From Corynebacterium sp. P4-C1 (GTDB lineage: Bacteria > Actinomycetota > Actinomycetes > Mycobacteriales > Mycobacteriaceae), in the NCBI RefSeq assembly GCF_030503595.1, contig NZ_CP129966.1, positions 1,798,001 to 1,862,000 of the forward strand: DNA of 64,000 nucleotides, read 5' to 3'. A program made the position numbers and the translations under genes. Below are positions 1 to 64,000 of this stretch, piece by piece. Each line of letters starts with the position of its first letter. Position 1 is the first letter of the stretch. The notes under the pieces were generated by a model. That model did no database searches, was not told where the DNA came from, and worked only from the letters and a program-made list of their open reading frames with translations.

Positions 1-3556
<3,556 letters not shown>

Positions 3557-3620
3557 AATAGTTGAACCCACCACGACAAATAATCGTCGGGAACACAACA
3601 ACAAACAACAACAACAAAAA

Positions 3621-3641
3621 ATGCCGCGTCCACTATGCAGT
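3621..3641 (+). other. 23S rRNA precursor processing stem, 3' strand
   Basis: This is the partner of the segment at 400-421 and completes the helix that brackets 23S rRNA. Between it and 5S (about 3650-3676) lies a further GT/AC-rich near-palindrome, CCACACACC...GGTGTGTGTGG. It may be part of the 5S processing region. Confidence 0.7.
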
Positions 3642-3743
3642 ATCTGACACACCACACACCACCGGTGTGTGTGGCCAACAACAGATAACTCAATACCCGC
3701 AACACCACCATGTTGCGACCATGACAGACACCCCAATAGGTGT

Positions 3744-3861
3744 GTCGGTGGTTGATAGCGGTGGGGAAACGCCCGGTCCCATTCCGAACCCGGAAGCTAA
3801 GCCCACCCGCGCTGATGGTACTGCACCCGGGAGGGTGTGGGAGAGTAAGTTACCGCCGACC
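3744..3861 (+). rRNA. rrf: 5S ribosomal RNA
   Basis: This is a 5S rRNA of about 118 bases. The conserved loop region CCCATTCCGAACCCGGAAG is present, followed by GGTACTGCACCCGGGAGGGTGTGGGAGAG. The terminal stem pairs GTCGGTGG with the CCGCCGAC end. The boundaries are estimated from the terminal helix. Confidence 0.93.
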
Positions 3862-3876
3862 AAAAACTCAACAACA

Positions 3877-3924
3877 AACCCCCGAGGCCCAGTTCAACAA
3901 ACGAACCAACCCCCGGGGGTTTTC
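3877..3924 (+). terminator. Rho-independent terminator of the rRNA operon
   Basis: AACCCCCG at 3877-3884 can pair with CGGGGGTT at 3914-3921, followed by TTT. The downstream arm is itself part of the perfect palindrome AACCCCCGGGGGTT, so an alternative short hairpin is possible. It sits between 5S and the convergent pseudouridine synthase gene. Confidence 0.75.
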
Positions 3925-3937
3925 GCATTCGAGCGCG

Positions 3938-4888
3938 TTATGTGGGCAGCCCCGACCAGCCATCCGTCGTGAAGCTGCGGTGTGCTCCGCTCAATGGGTC
4001 CGTGAAGGAGAGCCCGGTTGAGGCGAGCTGCATCGGTCGCGAGTAGTCCTCGGCTTCGGCAGGCAACAGAACCGGGTAGACGGGGTCGTGGACAATGGGT
4101 GCGCCGGCGGCGAGCATTTGCACTCGGAGCTGATGCGTCCGTCCTGTTACCGGCTTGAGCACGTAGCGCGCGTAGCCCGGTCTATCTGTTAGAGGCGTGA
4201 TTTCCGCGACATGCGTGCATGCGTTGGGTTCTTCGCCGGGGACAATGCGCGCGGCGAGGATCCCCTCTTTCTTCTCAATGTGGTGCTCCCAGACGAGTGG
4301 AGCCCGAAGCCCCACATCGGGTGCGACTGCTTCGTAGATCTTTTCTACCTGCCGACGGGCGAAGAGTTCCTGGTAGGCGCCCCTTAGTTCAGCCTTCTTA
4401 GTGAGCAGAATGAGACCGGAGGTCACCCGGTCGAGCCGGTGTGCCGGCGTGAGCTCTTCGTTGCCGGTGGCACGGCGCAGACGGACCGTGACATTTTCGG
4501 TGATGTGGGATGCCCGCGGCATGGTCGCTAAAAAAGGCGGCTTTTTCACCACCATGATGTTCGCGTCCTCGTAGACCGTCGAAACCTCGTAGGGCACTCG
4601 TTCCTCGGGTGCGGGACGGCGGTAGAAATACACGTCAGTGTCCGGGCCCAGGGTGTCGGCGGGGGTGAGCGGGGTGGCGTCGCTAAGCACTACCTCGTGG
4701 CGCTCGAACCTTTCGATCACGGCATTCTCGTCGTCTTCCGGGTGCCTGTGCCGCTGTGATGAGACGAGGTGCCAGATGAAGTCCTGTGCGGTGATGAATT
4801 CGCCGTCGGGGACACGGGCGCGTGTGGCCCCCAATCCATCCCGCGGGGGTAGGGGCGGTTGGCGCCGGCGTTTCCGAGATCGAGTCAT
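3938..4888 (-). CDS. RluA-family pseudouridine synthase
   Basis: The 316-residue protein is predicted to isomerise uridine to pseudouridine in rRNA or tRNA. It has a basic N-terminus followed by an S4-like segment. The catalytic RluA signature HRLDRVTSG is present, with the nucleophilic aspartate in it, and the C-terminal GRTHQLRVQM motif is intact. I chose the ATG at 4888 (MTRSRKRRRQ) over a longer frame. A TAAATT hexamer lies 7 bases upstream of that ATG, so the transcript is probably leaderless, and the next gene starts divergently 19 bases away. The position modified in RNA cannot be told from the sequence. It converges on the rRNA operon. Confidence 0.88.
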   Translation of the reverse strand: MTRSRKRRRQPPLPPRDGLGATRARVPDGEFITAQDFIWHLVSSQRHRHPEDDENAVIERFERHEVVLSDATPLTPADTLGPDTDVYFYRRPAPEERVPYEVSTVYEDANIMVVKKPPFLATMPRASHITENVTVRLRRATGNEELTPAHRLDRVTSGLILLTKKAELRGAYQELFARRQVEKIYEAVAPDVGLRAPLVWEHHIEKKEGILAARIVPGEEPNACTHVAEITPLTDRPGYARYVLKPVTGRTHQLRVQMLAAGAPIVHDPVYPVLLPAEAEDYSRPMQLASTGLSFTDPLSGAHRSFTTDGWSGLPT

Positions 4889-4910
4889 ATGTATTAATTT
4901 AGGACGCATG
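4886..4910. promoter_or_regulatory. Divergent overlapping -10 elements for two leaderless genes
   Basis: Only 19 bases separate the two divergent ATG codons (4886-4888 on minus, 4908-4910 on plus). On the plus strand TAATTT (4895-4900) is 7 bases before ATG. On the minus strand TAAATT (4901-4896) is also 7 bases before ATG. The hexamers coincide in five of six positions. Confidence 0.6.
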
Positions 4911-5054
4911 AACCTTGACGCAATTGTTACCCAGCTCACCGATTTCTTCAGCACCGGGATCGGTAAGTCGATCGCAGACGCTTTCTGGGCAATCTACACC
5001 GTGCTGTTCCCGGCGAATGCCGAGGCCGCCCGCCCGATCGATATCCCGCGTTAA
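4908..5054 (+). CDS. Small hydrophobic envelope-type peptide, 48 aa
   Basis: The 48-residue protein (MNLDAIVTQL... to ...PIDIPR) has an amphipathic or hydrophobic segment around GIGKSIADAFWAIYTVLFP and an AEAARP stretch near the C-terminus. It has no clear cleavable signal peptide and no recognised domain. Size and composition resemble the short corynebacterial channel peptides of the PorA/PorH type, but I see no alignment strong enough to name it. The start is supported by a leaderless -10 (TAATTT, 7 bases upstream) and an AGGAC stretch. A longer frame running into the antisense of the pseudouridine synthase was rejected. It precedes the usp gene. Confidence 0.65.
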   Translation: MNLDAIVTQLTDFFSTGIGKSIADAFWAIYTVLFPANAEAARPIDIPR

Positions 5055-5082
5055 GCTCTCCCAGACCCCGTGTAATCGGGGC

Positions 5083-5088
5083 TACAAT
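5083..5088 (+). promoter_or_regulatory. Probable -10 element for the usp gene
   Basis: TACAAT lies 66 bases before the usp start codon, followed by a leader with GGAAAGG as ribosome binding site (about 5139-5145). No convincing -35 hexamer is visible at the usual distance, which is common in corynebacteria. Confidence 0.5.
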
Positions 5089-5153
5089 GGAAGTGTCAGG
5101 TGACCACCACCTCTAGGCGCGTCACGTCGTAGGTTACGGAAAGGCACTTCCTC

Positions 5154-6056
5154 ATGAGCCACCAAGACTTGGTCATTGTCGCTGTCGACGGCGGCGAGGC
5201 GTCGAACAACGCTGTCCGCTGGGCCGCCAATACGGCGCAGAAACGGGGCGTTCCGCTGCGCTTGGCGTCGTCGTACACGATGCCGCAATTCCTGTATGCC
5301 GAGGGCATGGTCCCGCCGCAGGAGCTTTTCGACGACCTCCAGAACGAGTGCCTGAAGACGATCGAGGCAGCGCGCGAAGTGGCGCAGGAAGTCGCCCCGG
5401 GCCTGGAGATCGGCCACACGGTTGCCGAGGGCTCGCCGATCGACATGCTCCTGGACCTGTCCAAGGACGCCACCATGATCGTGATGGGTTCGCGCGGCCT
5501 CGGCGGTCTGTCCGGCATGGTGCTGGGATCGGTCTCCGCTGCCGTTGTGGCTCACGCCGCGTGCCCGGTCGTTGTCGTCCGCGAGGACAACTCCGTTACT
5601 GACGAGACGAAGTACGGGCCGGTGGTAGTCGGTGTGGACGGTTCCGATGTCTCGGTCAAAGCGACAGAGGTCGCATTCGAGGAGGCTAAGGCCCGCGGTG
5701 CCGAACTGATAGCCGTGCACACCTACATGGAGAACCAGGTGCACGATCCTGTCGCCGGTGCGATCCTCGGTGACGAGCAGTGGAAGCAATTTGAGGAGGA
5801 GCGGCAGGCGAAGCTCGATGAGAAGCTCGCGCCGCTGGTGGAGAAGTTCCCGGACGTGAAGGTGACCAAGGTGGTCACCCGCGACCGTCCGGTCCGTGCT
5901 CTGGTGGAGCAGGCGGCGAACGCTCAGTTGCTGATCACCGGTTCCCACGGCCGCGGCGGCTTCAAGGGCATGCTGCTGGGCTCCACGTCCCGCGCTCTGT
6001 TGCAGGCGGCTCCGTGCCCGATGATGGTCGTCCGCCCGGAGCGCCTGCCGAAGTAG
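5154..6056 (+). CDS. Universal stress protein, tandem UspA domains
   Basis: The 300-residue protein consists of two UspA domains (about 3-145 and 158-297). Each opens with a beta-strand and Asp signature (VIVAVDGGEAS and VVVGVDGSDVS). Each ends with the nucleotide-binding loop G-x2-G-x9-G-(S/T), seen as GSRGLGGLSGMVLGSVS and GSHGRGGFKGMLLGSTS. Such proteins bind ATP and act in stress survival; the specific role is not known from sequence. It has its own promoter-like -10 at 5083 and a strong hairpin terminator at 6078, so it is probably monocistronic. Confidence 0.93.
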   Translation: MSHQDLVIVAVDGGEASNNAVRWAANTAQKRGVPLRLASSYTMPQFLYAEGMVPPQELFDDLQNECLKTIEAAREVAQEVAPGLEIGHTVAEGSPIDMLLDLSKDATMIVMGSRGLGGLSGMVLGSVSAAVVAHAACPVVVVREDNSVTDETKYGPVVVGVDGSDVSVKATEVAFEEAKARGAELIAVHTYMENQVHDPVAGAILGDEQWKQFEEERQAKLDEKLAPLVEKFPDVKVTKVVTRDRPVRALVEQAANAQLLITGSHGRGGFKGMLLGSTSRALLQAAPCPMMVVRPERLPK

Positions 6057-6077
6057 GCGAGATCATGAAAACGGCTC

Positions 6078-6109
6078 CCACGGTTAGATGAAATGTTATC
6101 TAGCCGTGG
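6078..6109 (+). terminator. Rho-independent terminator after usp
   Basis: CCACGGTTAGAT and ATCTAGCCGTGG form a 12-bp stem with one G-U pair and an 8-base loop, followed by CTGTTCGTTTTT. Confidence 0.85.
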
Positions 6110-6191
6110 TCTGTTCGTTTTTCCGCGTGACACATTAATCAGGCATAATGGGTTGGGTAAAAAGAGTGAGTTTTAAAGAGAGGACTACAAA

Positions 6192-6461
6192 ATGATTTCT
6201 TTGGGTGGCTTCCTTGGCTGGATCGTCCTCGGCGGCATCGCTGGTTGGATCGCGTCCATGATCATGAACCGCGACGCTTCTATGGGCATCTTCGCCAATA
6301 TCGCTTGCGGTATCGTCGGTGGTCTCGTCGGTGGATGGGTACTAAGCCTCTTCTTCGACGACTTGGCGGGTAAGGGCCTGATCTTCAGCTTCCTTACCTG
6401 CATCCTCGGCGCAGTGATCGTTCTGTGGATCGTGAACATGATCACAGGCCGCCGCCGCTAA
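6192..6461 (+). CDS. GlsB/YeaQ/YmgE-family stress response membrane protein
   Basis: The 89-residue protein has three predicted membrane segments: GGFLGWIVLGGIAGWIASMI, a glycine-rich GIVGGLVGGWVLSLFF segment, and a C-terminal CILGAVIVLWIVNMI. It ends in a basic GRRR tail. This is the transglycosylase-associated or GlsB family of small stress-linked membrane proteins, whose biochemical role is unclear. GAGAGGAC about 6 bases upstream serves as ribosome binding site, and a CATAAT -10 candidate lies near 6140-6145. It is flanked by terminators on both sides, so it is a single-gene unit. Confidence 0.88.
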   Translation: MISLGGFLGWIVLGGIAGWIASMIMNRDASMGIFANIACGIVGGLVGGWVLSLFFDDLAGKGLIFSFLTCILGAVIVLWIVNMITGRRR

Positions 6462-6480
6462 GCGCGCGGATTAAATAGAG

Positions 6481-6520
6481 AGCTCCCGTTTCTTCCACTC
6501 ATGGAGGGCGGGAGTTTTTT
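6481..6520 (+). terminator. Rho-independent terminator after the GlsB-type gene
   Basis: CTCCCG (6483-6488) pairs with CGGGAG (6509-6514), followed immediately by TTTTTT. Confidence 0.85.
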
Positions 6521-6553
6521 CATGCGCCAGTGGCATGCGCTGGCGTTGTGTGA

Positions 6554-6574
6554 ACGAACCGGTTTGTCTATTAT
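6554..6574 (+). promoter_or_regulatory. Promoter and putative TetR operator
   Basis: The near-palindrome ACGAACCGGTTTGT (6554-6567), with core AACCGGTT, is directly followed by the -10 hexamer TATTAT (6569-6574). A dyad between -35 and -10 of a TetR gene is the usual layout for autorepression. The dyad and the -10 are seen; binding by the downstream regulator is inferred. Confidence 0.5.
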
Positions 6575-6610
6575 GTGGTGGAGTGCAAAACCTCTGGAAG
6601 GAGAGATGTG

Positions 6611-7249
6611 GTGACCCGGGACACCGCCGCCACCCCGAAGAAGAAGCCGGCGTCGCGCCGCCGGAACAGGCCTGCGCCGCGCCAGCGCCTGCTGGATGCC
6701 GCGACGAAGCTCTTCACTGAGGAAGGCATCCGCGTCATCGGTATCGACCGAATTCTTCGCGAAGCCGACGTGGCCAAGGCCTCGCTGTACTCGCTGCTCG
6801 GTTCCAAAGACAACCTCGTCATCGCGTACCTGCAGCGCCTCGACGGCGAGTACCGCGCCCGGTGGGCCGAACGGACTTCCTCCATGACTGACGCGGACGC
6901 GAAAATCCTCGCGTTTTTCGACATGGCCATCGACGAGGAGCCGACGAAAGATTTCCGCGGCTGCCCCTTCGTCAACGCCGCCACCGAGTACCCGCGCCCG
7001 GAAACTGATTCGGAGCGCAACATCGTCGCCGCGTGCGTTGATCACCGCGACTGGATGCACGCCACGATAACGGAGCTTTTGGACAAGAAGAACGGCTACC
7101 CGTCCGGTACGCAGGCCAGCCAGCTGCTGATCTTCCTCGACGGCGGGATGACCGGTGCGCGGATCAGCCGCGATGAGGGGCCTCTGCTCACGGCCAAGGA
7201 GCTGGCGCGGCAGATGCTGTCCGCCCCGCCGGCGGATTATTCCATCTGA
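6611..7249 (+). CDS. TetR/AcrR-family transcriptional regulator
   Basis: The 212-residue regulator has an N-terminal helix-turn-helix (about residues 25-70). RQRLLDAATKLFTEEGIRVIG leads into the recognition helix region ADVAKASLYSLLGSKDNLV. The C-terminal ligand domain is unassigned. I chose GTG at 6611, with AAGGAGA ending 6 bases upstream; GTG at 6608 or ATG at 6575 are alternatives. The gene ends inside the last codons of the convergent insertase gene, with a 13-base overlap. A palindrome at 6554 suggests autoregulation. Confidence 0.88.
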   Translation: MTRDTAATPKKKPASRRRNRPAPRQRLLDAATKLFTEEGIRVIGIDRILREADVAKASLYSLLGSKDNLVIAYLQRLDGEYRARWAERTSSMTDADAKILAFFDMAIDEEPTKDFRGCPFVNAATEYPRPETDSERNIVAACVDHRDWMHATITELLDKKNGYPSGTQASQLLIFLDGGMTGARISRDEGPLLTAKELARQMLSAPPADYSI

Positions 7250-8430
7250 TCTGACTGCTCGGCCGGGTCTTCGACCTGACCTTTCTTCTCGTTTTTCTTC
7301 TTCTTGCGCTCTTCGAGGCGTTTTTCCATCTCCGCCTTGCGGTTGTCGGAGCGCACTTTGTCGCGGGCTTTCTTCAGCGACTGCTTCTCGGATTTCGCTT
7401 CTTTGCGCTCGTCCTTCAGAGCAGTCTTCTCGGCCTCGATCTCACGGCGCACCTGGGGGATGGTGGAGGGGCGGACCAGCGCGGTGAGCTTCTTTCGCCG
7501 CCATGAGCGCTTCGCCGCTTTCTTGGTCTGCTTTGCTTCGCGCATCTCGCCCAGGACTTTTGTGCGCGAGTTGTGGATCTGTTCCTTATGCACCTCGCGC
7601 AGCGGGTATTTCTTAGCCAGCAGGATCCACATGATCACGCTCTGCGACAGCGTCCATAGGTTCCCCAGGAACCAGTACATCAGCAACGCGACAGGGATAA
7701 GACCAGTCATGCCCACGAAACCGAGCATGACAGGCACCACGACCACCAGCGACCACAGCCACCGGTACATGGTGCGGGACATCGTCTTGTTCCAGTCCAG
7801 GTGCACGCGGGTGCGCAACTGCGAAACAACGGTGTTGATGGTGGTGAAGGTGAGCGCGCAGATGAGCAGCGGGATGGCCACCGCGCGCACATCGTCGCTG
7901 GTGGTGCCGAGAGCGGCGAATTGCTCGGCGCTCATGGACACGTATGCCGGCAGCGGCACGCCCATGAAGGAGGCATCCAGGAAGCTGGCGATGTCGTCCG
8001 GGGTGAGCAGTCCGATGTCGCTATTCGTGCGTCCGTTCTCCGGCACGGACATCCACATGAGCAGGCGGTAAAGGCCGAGGATGAAGGGGATCTGCACGAG
8101 CGGCGGGATACAGCCCGTCATCGGGTTATACCCGTATTCCTTGTTCAGGTTCTTGAGCGCTTTGTCGTGCGCGATGACATCTTCGGGCTCAGTGGATTGG
8201 CCATAGCGTTCCTCGAGCTTTTCCTGCTCGGGCCGCATCATCAGCATCACGCGAGTAGAGCGGTACATGGACCAATTGAAGGGGACGAGGAAGCCGCGCA
8301 CGGTGACTACGAGTAGCAGGATGGACAGCACCCATGCGGTATCGGGGGCGATGTGCAAAGCCTGCGCGAGCAGCCAGTGCCAGATTTTCATCACCGCGGA
8401 AACGGGCCAGACAAATGCTTCGAGCAGCAT
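7237..8430 (-). CDS. yidC: YidC/Oxa1-family membrane protein insertase
   Basis: The 397-residue protein is predicted to insert and fold membrane proteins. It has the family's membrane segments: WVLSILLLVVTVRGFLVP, a long central loop, LIPVALLMYWFLGNLWTLSQS, and the conserved polar face after VRGFLVPFN. The C-terminal 90 residues are extremely charged (repeated E-K-K-K, predicted coiled helix), like ribosome-binding tails of Oxa1-type insertases. The start at MLLEAFVWP has GGAGAGGAG just upstream. This is not the rpmH-rnpA neighbourhood where the main yidC usually sits, so it may be a second paralogue; that is inferred from context. Confidence 0.88.
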   Translation of the reverse strand: MLLEAFVWPVSAVMKIWHWLLAQALHIAPDTAWVLSILLLVVTVRGFLVPFNWSMYRSTRVMLMMRPEQEKLEERYGQSTEPEDVIAHDKALKNLNKEYGYNPMTGCIPPLVQIPFILGLYRLLMWMSVPENGRTNSDIGLLTPDDIASFLDASFMGVPLPAYVSMSAEQFAALGTTSDDVRAVAIPLLICALTFTTINTVVSQLRTRVHLDWNKTMSRTMYRWLWSLVVVVPVMLGFVGMTGLIPVALLMYWFLGNLWTLSQSVIMWILLAKKYPLREVHKEQIHNSRTKVLGEMREAKQTKKAAKRSWRRKKLTALVRPSTIPQVRREIEAEKTALKDERKEAKSEKQSLKKARDKVRSDNRKAEMEKRLEERKKKKNEKKGQVEDPAEQSDQME

Positions 8431-8487
8431 GGGCGCGGTGAACTCCTCTCCAGGTGTGTGCGGCGGACTGTGGGTTAATGTTATGCC

Positions 8488-9342
8488 GTGTCTTCCACTG
8501 CGGAAATCTCGGAACGCGGGGCGCGAGGTAACCCGGAACGCGCCCCGGTCACCGTGTGGGAAGTGACCGGCGAAGTCTACATCACCCTCGGTGTTCTTCT
8601 CCTGCTTTTCGCGTTTTACGAGGCATTCTAGACCAACATCACCTCGGGTGAATTGCAGCAGGAAGCGCAGCAGCAGCTTGACGACGAATGGCGCAACCCC
8701 CGTACCACGCACCTCCCCGGAATGGGCGAGGCATTTGCGCAGCTCTATATTCCCGCTTTCGGCTCAGACTACAGCTATGCCGTGCTGGAGGGAACGGACG
8801 ACGACACGCTGCTGGCTGGGCTGGGCCACTACACCGACTCGCAGATGCCGGATGAGCCGGGGAATTTCGCCCTGGCCGGACACCGCGTGGGTAAGGGAGC
8901 GCCGTTCAATGACTTGGGCCACCTGAACGTTTGCGACGCAATTGTGGCGGAGGCCCAGAACCAGTGGTTCACCTACCGTGTCTTGCCGATGGAGGAGGGT
9001 GCTGAGAGGCGCACGGCGGTGTCGTAAAGCTGTTTGCGCGGCCCGCTTCTCAACGATGTCGCGCGCGGCCGTTACGCCCACGTCCTCGGCCGCCACATCA
9101 CGCTGCCGACCGACACCTCGGTGCTCGCGCCGCTGCCTGAAGCACCTGAAAGTGGGGCTGCGGCCGCGGGTGAGAAGGATAAGCTGGGCCGCGTGATCAC
9201 GTTGACGACCTGCTACCCGCAGTTCTCCAACGCGGAGCGCATGATCATTCACGCCGTGCAGACTGACGCGCGCGTTAAATCGGCCGGTCCACCACCGGCA
9301 CTGACTGGCGGCGGTGGAACGCAGAGCGGAGAGGGGAAATAG
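8488..9342 (+). pseudogene. Class E sortase gene broken by two in-frame stop codons
   Basis: The reading frame encodes a typical actinobacterial class E sortase: a short N-terminus, one membrane segment (VYITLGVLLLLFAFYEAF), then the catalytic domain. The domain keeps the histidine in ALAGHRVG, the cysteine in TLTTCYPQF and the arginine in NAERMII. It is interrupted by TAG at 8629-8631, where homologues usually have Trp just after the membrane helix, and by TAA at 9025-9027. No frame change is needed anywhere, so both lesions look like single-base nonsense changes. A TAATGT hexamer 6 bases before the GTG start survives. Sequencing error at both sites is possible but unlikely. Confidence 0.88.
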
Positions 9343-9344
9343 TC

Positions 9345-9497
9345 ATGTACCGAGCATTCTGGCACGCGCTGCCCGGACCGGCGCCGGTGAAGACGCTCAT
9401 CGTCGTCGCGCTCCTGGTGGCAGTGTTTTTCCTGCTGATGGACGTGGTTTTCCCGTGGTTGTCACCGCTGATGCCCTATAACGATGTCGCAGTTTAG
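9345..9497 (+). CDS. Small single-pass membrane protein downstream of sortase
   Basis: The 50-residue protein (MYRAFWHALPGP...) has one membrane helix, KTLIVVALLVAVFFLLMDVVF, and a short tail ending PYNDVAV. Small proteins beginning MYRxxWHALPGP commonly follow class E sortase genes or lie in the Fha/Pkn region of actinobacteria; their function is unknown to me. GAGGGG lies 8 bases upstream and the start is 2 bases past the sortase frame's stop, so it was co-transcribed with the sortase. It appears intact although its partner is broken. Confidence 0.7.
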   Translation: MYRAFWHALPGPAPVKTLIVVALLVAVFFLLMDVVFPWLSPLMPYNDVAV

Positions 9498-9521
9498 GCA
9501 CCCCCTCGGTGGGCGAAGGCG

Positions 9522-10583
9522 TCAGAGTTTCTTGAGCACGTCCACGATCGCCTCCGCCATCGCCTTCTGGCCGGCGGGTGTGGGGTGCGCGGGGAAGGAA
9601 TTCGTCTCCTCGCCTGTGGGGTCGGTCCACCGTTCGCTCACTGGTGCGCACACGGAGTGGAAGTCCGCGTTGGCGGGCAGCACGTAGAGCGCGCCGTTGC
9701 GGGTGGCGGCGTCGCGCACCATGGCGTTCATGGTCACGGTCAGCCCGGCGGCCCAGTTCAAGGATCCGCTGGGGAGACCCGCGGTGGCCTCGCATTCGTC
9801 CTGGAGCGAGGCGATCGGCATATAGCCGGTGGTGATGATGGTCGCGTCGGGCGCTTTCTCGTGGATGCGGCGGTAGATGTCGTCGAGACGCGCGGGGAGG
9901 TCGAGAAGCGAGCGGGCGGATTCCTCGTACAGCCCGTCGTCGCAATCCTCTTCACCGCGGTCCTCGAGCATGCCGCTGACGCAGCGGCTCCACGGCCCGA
10001 AGCTGATGTCGTTGCCGCCGATGGACAGCGTGATCAGGTCGGTGTCCGGCTCCAACGCGTCGATCTGAGCGCCCAGCACCCTGAGCTTCTCGCCAAGCTT
10101 TTCGCTCTCCGGTCTGCTGGTCGTGGAGGTGCTAGTTGCGGAGGGGCTGGATGCTTCTTTCTCGACGGCTTCTTCGGCGCCCAGGGAATCGTCGATGTGG
10201 CGCTCGTTGTAGATGTGCTCGGTGGTCGCGCCCTGGCATGTCGCGTCGACGAAACCGCGTTTTTCGTTGATGCCCGGGTAGATCTCCGCCAGCTCATGCG
10301 GATAGTTGTCTGTGCTGCGGGCGCAGAATTCCGGCCCGTCGAAAGGGCCGGAGGCCGAGCCCATTGCCGCGTAGGAATCGCCGAGTGCGACGTAGAGATC
10401 GAAAGACGACGGCAAATCCTTGGGGTCCGCGGTGACCGTGACGGTCGTGGGCACCTCGACGGTGACGCGTTCCGATTCACCCTGCGAACCGCAGCCGGCA
10501 AGTGCGAGCACCACTGTCAGCGCCACAGCCGGGACAGCGGCGGCGCGGAGACGGTTCCACGGTGGACGGAGGCAGGGGCGCAT
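9522..10583 (-). CDS. SGNH/GDSL-family lipase-like lipoprotein
   Basis: The 353-residue protein has an N-terminal signal peptide ending in the lipobox LAGC (Cys about 31), so it is a lipid-anchored extracytoplasmic esterase or lipase. Block I is GDSYAAMGS with the nucleophilic Ser, block III is GGNDISFG, and the catalytic Asp/His region is FPAHPTPAGQ near the C-terminus. The cysteine pattern resembles the secreted SGNH lipases of actinobacteria. Substrate is unknown. The start codon is preceded by TAGTAT at a spacing of 7 bases, and the TAG of that hexamer is the stop codon of the upstream gene. It may therefore be transcribed leaderless as well as by read-through. Confidence 0.9.
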   Translation of the reverse strand: MRPCLRPPWNRLRAAAVPAVALTVVLALAGCGSQGESERVTVEVPTTVTVTADPKDLPSSFDLYVALGDSYAAMGSASGPFDGPEFCARSTDNYPHELAEIYPGINEKRGFVDATCQGATTEHIYNERHIDDSLGAEEAVEKEASSPSATSTSTTSRPESEKLGEKLRVLGAQIDALEPDTDLITLSIGGNDISFGPWSRCVSGMLEDRGEEDCDDGLYEESARSLLDLPARLDDIYRRIHEKAPDATIITTGYMPIASLQDECEATAGLPSGSLNWAAGLTVTMNAMVRDAATRNGALYVLPANADFHSVCAPVSERWTDPTGEETNSFPAHPTPAGQKAMAEAIVDVLKKL

Positions 10584-10593
10584 GCCTCACATA

Positions 10594-11208
10594 CTAAAGC
10601 GAGAGATTCGCTATTGCTTGCTCCGCGATGAGCTGGGCCTTCACCGACTCTTTCTGGTTGGTCAGCACCACCACCGCGGTGGTGCCTTTCGCCACGGCGT
10701 AGACGGCACCGTCGCGGCCGGGCACGACCCCGCCGCCGGCGCGGCCGCCGTTCCACCCGCTGGGCTGACCAGCCGGATCGGTCACATCCACAGGTGCAGC
10801 CCAGTCGACCACAGCGCGGGCGTCCTGCTCGCTGGCGGCATGGCGGACGATGACCTGCAGTTGGGGTTCTTCGGGGTAGGACCAGTACACGCAAGCGGGT
10901 GTGTCGAAACGGGTGTCCGTGCCGGAAGCGGAGACCTTCTGCCCGTTCGTCTCCGCGACAAACCGGGTGTCCAGATACGGGCAGTCCGTCATGCCTTCGC
11001 GTGCCACCTCCGGTGCGGCGTCGGCAGGTAGGCCGGAGTCTGTGCTGGAAGCGGGGCTGGAGTTTGGGCCGGAGCTAGCGCTGGAGGCAGGGGCCGCGCC
11101 GGTCTCCTCCTCGGCGGCGGGCGAGCACCCGGTCAGGGCGCTCACGGCTACCGCGCAGGCAAGGGCACCTGCGGCTGTGCGTGGGCGGACGGGTACGCTT
11201 TTCTGCAT
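10594..11208 (-). CDS. DUF2020-type lipoprotein
   Basis: The 204-residue lipoprotein has a signal peptide ending in the lipobox LTGC, then a Ser/Ala-rich linker and a compact C-terminal domain with paired cysteines (DCPYLDTRFV, TPACVYW). This matches the actinobacterial DUF2020 family, of unknown function. I set the start at 11208 because TAGCAT lies exactly 7 bases upstream. ATG at 11217 would be the alternative. Its start codon overlaps the start codon of the divergent hrrS. Confidence 0.8.
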   Translation of the reverse strand: MQKSVPVRPRTAAGALACAVAVSALTGCSPAAEEETGAAPASSASSGPNSSPASSTDSGLPADAAPEVAREGMTDCPYLDTRFVAETNGQKVSASGTDTRFDTPACVYWSYPEEPQLQVIVRHAASEQDARAVVDWAAPVDVTDPAGQPSGWNGGRAGGGVVPGRDGAVYAVAKGTTAVVVLTNQKESVKAQLIAEQAIANLSL

Positions 11209-11221
11209 GACAGCCATGCTA
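11193..11221. promoter_or_regulatory. Interlocked leaderless promoters of hrrS and the DUF2020 gene
   Basis: CATG at 11206-11209 contains the minus-strand start (CAT, 11206-11208) and the plus-strand start (ATG, 11207-11209). TACGCT (11194-11199) is 7 bases before the plus ATG, and TAGCAT (minus strand, 11221-11216) is 7 bases before the minus ATG. Each -10 therefore lies in the coding region of the opposite gene. Confidence 0.6.
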
Positions 11222-12469
11222 CCGGCGGGGGACAACGGGGCCGAAGCCCCCGGCACGCGCGCACTCGACGTGGGCATCGCGTTGCTGACGGTCTCCCTGC
11301 TGCTGGTCTCTTTTGGCGGAGTCGTCGGGGCGTCGCTGGAACAGGGAGCGGTGCTGGTCCTGCTTATCGTCGTTTTTGGTTTTGTCTACTCCTTCGGCGC
11401 GCTGAACATGCCGCACTGGAACACCGTTGGGCGATTCGTGTGGCTGCTGGGCCTGACCGGTGTGTGGATCGTGGCGATGATGTTCACCCCGGTCGCCGTG
11501 TACTGGGTGTTCACTCTGTTCTTCCTGTTCATGCGCTCGGCCGACAACTGGATCGGCATAGTCGGTGTGCTCCTTGTGCTGAGCATCGCCGTGCTCATGC
11601 AGGTGCCTCACGGCCTCACCCTCGGCGGGGTCATGGGACCGGCTGTCTCCGCACTGGTCGTCGTCATGATCACGTACGCGTTCAAGGTCATCGTGCGCGT
11701 GAGCGCGGAACGCGCGGCGCTTATCGACGAGCTCGTCAGCACCCAGGACCGCCTCGCAGCCTCCGAGCGCGAAGCAGGCGTGGCCCAGGAGCGGCAGCGT
11801 CTCGCCCACGAGATTCACGACACGGTGGCGCAGTCCCTTTCGAGCATCCAAATGCTGCTGCACGCTGCGGAGCGCGATTTGCGGGCGACCCGCCTGTCCG
11901 ACGAGGAGCTGAAAGCCCCGCTGGAGCGCATTGAGGTGGCGCGGCACTCGGCCGCGGACAACCTCTCCGAGACCCGCGCCATGATCGCCGCTCTCACTCC
12001 GGCTCCGCTGTCGGAGACCTCGTTGCCGGAGGCGTTGCAGCGCATCGCCGACTCTTTCGCCCAGGCGGGAGAGTTGGACATCGAAGTCGAGGTGGACGGT
12101 GCGGCCCAGAAGCTGCCGATGAGGGTGGAGGCCGGTCTGTTGCGGATCGCGCAGGGGGCGGTGGGCAACGTCGTCAAGCATTCCGGCGCCTCGCGTGCGC
12201 GCGTGACCTTGACCTTCGCCCCCGGCGAGGTGCGCCTCGATGTTGTGGACAACGGCCGTGGCTTCGATGCCGAGGCTCAACCGGGAAAGCCCGTCGGCCT
12301 CGGGCACTTGGGGCTGGACGCGATGCGGACACGCGCGCGGGAGCTCGGCGGTGAGTTCATCGTCGAATCCGCGCCGGGAGGTCCCACCGCGGTGTCCGTC
12401 GCCGTGCCGGTGGACGCACCTGCCGGCGGGGAGGGTAGGATCAACCGAAAGATTGAGGAGGAAGAATGA
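11207..12469 (+). CDS. hrrS: Heme-sensing two-component histidine kinase HrrS
   Basis: The 420-residue kinase has about six hydrophobic segments in residues 20-165. These are followed by a HisKA_3 dimerisation domain with RLAHEIHDTVAQS (phosphoacceptor His about 204) and an HATPase domain. The ATPase has an N-box-like AQGAVGNVVKHSGAS, a DNGRGFD G1 box and a GLGHLG G2 box. In corynebacteria HrrSA senses heme and controls heme oxygenase, respiration and heme biosynthesis genes. The name rests on strong HrrA similarity and on the sodA-msrA neighbourhood, not on a search. The kinase and regulator overlap by ATGA. The start is leaderless-type (TACGCT, spacing 7). Confidence 0.82.
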   Translation: MTAMLPAGDNGAEAPGTRALDVGIALLTVSLLLVSFGGVVGASLEQGAVLVLLIVVFGFVYSFGALNMPHWNTVGRFVWLLGLTGVWIVAMMFTPVAVYWVFTLFFLFMRSADNWIGIVGVLLVLSIAVLMQVPHGLTLGGVMGPAVSALVVVMITYAFKVIVRVSAERAALIDELVSTQDRLAASEREAGVAQERQRLAHEIHDTVAQSLSSIQMLLHAAERDLRATRLSDEELKAPLERIEVARHSAADNLSETRAMIAALTPAPLSETSLPEALQRIADSFAQAGELDIEVEVDGAAQKLPMRVEAGLLRIAQGAVGNVVKHSGASRARVTLTFAPGEVRLDVVDNGRGFDAEAQPGKPVGLGHLGLDAMRTRARELGGEFIVESAPGGPTAVSVAVPVDAPAGGEGRINRKIEEEE

Positions 12470-13104
12470 TTCGCGTCTTGCTTGCCGACGATCACGAGAT
12501 CGTCCGCCTCGGCCTTCGCTCTGTGCTGGAGGCCGCCGACGACATCATCGTCGTCGGGGAAGTGGCCACCGCAGAAGGGGCCATTGCGACAGCTCAAGCA
12601 GGCGGAATCGACGTGATCCTCATGGATCTCCGCTTCGGTGCCGGCGCACAGGGCGCGCGGGTGACCACTGGTGCGGAAGCGACCGCGCAGATCCGCGCCA
12701 CCATGGCGAATCCGCCGAAGGTGCTGGTGGTGACGAATTACGACACCGACGCGGACATTCTCGGCGCGATCGAGGCGGGCGCCGTCGGTTACCTGCTCAA
12801 GGACGCTCCGCCGGCGGACCTGCTCGCCGCGGTGCGCTCAACAGCGAAAGGCGATCAGGCGATGTCGCCGGTGGTGCGCAGCCGCCTGCAGACCCGCGAC
12901 CGCAGCCCTCGTTCCTCGCTGACCCCGCGCGAACTCGAGGTCCTGCAGCTCGTCGCCGGTGGCTCCTCCAACCGCGAGATCGGCCAGCAGCTCATGCTCT
13001 CCGAAGCGACCGTGAAATCCCACCTCGTGCACATCTACGACAAGCTCGGTGTGCGCTCCCGCACCTCCGCTGTGGCCTCGGCGCGCGAACAAGGCGTGCT
13101 GTAA
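12466..13104 (+). CDS. hrrA: LuxR-type response regulator HrrA
   Basis: The 212-residue regulator has a receiver domain (1-125). Acidic residues are at D8-D9, the phosphoacceptor Asp54 is in ILMDLRFG, and the conserved Lys is in YLLKDA. The LuxR-type DNA-binding domain (about 145-210) has LTPRELEVLQLVAGGSSNREIGQ and ATVKSHLVHIYDKLGVRSR. Its length and sequence character match HrrA of C. glutamicum. It is the partner of the overlapping kinase gene. A long inverted repeat at the 3' end may terminate transcription. Confidence 0.85.
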   Translation: MIRVLLADDHEIVRLGLRSVLEAADDIIVVGEVATAEGAIATAQAGGIDVILMDLRFGAGAQGARVTTGAEATAQIRATMANPPKVLVVTNYDTDADILGAIEAGAVGYLLKDAPPADLLAAVRSTAKGDQAMSPVVRSRLQTRDRSPRSSLTPRELEVLQLVAGGSSNREIGQQLMLSEATVKSHLVHIYDKLGVRSRTSAVASAREQGVL

Positions 13105-13136
13105 ACCCGCTCGGTGCGGAATTCACAGCACGCCTT
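13091..13136 (+). terminator. Inverted repeat at the 3' end of hrrA
   Basis: AAGGCGTGCTGT (13091-13102, overlapping the last codons and stop) is perfectly complementary to ACAGCACGCCTT (13125-13136), with a 22-base loop. There is no T-tract, so it may act as a stabilising hairpin or a weak terminator between convergent hrrA and the Lsr2-type gene. Confidence 0.6.
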
Positions 13137-13160
13137 GAAGGAAGCGCCGGAACGCGTGAC

Positions 13161-13475
13161 TTACGCGTTCGCGCGACGGTAAGCGTCAATGACCTCGAAC
13201 GGAATCTTCCCGCGCTGAGCCACCTTCATGCCCGTCTTGCGCGCCCACGCGCGGATCTGGGAGGCATCGACGCGGGTCCGCGGATCAGCCGGCACCTCAC
13301 GCGCCGCCGCGATGAACGGCATGAGTGCCTCGTGGAATCGCTGGACGTTCTCCTTGGAGAGGTCGAGCACATAATCGGTGCCGTTGAAGCTGAAGTGAAC
13401 TGCCTGGTGCTCAGACTCCGACAACGCCGAACCGTCGAGGTCGTCGTAAAACTGGGTCACCTCACGCCGAGCCAT
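13161..13475 (-). CDS. lsr2: Lsr2-family nucleoid-associated protein
   Basis: The 104-residue protein is of the usual Lsr2 size. The N-terminal half has the beta-sheet oligomerisation domain (QFYDDLDGS, AVHFSFNGTDYVLDLS). The C-terminal DNA-binding domain has IRAWARKTGMKVAQRGKIPFEVIDAY. The AT-hook-like minor-groove motif is normally RGR; here it is RGK. Lsr2 proteins silence AT-rich, horizontally acquired DNA in actinobacteria, and CgpS is a corynebacterial member. GGGAC upstream acts as ribosome binding site. The leader to 13550 is clearly AT-rich, which would suit autoregulation. Its convergent neighbour is hrrA. Confidence 0.9.
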   Translation of the reverse strand: MARREVTQFYDDLDGSALSESEHQAVHFSFNGTDYVLDLSKENVQRFHEALMPFIAAAREVPADPRTRVDASQIRAWARKTGMKVAQRGKIPFEVIDAYRRANA

Positions 13476-13601
13476 AATGAGTCCCTTTCCCGAAAAGGTT
13501 TCACATGTTACTTACTTGTAAAAACATACTAGCTGGTCCAAACTTCAGACCGAAACCTGGTGCGGAACTGCCGTGCATTTCGGGAGTGAGGAAGCCGGAA
13601 A

Positions 13602-14240
13602 CTACTTTCGCAGGGTCTTTTCCTGGATTTCGGCGGTGAGCTTGTTGATGTCGCGGTCGATCGTCTCGTGCGCCAGGCGACGCTGGGCGTCGTTCATCTG
13701 CTCGACGTTGTTGACGGCCGCGTCCAGCTCGTCGAGACGCACCTTGGCATCGCGGCGGAACTTGTTGTCCAGCGCGTCGTTGCCGTCGACCTCGCGGCGG
13801 ATCGTCTGCACACGGCCCTTGAGCTCCGCGCCCTGGCTTGAGAAACGCGCGATGTCATTCGCGGTCAGGCCCGCGGCGCGGGCGCGGTCGTTGACCTGGC
13901 GCTCCTGGTAGGCGGTCAGCGCGCGGTACACCAGCGGAATCAGGACGGGCAGCAGAATGCGGGAAGCACCGACCCACTGCTTGGCCTTCTTCTTGGTCAG
14001 GCCGGCCTCCTGGATCTTCTGCAGCTCGGTCTTGGCCAGCTGCTTCTCGTGCTTCTGCTTGTTCTTCAGGCCCTTCTTCTCTTCCTTCAGCAGCCGCTTC
14101 TCCGCCTTATCGAGGAGCTTCGCGGTGCGCTTGTCGTGCTTGGCCTCGTCCTTGGCCAGCTGGCGCGCGCGGGCCTCCGCAGCCTTGATCTCGGCCTTGG
14201 TCTTTGCGCGGGAAGCGCGGATGGTCTCGAACAGTCCCAT
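13602..14240 (-). CDS. DUF6474 family protein
   Basis: The 212-residue protein has a long charged helical N-terminal half dominated by Lys, Ala and Glu (predicted coiled coil, residues 8-75). A short hydrophobic patch follows (ASRILLPVLIPLVYRAL, about 92-108) that may be one membrane segment, then another helical region. This arrangement matches a corynebacterial family of unknown function. AGGAGT precedes the ATG at the proper distance. No catalytic motif is visible. The gene sits between lsr2 and a divergent RecB-like nuclease. Confidence 0.75.
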   Translation of the reverse strand: MGLFETIRASRAKTKAEIKAAEARARQLAKDEAKHDKRTAKLLDKAEKRLLKEEKKGLKNKQKHEKQLAKTELQKIQEAGLTKKKAKQWVGASRILLPVLIPLVYRALTAYQERQVNDRARAAGLTANDIARFSSQGAELKGRVQTIRREVDGNDALDNKFRRDAKVRLDELDAAVNNVEQMNDAQRRLAHETIDRDINKLTAEIQEKTLRK

Positions 14241-14324
14241 GGTCGGTACTCCTGGATTAGTCGTGCTTTGTCGCTGTTTGTCCCGTTCAACTTTACCTAT
14301 CTCGAGCCATTAGGCTTGGTCCCG

Positions 14325-15851
14325 GTGAAAGAAATGGGAAGTGGCGACGTTTCGTTGGTGCGGGCGAGCGACCTCGTGGGGTGCAGGTACCGGCTCCGCC
14401 AACGTCTGAACCATCCCGACATTCCGCCGCTTCCGGATGCGCTGGAGCGCCAGCCGCAGGTCGACGCCGGGCGTGCGGCCGCCATCGGGTTGCTGCCTAC
14501 GCAAAGAGCGCTCGGCGACGGCCGTCGCAAGCCCTTCTCCCGCCTCTTCATCGACCCGGCGATGCCGGTGGCTGAGCGCGAGACCGCCACCCGCAAAGCG
14601 ATGAAGGACCGCACCACCTTGATCGTCGACGGGGCCTTGACCGGTGAGGTCGACGATGTGCCGGTGCTGGCTGAGATCGACATTCTCGCCCGCCAGGAAG
14701 ATGGCATGTATTTGCCGGTGATCGTGTCCAACCACCGCGTCGCGCGTGCCAGCCAGTCGTCGTGGATGCAGTTCATTCCCACCCGCCGGCTGGGACTGGG
14801 CAAACCGCTGGAAACGAAGGCGAAGGCCCGGCATCACACTGTGGACGGCTACCGCATCGCCCTGGCCCACCTCCTGCTGGAGGAAGCCGGCCTCGCTTAC
14901 GGCCGCGGCGCTGTGGTCGGCCAGGACCGCGAACGCGCCTACCTGGGCGAAGGAGACCGCTATGTGCCGGCTCTCCGCGAGGCGTTGGCGCAGCCCACGC
15001 CCACCCGTCCACTGCGGCTGAAGCAGTGCGCGAGCTGCCGCTACTGGGCGCTGTGCGAGCCGGAGTTGCGGGCGATGGACGATATTTCCCTGGTCTTTCC
15101 CGGCCAGAAGGCCCGCCCCCTGCGCGAGCGCGGAATCACCACGGTGGGGGAGACCATCGCCGCCGGCCTGGGGGAGTCCAGCAAGATCGCCCGTGCCTGG
15201 CGGGAAGGGATTCCGGTGGTGGCGCGGGCGGACGTCGAGCCCTCGCCCGATCTGCGCGCCGATGTCGAGGTGGACGTGGACATGGAGGCCTACCTCGACC
15301 AGGGGGCGTACCTGTGGGGCGCTTACGACGGGAAACAATACCGCGCCTTCGCCACTTGGGAGGATGTCGGCGGGGCGGATAACCCCGCCGAGGAGGAGAA
15401 TTTCGTGGCCTTTTGGACGTGGCTGCGGACAGTCCGCGCACAGGCCAGCGAGCAGGGCAAGTCGTTCCGGGCGTACTGCTATGCCGCGGGCGGGGAGAAC
15501 CACTGGCTGACCTCATCCGCGCGCCGTTTCGATTCTGTCGACGAGGCAGAAGTCCACGCCTTCATCGCCTCCGACGAGTGGGTCGACGTGTTCTCCCACG
15601 TCCGCCGCCACCTCGTCGGCACGGAGGGGCTCGGGCTGAAGATCGTGGCCCCCGTCGCGGGCTTTGCCTGGGACGACGATGATGTCGACGGCGAACGATC
15701 CGTGGCTCTCCGCCGCGAGGCGCGCCTGGGTAGCGCCGAGGCTCGCGAAATGCTCATCCGTTACAACGGCGACGACTGCCGCGCCACCGCCGCCGTGCGC
15801 CGGTTCCTCAGCGCCGGGGCGCCGGGCATCCCTCGGCTTTCCGAGTTCTGA
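14325..15851 (+). CDS. TM0106-type RecB-like putative nuclease
   Basis: The 508-residue protein has an N-terminal PD-(D/E)XK RecB-like nuclease region (residues about 5-220: LVGCRYRLRQRLNHP, EIDILARQEDGMYLPVIV). It continues into a cysteine cluster (CASCRYWALCEP) of the kind that binds Fe-S in RecB-type nucleases, and then a C-terminal RNase H-like or helicase-associated region (YNGDDCRATAAVRRFL). These proteins are linked to DNA repair, but the biochemical role is unproved. I prefer GTG at 14325, since TAGGCT lies 8 bases upstream; ATG at 14334 is an alternative. It is divergent from the DUF6474 gene. Confidence 0.8.
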   Translation: MKEMGSGDVSLVRASDLVGCRYRLRQRLNHPDIPPLPDALERQPQVDAGRAAAIGLLPTQRALGDGRRKPFSRLFIDPAMPVAERETATRKAMKDRTTLIVDGALTGEVDDVPVLAEIDILARQEDGMYLPVIVSNHRVARASQSSWMQFIPTRRLGLGKPLETKAKARHHTVDGYRIALAHLLLEEAGLAYGRGAVVGQDRERAYLGEGDRYVPALREALAQPTPTRPLRLKQCASCRYWALCEPELRAMDDISLVFPGQKARPLRERGITTVGETIAAGLGESSKIARAWREGIPVVARADVEPSPDLRADVEVDVDMEAYLDQGAYLWGAYDGKQYRAFATWEDVGGADNPAEEENFVAFWTWLRTVRAQASEQGKSFRAYCYAAGGENHWLTSSARRFDSVDEAEVHAFIASDEWVDVFSHVRRHLVGTEGLGLKIVAPVAGFAWDDDDVDGERSVALRREARLGSAEAREMLIRYNGDDCRATAAVRRFLSAGAPGIPRLSEF

Positions 15852-15908
15852 TTGTTACGCTGAATCCGGCTCTGTCTCTGGTGCCGCGACATTGTCACTG
15901 CGTCCTTT

Positions 15909-17111
15909 TCACTGCGTCTTCTTCACAGTGAGCGCCAGCCATCCGGCGATGCACACCAGGGCGACCAGGAAGCCGGCGACAATGCCGATGAAGCCGGCCC
16001 AGCCGGTGAACTGGAACAGCCAGCCGGTCAGTGCGCCAAGCGCCGAGGAGCCGATGTAGTAGAAAAACACGTACGAGCTGGAGGCCTCCGCACGGTCGCG
16101 GGTGGCCACTTGGCCGACCCAGCCGGAGGCCACCGAATGCATGGCGAAGAAGCTGGCCGTGAACAGCAGCAGGCCCACCAGAGTGAACCACAGGTTGCTG
16201 CTGACGAGAGTGATGGCACCGAGCAGCATGAAGCCCGCGGCGACGACCAGCACGCGTCCGCGGCCGGCCTGCTTCACGTACACGCCGGCACGTGCCGACG
16301 ACCACGTGCCGGACAGGTACATCAGGTAAACGAGCCCCGCCAGGGCCGGAGGCAGGCCAAAGTGGTCGACAGCCCGGAAACCGAACATGTTGTACACGGA
16401 GACGAACATGCCCATGCCGAAGAACGCCGTGGCGTACAGACCGACCAGCCGCCAGTCGGTGAGGTGGCGCAGCATCGCCGCGAGTTCGTTGCCCGGTTTG
16501 AGAGCCTTCGCCGCGAAGCGGCGCTGCGGGGGAAGGAGCATGCACATGATCACGGCGAAGGTCAGGGCCGTCACTGCACCGCCGAGCAACGCCCAGCGCC
16601 AACTGGCCACTTCGAGCATGAATGCCGGAACCAGGCGGCCGATCAAACCGCCGATGGAGTTGCCGGCAATATAGAGACCCATCGCGCCGGCGGCGTCATC
16701 CGCTTCGATCTCCTCGGAGATCCATGTCATCGCCACTGCCGGGGTGCCGGCGATGAGGCAGCCCTGCACGAAGCGCATGGCGATGAGCTGCCCGCCAGTC
16801 TGCGCCAGCGGCAGGCACAAGCCCAGTGTGGTGGCCAGGAGCGCCGAGATGATCAGCACCCGGCCCCGCCCGAAGCGCTCGGAGAGGATTGATGCCGGCA
16901 CCACACACAGCGCCAACCCGCCGGTGGTGGCGGAAACGGTGAGCGCCGCCTCACCCTCAGTCATACCCAGCGCATCAGTCAGCGTGGGCAGGAGGGCCTG
17001 CGTGGCGTACAGCGAATTGAAGATAGCTAGACCGGCGAAGAGAAGTGCAGTGCTCGCCCGCCGGTATTCGGCGGTGCCTTTGCGGATTCCTTCCCGCGTC
17101 TGTTCCTCCAT
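15909..17111 (-). CDS. MFS transporter, possibly iron-regulated
   Basis: The 400-residue protein has twelve predicted membrane segments of the major facilitator superfamily. The loop 2-3 motif is seen in degenerate form (SERFGRGRVLI), as is the motif-C-like GNSIGGLIGR. It resembles exporters of the YnfM/AraJ type, and the substrate is unknown. I chose the start MEEQTREG at 17111 because the upstream frame is unlike protein. A near-match to the DtxR box lies at 17170-17188, so iron control is possible, although sugar, drug or siderophore export cannot be told apart. Confidence 0.85.
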   Translation of the reverse strand: MEEQTREGIRKGTAEYRRASTALLFAGLAIFNSLYATQALLPTLTDALGMTEGEAALTVSATTGGLALCVVPASILSERFGRGRVLIISALLATTLGLCLPLAQTGGQLIAMRFVQGCLIAGTPAVAMTWISEEIEADDAAGAMGLYIAGNSIGGLIGRLVPAFMLEVASWRWALLGGAVTALTFAVIMCMLLPPQRRFAAKALKPGNELAAMLRHLTDWRLVGLYATAFFGMGMFVSVYNMFGFRAVDHFGLPPALAGLVYLMYLSGTWSSARAGVYVKQAGRGRVLVVAAGFMLLGAITLVSSNLWFTLVGLLLFTASFFAMHSVASGWVGQVATRDRAEASSSYVFFYYIGSSALGALTGWLFQFTGWAGFIGIVAGFLVALVCIAGWLALTVKKTQ

Positions 17112-17169
17112 ACTTAACCATCCAAGCATGCGGCCGTGACGCGGGCCACAGCGGGACCCCCTTGTGCGG

Positions 17170-17188
17170 TAAGGGGAGCCTAACCTAC
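17170..17188 (-). promoter_or_regulatory. Candidate DtxR iron-regulator box
   Basis: The plus-strand sequence TAAGGGGAGCCTAACCTAC matches the known 19-base corynebacterial DtxR consensus (TTAGGTTAGSCTAACCTAA) in about 14-15 positions, with one half-site (CTAACCTA) perfect. On the minus strand it contains TAGGCT, which could be the -10 of the MFS gene. It starts 58 bases upstream of that gene's start codon. Confidence 0.5.
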
Positions 17189-17275
17189 GATCAGTTTCGG
17201 GACCGGAATTACCGGATCTCGTTGCGAAAATCAGGTACCGCCGGCTCCGGGTTCCTCCAGCCCCGGGGAAGCGGA

Positions 17276-17321
17276 AAAGAGGACCGCGCACTGTTTTCTG
17301 GGTCAGTGCGCGGTCCTCTTT
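17276..17321 (-). terminator. Strong hairpin terminator after sodA
   Basis: A perfect 18-bp inverted repeat (AAAGAGGACCGCGCACTG and its complement) with a 10-base loop lies 30 bases beyond the sodA stop codon. The T residues at the stem ends give limited T-tracts on both strands, so it may work in both directions. Confidence 0.88.
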
Positions 17322-17350
17322 GATGCGTTCTCTGCGTTCAAGCGAAGCGC

Positions 17351-17953
17351 TTAGGCAGAAGCCTTAGCGAAGCGCTCAGCGACATCGTCCCAGTTGACGA
17401 CGTTCCAGAACGCCTTGGCGTAATCAGCCTTCACGTTCTTGTACTGCAGGTAGTAAGCGTGCTCCCACATGTCCAGCATGAGCACTGGGGTGAAGTCCAC
17501 GGAGATATTGCCCTGCTGGTCGGTCAGCTGCTGGATGATCAGACGACCAGCGATGTGGTCGTAGCCCAAGACTGCCCAGCCGGAGCCCTGCAGGGAGGTG
17601 GCGACACCCTCGAACTGCTTCTGGAAGCCCTCGAAGGAGCCGAAGTCGCGGTTAATGGCCTCAGCCAGCTCGCCGGCCGGCTCGCCGCCGCCGTTCGGGC
17701 TCATGTTCTTCCAGAAGATGGAGTGGTTGGTGTGGCCGCCCAGGTTGAAGGCCAGGTTCTTGGACAGTGCGCGCAGCTTGTCCGGGTTCGCCTCTCCGTT
17801 GCGCTCGGCCTCGAGCGCCTCGAGGGCAGCATTCGCGCCCTTGACGTAGGTCGCGTGGTGCTTGTCGTGGTGCAGCTCCATAATCTCGGCCGAAATGTGC
17901 GGCTCGAGTGCGTCGTATGCGTAGGGAAGGTCAGGAAGCTCGTAAACAGCCAT
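17351..17953 (-). CDS. sodA: Superoxide dismutase (Mn/Fe type)
   Basis: The 200-residue enzyme dismutates superoxide to oxygen and hydrogen peroxide in the cytoplasm. Metal ligands are visible in [13 protein letters not shown] (His), [12 protein letters not shown] (His region) and [12 protein letters not shown] (Asp and His). The GGHTNHS and WEHAYY context favours the Mn-type or cambialistic group. AAAGGA lies about 9 bases before the ATG. It is divergent from msrA, another oxidative-stress gene, and ends in a long perfect hairpin. Confidence 0.96.
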
Positions 17954-18079
17954 GATCTGTGTCCTTTCTATTTCGTTCGCGCTGGTTCAGCGCCGTACCC
18001 CGCCCATGATAGGGAAGTTTGCGCTTCGGGGCCGTGGCCCGGTGGGAATCTCCGCCTCAGCGCAGTAGTTATGGGAAGT

Positions 18080-18721
18080 ATGGAATTCTTCTTCGGACGT
18101 TCCCCGCAACTCGTCGATCCGGACCGCGCCCTGTCCGGCCGCAGTGAACCGGTCCTGCCGAACCCGCGCCCGCACGCCGTGCTGGGCACACCGCTCACCG
18201 GCCCGTGGCGCGAGGGCCAGAAACGCCTGCTCATCGGCATCGGTTGCTTTTGGGGAGCGGAGAAAATGTACTGGAACATGGACGGAGTCGAATCCACATC
18301 GGTCGGCTACGGCGGCGGCGTCACACCCAACCCCACCTACCGCGAGGTGTGCTCCGGCCAGACGAACCACGTGGAGCTCGTCGAGGTCGTCTACGACCCA
18401 AATGAAATCAGCCTGAAAGAATTGGTCCGCGCCGCGCTCGAGGCGCATGACCCGACGCAGGGCTTCCGCCAGGGCAACGACGTGGGCACTCAGTACCGCT
18501 CCGCGTTCTTCACCGACAGCGAGGACGAGGCCGAGCTCATTCGCGGCTGGGTGCGCGATTACGGCCAGTCGCTTATCGACGCCGGCTTCGGCCCCACCAC
18601 CACCGAGGTGCGGGTAGGCGTTGACTACTACTTGGCCGAGGACGAGCACCAGCAGTACCTGCACAAGGTGCCGCACGGCTACTGCCCGATCCACTCCACG
18701 GGCGTGGCCTGCGGGATTTAG
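18080..18721 (+). CDS. msrA: Peptide methionine sulfoxide reductase A
   Basis: The 213-residue enzyme reduces methionine-S-sulfoxide in proteins. The catalytic motif GCFWGAEKMYWN has the nucleophilic Cys at about residue 56. The VGYGGG and EVCSGQTNHVE motifs follow, and a resolving Cys is present in the C-terminal STGVACGI. An extension of about 45 residues before the catalytic domain is usual in actinobacterial MsrA. ATG at 18080 is preferred, with ATG at 18071 possible. It is divergent from sodA, and its stop overlaps the convergent hydrolase stop by 3 bases. Confidence 0.94.
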   Translation: MEFFFGRSPQLVDPDRALSGRSEPVLPNPRPHAVLGTPLTGPWREGQKRLLIGIGCFWGAEKMYWNMDGVESTSVGYGGGVTPNPTYREVCSGQTNHVELVEVVYDPNEISLKELVRAALEAHDPTQGFRQGNDVGTQYRSAFFTDSEDEAELIRGWVRDYGQSLIDAGFGPTTTEVRVGVDYYLAEDEHQQYLHKVPHGYCPIHSTGVACGI

Positions 18722-20652
18722 GTGTCGGACCGGTTGAAGGTGCTCTGCGCGGATTCCTTCGCAGCGGACGCGGCGGTGGCACGGATGCGTGTGGAATCCG
18801 CATGGATCCACTCGGAGATCTTCGCGACTTCTTCGTCGCCGGCACCGGCATCCAGCACCGCATTCCAATAGGCGACGGTCTCGTCGTGGTACTGGTGGCC
18901 GTGGCCGCCCGGCTGTTGCTGCGAGGTCAACTGGTCCACGCCGACCTGCCAGCCGGTGATGAACGGGACCCACCGCATGTTCTGCAGCACATCTACATGC
19001 TGCGCTGCAGGTGCTTTCACCCCGCGCGAGCCCGGTTCGCGCAGCCAGTCCGGTTTGCGAACGAAGAGCTTCCAATCCCACCACACCACCGGGTCGGAGG
19101 CGTGCTGGGCGAACACTGCGCGTGGGAATTCCCAATCTTGCTCGTAACCGCTGCCGTCATAGGTGTTCACCAAATGGTCGGGGTGCGCGGTGAAGCGCAC
19201 GTGGCGTCCGCCGTCGACGACTGGGAGACGTTCCGGAGTGCCGTGGTCGCGTCTCTTGGTCAGTTCAATATGGCGTTTGGTGAATCCGGGGGCTCCGGTG
19301 AACACGCCGCCGTCGACGCCGTCAAGCAGGGCTTCGACGCTCTCGAAGGAGTCGGCGACGCCGTAAGCGCCGAGCGACTCCCCGCCGACATAGAGCCGCG
19401 GCCGGTCGTCTTCCGGCATCCCGGCGAGGCGCTCCTTGATCGCGGAAATCAGAACCTTGGAGCTGCGCACAGGCACCTCGCGGTCCGAGGCGTAGGAGTA
19501 CGCCGACGGCATGAAGGAGTACTGCATGGCCACGATCGCGCAGTCGCCCCGGTTCAGGAATTCGAAGCCTGAGGTGTGGAAGTCGTTGATCCACCCGGTG
19601 CCCGCCGAGGACAGCACGGCGATGTTTCTGCGCGACCACGCATCTGTGCGGTCCATCTCGTGCAGCACCATTTGCGCCTGCTCTTCTGGGCTACGGTCCT
19701 TCAGCCCGATGAACACTCGGATCGGTTCCTTGGCCTCGCCGCCGCGCACCTTCTCGATATCCGCCTTCCGGGGTCCGCCCGCCACCACTGCGCGACCCTG
19801 ACGGCCGAGGTACCTCCACCGCTCGAGCGAGTCCGGCGACCCGGAACGCTCTGGTTCCCGCGGCTTATTCGCGCCGGGCAGGAATTCGCGGTTGAGCTCG
19901 TCGGCGTTGCGGTAGGCGGTGTTGAGGATCTGCCGCACGACCACCTTGTCGGTCAGCACGGCACCGAGGGCGCTAAGCCCCAGGATCGCCAGCGGCCACG
20001 ACACCAACGGCGGCATCCAGCGGCGCAACTCGGAATTGAAGCGGTCGGCAGTGACCTGGATTCCCTCCCCGGCCAGCAGGAGAGCACCGTAACCGATGGA
20101 GCCCAATCCAATTCCCGCCAGTGTTTGCAGCGGGCCGAGCCGGGTGGGGTCCTCGACGAGACGCTCGTGCTCGGAACGTCGTAAAGCAGCTGAGATATAC
20201 GTGGCCACCGTGACTGCACCCATGGCGATCTGCACGGGGACCGCCGCCTTGCGTCGGAAAGCGCGCGGGTACTTCCACTGCCGCGCGTCCGCGACAGTGC
20301 CGAAAGCCTTCGTCGCGCCCACGCCCACCGAGTGGCCCGCAGCCTGGCAGATCGCCACATTCGCCGTGGTCACCCACCACGGGTGGGGTAGCAGCGAGGG
20401 CGAAATCGCGCTCCACGTCGCAACCTCCGCGCCCAGAATGCCGCCCGCGAAATCATCCGGGAGCCTGCGCAAACCCGACATGCGCACGACAGGCGTCAAA
20501 TCCGCGAGCAACTCCACTGCGTAGAGCGGGGCGCGGACCGCATGAGTGCGGCGCGGCCACAGACGGGTCACTGTGTCCTTCATATTCTCCGCCGCTTCGC
20601 TTACGCGCGTGCGGAACGAGCGGTACGAAGGGTCGAGCGGCGTAAAGAGCAT
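18718..20652 (-). CDS. Alpha/beta hydrolase with N-terminal membrane domain (Abhydrolase_9 type)
   Basis: The 644-residue protein has an N-terminal region of about 260 residues with four to five hydrophobic segments (for example VQIAMGAVTVATYISAAL and LAGIGLGSIGYGALLLAG). A C-terminal alpha/beta hydrolase domain follows, with the nucleophile elbow GGESLGAYG (Ser about 440). This is the paired Abhydrolase_9_N and Abhydrolase_9 layout of actinobacterial membrane-bound hydrolases with unknown substrate. The start at MLFTPLDPS is preceded by CACAAT 7 bases upstream. Much longer extension of this frame upstream is antisense to two genes and is not real. Confidence 0.82.
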   Translation of the reverse strand: MLFTPLDPSYRSFRTRVSEAAENMKDTVTRLWPRRTHAVRAPLYAVELLADLTPVVRMSGLRRLPDDFAGGILGAEVATWSAISPSLLPHPWWVTTANVAICQAAGHSVGVGATKAFGTVADARQWKYPRAFRRKAAVPVQIAMGAVTVATYISAALRRSEHERLVEDPTRLGPLQTLAGIGLGSIGYGALLLAGEGIQVTADRFNSELRRWMPPLVSWPLAILGLSALGAVLTDKVVVRQILNTAYRNADELNREFLPGANKPREPERSGSPDSLERWRYLGRQGRAVVAGGPRKADIEKVRGGEAKEPIRVFIGLKDRSPEEQAQMVLHEMDRTDAWSRRNIAVLSSAGTGWINDFHTSGFEFLNRGDCAIVAMQYSFMPSAYSYASDREVPVRSSKVLISAIKERLAGMPEDDRPRLYVGGESLGAYGVADSFESVEALLDGVDGGVFTGAPGFTKRHIELTKRRDHGTPERLPVVDGGRHVRFTAHPDHLVNTYDGSGYEQDWEFPRAVFAQHASDPVVWWDWKLFVRKPDWLREPGSRGVKAPAAQHVDVLQNMRWVPFITGWQVGVDQLTSQQQPGGHGHQYHDETVAYWNAVLDAGAGDEEVAKISEWIHADSTRIRATAASAAKESAQSTFNRSDT

Positions 20653-20850
20653 GCGCCCTATTGTGGCAAAAATTGGCTGCGGCGGTGGGGTGGAACCGCT
20701 GTGCACGGCCCTAAACCAACGAGAGGTGAACGCAGCGTTATTTTCGCGTGATACTTGCGTATCTTCCTCGTCCAGCGCTTTTCGATCCCCCGCCGCGCAC
20801 CTAATGTCGAGCATTAAGTTGCACGCGCTTTTTGGGGAGACTTCGCAGGC
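20653..20850. other. Intergenic region with a TAATG/CATTA inverted repeat
   Basis: This divergent spacer of 198 bases lies between the hydrolase and the GDPD gene. It has no convincing gene. TAATG and CATTA (20802-20816) form a 5-bp inverted repeat with a 5-base centre, 35 bases before the GDPD start, and could be an operator. GGGGAGA (20834-20840) is a plausible ribosome binding site. Confidence 0.5.
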
Positions 20851-21630
20851 ATGACCATCGCCACCTCCGCCCAGGTTTCGGTACCCGGCACCCACCCGCT
20901 CATCGTCGCCCATCGTGGCGCGTCGGGGCTCCACCCGGAATCCACGCTCCGCGCATTCGACGAGGCGCTGAAGATGGACGGCGTGCACGGGATCGAGTGC
21001 GATGTGCGCCTCACCCGCGACGGCCGTCTCGTCGTCCACCACGACGCACTGATCAACCGCACTTCCGATGGCGCCGGCCGCATCGCCAAGATGGACTTCG
21101 CGGACCTGCGCCAATTCAATTACGGCACCGAGGACGACCCGCAGCAGCTCCTGCTTCTCGACGAACTTCTGGACCTCATGCAGGACTACCCCGACAAGCA
21201 CATCTACATCGAAACGAAGCACCCCACCCGCTTCGGCCCCGAAGTGGACGAGCAGACAGTGCGCACCCTCTGGTACCGCGGGATGAAGGAGGATCCCCGC
21301 GTCCACCTCATCTCTTTCTCCCACTCCGCGATGCGCTTTTTCACCCACGTCGTCCCGGAACTGGAGACTTTCTACCTGTTTCGTTTGCGCGAGAAGAAAT
21401 GGAACCCGACGAGCACGATGTTCTCCCGCCCATACGGTGTCGGCCCGGCTCTCGTGCACCTGCGCGGCATGCCGAAGCTGCTCGGCTACCGCGGGTTGAA
21501 GACGTACACGTGGACAGTCAACGAGCCCGAGCACATGCGCTGGTGCCGGGACAAGGGCGTGGATGTCTTCGCCACCGACAACCCGCACCTCGCGGTGGAG
21601 ACATTCCGCACCCCAGGCACTGTGAACTGA
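20851..21630 (+). CDS. glpQ1: Glycerophosphodiester phosphodiesterase
   Basis: The 259-residue enzyme is predicted to hydrolyse glycerophosphodiesters to glycerol-3-phosphate and an alcohol. The GDPD signature is intact: the HRGASGLHPESTLRAF start, the metal-binding ECDVRLTRDGRLVVHHD motif, and the C-terminal TWTVNEPEHM. There is no signal peptide, so it is probably cytoplasmic. The symbol follows remembered synteny with the C. glutamicum gene upstream of lcpB and could be wrong in number. Confidence 0.88.
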   Translation: MTIATSAQVSVPGTHPLIVAHRGASGLHPESTLRAFDEALKMDGVHGIECDVRLTRDGRLVVHHDALINRTSDGAGRIAKMDFADLRQFNYGTEDDPQQLLLLDELLDLMQDYPDKHIYIETKHPTRFGPEVDEQTVRTLWYRGMKEDPRVHLISFSHSAMRFFTHVVPELETFYLFRLREKKWNPTSTMFSRPYGVGPALVHLRGMPKLLGYRGLKTYTWTVNEPEHMRWCRDKGVDVFATDNPHLAVETFRTPGTVN

Positions 21631-21654
21631 TCTGACCACGGTAGATTGGTCGGC

Positions 21655-22566
21655 ATGGCCAAGAAGAACCGCAAGAAGGAAGACCTGCCCGAGGGCATGA
21701 GCCGCCGCCAGGCGAAGCTGGCTGCCCGTGCCGCCGAGCGCGAAGCACTGCAGAAAGACCCGCGCCCGTACAAGGGCCTGAAGGCTGAGACCGATTTGGT
21801 CGCGCTCCAGGAGTTCGTTCCCTCCGCCGTCGCGAAGGTGGATGTCAAGGGCACCCCGGTGAATATCGTCACCGTTCTGCCTGGTGCGGGAGCCGCCCTG
21901 CGCCGTCCGGAGGAGGACGGCGGCGAGCGCTTCGTCGCTCTGCAAGTCCAGTCCCACTCCCAGAACCCGAACCGCGACCTCGCTTACGCCCTGAGCTGGG
22001 TGCTCGAGGCCGAACCGGGCGCGACGCTGAACTCCACCGCCGCCGACGGCTCCCAGCCCGAGCTGAACACCCTGATCAGCGAGTCCGCTGAGCTGGACAT
22101 CACCACCCACGACGACTTCAACTGGTGGTTCACCGAGTCCGCAGTCTCCAACCCGCAGGTCCAGCAGGCGCTGGCACGCGCGAACGGCGCGGTGATCCCG
22201 TCCGTCGAGGTCGATGCCGACCTGCCGGGCTCCATCTGGTGGGTCAACCCCGGCGGCGGCAAGGCCCACATTCGCTGGATCCGCCCGGAGGACGACGAGC
22301 GCAAGATGCTCGACGCCCTCGCCCGCATCGCCGCCCGCGGTGAGCTCAACCTCGGAGAGAACACCAAATTCGCCGGCGCTTTCCGCACCCACGGTCTGCT
22401 CGTCCCGGTCTTCGACCTCGACCCGGCCGTCGCCGCCGACTCCTACGGCGACGCCCTCAAGAAGGTCGACGAGGCTATCGCCGCTGAGTACGACAACGAT
22501 GCCCAGCTCAACGCTGATGAACGTAAGCAGCTGGAGAACATCAAGTCGCGCCAGGTCACCATTTAG
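21655..22566 (+). CDS. DUF5926 family protein
   Basis: The 303-residue protein is conserved in actinobacteria with unknown function. It has a Lys/Arg-rich N-terminus (MAKKNRKKEDLPEGMSRRQAKLAAR) and then a mixed domain with no recognisable active site. It ends in a charged helix with QLNADERKQLENIKSRQ. The start at 21655 has the hexamer TAGATT exactly 7 bases upstream and no ribosome binding site, which points to a leaderless transcript. It lies between the GDPD gene and an amino acid permease, all on the plus strand. Confidence 0.8.
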   Translation: MAKKNRKKEDLPEGMSRRQAKLAARAAEREALQKDPRPYKGLKAETDLVALQEFVPSAVAKVDVKGTPVNIVTVLPGAGAALRRPEEDGGERFVALQVQSHSQNPNRDLAYALSWVLEAEPGATLNSTAADGSQPELNTLISESAELDITTHDDFNWWFTESAVSNPQVQQALARANGAVIPSVEVDADLPGSIWWVNPGGGKAHIRWIRPEDDERKMLDALARIAARGELNLGENTKFAGAFRTHGLLVPVFDLDPAVAADSYGDALKKVDEAIAAEYDNDAQLNADERKQLENIKSRQVTI

Positions 22567-22580
22567 GCTGCGGTGGGGTC

Positions 22581-23972
22581 ATGGCATCTGGGACGGCACG
22601 TAGTGGGCGTAGTGGATTGAGCACGCGCCACCTCAATTTCATCGCACTCGGATCCGCGATCGGCACCGGCCTGTTCTACGGCTCCGCCGGGGCGATCCAG
22701 GCGGCGGGACCGTCAGTCCTGCTGGTCTACCTCCTCGGCGGCGCGGTGGTGTACTTCCTCCTCCGTGCCCTCGGCGAGATGTCGGTGCACCACCCAGTCA
22801 CCGGCTCTTTCGCCGAATACACCCGCGCTTACCTGGGCGGCGCCGCCGGATACTTGACCGGTTGGATGTTCGCCTTCGAAATGGTGATCGTGGCGTTGGC
22901 GGACCTCACGGCAATTGGCATTTACATGGGATTTTGGTTTCCCGATGTCTCACGGTGGGTGTGGATCGTCGCGGCCTTGCTCGTCGTCGGCGCCGCCAAT
23001 GTGGCCAGTGCGAAGGCCTTCGGCGAGCTGGAATTCTGGTTCACAGTGGTCAAAGTCGGCGCGGTCATCGCCATGATTCTCGCTGGTGCCGCCGTTTTAG
23101 TCTTCGGCCTGTCCACGGCGGAGACCACGGGCCCGGTCAACCTCGTCAACGACGGCGGGTTCTTCCCCAACGGCCTCACCGGCATGGTCGCTTCCTTCAT
23201 CCTCGTGCTCTTCGCATTCGGTGGCACGGAGATCATCGGTGTGGCGGGCAGCGAGGCATCCGACCCGAAAGCGGCTGTGCCGAAGGCGGTCAACACCGTC
23301 CCTGTGCGTATCCTGCTGTTCTACGTGCTGTCCATCCTGGTCATCTTGATGATCAATCCGTGGCGCACCATCACCGGCGATGAGTCGCCCTTCGTGCAGA
23401 TCTTCTCCACCCTGGGCGTCAACTGGGCCGCTGGTCTACTGAACTTCGTGGTCATCACCGCCGCGTTGTCCGCCATCAACGCGGACCTCTTCGGTGCGGG
23501 CCGCGTGCTCACCGGCTTGGCCAAACAGAACTACGCACCGCGCGTGATGGCCCGCACCATCCGCGACGTGCCGGTCATGACCACGGTGATTTTGCTGCTG
23601 GTTCTCGTGGTCGGCGTTGTCGCCAACACGCTCGTTCCGGACCGCATCTTCGACACCATTGCTTCCCTGGCCACCTTCGCCACGATTTTCGTGTGGCTGA
23701 TGATCCTGCTGGCGCACCTCGCCTCGCGCCGCCAGATGACGCCGGAGGAGGTGGCAGCCCTCGACTACAAGACTCCGCTGTACCCGTACGGCCAGTACTT
23801 CGCGATCGCCTTCATCCTCTTCACCTTCGGCATCATGGTGTGGTTGCCGGACTTCCGCGTCGCCTTCGTCGTCGGCCTCGCGTTCAGCGTGATCACTGTG
23901 GCGCTGTACTTCATCACCGGCCGGCACAAGCTCCCAGAGCCGGAGCTCGGGATTGAAACCTCGCGCAACTAG
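22581..23972 (+). CDS. Amino acid permease (APC superfamily)
   Basis: The 463-residue protein has twelve predicted membrane segments. The N-terminal signature HLNFIALGSAIGTGLFYGSAGAI is characteristic of the AAT group of amino acid:proton symporters (AroP, ProY, GabP-like). GEMSVHHPVTGSFAEYT and the FGGTEIIGVAGSEASDP segment in helix 6 are also present. The transported amino acid cannot be told from sequence. It starts 14 bases after the DUF5926 stop and converges with lcpB. Confidence 0.9.
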   Translation: MASGTARSGRSGLSTRHLNFIALGSAIGTGLFYGSAGAIQAAGPSVLLVYLLGGAVVYFLLRALGEMSVHHPVTGSFAEYTRAYLGGAAGYLTGWMFAFEMVIVALADLTAIGIYMGFWFPDVSRWVWIVAALLVVGAANVASAKAFGELEFWFTVVKVGAVIAMILAGAAVLVFGLSTAETTGPVNLVNDGGFFPNGLTGMVASFILVLFAFGGTEIIGVAGSEASDPKAAVPKAVNTVPVRILLFYVLSILVILMINPWRTITGDESPFVQIFSTLGVNWAAGLLNFVVITAALSAINADLFGAGRVLTGLAKQNYAPRVMARTIRDVPVMTTVILLLVLVVGVVANTLVPDRIFDTIASLATFATIFVWLMILLAHLASRRQMTPEEVAALDYKTPLYPYGQYFAIAFILFTFGIMVWLPDFRVAFVVGLAFSVITVALYFITGRHKLPEPELGIETSRN

Positions 23973-23992
23973 CGGGGCGGCCGGGAAAGCAG

Positions 23993-25318
23993 CTAGCGCA
24001 TCCCCGCGAAGAGCTGCTCCGCGGCCGCATCATCCCACACGAGCACACTGCCGACCTCTGTGTCGATGAAGTCGCCGATGGGCACCGTTTCCGTGTTGAC
24101 CCCGCCGCGCAGCGCGAATGCCATGCGTGCCAGGTGCCACACGTGGTCACCCTCACCCACGATGAACATGCTGCTGCCGCGCATCACCAGGGGAATGAGG
24201 CGGAACGGATTGAGCAGCACGGACGGCGACAGGGCTTTCTTCATCAGCGCGCCGACGAATTCGCGCTGGCGCTGCACACGGTCGAGGTCGCCCATGGCGG
24301 TGGCGCGGGTGCGCACGTAGCCGAGCGCCGTCGGACCGTCCATTTTCTGGCAGCCCGCCTGGATATTGAGGTTGGCTAGCGGGTCGTCGATGGGCTCGGT
24401 CGGGCACAGTTGCACCCCGCCCACCGCGTCCGTGATCTTGGCGAGTCCGCCCATCCCCACCTCGGCGTAGTGGTCGATGTGGAGGTGCGTGGCATTTTCC
24501 ACGGTCTCCGCAAGCAGCTTGGGTCCGCCGAAGGCGAAGGCGGCGTTGATCTTGTCCATGCCGTAGCCGGGAATCTCCACATAGGAGTCGCGCGGGATGG
24601 ACAGCAGCGTCGCCTTCCTGCCGTTGGGAATGTGCATGAGCATGATCGTGTCGGTGCGGCCAGTGCCTATGTCGCCGCCGGTGCCCAGGCGCTCGACGTC
24701 CTTCTCGGTGAGTCCCTCGCGCGAGTCGGAGCCGACGATCAGCCAGTTCGTGCCGGAGGTGTTCCCGATCGGGTTGTCCGGGAACGCATCCACCCGGGTC
24801 AAACGCGCATCGGCGAAGAGCGTGCCGACGACCACGAAGACGATGAGCAGCGACAGCAGTGTCGGGATGCAGCCGGCGCGGGGGCGCGGAATGCGCGGCC
24901 GGGGGCGCCGAGGAGTTTCTCGGCGTGCAGGGCGCACGCGCCGCTCGGGCGAGAGTTCCAGCTGCGGTTCCCAGCGTTCCCGCCGCGGCGCCTCACGGCG
25001 CACCCCGTTTCCCCTGTCAGCCAGCGGAGTCCGGCGCGGCTCGTAGCGTTGAGCCTCACGCCGTGGCGCTTCGTACCTGGTCTCCCGAGGCATCTGCTGG
25101 CGCGGGCGTACCGTCTCCCTGACGGGTTCCCGAACAGGCCCCCGCCCAGATTCCCTGACGGGCCGCTCAGTCTCTCGCCGGGGGCTCGGGGCTGGCTGGT
25201 TTGCCGAGCGCTTCCGGATCGGGCGCCCGTACCTGTCGATCAGGGGTTTCCCGTCCTTGCCTACGAGGAAATCCCCGGGGTTGTCCCGGGGGTCGTTGGA
25301 GTGCGGGGTGTGCGACAT
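23993..25318 (-). CDS. lcpB: LytR-CpsA-Psr family protein LcpB
   Basis: The 441-residue protein attaches glycopolymers, here probably arabinogalactan, to peptidoglycan. A long cytoplasmic Arg/Pro-rich region (1-145, many RREAPRRE-like repeats) precedes one membrane helix (PTLLSLLIVFVVVGTLFAD, about 160). The LCP domain then has NWLIVGSDSREG, the RTDTIMLMHIP segment with Asp and Arg, and ATLLSIPRDSYVEIPGYG. The name rests on remembered synteny with C. glutamicum lcpB. The start MSHTPHSND has TAAGAT 7 bases upstream, so it is probably leaderless. It lacks the C-terminal LytR_C domain found in LcpA. Confidence 0.85.
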   Translation of the reverse strand: MSHTPHSNDPRDNPGDFLVGKDGKPLIDRYGRPIRKRSANQPAPSPRRETERPVRESGRGPVREPVRETVRPRQQMPRETRYEAPRREAQRYEPRRTPLADRGNGVRREAPRRERWEPQLELSPERRVRPARRETPRRPRPRIPRPRAGCIPTLLSLLIVFVVVGTLFADARLTRVDAFPDNPIGNTSGTNWLIVGSDSREGLTEKDVERLGTGGDIGTGRTDTIMLMHIPNGRKATLLSIPRDSYVEIPGYGMDKINAAFAFGGPKLLAETVENATHLHIDHYAEVGMGGLAKITDAVGGVQLCPTEPIDDPLANLNIQAGCQKMDGPTALGYVRTRATAMGDLDRVQRQREFVGALMKKALSPSVLLNPFRLIPLVMRGSSMFIVGEGDHVWHLARMAFALRGGVNTETVPIGDFIDTEVGSVLVWDDAAAEQLFAGMR

Positions 25319-25476
25319 GGAAAACATCTTAAACGCCGATCCCACACGCCACAGCATTAACACGTGCAACATATGTGGCTATGGTCTGTGGTGGGCGGGG
25401 CGAAGGCGGACAGTACTGTGACCGCACCGCACTGTAGAGGGGCAGCCGCGCGACACCCGCGGGGCAGGAGACCCGT

Positions 25477-26187
25477 TCACAGCCCGAGCCAACTCACGTC
25501 GAGGAACAGGTAACCGAGGTAGGCCACCGCGTCAATGAGGAAGTGGGCCAGGATGAGCGGCCAGACTTTCCCGGTGCGGTGGAAGTAGAAGGCGAAGATA
25601 ACACCCATGGCGATATTCCCCGCACCGGCAGAAAAGCCCTGGTAAAGGTGGTAGGTGCCGCGCAGGACGGCGGAGGCGGCGATCGCGCCCCACACAGGAA
25701 CCCGCAGCTGCTTGAGGCGTGTGAGAAGCCACATGACCACGACGGTCTCCTCGGCGAAGGCGTTCGCGGCGGACCAGAGAAGCAGCAGGGGCACCTTGGC
25801 GGCGTCGGTCGCGGGTACGACCTCTTTGGTCCACCCCATCTGCAGGGACATCACGTAGAGGACGAGGCCGGGAATGCCGATCAGCGCCGCCAACCCGGCA
25901 CCCCATACCCAGTCGCGCCAGCGGGGCCAGGGCAGATGCGCGCCGAGCAGGTACAGGGCCAGGCCGCCCCAGGCCAGCAGGGTCGCGGCTGAGGCGAGTT
26001 GCAATGCGGCGTCGAGCCAGGAAAGGGACGACGTGGCGTCGTTAAGCACTGTGCGCTGTTGGTTGAGCGGGGTGGGGGACAGGGCGGCGTCGATAAGCTT
26101 GAGCGCCGCGCGCACGCCGGACATGCCAAAAGTGACGGCGAGGACAAGGAGAACCTCGAGTGTGAGGCGGCGCCGGTCGATGGTCAT
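25477..26187 (-). CDS. CPBP-family intramembrane metalloprotease
   Basis: The 236-residue protein has about six to seven membrane segments. The CPBP (CAAX protease/bacteriocin-processing, Rce1-like) motifs are AFAEETVVVMWLLTRL (motif 1 with paired Glu), LRGTYHLYQG (motif 2 with His) and LAHFLIDA (motif 3 with His). Substrate is unknown. The start has TACAGT 6 bases upstream on its own strand, and that hexamer shares two bases with the -10 of the divergent pheA. Confidence 0.88.
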   Translation of the reverse strand: MTIDRRRLTLEVLLVLAVTFGMSGVRAALKLIDAALSPTPLNQQRTVLNDATSSLSWLDAALQLASAATLLAWGGLALYLLGAHLPWPRWRDWVWGAGLAALIGIPGLVLYVMSLQMGWTKEVVPATDAAKVPLLLLWSAANAFAEETVVVMWLLTRLKQLRVPVWGAIAASAVLRGTYHLYQGFSAGAGNIAMGVIFAFYFHRTGKVWPLILAHFLIDAVAYLGYLFLDVSWLGL

Positions 26188-26211
26188 GGGTCAACTGTAG
26201 GCTGGGAGAGC
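26188..26211. promoter_or_regulatory. Overlapping divergent -10 elements, CPBP protease and pheA
   Basis: The 24-base spacer holds TAGGCT on the plus strand (26198-26203, 8 bases before the pheA ATG) and TACAGT on the minus strand (26199-26194, 6 bases before the protease ATG). The two hexamers share the base pairs at 26198-26199. Confidence 0.6.
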
Positions 26212-27138
26212 ATGAGCACGACGAGCGTTGCCTACCTGGGGCCTGCCGGGACTTTCACTGAGGAAGCCTTGTGGCTGTTCCGCGACCACATTCCGGGCGA
26301 GATCACGCCGTTGCCCGTTGAGTCGCCGTCCGCCGCGTTGAACGCGGTGCGTGACGGCCGTGCGCAGTTCGCCGTTGTGGCGATCGAGAATTCCGTGGAC
26401 GGCGCGGTGACCAGCACGTCCGACGCGTTCGTTGAGGGCGGCGGGATGATGATCTACCGCGAGGTGGAGTTACCCATCAGCTTCGCCATCATGACCCGTC
26501 CTGGCTTCCAGCTGCGTGAAGCTACCCGCTTTTCGACGCATCCGGTCGCCCACCGCCAAGTCCGCCAGTGGCTGGAAGACAACTTGCCCGGAGTGCCGTT
26601 CGCGGCGGCCTCCTCGAATGCCGCCGCAGCGAAAGCTGTCGCCGACGGGGAGGCCGATGTCGCGGCCGCCCCGCGCCGGGCCGCGGACCTGTTCGGGCTC
26701 GACGTGCATGCGGAGGGGATCGCGGATATGAGTGAGGCGCGCACCCGGTTCGTGCTCGCCGGACGCGCCGGCGTGCCCACACAGCGCACCGGCAACGACC
26801 GCACCTCGGTGGTTTTCCAATTGCCCAACGAGCCTGGGACACTGGTGGGTGCGCTGCAGGAATTCGCTTACCGCGGAGTGGATCTCACCCGCATCGAGTC
26901 GCGCCCGACACGCGAGAAGGCGAACACGTACAACTTCTACGTGGATCTAGTCGGGCACATCGACGACGTGCCGGTCGCGGAGGCGCTGCGCTCCCTCTGG
27001 CTGCGCACCACCACCATCGCGTTCCTCGGTTCGTGGCCGCGGTTCGGCGGCGGGGGCGAGGAGCATATGGTCGATCCGGATCGTATCGACCAGGCTGAAC
27101 AGTGGGTCCGCGCGGCCCGGGAAGGAACATCATGCTGA
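26212..27138 (+). CDS. pheA: Prephenate dehydratase
   Basis: The 308-residue enzyme converts prephenate to phenylpyruvate in phenylalanine synthesis. The periplasmic-binding-like catalytic region (about 1-185) has AYLGPAGTFTEEAL, VVAIENSVDGAV and the catalytic Thr-Arg-Phe in EARTRFVLAG. A C-terminal ACT domain (about 200-280) has LPNEPGTLVGALQEFAYRGVDLTRIESRP, whose ESRP motif binds Phe for feedback inhibition. It is monofunctional, as in corynebacteria, with no chorismate mutase domain. It overlaps the downstream phosphatase by 7 bases. Confidence 0.95.
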   Translation: MSTTSVAYLGPAGTFTEEALWLFRDHIPGEITPLPVESPSAALNAVRDGRAQFAVVAIENSVDGAVTSTSDAFVEGGGMMIYREVELPISFAIMTRPGFQLREATRFSTHPVAHRQVRQWLEDNLPGVPFAAASSNAAAAKAVADGEADVAAAPRRAADLFGLDVHAEGIADMSEARTRFVLAGRAGVPTQRTGNDRTSVVFQLPNEPGTLVGALQEFAYRGVDLTRIESRPTREKANTYNFYVDLVGHIDDVPVAEALRSLWLRTTTIAFLGSWPRFGGGGEEHMVDPDRIDQAEQWVRAAREGTSC

Positions 27139-27770
27139 TCTTGCTGCGTCACGGCCAGACCACCTCGAACGTGGACCACAAGCTGGACACCGTCCTCCCC
27201 GGCGCCGAGCTCACAGAATTGGGGCGTGAGCAGGCGAAGAGCGCGGGCGCGGAGATCCTGGACAGCTACGAGGTCGACCGCGTGATCTCCTCGCGTGCAA
27301 CGCGCGCGAAGCAGACGGCCCAGATCGGTTTCGGCGAGCGGTTCAGCGACATTCCCGCCGTGGATGGCATTCATGAAGTCCACGCTGGCCGTTGGGAGAT
27401 GCACAATTCGCGCGAAGCGCACGAGGCGTACCTGGGAGCGTTCCGCGGTTTCTACCGCCGCCAGCTTGAGGCGCTTATCGACGGCGGCGACACCCTCGAC
27501 ATCTTCCTCTCCCGCTACAAGGGCGGACTCCTCCCGTACGCCGCGCAGGAGGGGACCACCGTTGCGGTGTCCCACGGCGGGGCGATCCGCGCGTTCGCCG
27601 CGAATGCCTGCGAGATCGACCCGGACTTCGCCGAGGCGAGCTACCTGCCCAACTGCCAGTACGTGGTGGTCGATCCCACCGCGGGCCCGACGGGCGACCC
27701 CGCCGCGGATTTCGGACGGTGGCGCGTGGTCCGCTGGGCGGAGTACCCGCTGCCGGGAGCGTCGGGCTAG
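27132..27770 (+). CDS. Histidine phosphatase (phosphoglycerate mutase-like)
   Basis: The 212-residue protein has the histidine phosphatase signature LILLRHGQTTSN (catalytic His in RHG), conserved Arg in SSRATRAKQTA, and the second His in VAVSHGGAIRAF. Substrate is unknown. Genes of this family directly after pheA are common in corynebacteria and mycobacteria, so a link to aromatic or phosphate-ester metabolism is possible. The start overlaps the pheA end and is probably translationally coupled. It converges with the zincin gene, with a 4-base overlap. Confidence 0.88.
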   Translation: MLILLRHGQTTSNVDHKLDTVLPGAELTELGREQAKSAGAEILDSYEVDRVISSRATRAKQTAQIGFGERFSDIPAVDGIHEVHAGRWEMHNSREAHEAYLGAFRGFYRRQLEALIDGGDTLDIFLSRYKGGLLPYAAQEGTTVAVSHGGAIRAFAANACEIDPDFAEASYLPNCQYVVVDPTAGPTGDPAADFGRWRVVRWAEYPLPGASG

Positions 27771-28117
27771 CCCCAGCCCAGGTGGTGAAGCTCGTGCTCC
27801 TCGAGTCCGAAATAGTGGCCGACCTCGTGGAAGACGGTCACTTTCACCTCGTGGCGTAGTTCGTCCACGTCGGCGCACATGTTCTCGAGGGCGTCTTTGT
27901 AGATGAACACCGCGTCGGGCAGGAACCCGGTGTGGTTGGAGTGCTGTTCCGTCAGCGGCACACCCTCGAAGAGGCCGAGGAGTTCGGGGTTGTCCTCGTT
28001 GTGGGGGCGGGCAAGCACGACCATGTTGGTCATGTGGCGGGCGACATCCTCGGGGATGTCGTCGAGGGCGTCGTTGATCATTCCCTCGAAGACCTCGTCG
28101 CTGACCGGCTCCATCAT
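27767..28117 (-). CDS. Small zincin-type metallopeptidase family protein
   Basis: The 116-residue protein has the metal-binding motif HEVGHYFGLEEHELHHLGW, in which HExxH and the later acidic and His residues suit a minimal zincin fold. Similar short proteins of about 120 residues are widespread in actinobacteria with unknown substrate. The start ATG overlaps the stop TGA of the upstream septum-formation gene (ATGA), so the two are probably translated together. ATG at 28114 is an alternative start. Confidence 0.82.
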   Translation of the reverse strand: MMEPVSDEVFEGMINDALDDIPEDVARHMTNMVVLARPHNEDNPELLGLFEGVPLTEQHSNHTGFLPDAVFIYKDALENMCADVDELRHEVKVTVFHEVGHYFGLEEHELHHLGWG

Positions 28118-29190
28118 GGCTGGGCTGCCGGGCTGGGGTTACCGCCTGCGTTCTGCGCTTCTTGCTGGCGCTTCTGGTCCTCGCGCAGCGGGCGGCGCTC
28201 CGGCGGGGCCTTCGGGGTCTGGCCGTCGACCTTGAGCGCTTCGCGGCCGTTTTTGGCCGACCCGGTGATGGAGGCGAATTTGCCGTCCTTCGGGGAAACT
28301 AGGCCGCAGTTGACGGAACGGCTGCCGCCGTCCCAGGCCTGAGTGGAGATCGTGCCCCAGTAGACCTGCAGGGTGGACTGGTACAAGTTCTCCTCGTTGC
28401 CCAGGTAATTCTCGGCGGCCTTGGCGCACACGGCGCCGAGGTGCTTGTCCTGGTCTTCCGGCGACGGGGTCCGGTCGGCGAAGACTGGAGCCAGGTCGAC
28501 GACGTCGGTGACCTCGATGTGGTGCGGCTCGGCGCAGTCGACTTCGCGCAAGTTATTCGCTTCGTCGGTGGCCTCGCAGGTGCCCGGCTTGGCGACGCGG
28601 GCCTGGTCCTGCTCGGCGGCGTGGCCGGTGGTGAGGATGGGGGTTCCGTCGGTGTCGGTCTCCTGCAGGCCGCACAGCATTGTGCGGTCACCGTCCGCCC
28701 ATGCGTCCGCAGGGGGCAGGATCGGGGCGATGGAGTAGCGCCCGGCCGGGTCATAGCGCCCGTTGAGGTAGCGGATCGAGGCTGTTTGGCACAGCTCCTC
28801 GCGCAACTGCGCCTGGCGGGTCGGGTTCGGTGCCTCCGCCTCCGGGCCGAACTCGGCGGTGGGGTAGGTGTTCAGGTCCTCGCGGGAGGTCACCTCGAAG
28901 CGGTGCTCGTTGGCGCAGTCCGTCTCCGTGAATCCCGTGACAGAGCCATCCGGGGAGACATCCCACGTCAGGCACGTGCCTTTATCGGCGGTGGTGAAGG
29001 AGGGGTTGGGCTCCTCCGACGCGGTCGCGCCGGTCTGCGGGGTGGGGTTCGCCGGGGTGCCGCCTGCCTGGTCGTCGACGGCGTAGCCGGTCGAGGCGGC
29101 GTAGGTGCCCACGCTAAGAGCTCCAGCCAGCGTGGCCACCAGGATGGAGCGCAGGCCGGATGTGCTCAGAGAGGATTTCTGTGCAGCCAT
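28114..29190 (-). CDS. Septum-formation family membrane or secreted protein
   Basis: The 358-residue protein has an N-terminal hydrophobic helix (GLRSILVATLAGALSVGTYAAS) that anchors or exports it. Two repeats of the septum-formation (DUF4190-associated Septum_form) type follow, each with CLTWDV...TDCANEHRFEV or CEATDEANNLREVDCAEPHHIEV. The C-terminus is charged and proline-rich. Paired cysteines in each repeat suggest extracytoplasmic disulfides. ATG at 29190 is chosen (CATGAT 7 bases upstream, GGAAGG nearby), and ATG at 29202 is possible. It is divergent from serS. Confidence 0.8.
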   Translation of the reverse strand: MAAQKSSLSTSGLRSILVATLAGALSVGTYAASTGYAVDDQAGGTPANPTPQTGATASEEPNPSFTTADKGTCLTWDVSPDGSVTGFTETDCANEHRFEVTSREDLNTYPTAEFGPEAEAPNPTRQAQLREELCQTASIRYLNGRYDPAGRYSIAPILPPADAWADGDRTMLCGLQETDTDGTPILTTGHAAEQDQARVAKPGTCEATDEANNLREVDCAEPHHIEVTDVVDLAPVFADRTPSPEDQDKHLGAVCAKAAENYLGNEENLYQSTLQVYWGTISTQAWDGGSRSVNCGLVSPKDGKFASITGSAKNGREALKVDGQTPKAPPERRPLREDQKRQQEAQNAGGNPSPAAQP

Positions 29191-29250
29191 GCCTTCCATC
29201 ATGCCTTATGTGGGGCCACGAGCTAATCCCACGGGGTAGGGTTGGTAGCC

Positions 29251-30513
29251 GTGATCGATCTGAAGTTTCTGCGTGAAAACCCTGATGTTGTCCGCGCCTC
29301 CCAGCAGGCCCGTGGCGAAGACCCGGCGCTGGTGGACCAGCTGCTGGCCGCCGATGAGGAGCGCCGCGCCAGTATCCAGAAAGCGGATGAGCTGCGCGGC
29401 GAGCAGAAGGCTTTCGGCAAGAAGATCGGACAGGCCGCTCCCGAAGACCGCCCCGCACTCCTGGAGGGTTCCAACGAGCTGAAGGAGAAGGTCAAGGAAG
29501 CGGAGGAAGCGCAGAAGGCGGCGGAAGGGAACGTCGAAACGCTGCAGTACCGCATCGCGAATGTCGTGGAAGGTGCCCCGGCCGGCGGTGAGGAAGATTT
29601 CATCGTGCTCGAGCACGTCGGTGAGGTCCCGGAATTCGATTTCGAGGTCAAGGACCACCTGGATCTCGGAGATGCCCTCGGCATTATCGACATGAAGCGC
29701 GGCACGAAAGTCGGCGGCGCACGCTTCTACTACCTCGTCGGCGACGGCGCCTGGATGCAGCTGGGCATGCTGATGCTAGCGGCACAGAAGGCGCGCGAGG
29801 CCGGCTTCACAGTCGTCGTTCCGCCGGTGCTGGTGCGCCCCGAGATCATGGCGGGCACCGGCTTCCTCGACGCGCACGACGAGGAGATCTACTACCTCGA
29901 GCGCGACGACATGTATCTGGTGGGCACCTCCGAGGTGGCGCTGGCCGGCTACCACAAGGACGAGATCATCGACCTGTCTGACGGTCCGCTGCTGTATGCC
30001 GGTTGGTCCTCGTGCTTCCGCCGCGAGGCCGGCTCCTACGGCAAGGACACGAAGGGTATCCTGCGCGTCCACCAGTTCGACAAGCTCGAGATGTTCGCCT
30101 ACTGCAAGCCGGAAGAAGCGGAGGAGATGCACCAGAAGCTCCTCGGCCTCGAGCGCGAGATGCTCGCTGCCGTGGAGGTGCCGTACCGCGTTATCGACGT
30201 CGCCGCCGGTGACCTCGGCTCGTCGGCCGCACGCAAATACGACACGGAGGCGTGGGTTCCGTCCCAGGGCACCTACCGCGAGCTGACTTCCACGTCGAAC
30301 TGCACGACCTTCCAGGGCCGCCGCCTGGGCACCCGCTACCGCGACGCCGACGGCAAGACCCAGACCGCAGCGACGCTCAACGGCACGCTCGCAACCACGC
30401 GTTGGCTCGTGGCCATCTTGGAGAACAACCAGCGCGCGGACGGCTCCGTGGTCGTCCCTGAGGCGCTCCGCCCGTGGGTGGGCAAAGACATCCTGACGCC
30501 GGAAAAGGGGTAG
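29251..30513 (+). CDS. serS: Seryl-tRNA synthetase
   Basis: The 420-residue class II synthetase charges tRNA-Ser. The N-terminal arm (about 1-105) is a long antiparallel coiled coil rich in Glu, Lys and Ala. The catalytic domain has motif 2 ([24 protein letters not shown]) and motif 3 ([18 protein letters not shown]). The GTG start at 29251 is preceded by TAGGGT at 8 bases, so it is probably leaderless. Length is normal for the family. An acyltransferase gene follows after 7 bases. Confidence 0.97.
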
Positions 30514-30520
30514 AAGCATC

Positions 30521-31372
30521 ATGCGCAGGTTCCACCGTCTGTTCAACGTCCCGGACGATTTCGAGCGTCCCGCACCGCACCCGGTGGAATCGAAAGAGCG
30601 GTTCTACCAGGGCATCATCGGCGGCTTCAAGAAGATCATGCAGGCCCAGGGGCTGCAGTTCTACGTCAACGGCGCCGAGAACGTCCCCGTGGACGGCGGA
30701 GCCCTGTTCGTGATCAACCACACCGGTTACTACGACTTCATCATCGCCGGTATCGGCCCGCACTTGCGCGGCAACCGTCTGGTGCGCTTCATGGCGAAGA
30801 AAGAGGTCTTCGACATGAAGGTCGTGGGCGCGCTCATGCGCGGCATGAAGCATGTCCCGGTGGACCGCGCAGCTGGCGCCGCCTCCATCGCTGAAGCGGT
30901 GAAGTGGCTGCGCAGCGGCGGATTCGTGGGTATCTTCCCGGAGTCCACGATCTCGCGTTCCTTCGAGCTGGCCGAGTTCAAGACCGGTGCGGCGCGTATC
31001 GCCGACGAAGCCGGAGTGCCCGTCATCCCGACAGTGATCTGGGGTTCCCAGCGCCTGTTGACCAAGGGGCTGAAGAAGAACCTCGGCAGGTCCCGAACCC
31101 CGATCATCATCTCCTACGGCGAACCGGTGAGGACCACCGGCGACCCGGAGCGCGACACCAAGCGCGTCAAGGCCGCCATGCAGGAGCTTCTCACCGCCAA
31201 CCGTGAGGAATACGCCGAGCGTTTCGGCCCGTTCCCAGATGGCCTGGATTGGATGCCAGCATCCCTCGGTGGCGCCGCACCCACGCTCGACGAGGCCAAC
31301 GAGATTCTCGCCCGCGAACGCGAGGAGAAGCGCAGGGCCCGGGAGGCAAAGAAAGCCAAGGACGGTTCCTGA
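30521..31372 (+). CDS. 1-acylglycerol-3-phosphate acyltransferase (PlsC-like), first copy
   Basis: The 283-residue protein has the PlsC-type motifs NHTGYYDFI (motif I, NHxxxxD in the variant with Tyr), FMAKKEVF, the FPESTISRS region (motif III, E in place of FPEG) and VPVIPTVIW (motif IV). It is predicted to acylate lysophosphatidic acid or a related lipid at the membrane. The C-terminal tail is very charged (EREEKRRAREAKKAK). It overlaps the next, related gene by one base, a tandem duplication of acyltransferases. Confidence 0.87.
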   Translation: MRRFHRLFNVPDDFERPAPHPVESKERFYQGIIGGFKKIMQAQGLQFYVNGAENVPVDGGALFVINHTGYYDFIIAGIGPHLRGNRLVRFMAKKEVFDMKVVGALMRGMKHVPVDRAAGAASIAEAVKWLRSGGFVGIFPESTISRSFELAEFKTGAARIADEAGVPVIPTVIWGSQRLLTKGLKKNLGRSRTPIIISYGEPVRTTGDPERDTKRVKAAMQELLTANREEYAERFGPFPDGLDWMPASLGGAAPTLDEANEILAREREEKRRAREAKKAKDGS

Positions 31373-32106
31373 TGTCCGTGCCCGAGGGCTACCGCGCCGA
31401 CAGCCACGTCTTCCTCATCCCGGAGGACGCCCCAGTCACGCCGGTCCAGCCCGGGTGGCGGCGCGAGTACATGTATCGGACGATCAAAAGCACCGTTGCA
31501 ACGGTGCTGCGCATTCAGGGCGCGCGCTTCTACGTCCACGGTCTCGAGAACGTCCCGGCGGAGGGTCCGGCGATTGTGGCGGGCAACCACATCGGCTACT
31601 ACGACTTCATCTCCGGTGCCCTTCCGGGCCTGTTGTGTGGTCGCCGTCCCACGCGCTACATGGCGAAAAAGGAGCTCTTCGACCGCTGGCTCATGGGCCC
31701 CATTTCCCGGGCAGTCGGCCACGTGGAGGTCGACCGGTCGCTGGGGGCAAGCAGCATCGACGAGGCGGTCAAGCGTCTGCGCGAAGGCGAACTGATCGGC
31801 ATCTTCCCCGAAGGAACACTGTCGGAAACGCTCGAGTTGACCCGCTTCAAGACGGGTGCGGCACGCATCGCCCAAGCCTCCGCTGCACCACTCATCCCCA
31901 CCGCAACCTGGGGAACGCAGCACTTCTGGGTCAAAAGCGGCCGGAAAAAGATGGGGCGCGCGCACCTTCCCGTAGTCACCGTTGTCGGTGAACCGGTGGA
32001 CACAGCGGGCACGGTGGATGAGGTGACGGAGAGGTTGAGTGGAGACGTCGATAAGCTGCTTATCGACGCCCGTGTGCGCTACGCCGAACTGGAAAATGGG
32101 AGGTAG
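31372..32106 (+). CDS. 1-acylglycerol-3-phosphate acyltransferase (PlsC-like), second copy
   Basis: The 244-residue protein is a paralogue of the preceding gene product. Motifs are GNHIGYYDFIS (I), RYMAKKELFDRW (II), IGIFPEGTLSE (III, canonical FPEG) and APLIPTATWG (IV). It lacks the charged C-terminal tail. The ATG overlaps the TGA of the first copy (TGATG). Presence of two adjacent copies suggests different acyl-donor or acceptor preference, which sequence cannot resolve. A HAD phosphatase follows after 3 bases, in the same operon. Confidence 0.87.
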   Translation: MSVPEGYRADSHVFLIPEDAPVTPVQPGWRREYMYRTIKSTVATVLRIQGARFYVHGLENVPAEGPAIVAGNHIGYYDFISGALPGLLCGRRPTRYMAKKELFDRWLMGPISRAVGHVEVDRSLGASSIDEAVKRLREGELIGIFPEGTLSETLELTRFKTGAARIAQASAAPLIPTATWGTQHFWVKSGRKKMGRAHLPVVTVVGEPVDTAGTVDEVTERLSGDVDKLLIDARVRYAELENGR

Positions 32107-32109
32107 ACC

Positions 32110-32931
32110 TTGGCGCCGAAGCTGATTGTGAGCGATATCGACGGAACGTTGCTGGACAGCAACGGACGAGTGAGCCCGCGTCTCCGCGACACCCTCGCTC
32201 GAGCGGTCCGCGGCGGGACGAAGGTCGCGCTGGCCACGGGGCGCCCGCACCGTTGGCTGGCTCCGGTGTTGGACCAGCTGCCGTTCACCCCGATGTGCGT
32301 GTGCGCGAATGGGGCGGTGGTCTACGATCCCTCGCACGACGAGGTGCTTCACCGCCACGAGCTGGACCCGGAGACCCTGGCGGAGATCGCGGGGACGGCG
32401 ACGGATGCACTCGAAGGCCGCGGCGAATTCGGTTTCGGTGTGGAGCGGGTCGGCGATTCCGCTTTCGACCCGGAAGACGAGTGCTTCCTCATCACTTCCG
32501 GTTACAGCACGGATCTGTGGGACATCGGCTACGGCGTCGTCACCGTGGACGAGCTCGTGTCCGTGCCCGCCGCGAAGATTCTCGTGCGGCACAAAGCGAT
32601 GACGTCCGCCGAGCTTTTCGATGTCATCGCCCCCGCCGTCGACCCCGCCCGCGCGCACGTCACGTATTCGATGAACGACGGGTTGATCGAGGTCAGCGCA
32701 CCCGGCATCAACAAGGCCGCGGGTGTGTCCGTCATCGCCGCCGGCATGGGCGTCGACCCGTCGGAGGTGGTCGCGTTCGGCGACATGCCCAACGACATCG
32801 AGATGCTCTCCTGGGCCGGTCTCGGCGTGGCCATGGCGGATTCCGCCCCGATCGTGCACGATGCCGCCGATCTGACCACCACCTCGAACGATGATTTCGG
32901 TGTCGCACGAGTCATCGAGCAATGGTTCTAG
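32110..32931 (+). CDS. HAD-superfamily hydrolase (Cof/YbiV type)
   Basis: The 273-residue protein has HAD motif I (VSDIDGTLLDSNG), motif II (ALATGRP), a large C2-type cap, motif III (Lys in GINKAAGV) and motif IV (VAFGDMPNDIEML). Substrate is a phosphorylated small molecule, not identified; position after two acyltransferases and before glpK would suit a role in glycerolipid metabolism, but that is inference. The start is TTG at 32110 with GGGAGGT 4 bases upstream. Confidence 0.87.
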   Translation: MAPKLIVSDIDGTLLDSNGRVSPRLRDTLARAVRGGTKVALATGRPHRWLAPVLDQLPFTPMCVCANGAVVYDPSHDEVLHRHELDPETLAEIAGTATDALEGRGEFGFGVERVGDSAFDPEDECFLITSGYSTDLWDIGYGVVTVDELVSVPAAKILVRHKAMTSAELFDVIAPAVDPARAHVTYSMNDGLIEVSAPGINKAAGVSVIAAGMGVDPSEVVAFGDMPNDIEMLSWAGLGVAMADSAPIVHDAADLTTTSNDDFGVARVIEQWF

Positions 32932-32953
32932 GCCGTAGGGTTTAATAACCCCC

Positions 32954-34474
32954 ATGCCGTTCATCGCCGCAATCGACCAAGGCACCACCTCTACCCGTTG
33001 CTACATCACCACCGCGGACGGGGATGTCGTGGGCACCGCGCAGTTCGAGCACGAGCAGATCATGCCCCGCGAAGGCTGGGTCGAGCACGACCCGATGCAG
33101 ATCTGGCGCAACACCCGTCGCGCGCTCTCTGAGGCGCTTGTCGACGCCGACTTGGAGCTCGAGGACGTCAGCGCCGTCGGTCTGACCAACCAGCGCGAAA
33201 CGGCGGTGATCTGGGACAAGCGCACCGGCCGCCCGATTTACAACGCGATTTGCTGGCAGGACACCCGAACAGAGGACTTCGGGCCCGACGGGGCGCGGAA
33301 AGACCGCTACATGCGCAAGACCGGCTTGCTTGCCAATTCGTACCCGGCGGGTCCGAAGTGGGCATGGATTCTGGACAACGTCGAGGACGCCCGAGAGCGT
33401 GCGGAGAAGGGCGAGCTGCTCGCCGGCACCGTCGACACGTGGCTGATCTGGAAGCTGACCGGCGGTGCGCACGGCGGGAAAAAGGGCGGCATGCTCGACC
33501 TGTTCACTACCCGCAGTCGCGTCCAGCACGTCACGGATGTGACCAACGCGTCACGCACCTTGCTCATGGATTTAGAGACGCTCGACTGGGACGAGGACCT
33601 GTGCAAAGAGATCGGTGTTCCGCGCTCGATTCTGCCGGAGATCCGCCCCAGCTTCGGCTCCTTCGGTGCGATGCGCCGTAAGAAGGGGAACCGCGACGTT
33701 CCCATCACGGGCGTGCTGGGGGATCAGCAGTCCGCGCTCTTCGGCCAGGGCTGCCTGCGCGAGGGCGAGGCCAAGATGACCTACGGCACCGGGCTGTTCA
33801 TGCTGCTGAATACCGGTGATGAGGCGCAGTTCTCCGATCACGGTCTGCTCACCACCGTCGCATACCAGCAGGCGGGGAAGCCGCCGGTCTACGCGTTGGA
33901 GGGGTCCGTGGCCGTCGGCGGGTCGCTGATCCAGTGGTTGCGCGACCAACTTGGCATCCTCAGTTCCGCAGCGGAATCGGAGACGCTCGCCGCCCAAGTC
34001 GACGACGCCGCGGGAGTGGTCATCGTGCCGGCCTTCTCCGGACTGTTCGCGCCGCGCTGGCGCCCCGACGCGCGCGGGGTGATCACCGGTATCACACGTT
34101 TCACCGACCGCCGCCACATCGCCCGCGCCGCCCTCGACGCCACCTGCCTGCAAACCGTCGAGGTAGTTCGCGCCATGGAGGCCGATTCCGGCATCACCGT
34201 GGACGCCTTGCGTGTTGACGGCGGCATGACCGGCAACGATCTGCTCATGCAGATGCAGGCCGATGTTCTCGGCGCGGATGTCGTCCGCCCAGACAACATG
34301 GAGACAACCGTCATGGGTGCGGCGAGCGCGGCCTGCGTCGGTGCCGGCCTGGCCGACGCGCCGCTGACCCTCGGCGGTGAAACCACCTGGGAAAGCAAAA
34401 TGGCCGGCCCCGACCGGGACCGGCTCATTGCGCGGTGGGAGGAAGCGGTTGAGCGCTCCCTCAACCTCGCCTAG
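32954..34474 (+). CDS. glpK: Glycerol kinase
   Basis: The 506-residue enzyme phosphorylates glycerol with ATP to glycerol-3-phosphate. FGGY-type signatures are present: AAIDQGTTSTRCYI, EHDPMQIW, GLTNQRETAVIWDKRTGRP, and MTYGTGLFMLLNTG near the ATP site, with a C-terminal GGMTGNDLLMQMQAD signature. Full length for the family. The transcript leader is very short or absent: TTTAAT lies 7 bases, and TAGGGT 12 bases, before the ATG. It converges with the amidase gene. Confidence 0.96.
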   Translation: MPFIAAIDQGTTSTRCYITTADGDVVGTAQFEHEQIMPREGWVEHDPMQIWRNTRRALSEALVDADLELEDVSAVGLTNQRETAVIWDKRTGRPIYNAICWQDTRTEDFGPDGARKDRYMRKTGLLANSYPAGPKWAWILDNVEDARERAEKGELLAGTVDTWLIWKLTGGAHGGKKGGMLDLFTTRSRVQHVTDVTNASRTLLMDLETLDWDEDLCKEIGVPRSILPEIRPSFGSFGAMRRKKGNRDVPITGVLGDQQSALFGQGCLREGEAKMTYGTGLFMLLNTGDEAQFSDHGLLTTVAYQQAGKPPVYALEGSVAVGGSLIQWLRDQLGILSSAAESETLAAQVDDAAGVVIVPAFSGLFAPRWRPDARGVITGITRFTDRRHIARAALDATCLQTVEVVRAMEADSGITVDALRVDGGMTGNDLLMQMQADVLGADVVRPDNMETTVMGAASAACVGAGLADAPLTLGGETTWESKMAGPDRDRLIARWEEAVERSLNLA

Positions 34475-34485
34475 TTGCCGCTCTT

Positions 34486-36603
34486 TTACTTGTCGACGTT
34501 GACGTCCACGTTGCCCGTGTTCGCGGTGTAGAAGATTGAACCGCGCTGGAACTCGACTCGGACGTCGCCGTTATTCGCGGCGTCATCGCTCTTCACCGGG
34601 CGACCCAGCGGGCCTAGGTCCATGCCCTGCTTCAGCCAGGCATCCGCGATCTTCTCCGGCATGACGATTTCTTCGCCCTCGCCGGTGAGGATGGCGATGC
34701 CCTTCTCGAAGATGGCGTACTGGTCGCCGCCGACACCCTGCAGCACTCCGTCGAGCTGCCCCAGAGTCGGCTCGAGCTTGCCCCAGGTCTCCTTGGCTTC
34801 GTCGCTGCCCACCAGGTTGATAGCCTGGCCGATCAGCGGCCGCATGCTGCTCAGCGTCATGCCCGGCAGGACCTCCAGGTTCGCGATGTGCGCGACCTGG
34901 GAGGGGATCATGCCGTTCGAGGCGGCTGCCAGCAGCAGCGCACCAGCGACCGTGCCGGCAGCGGCGGCGATCGCGGCGGGGTCGCCGGAAAGCACCTTCT
35001 CGAAGGAGATCTGGCTCGACGTGTTGGCCAGGTTGTTGATCGTGGTTGTTGTGCCGTCGTTGTTTCCGACAGTGCCGGTTGTGCCAGTCCTGCCCGAGTC
35101 ACCGGTTGTGCCAGTCGTGCCCGTCGTGTCAGCCGTATTCGTGTTGTCGTCCTGCTTCGGCGTGGACGGCTGCCACACAGAGGTGTTTCCACCGTTGATC
35201 TGGTCGTACTTGCTCTTCGCGTAGTTGCGGATGGTGTCCATCTGTGCGTAGAGGTTGTCGCCCGGGCAGTCGTTGTAGTGGAAGTCGCGGTGGGCGTTGA
35301 TGTTCGGGAATTCCTTGCCCTGGCCTGCGCGGAACTTGGATCCGCTGAAGTTGAAGTTCGCCTCGAGGTAGGAGCTGCCCTTCGGGTCGAACTTGGCCAC
35401 CGCGGCCTTCCAGCCGATGATTTCGCCCATGGCGCGGAGCGCCTCGTTCGACGGGCTGGCCGTGCTGTAGTCGCCCATCATGGACACACCGAAGGTGTGC
35501 TGGTTGAACGCACCCACGTGCGCGCCCTCCACGGCGCGGTCCAGACCGCCGGCGCGACCTTCGTAGATGTTCCCGTACTTGTCGACGAGCGCGTTGTAGC
35601 CGATGTCGCCCCAGCCGCGGGTGACGGCGTGGTACTGCCAGATACCGCGGACCACGCCCGGTGCCTGTGCGGCGGAGTAGTTGTTGGAGCCCGCAGTGTG
35701 GTGGACCGTCGCCGCCTTCACCGGCTCGGTGTAGGTCGGGTTGCTGCTGCTTCCGGCACCCCACGAGGAGCGGGACACGACGCGCGGCATGCCGTTGGTG
35801 TTGGACTGCGCCGGGGCGATCCCGCCGTCGGCCGTGCCTTCGCCGCCGTCGATGAACACAGCCTCCAGGTCGTTGGCGCTGGTGCCGGCTCCAGCGGGAG
35901 CCGGTGCTTCCTCGCTTGCTTCCCCGCCGAGCTCCTCGACGTCGGCCACCGGCGCGATATCGCCGAGGTTGGACGGGAGTGCGCGCGGCAGGTCACCGAT
36001 CGATGCCGGGGCGGCAGAGTCGGGCACGTTCGGCACGTCGACGACATCGGAGCTGGGCAGGGACTCTTCCGGAACCTCCGGGATGGCGTCCTGGTCAGTC
36101 ACGGTTTCAGCGGTGTCGAGGTTGGTCTCCCCGAGATCCACATTGGCGGTGGACACCTGGATCTTCTTCGTCGGCTCGACGTAGATCGGCTCGGTGCCCT
36201 GGATCTCCGAGCCTTCCGGACCGGGTTCTGGCTGCATGCGGTACCACTCCGACCACGTGCCGTCGGCACGCTGCGCGCGGACGTAGGCGGCGATGTCGCG
36301 CTCGCCGGTCCAGGTGAGGCCGAAGATGGAGAATTCCTCGTCGCGGGTGAATTCCTTCACCGTGCGGTTCTCGTCGCCCTCGCCTTGGGCGGCGATTGCG
36401 GCATCGTCGACGACCACGTTCTCGCCGTCGCCGAAGGAAGCGGTGGAACTGGTGACATTCACCTCGCCTCCGCTCACGTCCTGGGTCTTGAGGATCTCGT
36501 TGCCGCCGAACGCGCCTGCGGCGACGAGCGCGACGGAGGTGACGGCCGCGAGGACCGGAGTCTTCCTGGCAGAAGACGGATTCAGCCGACGTCGTTGTTT
36601 CAC
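34486..36603 (-). CDS. PGRP-type N-acetylmuramoyl-L-alanine amidase with LGFP repeat
   Basis: The 705-residue secreted protein has an N-terminal signal or anchor helix (TPVLAAVTSVALVAAGAFGG) and a long acidic region. The peptidoglycan-recognition amidase domain (about 290-465) then has SSWGAGSS, AATVHHTAGSNNYS with zinc His, and INAHRDFHYNDCPGDN. A Thr/Asn-rich linker and a C-terminal LGFP-type repeat (GPLGRPVKSDD) complete it. LGFP repeats are thought to hold proteins in the corynebacterial envelope. I chose GTG at 36603 (VKQRRRLN) because GGAGCG lies 9 bases upstream. It is divergent from glf. Confidence 0.88.
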   Translation of the reverse strand: MKQRRRLNPSSARKTPVLAAVTSVALVAAGAFGGNEILKTQDVSGGEVNVTSSTASFGDGENVVVDDAAIAAQGEGDENRTVKEFTRDEEFSIFGLTWTGERDIAAYVRAQRADGTWSEWYRMQPEPGPEGSEIQGTEPIYVEPTKKIQVSTANVDLGETNLDTAETVTDQDAIPEVPEESLPSSDVVDVPNVPDSAAPASIGDLPRALPSNLGDIAPVADVEELGGEASEEAPAPAGAGTSANDLEAVFIDGGEGTADGGIAPAQSNTNGMPRVVSRSSWGAGSSSNPTYTEPVKAATVHHTAGSNNYSAAQAPGVVRGIWQYHAVTRGWGDIGYNALVDKYGNIYEGRAGGLDRAVEGAHVGAFNQHTFGVSMMGDYSTASPSNEALRAMGEIIGWKAAVAKFDPKGSSYLEANFNFSGSKFRAGQGKEFPNINAHRDFHYNDCPGDNLYAQMDTIRNYAKSKYDQINGGNTSVWQPSTPKQDDNTNTADTTGTTGTTGDSGRTGTTGTVGNNDGTTTTINNLANTSSQISFEKVLSGDPAAIAAAAGTVAGALLLAAASNGMIPSQVAHIANLEVLPGMTLSSMRPLIGQAINLVGSDEAKETWGKLEPTLGQLDGVLQGVGGDQYAIFEKGIAILTGEGEEIVMPEKIADAWLKQGMDLGPLGRPVKSDDAANNGDVRVEFQRGSIFYTANTGNVDVNVDK

Positions 36604-36625
36604 GGTGATCGCTCCTGATTTGATA

Positions 36626-36677
36626 GTGACAGCTGTGACTAATCTAGATCCTAAGCTACGTATGTGACAACTGTGGT
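36626..36677 (-). promoter_or_regulatory. Repeated GTCAC elements upstream of the amidase gene
   Basis: On the amidase strand, GTCACAGCTGTCAC (36639-36626) contains two GTCAC units 4 bases apart, and a third copy, GTTGTCACA, lies at 36672-36664. The pair is 23 bases before the GTG start. Direct repeats of such pentamers are typical of response-regulator sites. MtrA controls peptidoglycan hydrolases in corynebacteria and is one candidate, but I cannot confirm the match. Confidence 0.4.
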
Positions 36678-36736
36678 TAATGTGATTTCGGCGTGTCGCG
36701 GGCCCGGTGCGCAGGGGATTCACCGCTAGCCTTTAA

Positions 36737-37927
<1,191 letters not shown>

Positions 37928-37979
37928 GGGCTAAACCTGCGGGGGGACTTGGTCACGCCCGCTCCGCTACCATGACTGC

Positions 37980-39587
37980 GTGACAATCTTCCTTGTCGTT
38001 ATCGGCCTCCTCCTTGCCACCACTCTTGTCGCCGCGATCGGCGAACGGACGGGCTTGCCGTGGTCTGCACTGCTCACCATCGTGGTCGCCCCGGTGCTGT
38101 TCATCCCAGGCATCGAGACGGTGAGCTTGGACACTGAGCTGATCCTGCCGGTGTTCCTGCCGCCCTTGTTGTGGTCTTTGGCCCGCCGCACGAGTTGGGC
38201 CATGATCCGTGCTCAAGTACACGTCGTGCTTGTGATGTCGGTGGTGCTGGTCTTTCTCACTGTCGCGGCATTGACGGCGACGGCGATGTGGCTCATGCCC
38301 GGTATTGGTCTTGCAGGGGCGATGGTTCTAGCGGCGGCGATTGCCCCGCCCGACCCAGTGGCTGTTGACGCGGTGGCGGGGCCTGCGGGCATTCCCAAAC
38401 GCATCACCGGCACTTTGCAGACAGAAGGCCTGTTCAATGACGCGGCCTCCATCGTCGCATTCAACGTGGCGCTCGGCGCCCTAGTCGCTGGGGGCGAGGT
38501 CGATTTCGGCGAAGGGTTCCTTAAATTCCTCTACTCTGCTGCCGCCGCCGTGATTATCGGGCTATTGGCAGGCCGTTTGGCGGCAATGTTTGTCAACACC
38601 GTTCCCGATTCAGTCATTCGGACTGCTTTCACGTGGGTGCTTCCCTTCGCAATCTTCGTCGCCGCCGAGGAAATTCATGCATCGGGTGTTATCGCAATCG
38701 TGATCGCCGCGGTTGAAATGTCATCACGTGCATCGTTCACCGCCGAGGACCGCCTCTCCGGTCAGTCGTTCTGGGAGACGGTGGAATTGCTGTTCACCGG
38801 TGTCGCTTTCGGACTCATCGGGATGAGTGTGCGCGACGCGATTGACACTGCCGGGACCAAAGTCATGGAAGCTATCCTCATCGGACTCGCGCTCTCCGCC
38901 GTCGCGTTCGTTGTGCGTTTCGCCTGCATGTGGGTGCTCTACCAGTTCAAGAAACGGATGAAACGGACTGACGTTGCCCCGCTGCGGTTGCAGGAAGTGC
39001 TGCTTATGACCTGGGCGGGCATGCGCGGCTTGGTCACCTTGGCGCTCGTTCTATCGATTCCCGCCGGAACAACCCTGTACCACCACGAATTCTCCGTCAT
39101 TGCGCTCAGCGTGCTCACCTTCACAATGGTCATCCCCGGTCTACTTCTGCCCTGGCTGGTGGGCAAACTCGACCTAGACTCCGGACCGGACGCGCAAGGC
39201 GACCGGGTCAACGCCGAACTCAATCGGCGGGTGTACGTGGCCGCCCGAAAAGCTGTGCAGCAACATGGCTCCGAGTACGCGCCCGAAGCCTACGACATGG
39301 TCCAAGAGTGGCTGAATCTAATGGCGGAGAAGCGGCATGTGGATCCGGAGGGGTCGAAGGAGCGTCGAAAAGCGTTTGCTCAAGCTCGGCAGGCTGCCGC
39401 TGATATGCAACGCGTTGCGCTTGAGGCGGCAACCGCGGAGATGCAGCAAGCCCGCCGGGAGCGGCGCTACAACCCCGCGGACGTGGATGCCGTGCTCGAC
39501 GAGATCGACCGGATGGTCATCGCGAGTGAGCGGGACGCTTTCGCGTCTCCGGGGCAGATGATCGCCCGGCGAGACCCCATGCAGTGA
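37980..39587 (+). CDS. CPA1-family Na+/H+ antiporter (NhaP type)
   Basis: The 535-residue protein has twelve or so membrane segments. The transport core has AIAPPDPVAVDAVAG, with the two-residue Asp-Pro motif, and the FNDAASIVAFN segment typical of CPA1 exchangers. A charged cytoplasmic C-terminal tail of about 130 residues may be regulatory. The GTG start at 37980 has TACCAT 6 bases upstream. Its 3' end overlaps the convergent broken glycosyltransferase gene by 71 bases. Confidence 0.88.
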   Translation: MTIFLVVIGLLLATTLVAAIGERTGLPWSALLTIVVAPVLFIPGIETVSLDTELILPVFLPPLLWSLARRTSWAMIRAQVHVVLVMSVVLVFLTVAALTATAMWLMPGIGLAGAMVLAAAIAPPDPVAVDAVAGPAGIPKRITGTLQTEGLFNDAASIVAFNVALGALVAGGEVDFGEGFLKFLYSAAAAVIIGLLAGRLAAMFVNTVPDSVIRTAFTWVLPFAIFVAAEEIHASGVIAIVIAAVEMSSRASFTAEDRLSGQSFWETVELLFTGVAFGLIGMSVRDAIDTAGTKVMEAILIGLALSAVAFVVRFACMWVLYQFKKRMKRTDVAPLRLQEVLLMTWAGMRGLVTLALVLSIPAGTTLYHHEFSVIALSVLTFTMVIPGLLLPWLVGKLDLDSGPDAQGDRVNAELNRRVYVAARKAVQQHGSEYAPEAYDMVQEWLNLMAEKRHVDPEGSKERRKAFAQARQAAADMQRVALEAATAEMQQARRERRYNPADVDAVLDEIDRMVIASERDAFASPGQMIARRDPMQ

Positions 39588-40772
39588 TGATGAACGGCAG
39601 GGCCATGAACATGAAGCCCGGCATGTGCTTGACCATTTCGTCGATCGTAGCGTTGCCGGTAGCGGGCCATGTCGGGTTTGCCACAGTGAAGAGCAGTGCC
39701 AGGACGGTGAGCGGCCAATGCATGGGGGAGTGTGGGCGGCGCACAGTGAGAACGAAGGGGATGAACCAGATCGCGTAGTAGTTCTGCATCAGCCCGCTGA
39801 CCATGAAGCCGCCGGCGAAGCACACGGCGATCGCCGTGAAGCTGAACATCACCGGGTCGATTTCCTTCCAGCGTTAGAGCGTGACGACGGCCGCCAGTGT
39901 CCCCATGAGCGTCAACACCGTCAGTGCCGTCACCGTCGCATCTGACCAGCCGTGCACGATGGCGAGCCCGCCAATGGAATCGTTGAACCGGGGACGGGGT
40001 TCGCTCAAATAGGGGACGAGGTTGGTGAAAAACAGTTCGGGCTCGTCGATGGTGAACCAGCCGATGGCGAATGTGACGATGGCGACCAGCGCCGCCACAG
40101 CGACGACGGCGACTTGGGCGAACGCCAGCGACACGATGAACAGCACACCGAACTGGGGCTTGATCGACACCGCGATACCTGCGATGATTCCGGCGGCGCA
40201 CGCCTCCGGGCGGTTGAAGTGGCCCCTCCAGCCGACACCTTTTTCACGCAGTCGCAGTGAAAACCACACGAACAACACCTCGAGCAGCAGCATGAAACCG
40301 TTGATATTGGTCAGCGCTAACGTCCACTGGACCGGCTCCGGGGTGATGAAGAAGAAGGACACGGTAAGCGGAAACGCGACGTGGAACCAGCGGCGGGAGA
40401 CCATCCACGACGCCAATGCGATCGCGCCGATGATCGATGCCGCGCCCAAGTACGCCATCACGGCACGGGCCATGGACTCGGTGGGGAACAGCGCTACCGG
40501 TGAGATCAGGACGGTGCCTGCCGGACTGTAGAGATAGTGCGGCATGTCGATCGTGTAGTCCGAGTTGAAGACCGGTTCGCTCGCGAAGTACTTGTTTGCA
40601 GCGCTCCAGATCGGCGTGAAGTCCGTTTCCGGGTTCTCTAGCGGGAACATGAACGCCGAACGGAGCAGGACAAAACCCATCAGCGTGTAGAGCAGCGGGA
40701 TTGCTTCTCGACGGACCGGGTTGGCCGCGGCCGTGGTGGAGCGCCGCTTCGTGGGGAGTCGTCGATAAACAC
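39517..40772 (-). pseudogene. GT87-type membrane glycosyltransferase, broken by a stop and probably a frameshift
   Basis: The frame encodes a multi-spanning mannosyl- or arabinosyl-transferase-like protein of the GT87 (DUF2029) type. N-terminal NPETDFTPIWSAAN carries the Asp expected near the first loop, and the membrane helices continue to the C-terminus (MPGFMFMALPFIITAWG). TAA at 39876-39874 interrupts the frame after VVTL, and translation continues in the same frame with RWKEIDPVMF. The body frame has no good start codon. A GTG at 40772 with TAATCT 7 bases upstream is in another frame, so a frameshift between 40772 and 40680 is also likely. It neighbours glf and the arabinogalactan genes, so an envelope glycan role was probable. 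Confidence 0.75.
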
Positions 40773-40789
40773 AGCCGGGAGATTAGCAC

Positions 40790-41098
40790 GTCAAAACGGC
40801 GCGGCCGGCCGAGAAAAAATGACCGTAAGGTTAACAGCAGCGTTCGCTTAATGGCGCTAAAGTTAACGAACTGTGAACCTAGGTTCCGGGGTCGCGTTCT
40901 TGCTAATTATATTCATGCAGAAAGAGCTGCTCAAACGGGTCATACTTATTCAAGAAAGGCCAATACTTGTTGTTCACCAACTATCTGATAAAGTTAACTC
41001 CAGGTTAACAACAAGCGAAAGCTTGAAACCTTGCCCCGGGGTACCCCTCGGGCGCACCTTCAATTTCATGGCAATCAGAAACACGAAAGGAGGATGCC
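40790..41098. other. Non-coding AT-rich region with GTTAAC copies
   Basis: This stretch of about 300 bases is lower in GC than its surroundings. It holds four GTTAAC hexamers (40830, 40862, 40993, 41004) and the 12-base palindrome GAACCTAGGTTC (40875-40886). A GTG-initiated frame across it has no coding character. It ends in the strong ribosome binding site of the next gene and may be a promoter region controlled by a dyad-binding protein. Confidence 0.6.
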
Positions 41099-41332
41099 AT
41101 GATCGCAATCAACAATATTTCCAAGGACCTGCACGCTCGGTTCGATGAGGAGCTCGGCGCACACGTCGTCGAGACGATCTTCCGCGACATCTTGAGCGAG
41201 CACCTGCAGCGGGCGGACGTTACCGATTGGGTTCCTGTTCTCGCCGGCCGCGACGCAGCTGAAAAGCTCGCGCGCTTCGCAGACGGCACCCTCGATTCCG
41301 GTGAAATCTCCGGGTCTCTGATTGCCGCATAA
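41099..41332 (+). CDS. Small helical protein with three-helix-bundle dimerisation-like domain
   Basis: The 77-residue protein is predicted all-helical: VVETIFRDILSEHL, VTDWVPVLAGRDAAEKLARF, then a short C-terminus. The IxDFVPVLxERxAxxRL pattern is that of the three-helix-bundle dimerisation family of small actinobacterial proteins, sometimes fused to phosphatases or arsenate reductases; function of this free form is unknown. The strong AAAGGAGG at 41086-41093 supports the start, unlike most neighbours, which look leaderless. An IS element lies 48 bases downstream, inside the T-tract of its terminator. Confidence 0.75.
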   Translation: MIAINNISKDLHARFDEELGAHVVETIFRDILSEHLQRADVTDWVPVLAGRDAAEKLARFADGTLDSGEISGSLIAA

Positions 41333-41346
41333 CGCGGTCCGAATCT

Positions 41347-41379
41347 GCCCCGCCCCAGGAGTGTCCTGGTGCGGGGCTT
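41347..41379 (+). terminator. Terminator whose T-tract is split by an IS insertion
   Basis: GCCCCGCCCCAGGA and TCCTGGTGCGGGGC form a stem of 14 with one mismatch, ending at 41377, followed by CTT of the original T-tract. The IS3-family element begins at 41380, and the rest of the T-tract (CTTTTTG) is found after its right end at 42684. The uninterrupted site would have read GGGGCTTTTTG. Confidence 0.8.
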
Positions 41380-41403
41380 TGAAGTGTCCTGGGTTTAGTT
41401 CCG
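41380..41403 (+). repeat. IS3-family left terminal inverted repeat
   Basis: The 24-base end begins TGAAGTGTCC. It matches the complement of the right end with about four mismatches. Confidence 0.85.
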
Positions 41404-41429
41404 ATCATTTCTAGAGAAGGATTGGAATC

Positions 41430-41747
41430 ATGCCAAGGAAGTACAGTGACGAGTTCAAGGCCAAGGCAGTGCGTTTGGCTGAGGACCTCGTTGAGCTCGA
41501 AGGGTGTTCGAAATGGGGTGCAGCCGTAGAGATCGGTGAAAAGCTCGGCATTCCAGCGCACACGCTCAACGATTGGCTGAAGCCGAATATGGTCTCATCC
41601 GATGTTGAGATTGGCGCCGGCGAGTCAACGGCTGACGAACTGAAGCGGCTGCGGAAAGAGATTAAGGAGCTACGCAGGGCTAATGAGATCTTGAAAACCG
41701 CGTCAGCTTTTTTCGCGGCGGAACTCGACCGTCCCACCAGAAGATGA
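41430..41747 (+). CDS. IS3-family transposase OrfA
   Basis: The 105-residue protein has a helix-turn-helix region (MPRKYSDEFKAKAVRLAEDL and HTLNDWLKP) and a leucine-zipper-like C-terminus (ELKRLRKEIKELRRANEILK), as usual for OrfA. The start codon at 41430 has AGAGAAGG upstream. A slippery T TTT TTC heptamer lies at 41708-41714, so the protein could be made as an OrfAB fusion by a -1 frameshift. The ATGA overlap also permits independent OrfB translation. Confidence 0.9.
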   Translation: MPRKYSDEFKAKAVRLAEDLVELEGCSKWGAAVEIGEKLGIPAHTLNDWLKPNMVSSDVEIGAGESTADELKRLRKEIKELRRANEILKTASAFFAAELDRPTRR

Positions 41748-42658
41748 TCGAATACATCGATGCGTATCGCGATCGCTTCGGGGTCGAGGCTATCTGTCGC
41801 ACATTGAAAAAGACAGAATGTGGGTTCATCACCTCTCGCGGTTACCGAGCAGCGAAAACACGAGCACCGTCGGCGAGAAGTTTGTCAGATGCGCTGCTTA
41901 TTCCTGAATTGGTGAGGGTCTACGAGGACAACTTCAGCGTCTACGGGATCCGCAAGATGTGGAAGGCCATGCAGCGCGCCGGCTGGAACATCGGTCGTGA
42001 TCAGACCGCGCGTTTGATGAAGCAAGCTGGCATTTACGGCCGCAGGCGTGGCCGCACACCGATGACAACGCTTCGGGCCAACGTGCCAGATTGCCGCCCT
42101 GACCTGGTCAACCGTGATTTCACTGCCCCCGCACCGCACCGGTTGTGGGTCGCTGACATTACCTATGTACGCACCTTGTCTGGTTTTGCCTACACCGCGT
42201 TTATCACCGATGTGTACTCCAGAAAGATCGTCGGTGTCGCGACCCGGGCGAGCATGCGTACCGATGAACTGCCGCTGGAGGCCTTTGAGCACGCCCTGTA
42301 TCACGCTGGTGATCTTCGCTCAGAAGGGCTTGTCCACCACAGTGACCGCGGCTCGCAGTATGTGTCGATCCGTTACGGTGAAGCGCTCGCCCAGGCCGGT
42401 ATCGATCCGTCTGTCGGCACCGTTGGCGACTCCTATGACAACGCGTTGGCTGAAACGGTCAACGGGCTCTACAAAACAGAGCTGATTTATCCCCACCGGC
42501 CGTGGGCATCGGTCGGTGAAGTCGAGATTGCCACCCTTCGCTGGGTGCACTGGTGGAACAACCAGCGACTTCATCAATCCCTAGGATATATCACTCCACA
42601 GGAGATGGAGGACGCTTACTATCAACGATCAGGCGCTCAAACGTTGGGCGTTAAATAA
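41744..42658 (+). CDS. IS3-family transposase OrfB (DDE integrase domain)
   Basis: The 304-residue protein has the DDE catalytic triad: LWVADITYVRT (first Asp), VHHSDRGSQYVS (second Asp) and DSYDNALAETVNGLYK (Glu). It carries an HTH_21 region (SVYGIRKMWKAM) ahead of the integrase core. The ATG start overlaps the OrfA stop by 4 bases (ATGA). The catalytic residues are all intact, so the element should be mobile if the frameshift or reinitiation works. Confidence 0.94.
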   Translation: MIEYIDAYRDRFGVEAICRTLKKTECGFITSRGYRAAKTRAPSARSLSDALLIPELVRVYEDNFSVYGIRKMWKAMQRAGWNIGRDQTARLMKQAGIYGRRRGRTPMTTLRANVPDCRPDLVNRDFTAPAPHRLWVADITYVRTLSGFAYTAFITDVYSRKIVGVATRASMRTDELPLEAFEHALYHAGDLRSEGLVHHSDRGSQYVSIRYGEALAQAGIDPSVGTVGDSYDNALAETVNGLYKTELIYPHRPWASVGEVEIATLRWVHWWNNQRLHQSLGYITPQEMEDAYYQRSGAQTLGVK

Positions 42659-42659
42659 G

Positions 42660-42683
42660 CGGAACGAAAACCAGGACGCTTCA
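42660..42683 (+). repeat. IS3-family right terminal inverted repeat
   Basis: The last 24 bases end ...GGACGCTTCA and are followed by the target duplication CTT. Confidence 0.85.
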
Positions 42684-42694
42684 CTTTTTGCTCT

Positions 42695-43930
42695 CTATGC
42701 CTTTACTGGTTCGCGGGAATCAGCGAAGTTATCGGTGTCCGCCCAGTCCTCGACGGGCGGGCGGGGGATCAGCGAATCATCGCGCCGCGTCATGGAGTGG
42801 TTATCCGAAATATAGGCGGAACCGTCGCCCATGAAGAAGCAGATCTGCTTGCCATGCCGCTCGATGAGTGCCCAGCCGTCCGTGACTAGCGAATGACATG
42901 CGCTGCACAAAGGGATCAGATTGTCCAAGTCAGTCTTTCCACCGTCTGCCCATTCCTTCATGTGGTGGATTTCAATGAAGCGGGTGTGCGTGCAGCCGGG
43001 CATTGCACACTGGTGGCCCCACATCGTCATCAGCGCGTTGACCTGCGCGTCAGTGGCGAAACGCTGTGCGCGGCCGACGTTGAGGATGAGTCCGGAGCTA
43101 TCACAGACGTTGAGGCGGCTCATGCCATTGGCGACGAGGTTCGCCAGCGCCGCGGAAGGAACCTTCGGCGCCGCCGGCATGTAGGCGTGGCCGTCTGCGT
43201 TCAGCACGATGTTGACGTGCGCGCCAGGAGTGCGCAGCGTGTTCGTCGCCTTGGTGCGCACCATGTTCACGATGCCCATGAAGGACTGCAGGAGCGAACG
43301 GCCGATCGGCATGCCGTAGCCGGACACCGTCTGGCGGGCGGGCCGGGTTTCTTCGGCGGCGGCCTGCTGCTCGGCGTGATCCTGCTCGTAATAGGCCATT
43401 TCTCCGATCTTCAGTGCGGCTTTGAAGCAGCTTCCCTCCGTCCCGCTCATGACCCCTTCAACGGCCACGTCGCCATTGGGGAGGTCCTTGACGCGCAGGT
43501 AGCGCTCGGGTTGCTCCTCTTTAGGCTCCTTAGCGTCGTGGCCGGCGAGATACTTCTTCATCTGTTCGTGGCCGAGTTCCTTGGCCAGTTCGACGAGTTC
43601 AACCTCGTTGTCGGTGGTGAGGTACTTCAGCAGCAGGCGGACCGTGGAGTAATCGATCTCAGCGGCGCGGAATGCGTCCATGAGGAAGGTGAAATGCACG
43701 GCCTGTTTGGCGACGCGCAGCCATTCGTAAGCGGTGGAGAAGGCGATGCCGAATTCGCGGACGAGCCAGGACGAAGTGGAGGAAGCGCCGAAGGTCTTGG
43801 CGAATTCATTGACATCAAAGTCGTAGATCAGTTGGAGCAGCTCAGCCTTGCTCTTAGTTAGCGACTGCACGAGATATCGGATTCGGTCGACGAGGAGGAT
43901 TACGTCTTTATCATATTTGAGAGTACGCAT
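42695..43930 (-). CDS. DUF222/13E12-type HNH endonuclease
   Basis: The 411-residue protein has an N-terminal DUF222-type helical region and a C-terminal HNH nuclease domain. The latter reads CAMPGCTHTRFIEIHHMKEWADGGKTDLDNLIPLCSACH, with zinc-binding cysteines in CxxxxC and CxxC positions and catalytic histidines in IHHM. Proteins of this 13E12-repeat family are numerous in corynebacteria and mycobacteria and often linked to mobile regions; the biological target is unknown. It lies 12 bases from the IS3 element's right end. Start ATG 43930 has GCAGGTAG upstream. Confidence 0.87.
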   Translation of the reverse strand: MRTLKYDKDVILLVDRIRYLVQSLTKSKAELLQLIYDFDVNEFAKTFGASSTSSWLVREFGIAFSTAYEWLRVAKQAVHFTFLMDAFRAAEIDYSTVRLLLKYLTTDNEVELVELAKELGHEQMKKYLAGHDAKEPKEEQPERYLRVKDLPNGDVAVEGVMSGTEGSCFKAALKIGEMAYYEQDHAEQQAAAEETRPARQTVSGYGMPIGRSLLQSFMGIVNMVRTKATNTLRTPGAHVNIVLNADGHAYMPAAPKVPSAALANLVANGMSRLNVCDSSGLILNVGRAQRFATDAQVNALMTMWGHQCAMPGCTHTRFIEIHHMKEWADGGKTDLDNLIPLCSACHSLVTDGWALIERHGKQICFFMGDGSAYISDNHSMTRRDDSLIPRPPVEDWADTDNFADSREPVKA

Positions 43931-44053
43931 GTATCTACCTGCCGTTTTGTGGTTTGTTTTGGTGGTTGAATGAACTGTACAAAACGGGGTGAACCATGGA
44001 ACCTGGTCGGACCTTTCGTCCTGTGGATAACTCCTTCGACGATGGGCCGGACA

Positions 44054-44076
44054 CTATGCGCTGCATAGTTCCTGCG
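44054..44076 (+). repeat. 23-base repeat, copy 1
   Basis: The sequence begins with CTATGCGCTGCATAG, a perfect 6-bp dyad with 3-base centre, and continues TTCCTGCG. An identical copy lies 98 bases downstream, both in the same orientation. Confidence 0.9.
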
Positions 44077-44151
44077 CTTTTGCGGGTGGTGGAGGTGATA
44101 GCGGTAAGGGGCGCTGAAATCAGGTGCACGTGTCGTCGATAAGCATGCGCG

Positions 44152-44174
44152 CTATGCGCTGCATAGTTCCTGCG
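44152..44174 (+). repeat. 23-base repeat, copy 2
   Basis: This is identical to copy 1 over all 23 bases and ends 47 bases before the glfT2 start. It follows a G/C-rich GCATGCGCG stretch that adds a partial dyad upstream. Confidence 0.9.
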
Positions 44175-44221
44175 GTTTTCAGCGTGTATTACGGTCCTGG
44201 CCCCGCGCGCCGGGGAATGGC

Positions 44222-46207
44222 ATGTCGGTGGCAGCTATTACGCTTGAGGCCGTGAATGACATGAAAGCTGTCGATGTCCTGCAACGCATTCTGCTGCCCC
44301 GGAAGGGTGAGCCGCACGATGTGCGAATGCTCTACCTGATCGAGTCGGAGCAGAACACACAGCGTGTGAGCTGGCCGGACCGTTCGCGTGTGAGTGTGCC
44401 GGAAGGCGCAGAGGTCTCGTTCCAGACCTACTTCAACGCGTTCCCCGCCTCCTATTGGCGGCGCTGGTCACAGCTGGACACGGTGGTGCTGGCCATGGAT
44501 GTGGAAGGCGCGGCGACGATCTCGGTGTACCGCTCAAAGCACGACGGCACCCGCATCTCGGTGCTCAACGTCGATGCGGCCGATGAGCGGGTGGAGATTC
44601 CGTTGCCGCTGCGCAATTTCGAGGACGGCGGCTGGCTCTGGTTCGATGTGACGACGGAGACGGGGCAGGGGGAGACGTCGATAAGCAATGCTGGCTGGTA
44701 CGCGCCGTGCGCGCCGGGCGAACAGACGCTGCCGGACGGCACGACGATCGCGCCTGCAGAGAAGAAGGTCGCCGTGGGCATCCCCACTTTCAACCGCCCG
44801 CGCGACGCGGTCAATGCGCTGCATGCGCTGGCGGAGGACCCGCTGGTCCTGGGGGCAATCACGGATGTGCTCATGCCGGACCAGGGCAACCAGCACCCGG
44901 CGGATGAGCCGGACTTCGCGGAGGCGGAGGATAAGCTCGGCGGCCGGTTGAAGATTTTCAGTCAGGGCAACCTAGGCGGATCCGGCGGCTACTCCCGCAT
45001 CATGTACGAGGCGCTGCACCAGACGGATGCGCCGTTCATCTTGTACATGGACGACGATATTGCCATCGAGCCAGACTCGATTCTGCGCGCGGTACAGGCG
45101 GCACGGTATGCGAAAAGTCCGATCCTGGTGGGCGGTCAGATGCTCAACCTGCAGGATCGCAGCCAGCTGCGCACCTCCGGCGAGCAGGTCAACCGCGCCG
45201 ACTTCATGTGGGGCGCGGCGCCGCACGCGGTGTACGACCACGACTTTGCCAAGTATCCGCTGGGCTACCTGGGCACCCAGGAAGAAGAGCTCGACCCGCG
45301 TAAGATCACGTCGCGCGCGTTGCACAGGCGTATCGACGTCGAGTTCAACGGCTGGTGGATGTGCCTCTTCCCGCGCGTCGTCGCGGAGCGGATGGGGCTG
45401 CCGCTGCCGCTGTTCATCAAGTGGGACGACACCGAGTACTCATTGCGCGCAGGGAAAGCGGGCTTTCCGACGGTCACCTGGCCGGGCGCCGCCATCTGGC
45501 ACATGGCCTGGGCGGACAAGGACGACGCGATCGACTGGCAGGCGTATTTCCACCTGCGCAACCGCCTCATCGTGGCGTCGATGTACCACGACGGCGACCC
45601 GAATGGCCTGCTCAAGTCCATGCTGAAGTCGAGCTACAAGCACATCATGTGTATGGAGTACTCGACGCTGGCGATCCAGATCGAGGCCATGAAGGACTTC
45701 CTCGCTGGCCCGGATCAACTCTTCGACATTCTCGAGTCCTCGCTGCCGCGCATCCAGGGCATCCGCAAGGACTACAGCGACGCTCAGGTCATCGAGTCCG
45801 CGTCCGACCTGCCCGCGCCGACGGGCGCGCCGGGCGTACCCACGCATGTCATCGGTGGGCGCTTGGCCAAGATTAAGAAGATCCCGTGGGCCATCAAGTC
45901 CCTGCGCCACCTGACCAAGGCCGAGGACCGCGCGCACTGGGAGGCGCCACAGCTCAACCTCACGGCCGAGGAGGCGCGCTGGTACACGCTGTCCCGCGTC
46001 GATTCCGCGACGGTGTCCACCGCCGGCGGCACGGGCGTGGCCTTCCGTAAGCGCGATAAGCAGCTGGCCAGCGACTTGCTGGAGGAGACGAAGGCGCTGC
46101 ACAAGCAGATCAAGGAGCAGTGGCCGGGGCTCACCCGCGCATACCGCGAAGCCAAGCCAGAGCTGACCAGCCACGAGAACTGGGAGAAAATCTTCAATGA
46201 GCAATAG
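44222..46207 (+). CDS. glfT2: Galactofuranosyltransferase GlfT2
   Basis: The 661-residue GT2 enzyme polymerises the galactan of arabinogalactan from UDP-galactofuranose. The N-terminal beta-barrel region has SFQTYFNAFPASYWRRW. The GT-A domain has VAVGIPTFNRP, the metal-binding LYMDDDIAIEPDS and the catalytic aspartate in FIKWDDTEYSLRAG, with WHMAWADKDDAIDWQAYF following. These blocks agree closely with mycobacterial GlfT2 as I recall it. The start codon lies close to a GGGGAATGG stretch. It overlaps the phosphatase gene by 11 bases and heads the arabinogalactan operon. Confidence 0.95.
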   Translation: MSVAAITLEAVNDMKAVDVLQRILLPRKGEPHDVRMLYLIESEQNTQRVSWPDRSRVSVPEGAEVSFQTYFNAFPASYWRRWSQLDTVVLAMDVEGAATISVYRSKHDGTRISVLNVDAADERVEIPLPLRNFEDGGWLWFDVTTETGQGETSISNAGWYAPCAPGEQTLPDGTTIAPAEKKVAVGIPTFNRPRDAVNALHALAEDPLVLGAITDVLMPDQGNQHPADEPDFAEAEDKLGGRLKIFSQGNLGGSGGYSRIMYEALHQTDAPFILYMDDDIAIEPDSILRAVQAARYAKSPILVGGQMLNLQDRSQLRTSGEQVNRADFMWGAAPHAVYDHDFAKYPLGYLGTQEEELDPRKITSRALHRRIDVEFNGWWMCLFPRVVAERMGLPLPLFIKWDDTEYSLRAGKAGFPTVTWPGAAIWHMAWADKDDAIDWQAYFHLRNRLIVASMYHDGDPNGLLKSMLKSSYKHIMCMEYSTLAIQIEAMKDFLAGPDQLFDILESSLPRIQGIRKDYSDAQVIESASDLPAPTGAPGVPTHVIGGRLAKIKKIPWAIKSLRHLTKAEDRAHWEAPQLNLTAEEARWYTLSRVDSATVSTAGGTGVAFRKRDKQLASDLLEETKALHKQIKEQWPGLTRAYREAKPELTSHENWEKIFNEQ

Positions 46208-46721
46208 CAACTCCCTGACCTCCGCGGAGGTGCGCATCCTGCACGAGCTCCAGGGCGTGCTTTTCGACGCCCCCGGGGTCCTGCCCGCGGCACGCGGCAT
46301 GAGCTTTTTCGGCGAACACGCCCTCGGATGGATGGGGATCGCTGGGGCGGGGGCGGCCGTCGATAGGCGGCGCCGCCGCAAGTGGCTGGCCATGGGGGCG
46401 GGCGCGTTCACGGCGCACGCGGCGTCGGTGGTGCTCAAGCGCATTGTCCGTCGCCGTCGCCCGGACGACCCGAGCGTGAGGATCGGTGTGGGAACCCCGT
46501 CGAAGATGAGCTTCCCGTCCTCGCACGCGACGTCGACAAGCGCCGCGATGGTCCACTTGGCCGACATCACTGGGTCGAAACTCCCGTACGCCGGAATTCC
46601 AATTATGATGACCTCCCGCATGGTCCTGGGGGTGCACTACCCCACGGACACCCTGGCCGGCGCGCTGCTCGGCATCGGGGTGGCACGAGCCGCAATCAAC
46701 ATTGAGAGGCGAACAGCGTGA
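46197..46721 (+). CDS. Decaprenylphosphoryl-5-phosphoribose phosphatase (PAP2 family)
   Basis: The 174-residue PAP2 protein has the three phosphatase motifs: KRIVRRRRPDDP, SFPSSHATS and SRMVLGVHYPTDTLAG, with membrane segments between. Placed between glfT2 and the UbiA-family gene, it corresponds to mycobacterial Rv3807c, which removes the 5-phosphate of decaprenylphosphoryl-5-phosphoribose on the way to decaprenylphosphoryl-arabinose. The function is inferred from context and family. It overlaps both neighbours (11 bases upstream, 4 downstream), so it is translationally coupled. Confidence 0.88.
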   Translation: MSNSNSLTSAEVRILHELQGVLFDAPGVLPAARGMSFFGEHALGWMGIAGAGAAVDRRRRRKWLAMGAGAFTAHAASVVLKRIVRRRRPDDPSVRIGVGTPSKMSFPSSHATSTSAAMVHLADITGSKLPYAGIPIMMTSRMVLGVHYPTDTLAGALLGIGVARAAINIERRTA

Positions 46722-47701
46722 CGCAGCCTGTAGACGAGCCGTTTCTGAAATCCGAGCCCCACACCGAGGGCGTCGAGTACAACCGGAAAAAGAATCCGCC
46801 GAAGAACCTGCCGGACGCGATGATCAAGGGTCTGCGCCCGAAGCAGTGGGTCAAGAACGTCCTCGTTCTCGCCGCGCCGTTGGCGGCGGGGGCGGATTCG
46901 TTCACCTCGCGCACCTTCATCGACATCGCACTCGCATTCGTCGTCTTCTGCTTCGGCGCGTCCTCGATCTACTTGGTCAACGACGCCCGCGACGTGGAAG
47001 CGGACCGTGAGCACCCCACGAAGCGTTTCCGCCCGATCGCCTCGGGGATGCTGCCGATCAACCTGGCGTACGTCATGTCGGTGGTGCTCATCGCGCTGGC
47101 GATCGGACTGTCGTTCCTGGCCACGGATGGTCCGGCGCTGGCGACGGTCGTCGGCGTGTACATCGCGCTGCAGCTGGGTTATTGCTTCGGCTGGAAGCAC
47201 ATCCCGGTGATCGACATTGCGCTGGTTTCTTCGGGCTTCATGCTCCGCGCGATGGCCGGCGGTGTCGCGGCTGGAATCGATCTCTCGCAGTGGTTCCTGC
47301 TGGTCGCGGCGTTCGGATCGCTGTTCATGGCCTCCGGCAAGCGCTACGCGGAGCTGCTGCTCGCCGAGCGCACGGGCGCGAAAATCCGCAAGTCGTTGCA
47401 GGGCTACACGCAGACCTACCTGCGTTTCGTGTGGACGCTGTCCGCAACGGCGGTGGTCATGTCCTACGCGCTGTGGGGCTTCACGCTTAGCGACGGCGTC
47501 GATGAAGGCCAGGGACTCTGGTACCAAATTTCGATGGTGCCGTTCATCATCGCCATCCTGCGCTACGCCGCAGAAGTCGACAGCGGCAACGGCGGCGCCC
47601 CGGATGAGATCGCGCTCGAGGACCGCGTCCTGCAGGCACTCGCCCTGCTGTGGATCCTCGCCATCGTGATGGCTGTCTATGTTGCGCCCGCCATGGGCTA
47701 A
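46718..47701 (+). CDS. ubiA: Decaprenyl-phosphate phosphoribosyltransferase (DPPR synthase, UbiA family)
   Basis: The 327-residue membrane enzyme transfers 5-phosphoribosyl from PRPP to decaprenyl phosphate, the first committed step to the arabinan donor. About nine hydrophobic segments surround the Asp-rich motif YLVNDARDVEADREHPTKRFRPI. This is the UbiA-family signature, and VIDIALVSSGFMLRAMAGG forms the second conserved region. The GTG start overlaps the phosphatase stop by 4 bases (GTGA). Its stop codon TAA is part of the -10 hexamer of aftB. Confidence 0.92.
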   Translation: MTQPVDEPFLKSEPHTEGVEYNRKKNPPKNLPDAMIKGLRPKQWVKNVLVLAAPLAAGADSFTSRTFIDIALAFVVFCFGASSIYLVNDARDVEADREHPTKRFRPIASGMLPINLAYVMSVVLIALAIGLSFLATDGPALATVVGVYIALQLGYCFGWKHIPVIDIALVSSGFMLRAMAGGVAAGIDLSQWFLLVAAFGSLFMASGKRYAELLLAERTGAKIRKSLQGYTQTYLRFVWTLSATAVVMSYALWGFTLSDGVDEGQGLWYQISMVPFIIAILRYAAEVDSGNGGAPDEIALEDRVLQALALLWILAIVMAVYVAPAMG

Positions 47702-47704
47702 TAT
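47699..47704 (+). promoter_or_regulatory. -10 element of aftB overlapping the ubiA stop codon
   Basis: TAATAT begins with the ubiA stop codon TAA and is 7 bases before the aftB ATG at 47712. This would give a leaderless aftB transcript inside an otherwise tight operon. Confidence 0.55.
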
Positions 47705-47711
47705 GTCGCGC

Positions 47712-49508
47712 ATGGAAAAACGCGCCCGCATATCGCTGCTTGTTTCGGCAGCGCTAGCGGGCGTACTCGCATTTTCAGGCGGGTGGGCACGCCGCTGGAT
47801 CAGTGACGACGGCCTGATCGTCCTGCGCACCGTGCGCAATATTTTGGCGGGCAACGGGCCTGTCTTTAATATCGGCGAGCGCGTGGAGACGAACACCTCG
47901 ACGCTTTGGCAGTACCTCATCGTGGCGTTCAGCTGGGTGCCCGGCATGCGGCTGGAAGACGTGGCCATGTGGCTGGCGCTCATCTTGACCGTGGTCGGCG
48001 TGGTCGCGGCGACAATGGGGTCGGGAAAGCTGTGGCAGCGCGTGCACCCGGGTCTCGTCGCACCGTTCGGTGTGCTCATCTATCTGGCACTGCCGCCTGC
48101 GCGGGATTTCGCCACCTCCGGCCTGGAGTGGGGGCTGTCCCTGACCTGGATCGGCGTGTGGTGGGCGCTTCTGGTCAGGTGGTCGGCTGACGGGCGGGCG
48201 CAGCTGTGGCTGGCGTTCTGGGCTGGCCTGTCGTGGCTGGTCCGACCGGAACTGGCGCTGTACGGCGGCATCACCGGGATTGTCCTGCTGGCGGCCAACC
48301 GGCGCGACTGGAAGCAGATCGGGCTGATTCTGGCGGCGGCGCTGCCGGTGCCGGCGGGCTACGAGATCTTCCGCATGGGCTACTACGGCCTGCTCACCCC
48401 GCACACCGCGGTGGCGAAGTCGGCATCGGGAGCGTACTGGGGGACAGGTGCGCGCTACGTGTGGGACACGGTCAGCCCGTACGCGCTGTGGGCTCCGGTG
48501 CTCGTCGCGGCGGCGCTCGGCATCTACTGGGCGCTGCGCCTGTCGTCGCGGGAGAAGCTCGTGGCGGCCGTCGCGGTCGGCTGCGGGCTGCTGCACCTGC
48601 TCTACGTGGTGCGCGTGGGCGGCGACTTCATGCACGGGCGCATGGTGCTCCTGCCGTTGTTCGCCATGCTGCTGCCGGTCGCCGCGGTGCCGCTGACGCT
48701 GGTGGGCGGCATCTGCGCCGCGGCGGCGGCTCTGTGGGCGGGCATCGTTGTCGCGCGTGGCCACGACTTGGGCTTCGAGCCTTTCGAGGACGGCCCGGAG
48801 AACCTCACCATCGTCGACGAGCGCGAATTCTGGACGGCGGTGCTGCTGCGCGAATCCGGCAACCCGCCGCGGTACGCCGAGGATTTCTTAACCAGCGACC
48901 TGATGAACGGGTGGACAGACGGCGTGGCTCAAGCGGAGGAGGAGAACTCTGGCGCGCTCGCGATCATCCTCAAGCAGAAGGACCCGTTCGTCTACGACTG
49001 GCTTCCGCTGGACCGCGTGTCCAAGGACTCGGACCTGCAGAACCTCGCACCTACGGCCTACCTGATCAACTTGGGCATGGTCAGCGCGAACTCGGATCTG
49101 AATATGCGCGTGCTCGACGACGTCGGGTTGGCCACCCCTCTCGCCGCGCGCCAGCCCCGCATCGAGGGCGGCCGGATCGGCCACGACAAGCACCTTCCCG
49201 GCCACTGGAAATTCGCCGACACGGCTGCGGACACTGGGGCGCTGCTGGGCGACATCGACGCGCAGAAAGTGCGGGAAGCGCGCGCCGCGCTGCGCACCCC
49301 GGAGATTGCGGAGTTGCTGGCCACCTCCCGTGAACCGATGAGTCCCCGCCGGTTCGCCGAGAACATGAGGTTCGCGTTAACAAAAGGGCGGACCTTGGAG
49401 ATCGCCGAAGACCCGGCGGTGTACCTCGACGACGAGACCCTCGCGCGCATTGAGGGTGGTGAAGACGTAGGTTTGTCCGGTCAGCGTATCGCCTGGCCAG
49501 TTCAATAG
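47712..49508 (+). CDS. aftB: Terminal beta-(1,2)-arabinofuranosyltransferase AftB
   Basis: The 598-residue GT-C enzyme adds terminal beta-(1,2)-linked arabinofuranose to arabinan in the cell wall. It has about nine to ten membrane segments in the first 370 residues. The first extracytoplasmic loop carries the DD motif in RRWISDDGLIVLRTVRN, as in GT-C arabinosyltransferases. A large extracytoplasmic C-terminal domain follows. I chose ATG at 47712 (MEKRARIS) because of its -10 TAATAT; ATG at 47703 is alternative. It sits in the order ubiA-aftB seen in other corynebacteria. Confidence 0.92.
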   Translation: MEKRARISLLVSAALAGVLAFSGGWARRWISDDGLIVLRTVRNILAGNGPVFNIGERVETNTSTLWQYLIVAFSWVPGMRLEDVAMWLALILTVVGVVAATMGSGKLWQRVHPGLVAPFGVLIYLALPPARDFATSGLEWGLSLTWIGVWWALLVRWSADGRAQLWLAFWAGLSWLVRPELALYGGITGIVLLAANRRDWKQIGLILAAALPVPAGYEIFRMGYYGLLTPHTAVAKSASGAYWGTGARYVWDTVSPYALWAPVLVAAALGIYWALRLSSREKLVAAVAVGCGLLHLLYVVRVGGDFMHGRMVLLPLFAMLLPVAAVPLTLVGGICAAAAALWAGIVVARGHDLGFEPFEDGPENLTIVDEREFWTAVLLRESGNPPRYAEDFLTSDLMNGWTDGVAQAEEENSGALAIILKQKDPFVYDWLPLDRVSKDSDLQNLAPTAYLINLGMVSANSDLNMRVLDDVGLATPLAARQPRIEGGRIGHDKHLPGHWKFADTAADTGALLGDIDAQKVREARAALRTPEIAELLATSREPMSPRRFAENMRFALTKGRTLEIAEDPAVYLDDETLARIEGGEDVGLSGQRIAWPVQ

Positions 49509-49607
49509 CTGGAACCAAAATTCAGCCGTTGATAACATCACCGTAACGCTTTGCGATACACCTGTGTGTAATCCGAAAAATTCCTGACCTATCTGATTGG
49601 TGGACAC

Positions 49608-50621
49608 ATGAACGCGATTTCTTCCGTGCGCCGCACGCTGATCGCTCTCGTCGTGGCAGTCGCCGCGGCGATGACGCTCATGATGGCTGCTCCCGGTGAC
49701 GCGGAGGCAGCAGATAACCGTGGCTGGCTACGCCCTGATGCGACGGGTCACTGCACCTGGGACCCGGTGAAGTACTGGGTTCAGCGATGCGATGTTTATT
49801 CCCCGGCCATGGGCCGCAACATCCCGGTCCAGATTGTTCCGGCCGCACGCGGCGGCAACGCGGGCCTGTACCTCCTCGATGGTCTGCGCGCCACGGAGCG
49901 CACCAACGCGTGGGTCAAGGACGTCAACGCGGCCGCCGTGTACGGAGGCTCGAATATCACACTGGTCATGCCGATCGGCGGCGAGGCATCCTTCTACGCC
50001 GACTGGGCGAACGACCCGAAGTACGGCGACGGCAAGCCTTACAAGTGGGAGACGTTCCTGACCCGTGAGCTGCCGGGCTACCTACAGCGGCACTTCGGTG
50101 TCGCGCCGAACAACAACTCCATCATCGGCCTGTCCATGGGCGGCACCGGCGCGATGAACCTGGCCGCGAAGCACCCGAACCAGTTCCGCCAGGTGCTGTC
50201 CTTCTCCGGCTACCTGACCACCACGTTGCCGGGTATGCAGACGATGCTGCGCCTGGCGCTGCTGGATGCCGGCGGCTACAACCTGAACGCGATGTACGGT
50301 TCCATGATCAACCCGAACCGTTTCGCCAATGACCCGTTCCTGAATATGCAGGGGCTGCGCAACAGTGATGTTTATATCTCCGCCGGTTCCGGCGTTCCTG
50401 GCCCAGCCGACGCGAAGTACCTGCCGGAGCACCAGGCAGCCGGCGCAGCGCTCGAGTTCGGCGCAATGATCTCCAGCCGCGTCTGGGAGGCGAAGGCCCG
50501 TGCCCAGGGCCTCCGCGTCACCTCCGACTATCCGGCGCAGGGTCTGCACAACTGGGACCAGTTCGGTTACCAGCTGAACAAGACGAAGGGCCGTGTGCTC
50601 ACGCACATGAACGCTTGGTAA
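49608..50621 (+). CDS. cmt2: Mycoloyltransferase (antigen 85-like)
   Basis: The 337-residue secreted esterase transfers mycoloyl groups among trehalose monomycolate and acceptors at the outer membrane. Signal peptide (ISSVRRTLIALVVAVAAAMTLMMAAPGDAEAA) is followed by the antigen-85 fold. The nucleophilic Ser176 is in IIGLSMGGTGAM, GGEASFYADW forms the substrate region and the catalytic His is in QGLHNWDQFG. It lacks LGFP repeats, unlike the next gene product. The symbol reflects synteny with the gene next to cop1 and may differ. The gene ends in a hairpin terminator. Confidence 0.92.
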   Translation: MNAISSVRRTLIALVVAVAAAMTLMMAAPGDAEAADNRGWLRPDATGHCTWDPVKYWVQRCDVYSPAMGRNIPVQIVPAARGGNAGLYLLDGLRATERTNAWVKDVNAAAVYGGSNITLVMPIGGEASFYADWANDPKYGDGKPYKWETFLTRELPGYLQRHFGVAPNNNSIIGLSMGGTGAMNLAAKHPNQFRQVLSFSGYLTTTLPGMQTMLRLALLDAGGYNLNAMYGSMINPNRFANDPFLNMQGLRNSDVYISAGSGVPGPADAKYLPEHQAAGAALEFGAMISSRVWEAKARAQGLRVTSDYPAQGLHNWDQFGYQLNKTKGRVLTHMNAW

Positions 50622-50634
50622 GAGTGAGCGCCTG

Positions 50635-50692
50635 AAACCCTGGTGAACGGTGACTTCAGACACAATTGAGGTCATTGTTTCCCAGGGTTTTT
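50635..50692 (+). terminator. Terminator after the first mycoloyltransferase gene
   Basis: AAACCCTGG (50635-50643) pairs with CCAGGGTTT (50682-50690), followed by TTCTG. The intervening loop of 38 bases is long, so it may be a bipartite structure, but the arms and T-run suit termination. Confidence 0.7.
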
Positions 50693-50763
50693 CTGTGTTC
50701 ACGGCGTGTCGTCCTGTAAAGTCTCAAGTGAAACTTAAACTTCATCACGAAGACCGGGCCCGG

Positions 50764-50798
50764 CCTGGGGGAGGGGAACCCCCAGGGCGGAGCGCCCG
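50764..50798 (+). promoter_or_regulatory. Structured leader upstream of cop1
   Basis: CCTGGGGG (50764-50771) pairs perfectly with CCCCCAGG (50779-50786). A second small hairpin GGGCG-GAG-CGCCC follows (50785-50798). The segment CCGTCAACTAACC (50812-50824) recalls the 3' part of the c-di-AMP riboswitch (CCGTCAGCTAACC), and AAAGG at 50824 is the ribosome binding site. Whether it is a riboswitch or just a stable leader hairpin is open. Confidence 0.4.
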
Positions 50799-50836
50799 TT
50801 AGTCCGCTGTACCGTCAACTAACCAAAGGCTCTAAC

Positions 50837-52810
50837 ATGCGCTTTTCACCCCGACGTTCTCCCCGCAAGGTCACCAAGGGCCAGTTGCTCGCAGTCGCCG
50901 CAGTTCCCACAGCACTCGCTGTCGGGGTAGCCGTCGTGCCGGCTGTCGCGCAGAACAGCTCTTCTGGTTTGTCCAGCTCCCTGTCCTCTGGCCGCGGCAT
51001 CTCTGACGGTCTGCGTCCTTCCGATCCGCCGCCGCGCACCCCGATCGAGGTCGATGAGCACCCGCAGATCCCGGGCCTGCCGGAAGGCGTGTCCGTGGAC
51101 CGCATCGAGTGGCTGACGCAACGCCGCGTCGCTGTGTTCATCAACTCTCCGTCGATGCCGGAGCAGCCGATCCAGGTGCAGATCCTGCTGGCGCGCGACT
51201 GGCACTCCAACCCGCAGGCCAAGTTCCCTGAGGTGTGGGCGCTTGACGGTCTGCGCGCGCGTGACGACGAGAGCGGCTGGACCATCGAGACCAACATCGA
51301 GCAGTTCTACGCGGACAAGAACGTCAACGTGATCATGCCGGTGGGCGGCGAGTCCTCCTTCTACTCGGACTGGCAGAAGCCGAACAATGGCAAGAACTAC
51401 AAGTGGGAGACCTTCCTGACCAAGGAGCTCGTCCCGCTGCTGAACGAGAAATACCGCTCCAACGGGAAGCGCGCTGTCGTCGGCCTGTCCATGGGTGGCA
51501 CCGCCGCAGTCAACTTGGCGGAGCGCAACCCGCACCTGTTCAACTTCGTGGGTTCTTTCTCCGGCTACTTGGACACCACCACCTCCGGTATGCCGCTGGC
51601 CATCAAGGCCGCACAGAAGGACGCTGGCGGCTACGACTCGGAGGCGATGTGGGGTCCGCTGGGCTCCCAGGACTGGATTGACCACGACCCGAAGCTGGGA
51701 ATCGAGAACCTCAAGGGCAAGACCGTCTACGTTTCCGCCGGCTCTGGCCAGGACGACTACGGCAAGCCCGGTTCCGTGGCCACCGGCCCGGCAGTTCCGG
51801 CCGGTGTGGGCCTGGAGGTCATCTCCCGCATGTCCTCCCAGACCTTCGAGCGCTACGCCAAGCAGGCGGGCGTGCCCATCATCACCCGCTACCGCCCGTC
51901 CGGTGTCCACGCGTGGGACTACTGGCAGTTCGAGATGACCCAGGCGTGGCCGCACATCGCGGATGCCCTCGAGGTCTCCGAAGCGGACCGCGGCGCCGAC
52001 TGCACCCCGGTCGGTGCGATCGCTGAGGCCACCAAGAGCGGTGTCATCGGCAGCTGCGTGACCAATGAATACGACGTCGCCGGCGGCAAGGGCAAGGCTG
52101 AGGAATTCCGCGGCGGCACCGCATTCTGGTCCCCGGGGACCGGCGCGCAGATCGTGTTCGGCGCCATCCTGGCTAAGTACAACGAGCTGGGCGGCCCGGC
52201 TGGCTGGCTCGGCTTCCCGAAGACGGGCGAGCTGAAGACCCCGGACGGCAAGGGACGCTACGTCCACTTCGAGCACGGCTCCGTCTACTGGACCCCGAAC
52301 ACCGGGGCCCAGGCGATCCCGGGTGACATGTTCGCGGCGTGGGGCGCTTCCGGCTACGAGCGCGGCCCGCTCGGTTACCCGGTGCAGGAGGCGCAGGCGG
52401 CCGGAGGCGGCTACGTGCAGAAGTTCGAGAAGGGCTACCTTTCCCGCAACCCGGAGAAGGACGGCAAGACCGACCACTTCATGGTCTACGGCGCCATCGG
52501 CGCGAAGTACGGCGAGTTGGGCGGCGCCCGCTCCGACCTCGGCTTCCCGACCGGCAACGAGAAGAAGGTCAACGGCGGCTTCTTCCAGGAGTTCGAGCAC
52601 GGCAACATCTACTGGTCCCCGGCTTCCGGTGCGCACGTGATCTACTACGGCGAGATCTTCGACCACTGGGGCAAGAACGGCTGGGAGCAGGGCAAGTTCG
52701 GCTGGCCGACCACGGACATGAAGGACATCCCGACTGGCGGAAAGACCATCTCCTTCCAGAACGGCACGCTGGACCTCGTCTTCGGCCAGGTCCGCGAGCG
52801 CAAGAACTAG
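50837..52810 (+). CDS. cop1: PS1-type mycoloyltransferase with C-terminal LGFP repeats
   Basis: The 657-residue secreted protein has a signal peptide (KGQLLAVAAVPTALAVGVAVVPAVAQ). The antigen-85-like domain (about 75-385) has the nucleophile Ser218 in VGLSMGGTAAV and the catalytic His near GVHAWDYW. At least four LGFP-type repeats follow (GWLGFPKTGE, GPLGYPVQE, SDLGFPTGNE, GKFGWPTTD), each with an FEHG.IYW-type strand. LGFP repeats are proposed to anchor the protein in the cell wall. This is the layout of PS1 (Cop1) of C. glutamicum, the major trehalose mycoloyltransferase. It is preceded by the structured leader at 50764. Confidence 0.95.
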   Translation: MRFSPRRSPRKVTKGQLLAVAAVPTALAVGVAVVPAVAQNSSSGLSSSLSSGRGISDGLRPSDPPPRTPIEVDEHPQIPGLPEGVSVDRIEWLTQRRVAVFINSPSMPEQPIQVQILLARDWHSNPQAKFPEVWALDGLRARDDESGWTIETNIEQFYADKNVNVIMPVGGESSFYSDWQKPNNGKNYKWETFLTKELVPLLNEKYRSNGKRAVVGLSMGGTAAVNLAERNPHLFNFVGSFSGYLDTTTSGMPLAIKAAQKDAGGYDSEAMWGPLGSQDWIDHDPKLGIENLKGKTVYVSAGSGQDDYGKPGSVATGPAVPAGVGLEVISRMSSQTFERYAKQAGVPIITRYRPSGVHAWDYWQFEMTQAWPHIADALEVSEADRGADCTPVGAIAEATKSGVIGSCVTNEYDVAGGKGKAEEFRGGTAFWSPGTGAQIVFGAILAKYNELGGPAGWLGFPKTGELKTPDGKGRYVHFEHGSVYWTPNTGAQAIPGDMFAAWGASGYERGPLGYPVQEAQAAGGGYVQKFEKGYLSRNPEKDGKTDHFMVYGAIGAKYGELGGARSDLGFPTGNEKKVNGGFFQEFEHGNIYWSPASGAHVIYYGEIFDHWGKNGWEQGKFGWPTTDMKDIPTGGKTISFQNGTLDLVFGQVRERKN

Positions 52811-52828
52811 GTGGAAGAGCTGAGCAGT

Positions 52829-53320
52829 ATGCGGAAAACAGCTATGGCGGCGGTACTCGCCGCGGCGGGGCTGAGTCTCGCCGCGTGCGGGGGCGCGACC
52901 GTGGAAAGCGACGATGTAACCGCTACGCCGTCCAGCTCCGCGCCGGCCACGGAATCGGCTACGGAGACAACGGGGACCGAAACGGCCACCGAGTCCAGCT
53001 CGGCAGCGGCGGCGCCGGCAGCTCCCGCCGACGACCCGGCTGCCGGTGAAGGCGCGGCCAGCGAGGTGGAGAACACCCCGGACGCGGCGCCCATGCGTCC
53101 GGAGAAAGACCAGGCGTACCTGGAAGCTCTACGCCAAGGCGGAGTGAACGTCGAGGGAAATGAGGAGCAACTGATAGGTACGGGTCGTACGATTTGCGGC
53201 GGAAGTACCGTCACGCGTGATGCCGTGGCCGGCCAGCTCATTGAGCAGCAGGCGACGCAATTGAAGGTGGAGGAGCTGTCCAAGCTCATCGAATCCGCGG
53301 CACGCGACAACCTCTGCTAG
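52829..53320 (+). CDS. DUF732-type lipoprotein
   Basis: The 163-residue protein has a signal peptide with lipobox LAAC (MRKTAMAAVLAAAGLSLAACGG). A long Ser/Thr/Ala linker (about 25-90) precedes a DUF732-like C-terminal domain with paired cysteines (TICGG, ending DNLC). DUF732 lipoproteins are common in mycolate-containing actinobacteria; function is unknown. ATG at 52829 is chosen because the signal peptide begins there, with GGAAGAG 10 bases upstream. It lies between cop1 and the cutinase gene in the mycolate cluster. Confidence 0.8.
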   Translation: MRKTAMAAVLAAAGLSLAACGGATVESDDVTATPSSSAPATESATETTGTETATESSSAAAAPAAPADDPAAGEGAASEVENTPDAAPMRPEKDQAYLEALRQGGVNVEGNEEQLIGTGRTICGGSTVTRDAVAGQLIEQQATQLKVEELSKLIESAARDNLC

Positions 53321-53346
53321 AAAGCTAGAAGGAGGGCCGCACGCCC

Positions 53347-54279
53347 GTGCGCACCCGCAGAATTCTCACGATCATCGCCGCTCTCGCCGTCATCGGCGTC
53401 ATCGCGTTCGGGGCGGCCCAGTGGCTCGGCCCGGGCGAAGACCCGGTGCAGCCGTTCAAACCGGAACCCGGCCCCACCAAGGCGGCGGAGCCGGACTGGT
53501 GCCCAGAGGTGGAGGTCATCTCTGCCCCGGGCACGTGGGAGTCGTCGAAGGATGACGACCCGTTCGCGCCGAAGGCGAATCCGTACAGCTTCATGTTGTC
53601 GATCACGAACCCGCTGCAGCAGCAGTACGACATCAACCATGTCCGAGTGTGGACGTTGCCGTACACCGCCCAGTTCAAGAACATCCAGACGGCGCACGGC
53701 CGCGCGGAGATGAGCTACGACGATTCCCGCAACGAAGGCACCGGCCGCCTGAACGCGGAGCTGCGCTTCATTCACGAGACGTGCCCGTCCACAGATTTCG
53801 TGCTCGCGGGGTTCTCCCAGGGCGCGGTGATCGTGGGCGATATCGCCAGCGACATCGGCAACGAGCGGGGCGTGATCCCGCCGGAAAAGGTGCGCGGGGC
53901 AGTGATGATTGCTGACGGACGCCGCGAAAACGGCGTGGGCATCAACCCGGGCAACCCGGTGGGCGGCATCGGCGCGGAGATCGCGCTACAGCCGTTGAAC
54001 CGTGTCGTCCAGACGGTTGTGCCCGGCGCGACCATGCGGGGAGCCCGCGACGGTGGCTTCGGCGCGCTCAACGACCGGGCGGTGGAGATCTGCGCGCCCG
54101 ATGATTCGGTGTGCGACGCGCCGCAGGATGTCGGGGATGCGCTCGGCCGGGCGCGTGAACTCGTCGCAGCGAACGGCGTGCACGCGATGTACGCGACAAA
54201 TCCGAATGTGATTCCTGGCACCACAGCGAGCGAATGGTCCGTAGAGTGGATTCGCGGAACTATCGACAACAAAAACTAA
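53347..54279 (+). CDS. Cutinase-like secreted serine esterase
   Basis: The 310-residue protein has an N-terminal membrane or signal helix (RILTIIAALAVIGVIAFGAAQWLG) and a cutinase-family alpha/beta domain. The nucleophile Ser is in FVLAGFSQGAVIVGDIA, the acid is in APDDSVCDAPQ and the His is in GVHAMYATN. Position ahead of fadD32-pks13 is conserved in corynebacteria and mycobacteria, where the cutinase-like Rv3802c hydrolyses lipids and is linked to mycolate control. A similar role is inferred. The GTG start has AAGGAGG about 13 bases upstream. Confidence 0.9.
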   Translation: MRTRRILTIIAALAVIGVIAFGAAQWLGPGEDPVQPFKPEPGPTKAAEPDWCPEVEVISAPGTWESSKDDDPFAPKANPYSFMLSITNPLQQQYDINHVRVWTLPYTAQFKNIQTAHGRAEMSYDDSRNEGTGRLNAELRFIHETCPSTDFVLAGFSQGAVIVGDIASDIGNERGVIPPEKVRGAVMIADGRRENGVGINPGNPVGGIGAEIALQPLNRVVQTVVPGATMRGARDGGFGALNDRAVEICAPDDSVCDAPQDVGDALGRARELVAANGVHAMYATNPNVIPGTTASEWSVEWIRGTIDNKN

Positions 54280-54300
54280 TTTTCACAACCAAGGAGCCCC

Positions 54301-56076
54301 ATGGATCTCGAACAGCTGCTGTACCAGTTCTACGACGACGACAAGATCGCCTTGCCGCCGGAGCTGTCCCTGTTCCAGTTGTGCGAGATGCTCTACCAGG
54401 GCAGCAAGGAAATGGGCACCGGTGAGGTGCACCAGCTGCGGTACTGGGACTTCTCGGAGGACCGCGAAGGCGTGGCCGTGGATTACACCCGCGACGAAGT
54501 GATCACCCGCATTAAGGCGGTCGCCGCGCGCCTGCAGCAGACCGGCCAGCCGGGCAACCGCGTAGCCATCATGGCGGCGAATTCGCCCGAGTACCTATTC
54601 GCGTTCATGGGCGCGATCTACGCCGGCCAGGTGCCTGTGCCGCTGTACGACCCGAATGAGCCGGGTCACGGCGAGCAGCTCACCGCGGTGCTGGCGGATT
54701 CGAAGGCGGCGGCGGTGCTGACCAACAACGCCGGTGCCAAGGCGGTCCGCGAGTTCTTCGCCGAGGTGCCGCGCGCGGAGCGTCCGCGCATCCTGGTCGT
54801 CGACGCGCTGCCGGATTCGCTCGCGGAGTCCTGGACCGCGCCGGCGGAGCCGACGGAGTTGGACGCTGTCGACGAGGTCGCATTCCTGCAGTACACCTCC
54901 GGCTCCACCCGTCTGCCGGCCGGCGTGGTGCTGACTCACCGCGCGATTTTGACGAATGTGCTGCAGATCTACGACGCGGTCGAGCTGAAGATGCCGCTGC
55001 GACTGTCCACGTGGTTGCCGCTGCACCACGACATGGGCATCATTCTCACCGTCTTCGTCACCATCATGGGCATTGAATTCGAGCTTATGGGGCCGCGCGA
55101 CTTCATCCAGCAGCCGAAGCGTTGGCTCGACCAGATCAACCGTCGCGAGGACGACGACGAGACGTTCGTCTACACCGTCGTGCCCAACTTCGCACTGGAT
55201 TTGGCATCCCGCTATGCCGCGCCGGAGAACCCCGGTGACTACGATCTTTCCGCGCTGGACGGGCTCCTCATCGGCTCCGAGCCGGTGACCAAGGCCGCGG
55301 TGGATGCGTTCGTGGAGACCTTCGGCCCGTCGAAGCTCGACCCGCAGGTGCTCCGTCCGTCGTACGGTCTGGCGGAGGCCACGCTGATCGTCTCCACTCC
55401 GCAGACTCACGAGCGTCCGTTCTTCAAGACCTTCGACCGCGAGCAGGTCGGTGCCGGCCGCGTTGTGGAGGCCGAGGACGGAATCCCCTTCGCCTCCAAC
55501 GGCCAGCCGGTCCCAGACATGCGCTTCGCCATCGTCGACCCGGAGACCCACGAGGAGGTCGAAGAAGGGACCATCGGCGAGCTGTGGCTGCAGGGCGACA
55601 ACGTCGCCGCCGGCTACGAAGGGCGCGAGGACGACACGAAGAAGACCTTCGGCAACACGCTGCGCGGGGAGGGCGGTTGGCTGGCCACGGGCGATCTCGT
55701 CGCTTTCCACCAGGGCCACCTCTACATCACCGGACGTTTGAAGGACCTGGTGGTCATCGCCGGGCGCAACCACTACCCGCAGGATATTGAGGCCACGGTC
55801 ATGGAGGCGTCCGACCATGTCCGCCCGGATTCGGTGGCGGCGTTCGCGGTGCCGGGGGAGGATGCCGAAAAGCTCGTGCTCCTCGTGGAACGCGTGGAGG
55901 GCGCGGAAGAGGCCTCCGACGCGCTCGCCGAGGACGCGATCCGCGCGGCGGTGACGAACAAGCACGGCATCAGTCCGGAAATCGTGCGTTTCTACGCGCC
56001 GAACGAGATCGCGCGCTCTAGCTCTGGCAAGATTGCCCGCGTGGTCAACCGCGCAAAGTTCCTGCGGGAAAACTAG
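54301..56076 (+). CDS. fadD32: Long-chain fatty acid--AMP ligase FadD32
   Basis: The 591-residue enzyme activates meromycolic-type fatty acids as acyl-adenylates and loads them onto Pks13. The adenylate-forming motifs are FLQYTSGSTRLPAGVVLTH (P-loop-like A3), PSYGLAEATLIVS (A5), GELWLQGDNVAAGY (A7) and TGDLVAFHQGHLYITGRLKDLVVIAGRNHYPQDIE (A8). The C-terminal catalytic Lys region is SSSGKIAR. AAGGAG precedes the ATG by 8 bases. It is followed by pks13 after an 88-base spacer that contains an inverted repeat. Confidence 0.95.
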   Translation: MDLEQLLYQFYDDDKIALPPELSLFQLCEMLYQGSKEMGTGEVHQLRYWDFSEDREGVAVDYTRDEVITRIKAVAARLQQTGQPGNRVAIMAANSPEYLFAFMGAIYAGQVPVPLYDPNEPGHGEQLTAVLADSKAAAVLTNNAGAKAVREFFAEVPRAERPRILVVDALPDSLAESWTAPAEPTELDAVDEVAFLQYTSGSTRLPAGVVLTHRAILTNVLQIYDAVELKMPLRLSTWLPLHHDMGIILTVFVTIMGIEFELMGPRDFIQQPKRWLDQINRREDDDETFVYTVVPNFALDLASRYAAPENPGDYDLSALDGLLIGSEPVTKAAVDAFVETFGPSKLDPQVLRPSYGLAEATLIVSTPQTHERPFFKTFDREQVGAGRVVEAEDGIPFASNGQPVPDMRFAIVDPETHEEVEEGTIGELWLQGDNVAAGYEGREDDTKKTFGNTLRGEGGWLATGDLVAFHQGHLYITGRLKDLVVIAGRNHYPQDIEATVMEASDHVRPDSVAAFAVPGEDAEKLVLLVERVEGAEEASDALAEDAIRAAVTNKHGISPEIVRFYAPNEIARSSSGKIARVVNRAKFLREN

Positions 56077-56093
56077 GACGTTAACGCGTGGGA

Positions 56094-56120
56094 CTTACAG
56101 GCCGATAAGTAGGCCGTAAG
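56094..56120 (+). promoter_or_regulatory. Inverted repeat between fadD32 and pks13
   Basis: CTTACAGGCC and GGCCGTAAG form an imperfect stem around GATAAGTA. AATTTACAG follows. It may act as an mRNA processing or attenuation element that sets the fadD32:pks13 ratio; the function is inferred. Confidence 0.4.
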
Positions 56121-56164
56121 AATTTACAGCGAAAGAACGAGAGAAGGGGCGTGAGGCTTAAGCC

Positions 56165-59100
56165 ATGACGGAAAGCGAGCTCACCACCTGGTTGCAGTCG
56201 TGGATCTCCGATGCGACGGGGGCTGACACTGTCGATCCGTCTGTTCCGCTGGATAACCTCGGTCTTTCCTCGCGCGACGTGGTCGTGCTGTCCGGCGAGC
56301 TCGAGCGGCTCCTGGACATCAAGCTCGACCCGACGGTCGCGTACCAGTACCCGACGGTGGAAGCACTCGCGCACGGCCTGCTCGCTCCGACGGCAACCGG
56401 TGCACAGCGCTTGTCGACGTCCGGTCCCGCCTTTCCCGCCCAGCGCACAGCCGGCCTGGGCTCCGGCGACATCGCCATCGTCGGCCGCGCCGGCCGTTTC
56501 CCGGGTGCGCAGAATGTCGACGAATTCTGGGATCTGCTCGTCTCCGGCCAGTCGGTCACCGGACCGTTGCCGGAGGGCCGCTGGACCGAATACTCGCAGG
56601 ACCCGGTGATGTCGGCGAAGATGCGCGAGCAGAATATCCAGGGCGGCTACCTGGACGACATCCGCACCTTCGACAACGAATTCTTCGGCCTGTCCCCGCT
56701 TGAGGCGGAGAACATGGACCCGCAGCAGCGCATCATGCTGGAGCTGGCGTGGGAGGCGCTCGAGGACGCGCACATCCCGGCTAACCGGCTGCGCGGGGAG
56801 TCCGTCGGTGTGTTCGTGGGGTCGTCCTCGAACGACTACGGCATGCTGATCACCTCCGACCCGGCTTCGGCGCACCCGTACGCGCTGACCGGCACGTCGA
56901 GCGCGGTGATCCCGAACCGTATTTCCTACGCTTTCGATTTCCGCGGGCCGTCGATGAATGTGGACACGGCCTGCTCGTCGTCCCTGGTATCGGTCCACCA
57001 CGCCGTGCGCGCGCTGCGCGGCGGCGAATCCGACGTGGCCCTGGCCGGCGGCGTGAATATCCTCGCCTCCCCGTTCATCTCCACTGCCTTCGCTGAACTC
57101 GGCGTGATCAGCCCGTCCGGGAAGATCAGCGCGTTTTCCGACGATGCCGACGGCTTCGTCCGCGCGGAGGCGGCGGGATTCATCGTGCTCAAGCGCGTTG
57201 AGGATGCAATTGCCGACGGCGACGAGGTCCTCGCCGTGATCAAGGGCTCGGCGACCAATTCCGACGGCCACTCCAACGGTCTCACCGCCCCCAACCCGGA
57301 GGCCCAGGTGGACGTGCTGCGCCGCGCCTACGCCGATGCGGGCATCGACCCGGCTGCGGTGGACCTGGTGGAGGCGCACGGCACCGGCACGGCGCTCGGC
57401 GACCCGATCGAGGCGACTGCGCTCGGCCAGGTGCTCGGTGCGGGGCGTGCCGATGCGGATCCGTTGCTGCTCGGCTCGGCGAAGTCGAATATCGGCCACT
57501 CCGAGTCCGCTGCTGGCGTGGTGGCCATGATCAAGGTGATCGAGGCCCTGACCCGCAGCACAGTTCCTCCGACGGCGAATTTCACCACCGGCAACAAGTT
57601 CATCGACTTCGACGCGACGAAGATTGAGGTCGTCGAGGATCCCCGTGAGTGGCCCGAGTACTCCGGCCGCCGCATTGCCGGCGTGTCCGGCTTCGGTTTC
57701 GGCGGCACCAACGCCCACATCGTGGTCAGCGACTTCGACCCGGCGGAATACGATGTTCCCGCCCGCGTGCCGTCTGCCGGCCTGGTCGACCCGGCCAACC
57801 CGGACACGGTGCTGCTGCCGGTCTCGGGGTTGCTGCCGTCGCGCCGCCGTGAGTTGGCCGCCGCTGTGGCGGAATCCCTGACCGATGGCACCGACCTGCG
57901 CGCCGTCGCCCGCACCCTGGCCGGCCGCAACCACGGCCGTTCCCGCGCGGTGGTCACCGCCTCCACCGTGGAGGAAGCGCGCAAGCGTCTCGGCTACGTC
58001 GCTGAGGGCAAGGTCACCCAGGGCGTGGCGGCGGCGGATGCGCCGTCGCCCGCTGGCCCGGTCTTCGTCTACTCCGGTTTCGGCTCCCAGCACCGCAAGA
58101 TGGTCAAGCCGCTGGTGGAGCTATCACCGGCGTTCCGCGCCCGGATCCAGGAACTGGACAAGGTCGTTGAGTTCGAATCCGGCTGGTCGATGCTGGACAT
58201 CATTCTCGACGACGAGCAGACCTACGACACGGAAACCGGCCAGGTCACCGTCACCGCCATTCAGATTGCGCTGACGGACTTGCTGGCCAGCTACGGCATC
58301 ACCCCGGCCGCCACCATGGGAATGTCCATGGGCGAGATTGCCGCGGCATATGCTGCCGACGGCTTGAGCGCCGAGGACGCCATGCTGATCGCCTGCACCC
58401 GCGCTCGCCTGATGGGCGAGGGTGAGAAGACCGTCGAGGGCACCGAGCAGGAAGGCGCGATGGCCGTGGTGGAGTTGTCGCGGGAGGAGCTTGAGGGCTT
58501 CGTCGATAAGCACCCGGAAGCTGCCGGTGTCGAGCCCGCCGTCTACGCGGGCCCGGGCATGACCACGGTGGGTGGCCCCGGAAAGGCCGTGGACTACCTG
58601 GTCGCGGCGCTCGAAGAGGAGAGCAAGTTCGCGCGCAAGTTGAATGTTCGCGGCGCGGGCCACACGAGCATGCTCGACCCGATTCTCGGCGAGCTCGCCG
58701 GCGACATCGCGGGCATCGAACCGAAACCGCTCCGGATCCCGCACTTCGGCTCCGTCGACGGCACTCACCGTGTCGGCGAGACGATCCATGACGTGGACTA
58801 CTGGATCCGCATGACGCGCCAGCCGGTGCTGTTCCAGGACGCCACCGAGGCCGCGCTCGCCGCGGGCCACACGATCCTGGTGGAGATCTCCCCGAACCCG
58901 GTGGCGATCATGGGCATGATGAACACGGCGTTCACCGTGGGCAAGCCCGACACCCAGCTGCTCTTCGCCCTCAAGCGCAAGGAGAGCGAGCCAGGCACGC
59001 TGCTCGATCTCGCCGCCAAGCTCTACGTTTCCGGCATGCCGGTGGACTTCGCCGCGCTCGCCGGCGACGGTGCCCGCGCCGACGTTCCACACACGCCGCT

Positions 59101-60952
59101 GCACCGCAACGAACTGTGGACATCCGCGCGCCCGAGCTCCTCCGGCTCCGGCCCGCTCGGCGCGAAGGTGACCCTGCCGGACGGCACGATCGTCTACGCG
59201 GCGCCGGCCGACCAGATCTTCTCCGCGATGCAGATCGTGGAGCTCGCCGCCGCCGAGGTCGATGCGAAGGCCAACGTCGTCGCGGTCGAGGAGCGTGCGC
59301 CGCTGCCCGCAGCCGGCGAACTGACCACCATGGTCCGCCGTGGCTTGGGCGGGTTGACCATCACTGTCTACAACGGCGCGATCCTCGTTGCGGAAGGCTT
59401 CGCCTCCACGCTGGACCTGGGCCAGGCGACGCTTCCGGGCGTGACCGAAGCACCGCAGCCGGCGCCGGAGGTGAAGGCCGCCCGCGAGCAGCTGATCCGC
59501 GGCGCCACCGACGACATCGATGTCGTGCGGTGGGACCCGGCGACCGAGACCGTTGAGGAGCGTCTCCGCGCGATCGTGTCCGAATCGATGGGCTACGACG
59601 TCGACGACTTGCCCGACGAACTTCCGCTGATCGACCTCGGGCTCGACTCCCTGATGGGCATGCGCATCAAGAACCGTGTCGAGAACGACTTCCAGATCCC
59701 GCCGCTGCAGGTGCAGGCGCTCCGCGAGGCGTCTGTCGCCGACGTCATCGCCATGGTGGAGGAAGCCGTCGCCGGCAACGCCGATGGCGCCCAGCCGATG
59801 GCGGAAAACGACCCGCACCGCGACCCGGCGCACGCCGTAGAGAAGGCAAAGGATGCCGGAGCCGGCGTCGGCGTCGCCCCGCGCGACGCCTCCGAGCGCA
59901 TGGTCTTCGGCGCCTGGGCCAAGTACGCCGGCCAGGCAGCCGCAGGTGTGACCTCCCCGCTGCCGGAGATCGCCCGCGGGCAGGCCGAGCAGATCGCCGC
60001 GCACCTGACGGAGCGCTCCGGCATCGAGGTCAGCGCCGACGATGTGCTGGCCGCCGAGACCCTCGAGCCGCTGGCTAACACCGTGCGTGAAGGTCTGGAG
60101 AGCCCGGTCGAGGGCAATATCCGCGTCATGCGCGAGCGCACTGACGAGACCACACCGTCCCTCTTCGTCTTCCACCCGGCCGGCGGATCCAGCGTGGTCT
60201 ACCAGCCGCTGACCCGCCGCTTGCCCGATAACGTGCCGGTCTATGGCATCGAGCGTCTTGAAGGCACCTTGGAAGACCGTGCCGCGGCTTATATCGCGGA
60301 TATCGAGCGCCTTGCCGCCGGCCAGCCGATCGTGCTCGCCGGCTGGTCCTTCGGCGGTGCCCTGGCTTACGAGGTCGCGCACCAGCTGCAGAGCCGCAAG
60401 GGAACCGACGCTGAAATCCCGGTGAAATTCATCGCCCTTCTGGACACCACCCAGCCGTCGAACCCGACGCCGGACACCCCTGAGGAGACGAAGAAGCGCT
60501 GGGAGCGTTACGCCGCATTCGCGAAAGACACCTACGGCCTTGACTTCGAGGTGCCGTATGAGCTGCTCGAGACCGCGGGTGAGGACGCGATGCTGCAGAT
60601 GCTCGCTGATTTCCTCGCCACCACCGATGCTTCCGAGCACGGTTTGGCTGCGGGTGTGCTGGAGCACCAGCGCGCGTCCTTCGTGGACAACCAGATCCTG
60701 GCCAAGGTGGACATGCAGGACTGGGCCGACGTGGATCTGCCCGTGCTGCTCTTCCGCGCGGAGCGCATGCACGACGGCGCGATCATGCTTGAGCCGGCTT
60801 ACGAGGAGATCGACCCGGACGGTGGCTGGGCCGCTATCGTGGAGGACCTGACTATCGTGCAGCTGCCGGGCGACCACCTGGCAGTTGTGGATGAACCCGC
60901 GGTGGGGATCGTGGGCAAGCACATCGCCGAATGGATCGCCGAGGTGGATTAA
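56165..60952 (+). CDS. pks13: Mycolic acid condensing polyketide synthase Pks13
   Basis: The 1595-residue type I PKS condenses the activated fatty acid with a carboxyacyl-CoA to the mycolic beta-ketoester. Its domain order is ACP-KS-AT-ACP-TE. N-terminal ACP has its attachment Ser36 in LGLSSRD. The ketosynthase has Cys270 in VDTACSSS with its His pair in EAHGTGTALGDP and SNIGHSESAAG. The acyltransferase has Ser721 in GMSMGEIAAAY. The C-terminal ACP has Ser1162 in LGLDSLMGMR. The thioesterase has Ser1395 in GWSFGGALAYE and His in PGDHLAVV. The size is a little smaller than mycobacterial Pks13. All catalytic residues are present. Confidence 0.97.
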   Translation: MTESELTTWLQSWISDATGADTVDPSVPLDNLGLSSRDVVVLSGELERLLDIKLDPTVAYQYPTVEALAHGLLAPTATGAQRLSTSGPAFPAQRTAGLGSGDIAIVGRAGRFPGAQNVDEFWDLLVSGQSVTGPLPEGRWTEYSQDPVMSAKMREQNIQGGYLDDIRTFDNEFFGLSPLEAENMDPQQRIMLELAWEALEDAHIPANRLRGESVGVFVGSSSNDYGMLITSDPASAHPYALTGTSSAVIPNRISYAFDFRGPSMNVDTACSSSLVSVHHAVRALRGGESDVALAGGVNILASPFISTAFAELGVISPSGKISAFSDDADGFVRAEAAGFIVLKRVEDAIADGDEVLAVIKGSATNSDGHSNGLTAPNPEAQVDVLRRAYADAGIDPAAVDLVEAHGTGTALGDPIEATALGQVLGAGRADADPLLLGSAKSNIGHSESAAGVVAMIKVIEALTRSTVPPTANFTTGNKFIDFDATKIEVVEDPREWPEYSGRRIAGVSGFGFGGTNAHIVVSDFDPAEYDVPARVPSAGLVDPANPDTVLLPVSGLLPSRRRELAAAVAESLTDGTDLRAVARTLAGRNHGRSRAVVTASTVEEARKRLGYVAEGKVTQGVAAADAPSPAGPVFVYSGFGSQHRKMVKPLVELSPAFRARIQELDKVVEFESGWSMLDIILDDEQTYDTETGQVTVTAIQIALTDLLASYGITPAATMGMSMGEIAAAYAADGLSAEDAMLIACTRARLMGEGEKTVEGTEQEGAMAVVELSREELEGFVDKHPEAAGVEPAVYAGPGMTTVGGPGKAVDYLVAALEEESKFARKLNVRGAGHTSMLDPILGELAGDIAGIEPKPLRIPHFGSVDGTHRVGETIHDVDYWIRMTRQPVLFQDATEAALAAGHTILVEISPNPVAIMGMMNTAFTVGKPDTQLLFALKRKESEPGTLLDLAAKLYVSGMPVDFAALAGDGARADVPHTPLHRNELWTSARPSSSGSGPLGAKVTLPDGTIVYAAPADQIFSAMQIVELAAAEVDAKANVVAVEERAPLPAAGELTTMVRRGLGGLTITVYNGAILVAEGFASTLDLGQATLPGVTEAPQPAPEVKAAREQLIRGATDDIDVVRWDPATETVEERLRAIVSESMGYDVDDLPDELPLIDLGLDSLMGMRIKNRVENDFQIPPLQVQALREASVADVIAMVEEAVAGNADGAQPMAENDPHRDPAHAVEKAKDAGAGVGVAPRDASERMVFGAWAKYAGQAAAGVTSPLPEIARGQAEQIAAHLTERSGIEVSADDVLAAETLEPLANTVREGLESPVEGNIRVMRERTDETTPSLFVFHPAGGSSVVYQPLTRRLPDNVPVYGIERLEGTLEDRAAAYIADIERLAAGQPIVLAGWSFGGALAYEVAHQLQSRKGTDAEIPVKFIALLDTTQPSNPTPDTPEETKKRWERYAAFAKDTYGLDFEVPYELLETAGEDAMLQMLADFLATTDASEHGLAAGVLEHQRASFVDNQILAKVDMQDWADVDLPVLLFRAERMHDGAIMLEPAYEEIDPDGGWAAIVEDLTIVQLPGDHLAVVDEPAVGIVGKHIAEWIAEVD

Positions 60953-60956
60953 GACA

Positions 60957-62510
60957 ATGACGATGCCGATGACGACCGCTGAGAAACTCGCCGACCTGCG
61001 CGACCGCCTGGAGCGTGCACAGGACCCGGGCTCCGAGCGGGCGCGCAAGCGCCGCGACGATGCCGGGCAGACCACGCCCCGCCAGCGCATCAACGCGCTT
61101 CTCGATGAAGGGTCGTTCGTCGAAACCGGTGCGCTCGCCCGCACCCCCGGCGACGACGACGCGGTCTATTCCGACGGCGTGGTCACCGGCTACGGGCGTA
61201 TCGACGGCCGGCCGGTGGCCATCTACGCCCACGACAAGACCGTCTACGGCGGTTCCGTCGGTGTGACCTTCGGCCGCAAAGTGGTCGACGTGATGGAGCT
61301 GGCCATCAAGGTCGGCTGCCCCGTCATCGGCATCCAGGACTCCGGCGGCGCCCGCATCCAGGACGCGGTGACCTCGCTGGCGATGTACTCGGAAATCGCC
61401 CGCCGCCAGCTGCCGCTATCGGGCCGCTCCCCGCAGATCTCCATCATGCTGGGCAAGTCCGCCGGCGGCGCCGTGTACGCCCCGGTGACCACCGACTTCA
61501 TTGTGGCGGTCGACGGCCAAGCTGAAATGTACGTAACCGGCCCCGCCGTCATCCGCGAGGTCACCGGTGAGGATGTCTCCTCGGCGGAGCTCGGCGGCGC
61601 GATGCAGCAGGAGCAGAACGGTAACGTCTCCGTCACCGTCCCGAGCGAGGAGGAGGCCTTCGAGTTCGTCCGCGACCTGCTCGGCCACCTGCCCACCAGC
61701 GCATTCGACGAGCCGCCGGTGGCGTGGGCCCCGTCCGACGAGGACCTGGACGATTCCGCGCTCGACAGCTTCATGCCGGACGACACCAACGCCGGTTACG
61801 ACATGATGGACCTTCTGGTCCAGCTCGGCGACGACGAAGAAATCCTCGAGATCCAGGAGAATTACGCTCCGAACCTGATCTGCGCCATTGGGCGTATCGA
61901 CGGCCGACCCGTCGGCTTCGTGGCCAACAACCCCATGCACTTCGCCGGCTGCATCGATGCCGACGCCGCCGACAAGGGCGCGCGCTTCATCCAGATCTGC
62001 GACGCGTACAACCTGCCCCTGATCTTCGTCGTGGACACGCCGGGCTACCTGCCGGGCGTGGACCAGGAGAAGGTCGGTCTGATCCACCGCGGCGCCAAGC
62101 TGGCGTTCTCCGTGGTGCAGTCGACGGTGCCGAAGATCTCCCTGATCGTCCGTAAGGCCTACGGTGGTGCCTACGCCGTGATGGGCTCGAAGAACCTCTC
62201 CGGCGACCTGAATTTCGCGTGGCCCACCGCGCAGATCGCCGTGATGGGCTCCGCCGCGGCGGCTGTGATGATCCAAGGTAAGCAACTCGCCGCCATCGAG
62301 GACGAAGCGCAGCGCAACGCGATGAAGAAGATGTTCATGGACTTCTACGAGGAGAATATGACCTCCCCGTACGTGGCCACGGAACGCGGCTACCTCGACG
62401 GCATGATCCAGCCCTCGGAGACGCGCCTGATGCTGCGCCGTGCGCTACGCCAGCTGTCCACCAAGTACGACGCCGACCTGCCGAAGAAGCACAATATTCA
62501 CCCGCTGTAG
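60957..62510 (+). CDS. accD3: Acyl-CoA carboxylase carboxyltransferase subunit for mycolate synthesis
   Basis: The 517-residue carboxyltransferase beta subunit carboxylates long-chain acyl-CoA to supply Pks13 with the extender unit, in a complex with AccBC, AccE and another AccD. The crotonase-like halves carry GVTFGRKVVDVMELAIKVGCPVIGIQDSGGARIQ with oxyanion-hole glycines, and the second-half signature PHGxx region near FVVDTPGYLPGVDQEKVGLI. In C. glutamicum this position is accD3, and in mycobacteria accD4. ATG 60957 is 4 bases after pks13's stop, with no visible ribosome binding site of its own, so it is coupled to pks13. Confidence 0.93.
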   Translation: MTMPMTTAEKLADLRDRLERAQDPGSERARKRRDDAGQTTPRQRINALLDEGSFVETGALARTPGDDDAVYSDGVVTGYGRIDGRPVAIYAHDKTVYGGSVGVTFGRKVVDVMELAIKVGCPVIGIQDSGGARIQDAVTSLAMYSEIARRQLPLSGRSPQISIMLGKSAGGAVYAPVTTDFIVAVDGQAEMYVTGPAVIREVTGEDVSSAELGGAMQQEQNGNVSVTVPSEEEAFEFVRDLLGHLPTSAFDEPPVAWAPSDEDLDDSALDSFMPDDTNAGYDMMDLLVQLGDDEEILEIQENYAPNLICAIGRIDGRPVGFVANNPMHFAGCIDADAADKGARFIQICDAYNLPLIFVVDTPGYLPGVDQEKVGLIHRGAKLAFSVVQSTVPKISLIVRKAYGGAYAVMGSKNLSGDLNFAWPTAQIAVMGSAAAAVMIQGKQLAAIEDEAQRNAMKKMFMDFYEENMTSPYVATERGYLDGMIQPSETRLMLRRALRQLSTKYDADLPKKHNIHPL

Positions 62511-62555
62511 CCGGATCCGTAACGGTTGTGTAACGCTGCCGGGGCCGGCCGCGAT

Positions 62556-62584
62556 AGTCGGGGAAGAAACAGAATTTCCCGACT
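62556..62584 (+). promoter_or_regulatory. Hairpin in the leader of the 36-residue peptide gene
   Basis: AGTCGGGGAA (62556-62565) and TTTCCCGACT (62575-62584) form a 10-position stem with one mismatch or G-T pair. It lies 18 bases before the start codon and just ahead of the ribosome binding site AGGAGG, where it could affect mRNA stability or translation. Confidence 0.5.
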
Positions 62585-62602
62585 ACCTACGCAGGAGGAA
62601 AC

Positions 62603-62713
62603 ATGCTCAGCAGCGTTCTGGATCTCGGTTCCGAGCTCATCAACTACATCGTGTGGATCGTCCGCTCGATCCAAAACGGCCAGATGCCGTTCAACGGCCA
62701 GATGCCGTTCTAA
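62603..62713 (+). CDS. 36-residue peptide with duplicated NGQMPF C-terminus
   Basis: The peptide MLSSVLDLGSELINYIVWIV... is hydrophobic and helical for its first 24 residues. It then ends with the hexapeptide NGQMPF twice. A strong AGGAGG lies 6 bases upstream, and a hairpin precedes it. It is too short for standard gene calling but has better translation signals than most neighbours. No homologue is recognised. Small mycomembrane peptides (PorA, PorH, ProtX) of corynebacteria have similar length and helix character; the adjacency to mycolate genes makes that a reasonable, untested comparison. Confidence 0.7.
   Translation: MLSSVLDLGSELINYIVWIVRSIQNGQMPFNGQMPF
62675..62710 (+). repeat. Exact 18-base tandem duplication within the small peptide gene
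   Basis: AACGGCCAGATGCCGTTC is present twice back to back, in frame, encoding NGQMPF-NGQMPF just before the stop codon. Confidence 0.95.
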
Positions 62714-62716
62714 GCG

Positions 62717-63079
62717 TTAACGCTTGATCAGGCGCGCAACGCCGCGCCACCCCAACATCAGCAGCGCCGACATCACGCTGGCCACGACAATGAAGGACCA
62801 GTGCGGCAGCTGCTGATTTTTCATGCCCCAGATGATCAGGCCGGTGGCGACCGTTACCAGCCAGATGAGCACCCCGCTGCGCGCACCCTCCGCCTTCCCG
62901 GCGAACGTGACGATCACCCAGGCGAGTGCCACACCGACCAGGAACGGCCACAACGTCGACAGCCAGCCGGTGAAATTCAACGGCATCTCGTCGGTCTGGT
63001 GCGCGATGCGGGCAAGCAGCGCGAAGACAGCGATGGCGAGGGTGTCCATGGCGATGGCGGTGGTCCTGGAGATCTTCAT
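62717..63079 (-). CDS. DUF3054 family membrane protein
   Basis: The 120-residue protein has four predicted membrane segments: TAIAMDTLAIAVFALLARIAH, LWPFLVGVALAWVIVTFAG, GVLIWLVTVATGLIIWGM and FIVVASVMSALLMLGWRG. It matches the DUF3054 family of actinobacteria, of unknown function. The start at 63079 (MKISRTTAI) has TAGAAT exactly 7 bases upstream, so it is leaderless. The 3' end converges on the 36-residue peptide gene, with the palindrome AAGCGTTAACGCTT between. Confidence 0.85.
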   Translation of the reverse strand: MKISRTTAIAMDTLAIAVFALLARIAHQTDEMPLNFTGWLSTLWPFLVGVALAWVIVTFAGKAEGARSGVLIWLVTVATGLIIWGMKNQQLPHWSFIVVASVMSALLMLGWRGVARLIKR

Positions 63080-63089
63080 ACGCCCCATT

Positions 63090-64000
63090 CTAGAAAACGG
63101 AGTCGTTCCACCAGCGCCGCTCGGGGGTACCGGCGCGGGAGCCGTTCTCGTCGAGCTTGATGCCCACGACTTGGTGCAGCTCGACCACATCGTGCTCGAA
63201 ACCCCACTCGGAACCGGCCATGTACATGCCCCAAAGTTTGGCGGTGTTCTCTCCGACCAGCTCAACTGCGCGGTCCCAGTTGACCTTCAAGTTTTCGCAC
63301 CAGTCGTGCAGGGTGCGCATGTAGTCGAAGCGCAGATTCTCCTCGTGGAAGACTTCGAAGCCGTGGTCCTGCATGTTCTTGACCACGGTGCCGGAGCCGG
63401 TGAGCTCCCCGTCGGGGAAGATGTAGCGGTCGATGAAGTCGCCACTCTTGGTCTTGTGGTTGTCCGGATAGGTGATGCAGTGGTTGACCATGACTCCTCC
63501 CGGACGGAGTTTGCCGGCGAGGAATTCGAAGTAGGAGGCATAGTTGTCCACGCCGATGTGTTCTAGGAGGCCGATAGAGGAGATCGCGTCGAAATCAGAC
63601 TCGACCACGTCCCGGTAGTCGAGGTGGCGAACCTCCGCGAGGTCCGCTAGTCCCTCTTCCTCGATCTTCGCCTGCGCCCAATCAGCCTGCTCTTTCGACA
63701 GGGTCACGCCAAGGGATTTCACGCCGCGCCGCGCAGCGTAGCGCACCATGGAACCCCAACCGCAGCCGATGTCCAGATGGCGGTCGCCCGGCTGCAGGTT
63801 CAATTTCTCGTATACGAGCCGGAACTTATTCTCCTGCGCCTCGTCGAGGCTGGCGTCCGGGGCGGGGTAGTAGGCGCAGGTGTACGCCATGGATTCGCCG
63901 AGGAACAGCTCGTAGAAATCGTTTCCGACATCATAATGGGAAGAGATGACATCGGCGTCACGCTCTTTCGAGTGGCGGGAAAGGCCTTGGCGCAGACGGC
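63090..64000 (-). CDS. Cyclopropane-fatty-acyl-phospholipid synthase-type methyltransferase (partial)
   Basis: The protein's N-terminal part lies outside the window; about 302 residues are visible. SAM-dependent cyclopropane synthase motifs are SSHYDVGNDFYELFLGESM (substrate loop), LDIGCGWGSM (SAM motif I), GVTLSKEQADWAQ and the SIGLLEHIGVDNYASYF catalytic region. A C-terminal HQVVGIKLDENG... segment ends the protein. It may modify membrane phospholipid acyl chains, or mycolate precursors; the target is not determined. The gene runs off the right edge on the minus strand. Confidence 0.92.
   Translation of the reverse strand, partial: RLRQGLSRHSKERDADVISSHYDVGNDFYELFLGESMAYTCAYYPAPDASLDEAQENKFRLVYEKLNLQPGDRHLDIGCGWGSMVRYAARRGVKSLGVTLSKEQADWAQAKIEEEGLADLAEVRHLDYRDVVESDFDAISSIGLLEHIGVDNYASYFEFLAGKLRPGGVMVNHCITYPDNHKTKSGDFIDRYIFPDGELTGSGTVVKNMQDHGFEVFHEENLRFDYMRTLHDWCENLKVNWDRAVELVGENTAKLWGMYMAGSEWGFEHDVVELHQVVGIKLDENGSRAGTPERRWWNDSVF

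Follow-up and report, generated by a model that had tools for sequence, protein, structure and literature searches.

The window analysed here, a stretch of 64,000 nucleotides of Corynebacterium sp. P4-C1 DNA, ends in a mycolate cluster in which accD3 is followed by a gene for a peptide of 36 residues. Sequence comparison with relatives confirms that this gene is real, conserved and linked to the mycolate cluster, and its product is probably a very small, hitherto undescribed constituent of the outer envelope of corynebacteria. The reading we favour, with a probability of about one half, is a sigma-D-controlled mycomembrane micropeptide of pks13-positive corynebacteria that would work like PorA or ProtX. 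The most telling element is a promoter of the sigma-D type, which lies just outside the coordinates given to the gene in a previous sequence-only reading. The features of the region are the following.

56165-60952, + strand: pks13, an ORF of 1595 residues, which we take to be this gene from ORF size and gene order
60885-62510, + strand: accD3, acyl-CoA carboxylase beta subunit of mycolate synthesis; longest ORF, Pfam PF01039 on 61311-62507, named by gene order
62530-62555, + strand: sigma-D-type promoter; -35 GTAACG at 62530-62535, CGAT (-10 GAT) at 62552-62555
62555-62585, + strand: leader inverted repeat, arms 62555-62565 and 62575-62585, 10 of 11 positions complementary; probably incidental
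62593-62598, + strand: ribosome-binding site AGGAGG, read from the sequence
62603-62713, + strand: micropeptide gene, stop codon included; 36 residues, MLSSVLDLGSELINYIVWIVRSIQNGQMPFNGQMPF, predicted amphipathic helix 2-24
62675-62692, + strand: tandem repeat copy 1 (NGQMPF), 18 nt
62693-62710, + strand: tandem repeat copy 2, 18 nt; duplication seen only in the P4-C1 species
62717-63079, - strand: DUF3054 membrane-protein gene, convergent with the peptide gene; ATG at 63079, PF11255 with E 1.8e-25 on 62720-63085

The cluster comprises two esterase-family genes, which by family and position appear mycoloyltransferase-like, a cutinase-family gene, a fadD32-like gene, pks13, accD3, the peptide gene, the convergent DUF3054 gene and a CMAS-family methyltransferase gene; names other than Pfam matches are presumed from gene order. 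The peptide ORF starts 92 nt past the accD3 stop (62510). The sequence-only reading had described a 36-residue ORF with an AGGAGG, placed directly after pks13-accD3 and ending in an NGQMPF tail duplicated by an exact 18-nt tandem repeat, all of which the sequence bears out. It had also put serines at residues 3, 4 and 9; they are found at 3, 4, 10 and 22, and the tail has none. Downstream, a 14-base perfect palindrome, AAGCGTTAACGCTT, was seen by eye at 62712-62725, spanning the last part of the peptide's stop codon together with that of DUF3054, and no terminator-like site was called at it. Between 62400 and 62850, neither a sigma-70-type promoter nor an intrinsic terminator was found with a predictor that does not cover ECF promoters.

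Searching with the single sequence gave matches at E≤1 in 83 of 201 Corynebacterium genomes, the weaker ones by chance. A family profile (A1) was then made from 38 relatives of the same genus. It detected one clear copy in 104 of the 201 genomes (E≤1.3e-3, the next match being at 0.06), some of these matching by construction, as rows of the profile itself. Among 151 genomes of the bacterial family (31 genera), nothing outside Corynebacterium scored below 0.03. The check proposed in the sequence-only reading, conservation beside accD3 in relatives, came out in its favour: 94 of the 104 copies share the strand of accD3 and begin 15-218 nt past the accD3 match. The 10 others, also on the same strand, lie 0.66-18.8 kb downstream of accD3, behind inserted DNA. 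The accD3-peptide gap thus takes inserts of about 0.7-19 kb (L197-L205), whose contents, judged by eye in 6 of 9 loci from ORF sizes and sequence starts, include two polysaccharide-type clusters and one single ORF of 1622 aa (L203). The insert of L202 holds, by eye, a gene set resembling aromatic catabolism. At two loci (L028, L029), DUF3054 still adjoins the peptide gene, with accD3 14 kb away.

We also followed a set of named accD3 loci, the best 80 of the 102 accD3 relatives found. The family is present in 60 of these 80: 54 members counted by rule, one with a longer frame (L063) and five with a TTG start, found after the rule-based count. Another short peptide occupies the place downstream of accD3 in 3 of the 80, and in 17 neither was seen. 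In C. lowii and C. oculi (L071, L077), a longer frame after accD3, starting MLFSILKGLALATG and MIFTILKGLALATG respectively, replaces the peptide. The 54 rule-counted members are 28-39 aa long, a Shine-Dalgarno-like (SD) motif precedes 51 of them, and the pooled pN/pS is 0.30 over 17 non-overlapping pairs, shared ancestry not being corrected. Of the genomes in which A1 had no clear match, 97 in number, 46 were inspected downstream of accD3, by ATG, SD and length only. Five members searched against NCBIfam gave no match at E≤10, and against Pfam a single chance match (E 0.22, L008), none for the P4-C1 peptide. A relative among solved structures was rejected, the sole match being by chance (E 7.4). 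No description of the peptide was found among the papers listed and the passages available from the open-access literature searched, in which its N-terminal strings are absent too.

Within the sample, the family occurs only in genomes with pks13. With the first 500 aa of pks13 as query, this gene is found in 187 of the 201 Corynebacterium genomes (E≤1e-80). None of the 14 pks13-negative genomes, of which two are incomplete (G078, 77%; G119, 53%), carries the peptide family (Fisher p 2e-5, shared ancestry not corrected). Conversely, 83 of the 187 pks13-positive genomes have no clear family match, 8 of them having another peptide (A2, see below), and the family is therefore not essential to mycolate synthesis.

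Its putative regulation is read from the promoter. As given in the available parts of PMC6338062, the sigma-D promoter of C. glutamicum has a -35 GTAAC(A/G) and a -10 GAT, the rsdA promoter reads GTAAC-15 nt-CTCGAT in 37 of 38 species, and among the other sigma-D genes the promoter is conserved across species for cmt1 and cmt2 only. Both boxes are present upstream of the P4-C1 peptide gene. When seven leaders were aligned (P4-C1 window, conspecific genome and five other species), TGTAAC and CGATA were invariant, and the rest had diverged. A strict pattern, GTAAC-N16-18-CGAT at most 130 nt upstream of the gene, precedes 32 of the 54 rule-counted genes, the sixth base being A or G in all 32, against an expectation of 0.2 out of 54 from base shuffles and 0.07 out of 54 from the rest of the same loci. 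Five of nine initial background matches in fact precede the TTG-start members, which brings the count to 37 of the 60 family genes at the named loci (best 80 of 102). The pattern is found at none of the 17 named accD3 loci without peptide (again among the best 80 of 102 accD3 relatives), nor at any of 6 A2 loci from the C. glutamicum-like clade. Where an insertion has cut the gene off from accD3, it is found in 7 of the 9 loci tested (6 strict, 1 loose; 10 are known). Among 43 sites chosen by the pattern, spacers are 30% identical and fall into 25 clusters, so that the shared part consists of the two boxes; the promoter counts have no other ancestry correction.

This element precedes 32 of the 37 rule-counted genes lying at least 60 nt from accD3, and 0 of the 17 lying closer; the 22 genes without promoter are these 17 and 5 further away. 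The 17 close genes may thus be cotranscribed with accD3.

The peptide promoter is the sole strict match on the + strand of the 64-kb window. Over the whole P4-C1 genome, the pattern has 10 matches, versus 11 for a reversed control; a bare match is thus weak, and the case for the promoter rests on comparison. One of these ten lies inside an ECF sigma gene, just before an rsdA-like gene (no Pfam match, named by position), and has the form GTAAC-15 nt-CTCGAT, which suggests that this type of element is in use in P4-C1. Of two other pattern sites of the genome, L235 lies 126 nt upstream of a possible cutinase-family gene start and L242 12 nt upstream of a possible GH76 gene start. No strict match was found upstream of the other mycolate genes of the window or of P4-C1 porH; the homologues fadD2, pks and porH belong to the sigma-D genes in C. 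glutamicum, as far as the sources cover them. Sigma-D is the envelope-stress sigma factor. According to the accessible text of PMC11175481, its regulon in C. glutamicum counts porA, porH, ProtX and mycoloyltransferases among its members, responds when synthesis of mycolate or arabinogalactan is impaired, and is predicted to contain further assembly factors for small outer-membrane proteins. The peptide, tiny and amphipathic, preceded by a sigma-D-type promoter and seen in pks13-positive corynebacteria only, fits this set, and sigma-D presumably acts at the peptide gene.

Two features stressed in the sequence-only reading do not belong to what is conserved. The leader (62511-62605) folds at -34.9 kcal/mol, versus a shuffle mean of -28.1 (z -2.1), and the inverted repeat behind the hairpin proposed at 62556-62584 does exist. 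By eye, however, no such hairpin is seen in the aligned leaders of five other species, and a functional one was rejected on this ground. Were sigma-D to start transcription just past the GAT ending at 62555, the transcript would lack some of the left arm. The tail duplication is seen only in the P4-C1 genome and in a conspecific genome (G035/L032), whose second copy differs by one base. The five loci that come next in accD3 identity (L033-L037) end after a single copy, and tails differ in other groups of the family; the duplicated tail as a designed feature was rejected for these reasons. By this comparison, both the leader hairpin and the duplication of the tail are features of the species and lie outside the conserved design.

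AlphaFold2, run on alignment A3, predicts one helix at residues 2-24 (mean pLDDT 80.5) and a less certain tail. The hydrophobic moment of the P4-C1 peptide is 0.52 (p 0.0005), the family median z is 3.2, the family-averaged moment peaks at 100 degrees, and all 54 members lie above their own shuffles (p<0.05). Asp7 is invariant (54 of 54), position 11 is Asp in 34 members and Glu in 20, position 14 is Asn, Gly or Ser in 52 of 54, and position 21 is Asn in 38 of 54. Ser3 is found in 53 of 54 members, and Ser or Thr at residue 4 in 49. Net charge ranges from 0 to -4 and cysteines number zero across the 54 members, 38 of which have a serine past residue 24.

If these elements are taken together, the gene would work as follows. 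When assembly of mycolate or arabinogalactan is disturbed, sigma-D would transcribe the peptide gene along with mycoloyltransferases and porins. A product of 28-39 residues has no room for both a Sec signal and a mature protein; we propose that it leaves the cytoplasm by the same route as PorA, PorH and ProtX. It would then insert as an amphipathic helix, whose face made of Asp7, Asp/Glu11, Asn14 and Asn/Arg21 may line or contact a mycomembrane oligomer, and so either form a small pore or help other small outer-membrane peptides to assemble. A narrower version makes of the peptide a sigma-D-controlled factor that places small helical proteins in the mycomembrane, a widespread corynebacterial scaffold or pore partner, distinct from the porins already known and made when mycolate/arabinogalactan assembly fails; we consider it unlikely in so specific a form.

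The main rival is a regulatory micropeptide that sits in the inner membrane and belongs to the envelope-stress response. It would bind a membrane enzyme or transporter of mycolate synthesis or export, for which AccD3-Pks13, a mycolate exporter and the sigma-D proteolysis chain are candidates, and would tune it in the manner of small stress peptides of other bacteria. The sigma-D-type promoter suits such a role as well, the genomic tie to accD3 and DUF3054 points the same way, and invariant Asp7 with an acidic residue at position 11 suggests a specific contact. Against it, the helix is not hydrophobic all round but amphipathic, a long polar stripe running along it, and the 0.7-19 kb that part the peptide from accD3 in 10 of 104 genomes indicate that there is no strict pairing with AccD3. 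We hold this regulator to be possible, on the lower side. By contrast with a regulator, a hydrophobic peptide akin to type I toxins, or a leader peptide whose product has no function of its own, appears highly improbable: length and hydrophobicity are presumably in the usual range for these, but the gene is single-copy, syntenic and under purifying selection, the net charge is -4 to 0 in the 54 members, and a leader peptide would have nothing to lead since the downstream gene is convergent. As for a chance ORF behind an accidental Shine-Dalgarno sequence, which the short length would allow, conservation rules it out, with 104 of 201 genomes, pN/pS of 0.30 and a recurrent ribosome-binding site and promoter.

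Within the mycomembrane reading itself, the question arises whether the peptide is O-mycoloylated, as the sequence-only reading had proposed from its N-terminal serines. The strict form of this sub-case, with Ser3/Ser4 modified by a protein mycoloyltransferase, seems doubtful from the sequences. The near invariance of Ser3 and of Ser/Thr4 (53 and 49 of 54) argues for it, and in the part of PMC11066868 available, O-mycoloylome sites are serines neighbouring another serine and small residues, with no strict motif. An added mycolate has a mass of 478-530 Da in C. glutamicum (PMC5310785, available part). On the other side, the modelled helix already begins at residue 2, and the mapped sites given in the available sources are PorA Ser15, in a modelled linker, PorH Ser56 of 57 and ProtX Ser37, the last two penultimate. 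The penultimate serine mycoloylated in PorH and ProtX has no counterpart in the serine-free tail of the P4-C1 peptide, though 38 of 54 members do have a serine after residue 24. The N-terminal serines are thus a weak argument for this modification.

The sigma-D-controlled mycomembrane micropeptide remains our preferred reading. A conserved micropeptide beside mycolate genes, with a recurrent sigma-D-type promoter and no match in Pfam or NCBIfam, is a concrete, deletable candidate, and it bears on how corynebacteria export and insert tiny outer-membrane proteins. For small mycoloylated proteins of this sort, bottom-up proteomics is described as not ideal in the accessible text of PMC11066868.

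Among known systems, the likeness to PorA, PorH and ProtX seen in the sequence-only reading holds for the tiny size, the amphipathic helix, the restriction to pks13-positive genomes of our sample and the sigma-D-type promoter; it does not extend to a sequence relation with the porH/porA-like pair of P4-C1. PorA and PorH of C. glutamicum, as described in the available parts of PMC11175481, PMC12632848 (a preprint) and PMC5310785, are very small, alpha-helical and amphipathic, without recognised signal sequence; the peptide shares these traits, as judged by its AlphaFold2 helix 2-24 and its moment. However, their locus is between groEL2 and ppk2 and that of the peptide beside accD3, and porH/porA form a tandem pair where the peptide is a single, shorter gene (28-39 aa). 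P4-C1 has its own pair in the groEL2-ppk2 interval, named by position and size.

L114:4223-4393 (in G000:C1:1997222-1997582): PorH-like ORF, 56 aa, between groEL2 and ppk2
L114:4437-4583 (in G000:C1:1997222-1997582): PorA-like ORF, 48 aa, between groEL2 and ppk2

Compared by hhalign with these two ORFs, the only PorH/PorA-like sequences used, the peptide family gave probabilities of 0.3% and 0.2%, and homology to them was rejected. Because neither locus nor sequence agrees, the peptide is not filed as a PorA/PorH member. Directly upstream of P4-C1 porH, no GTAAC-N-GAT element was found. A second PorH-like sequence exists in the genome at G000:C1:1606008-1606124 on the - strand (E 9.7e-7, 41% identity).

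ProtX (cg2875) is likened to the peptide by description, as another small, sigma-D-controlled mycomembrane peptide (PMC11175481 and PMC5310785, available parts), whose function is called unknown in the accessible text of PMC5310785; its gene lies at cg2875, and the peptide gene beside accD3 (cg3177). The place of the peptide is that of cg3176 in C. glutamicum, a hypothetical gene beside accD3 likened by position alone (PMC7775120, available part). In the C. glutamicum-like clade, peptides of 25-27 aa (A2, consensus MTIIAILLGIDIFSTxLPYIQGLLSY, in 8 of 201 genomes) occupy this same place after accD3, with an SD in most (L099, L100, L101, L179, L181, L187). Alignment of A2 with the peptide family by hhalign gave P 0.012 and a probability of 3.5%, and A2 was kept apart despite the shared position. 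Finally, PorACj of C. jeikeium (40 aa) and PorACur of C. urealyticum (~4 kDa) are of the size of the peptide and are reported as homo-oligomeric channels in the available parts of PMC3792995 and PMC5944148; likened by description, they lie between groEL2 and ppk2, whereas the peptide gene stands beside accD3.
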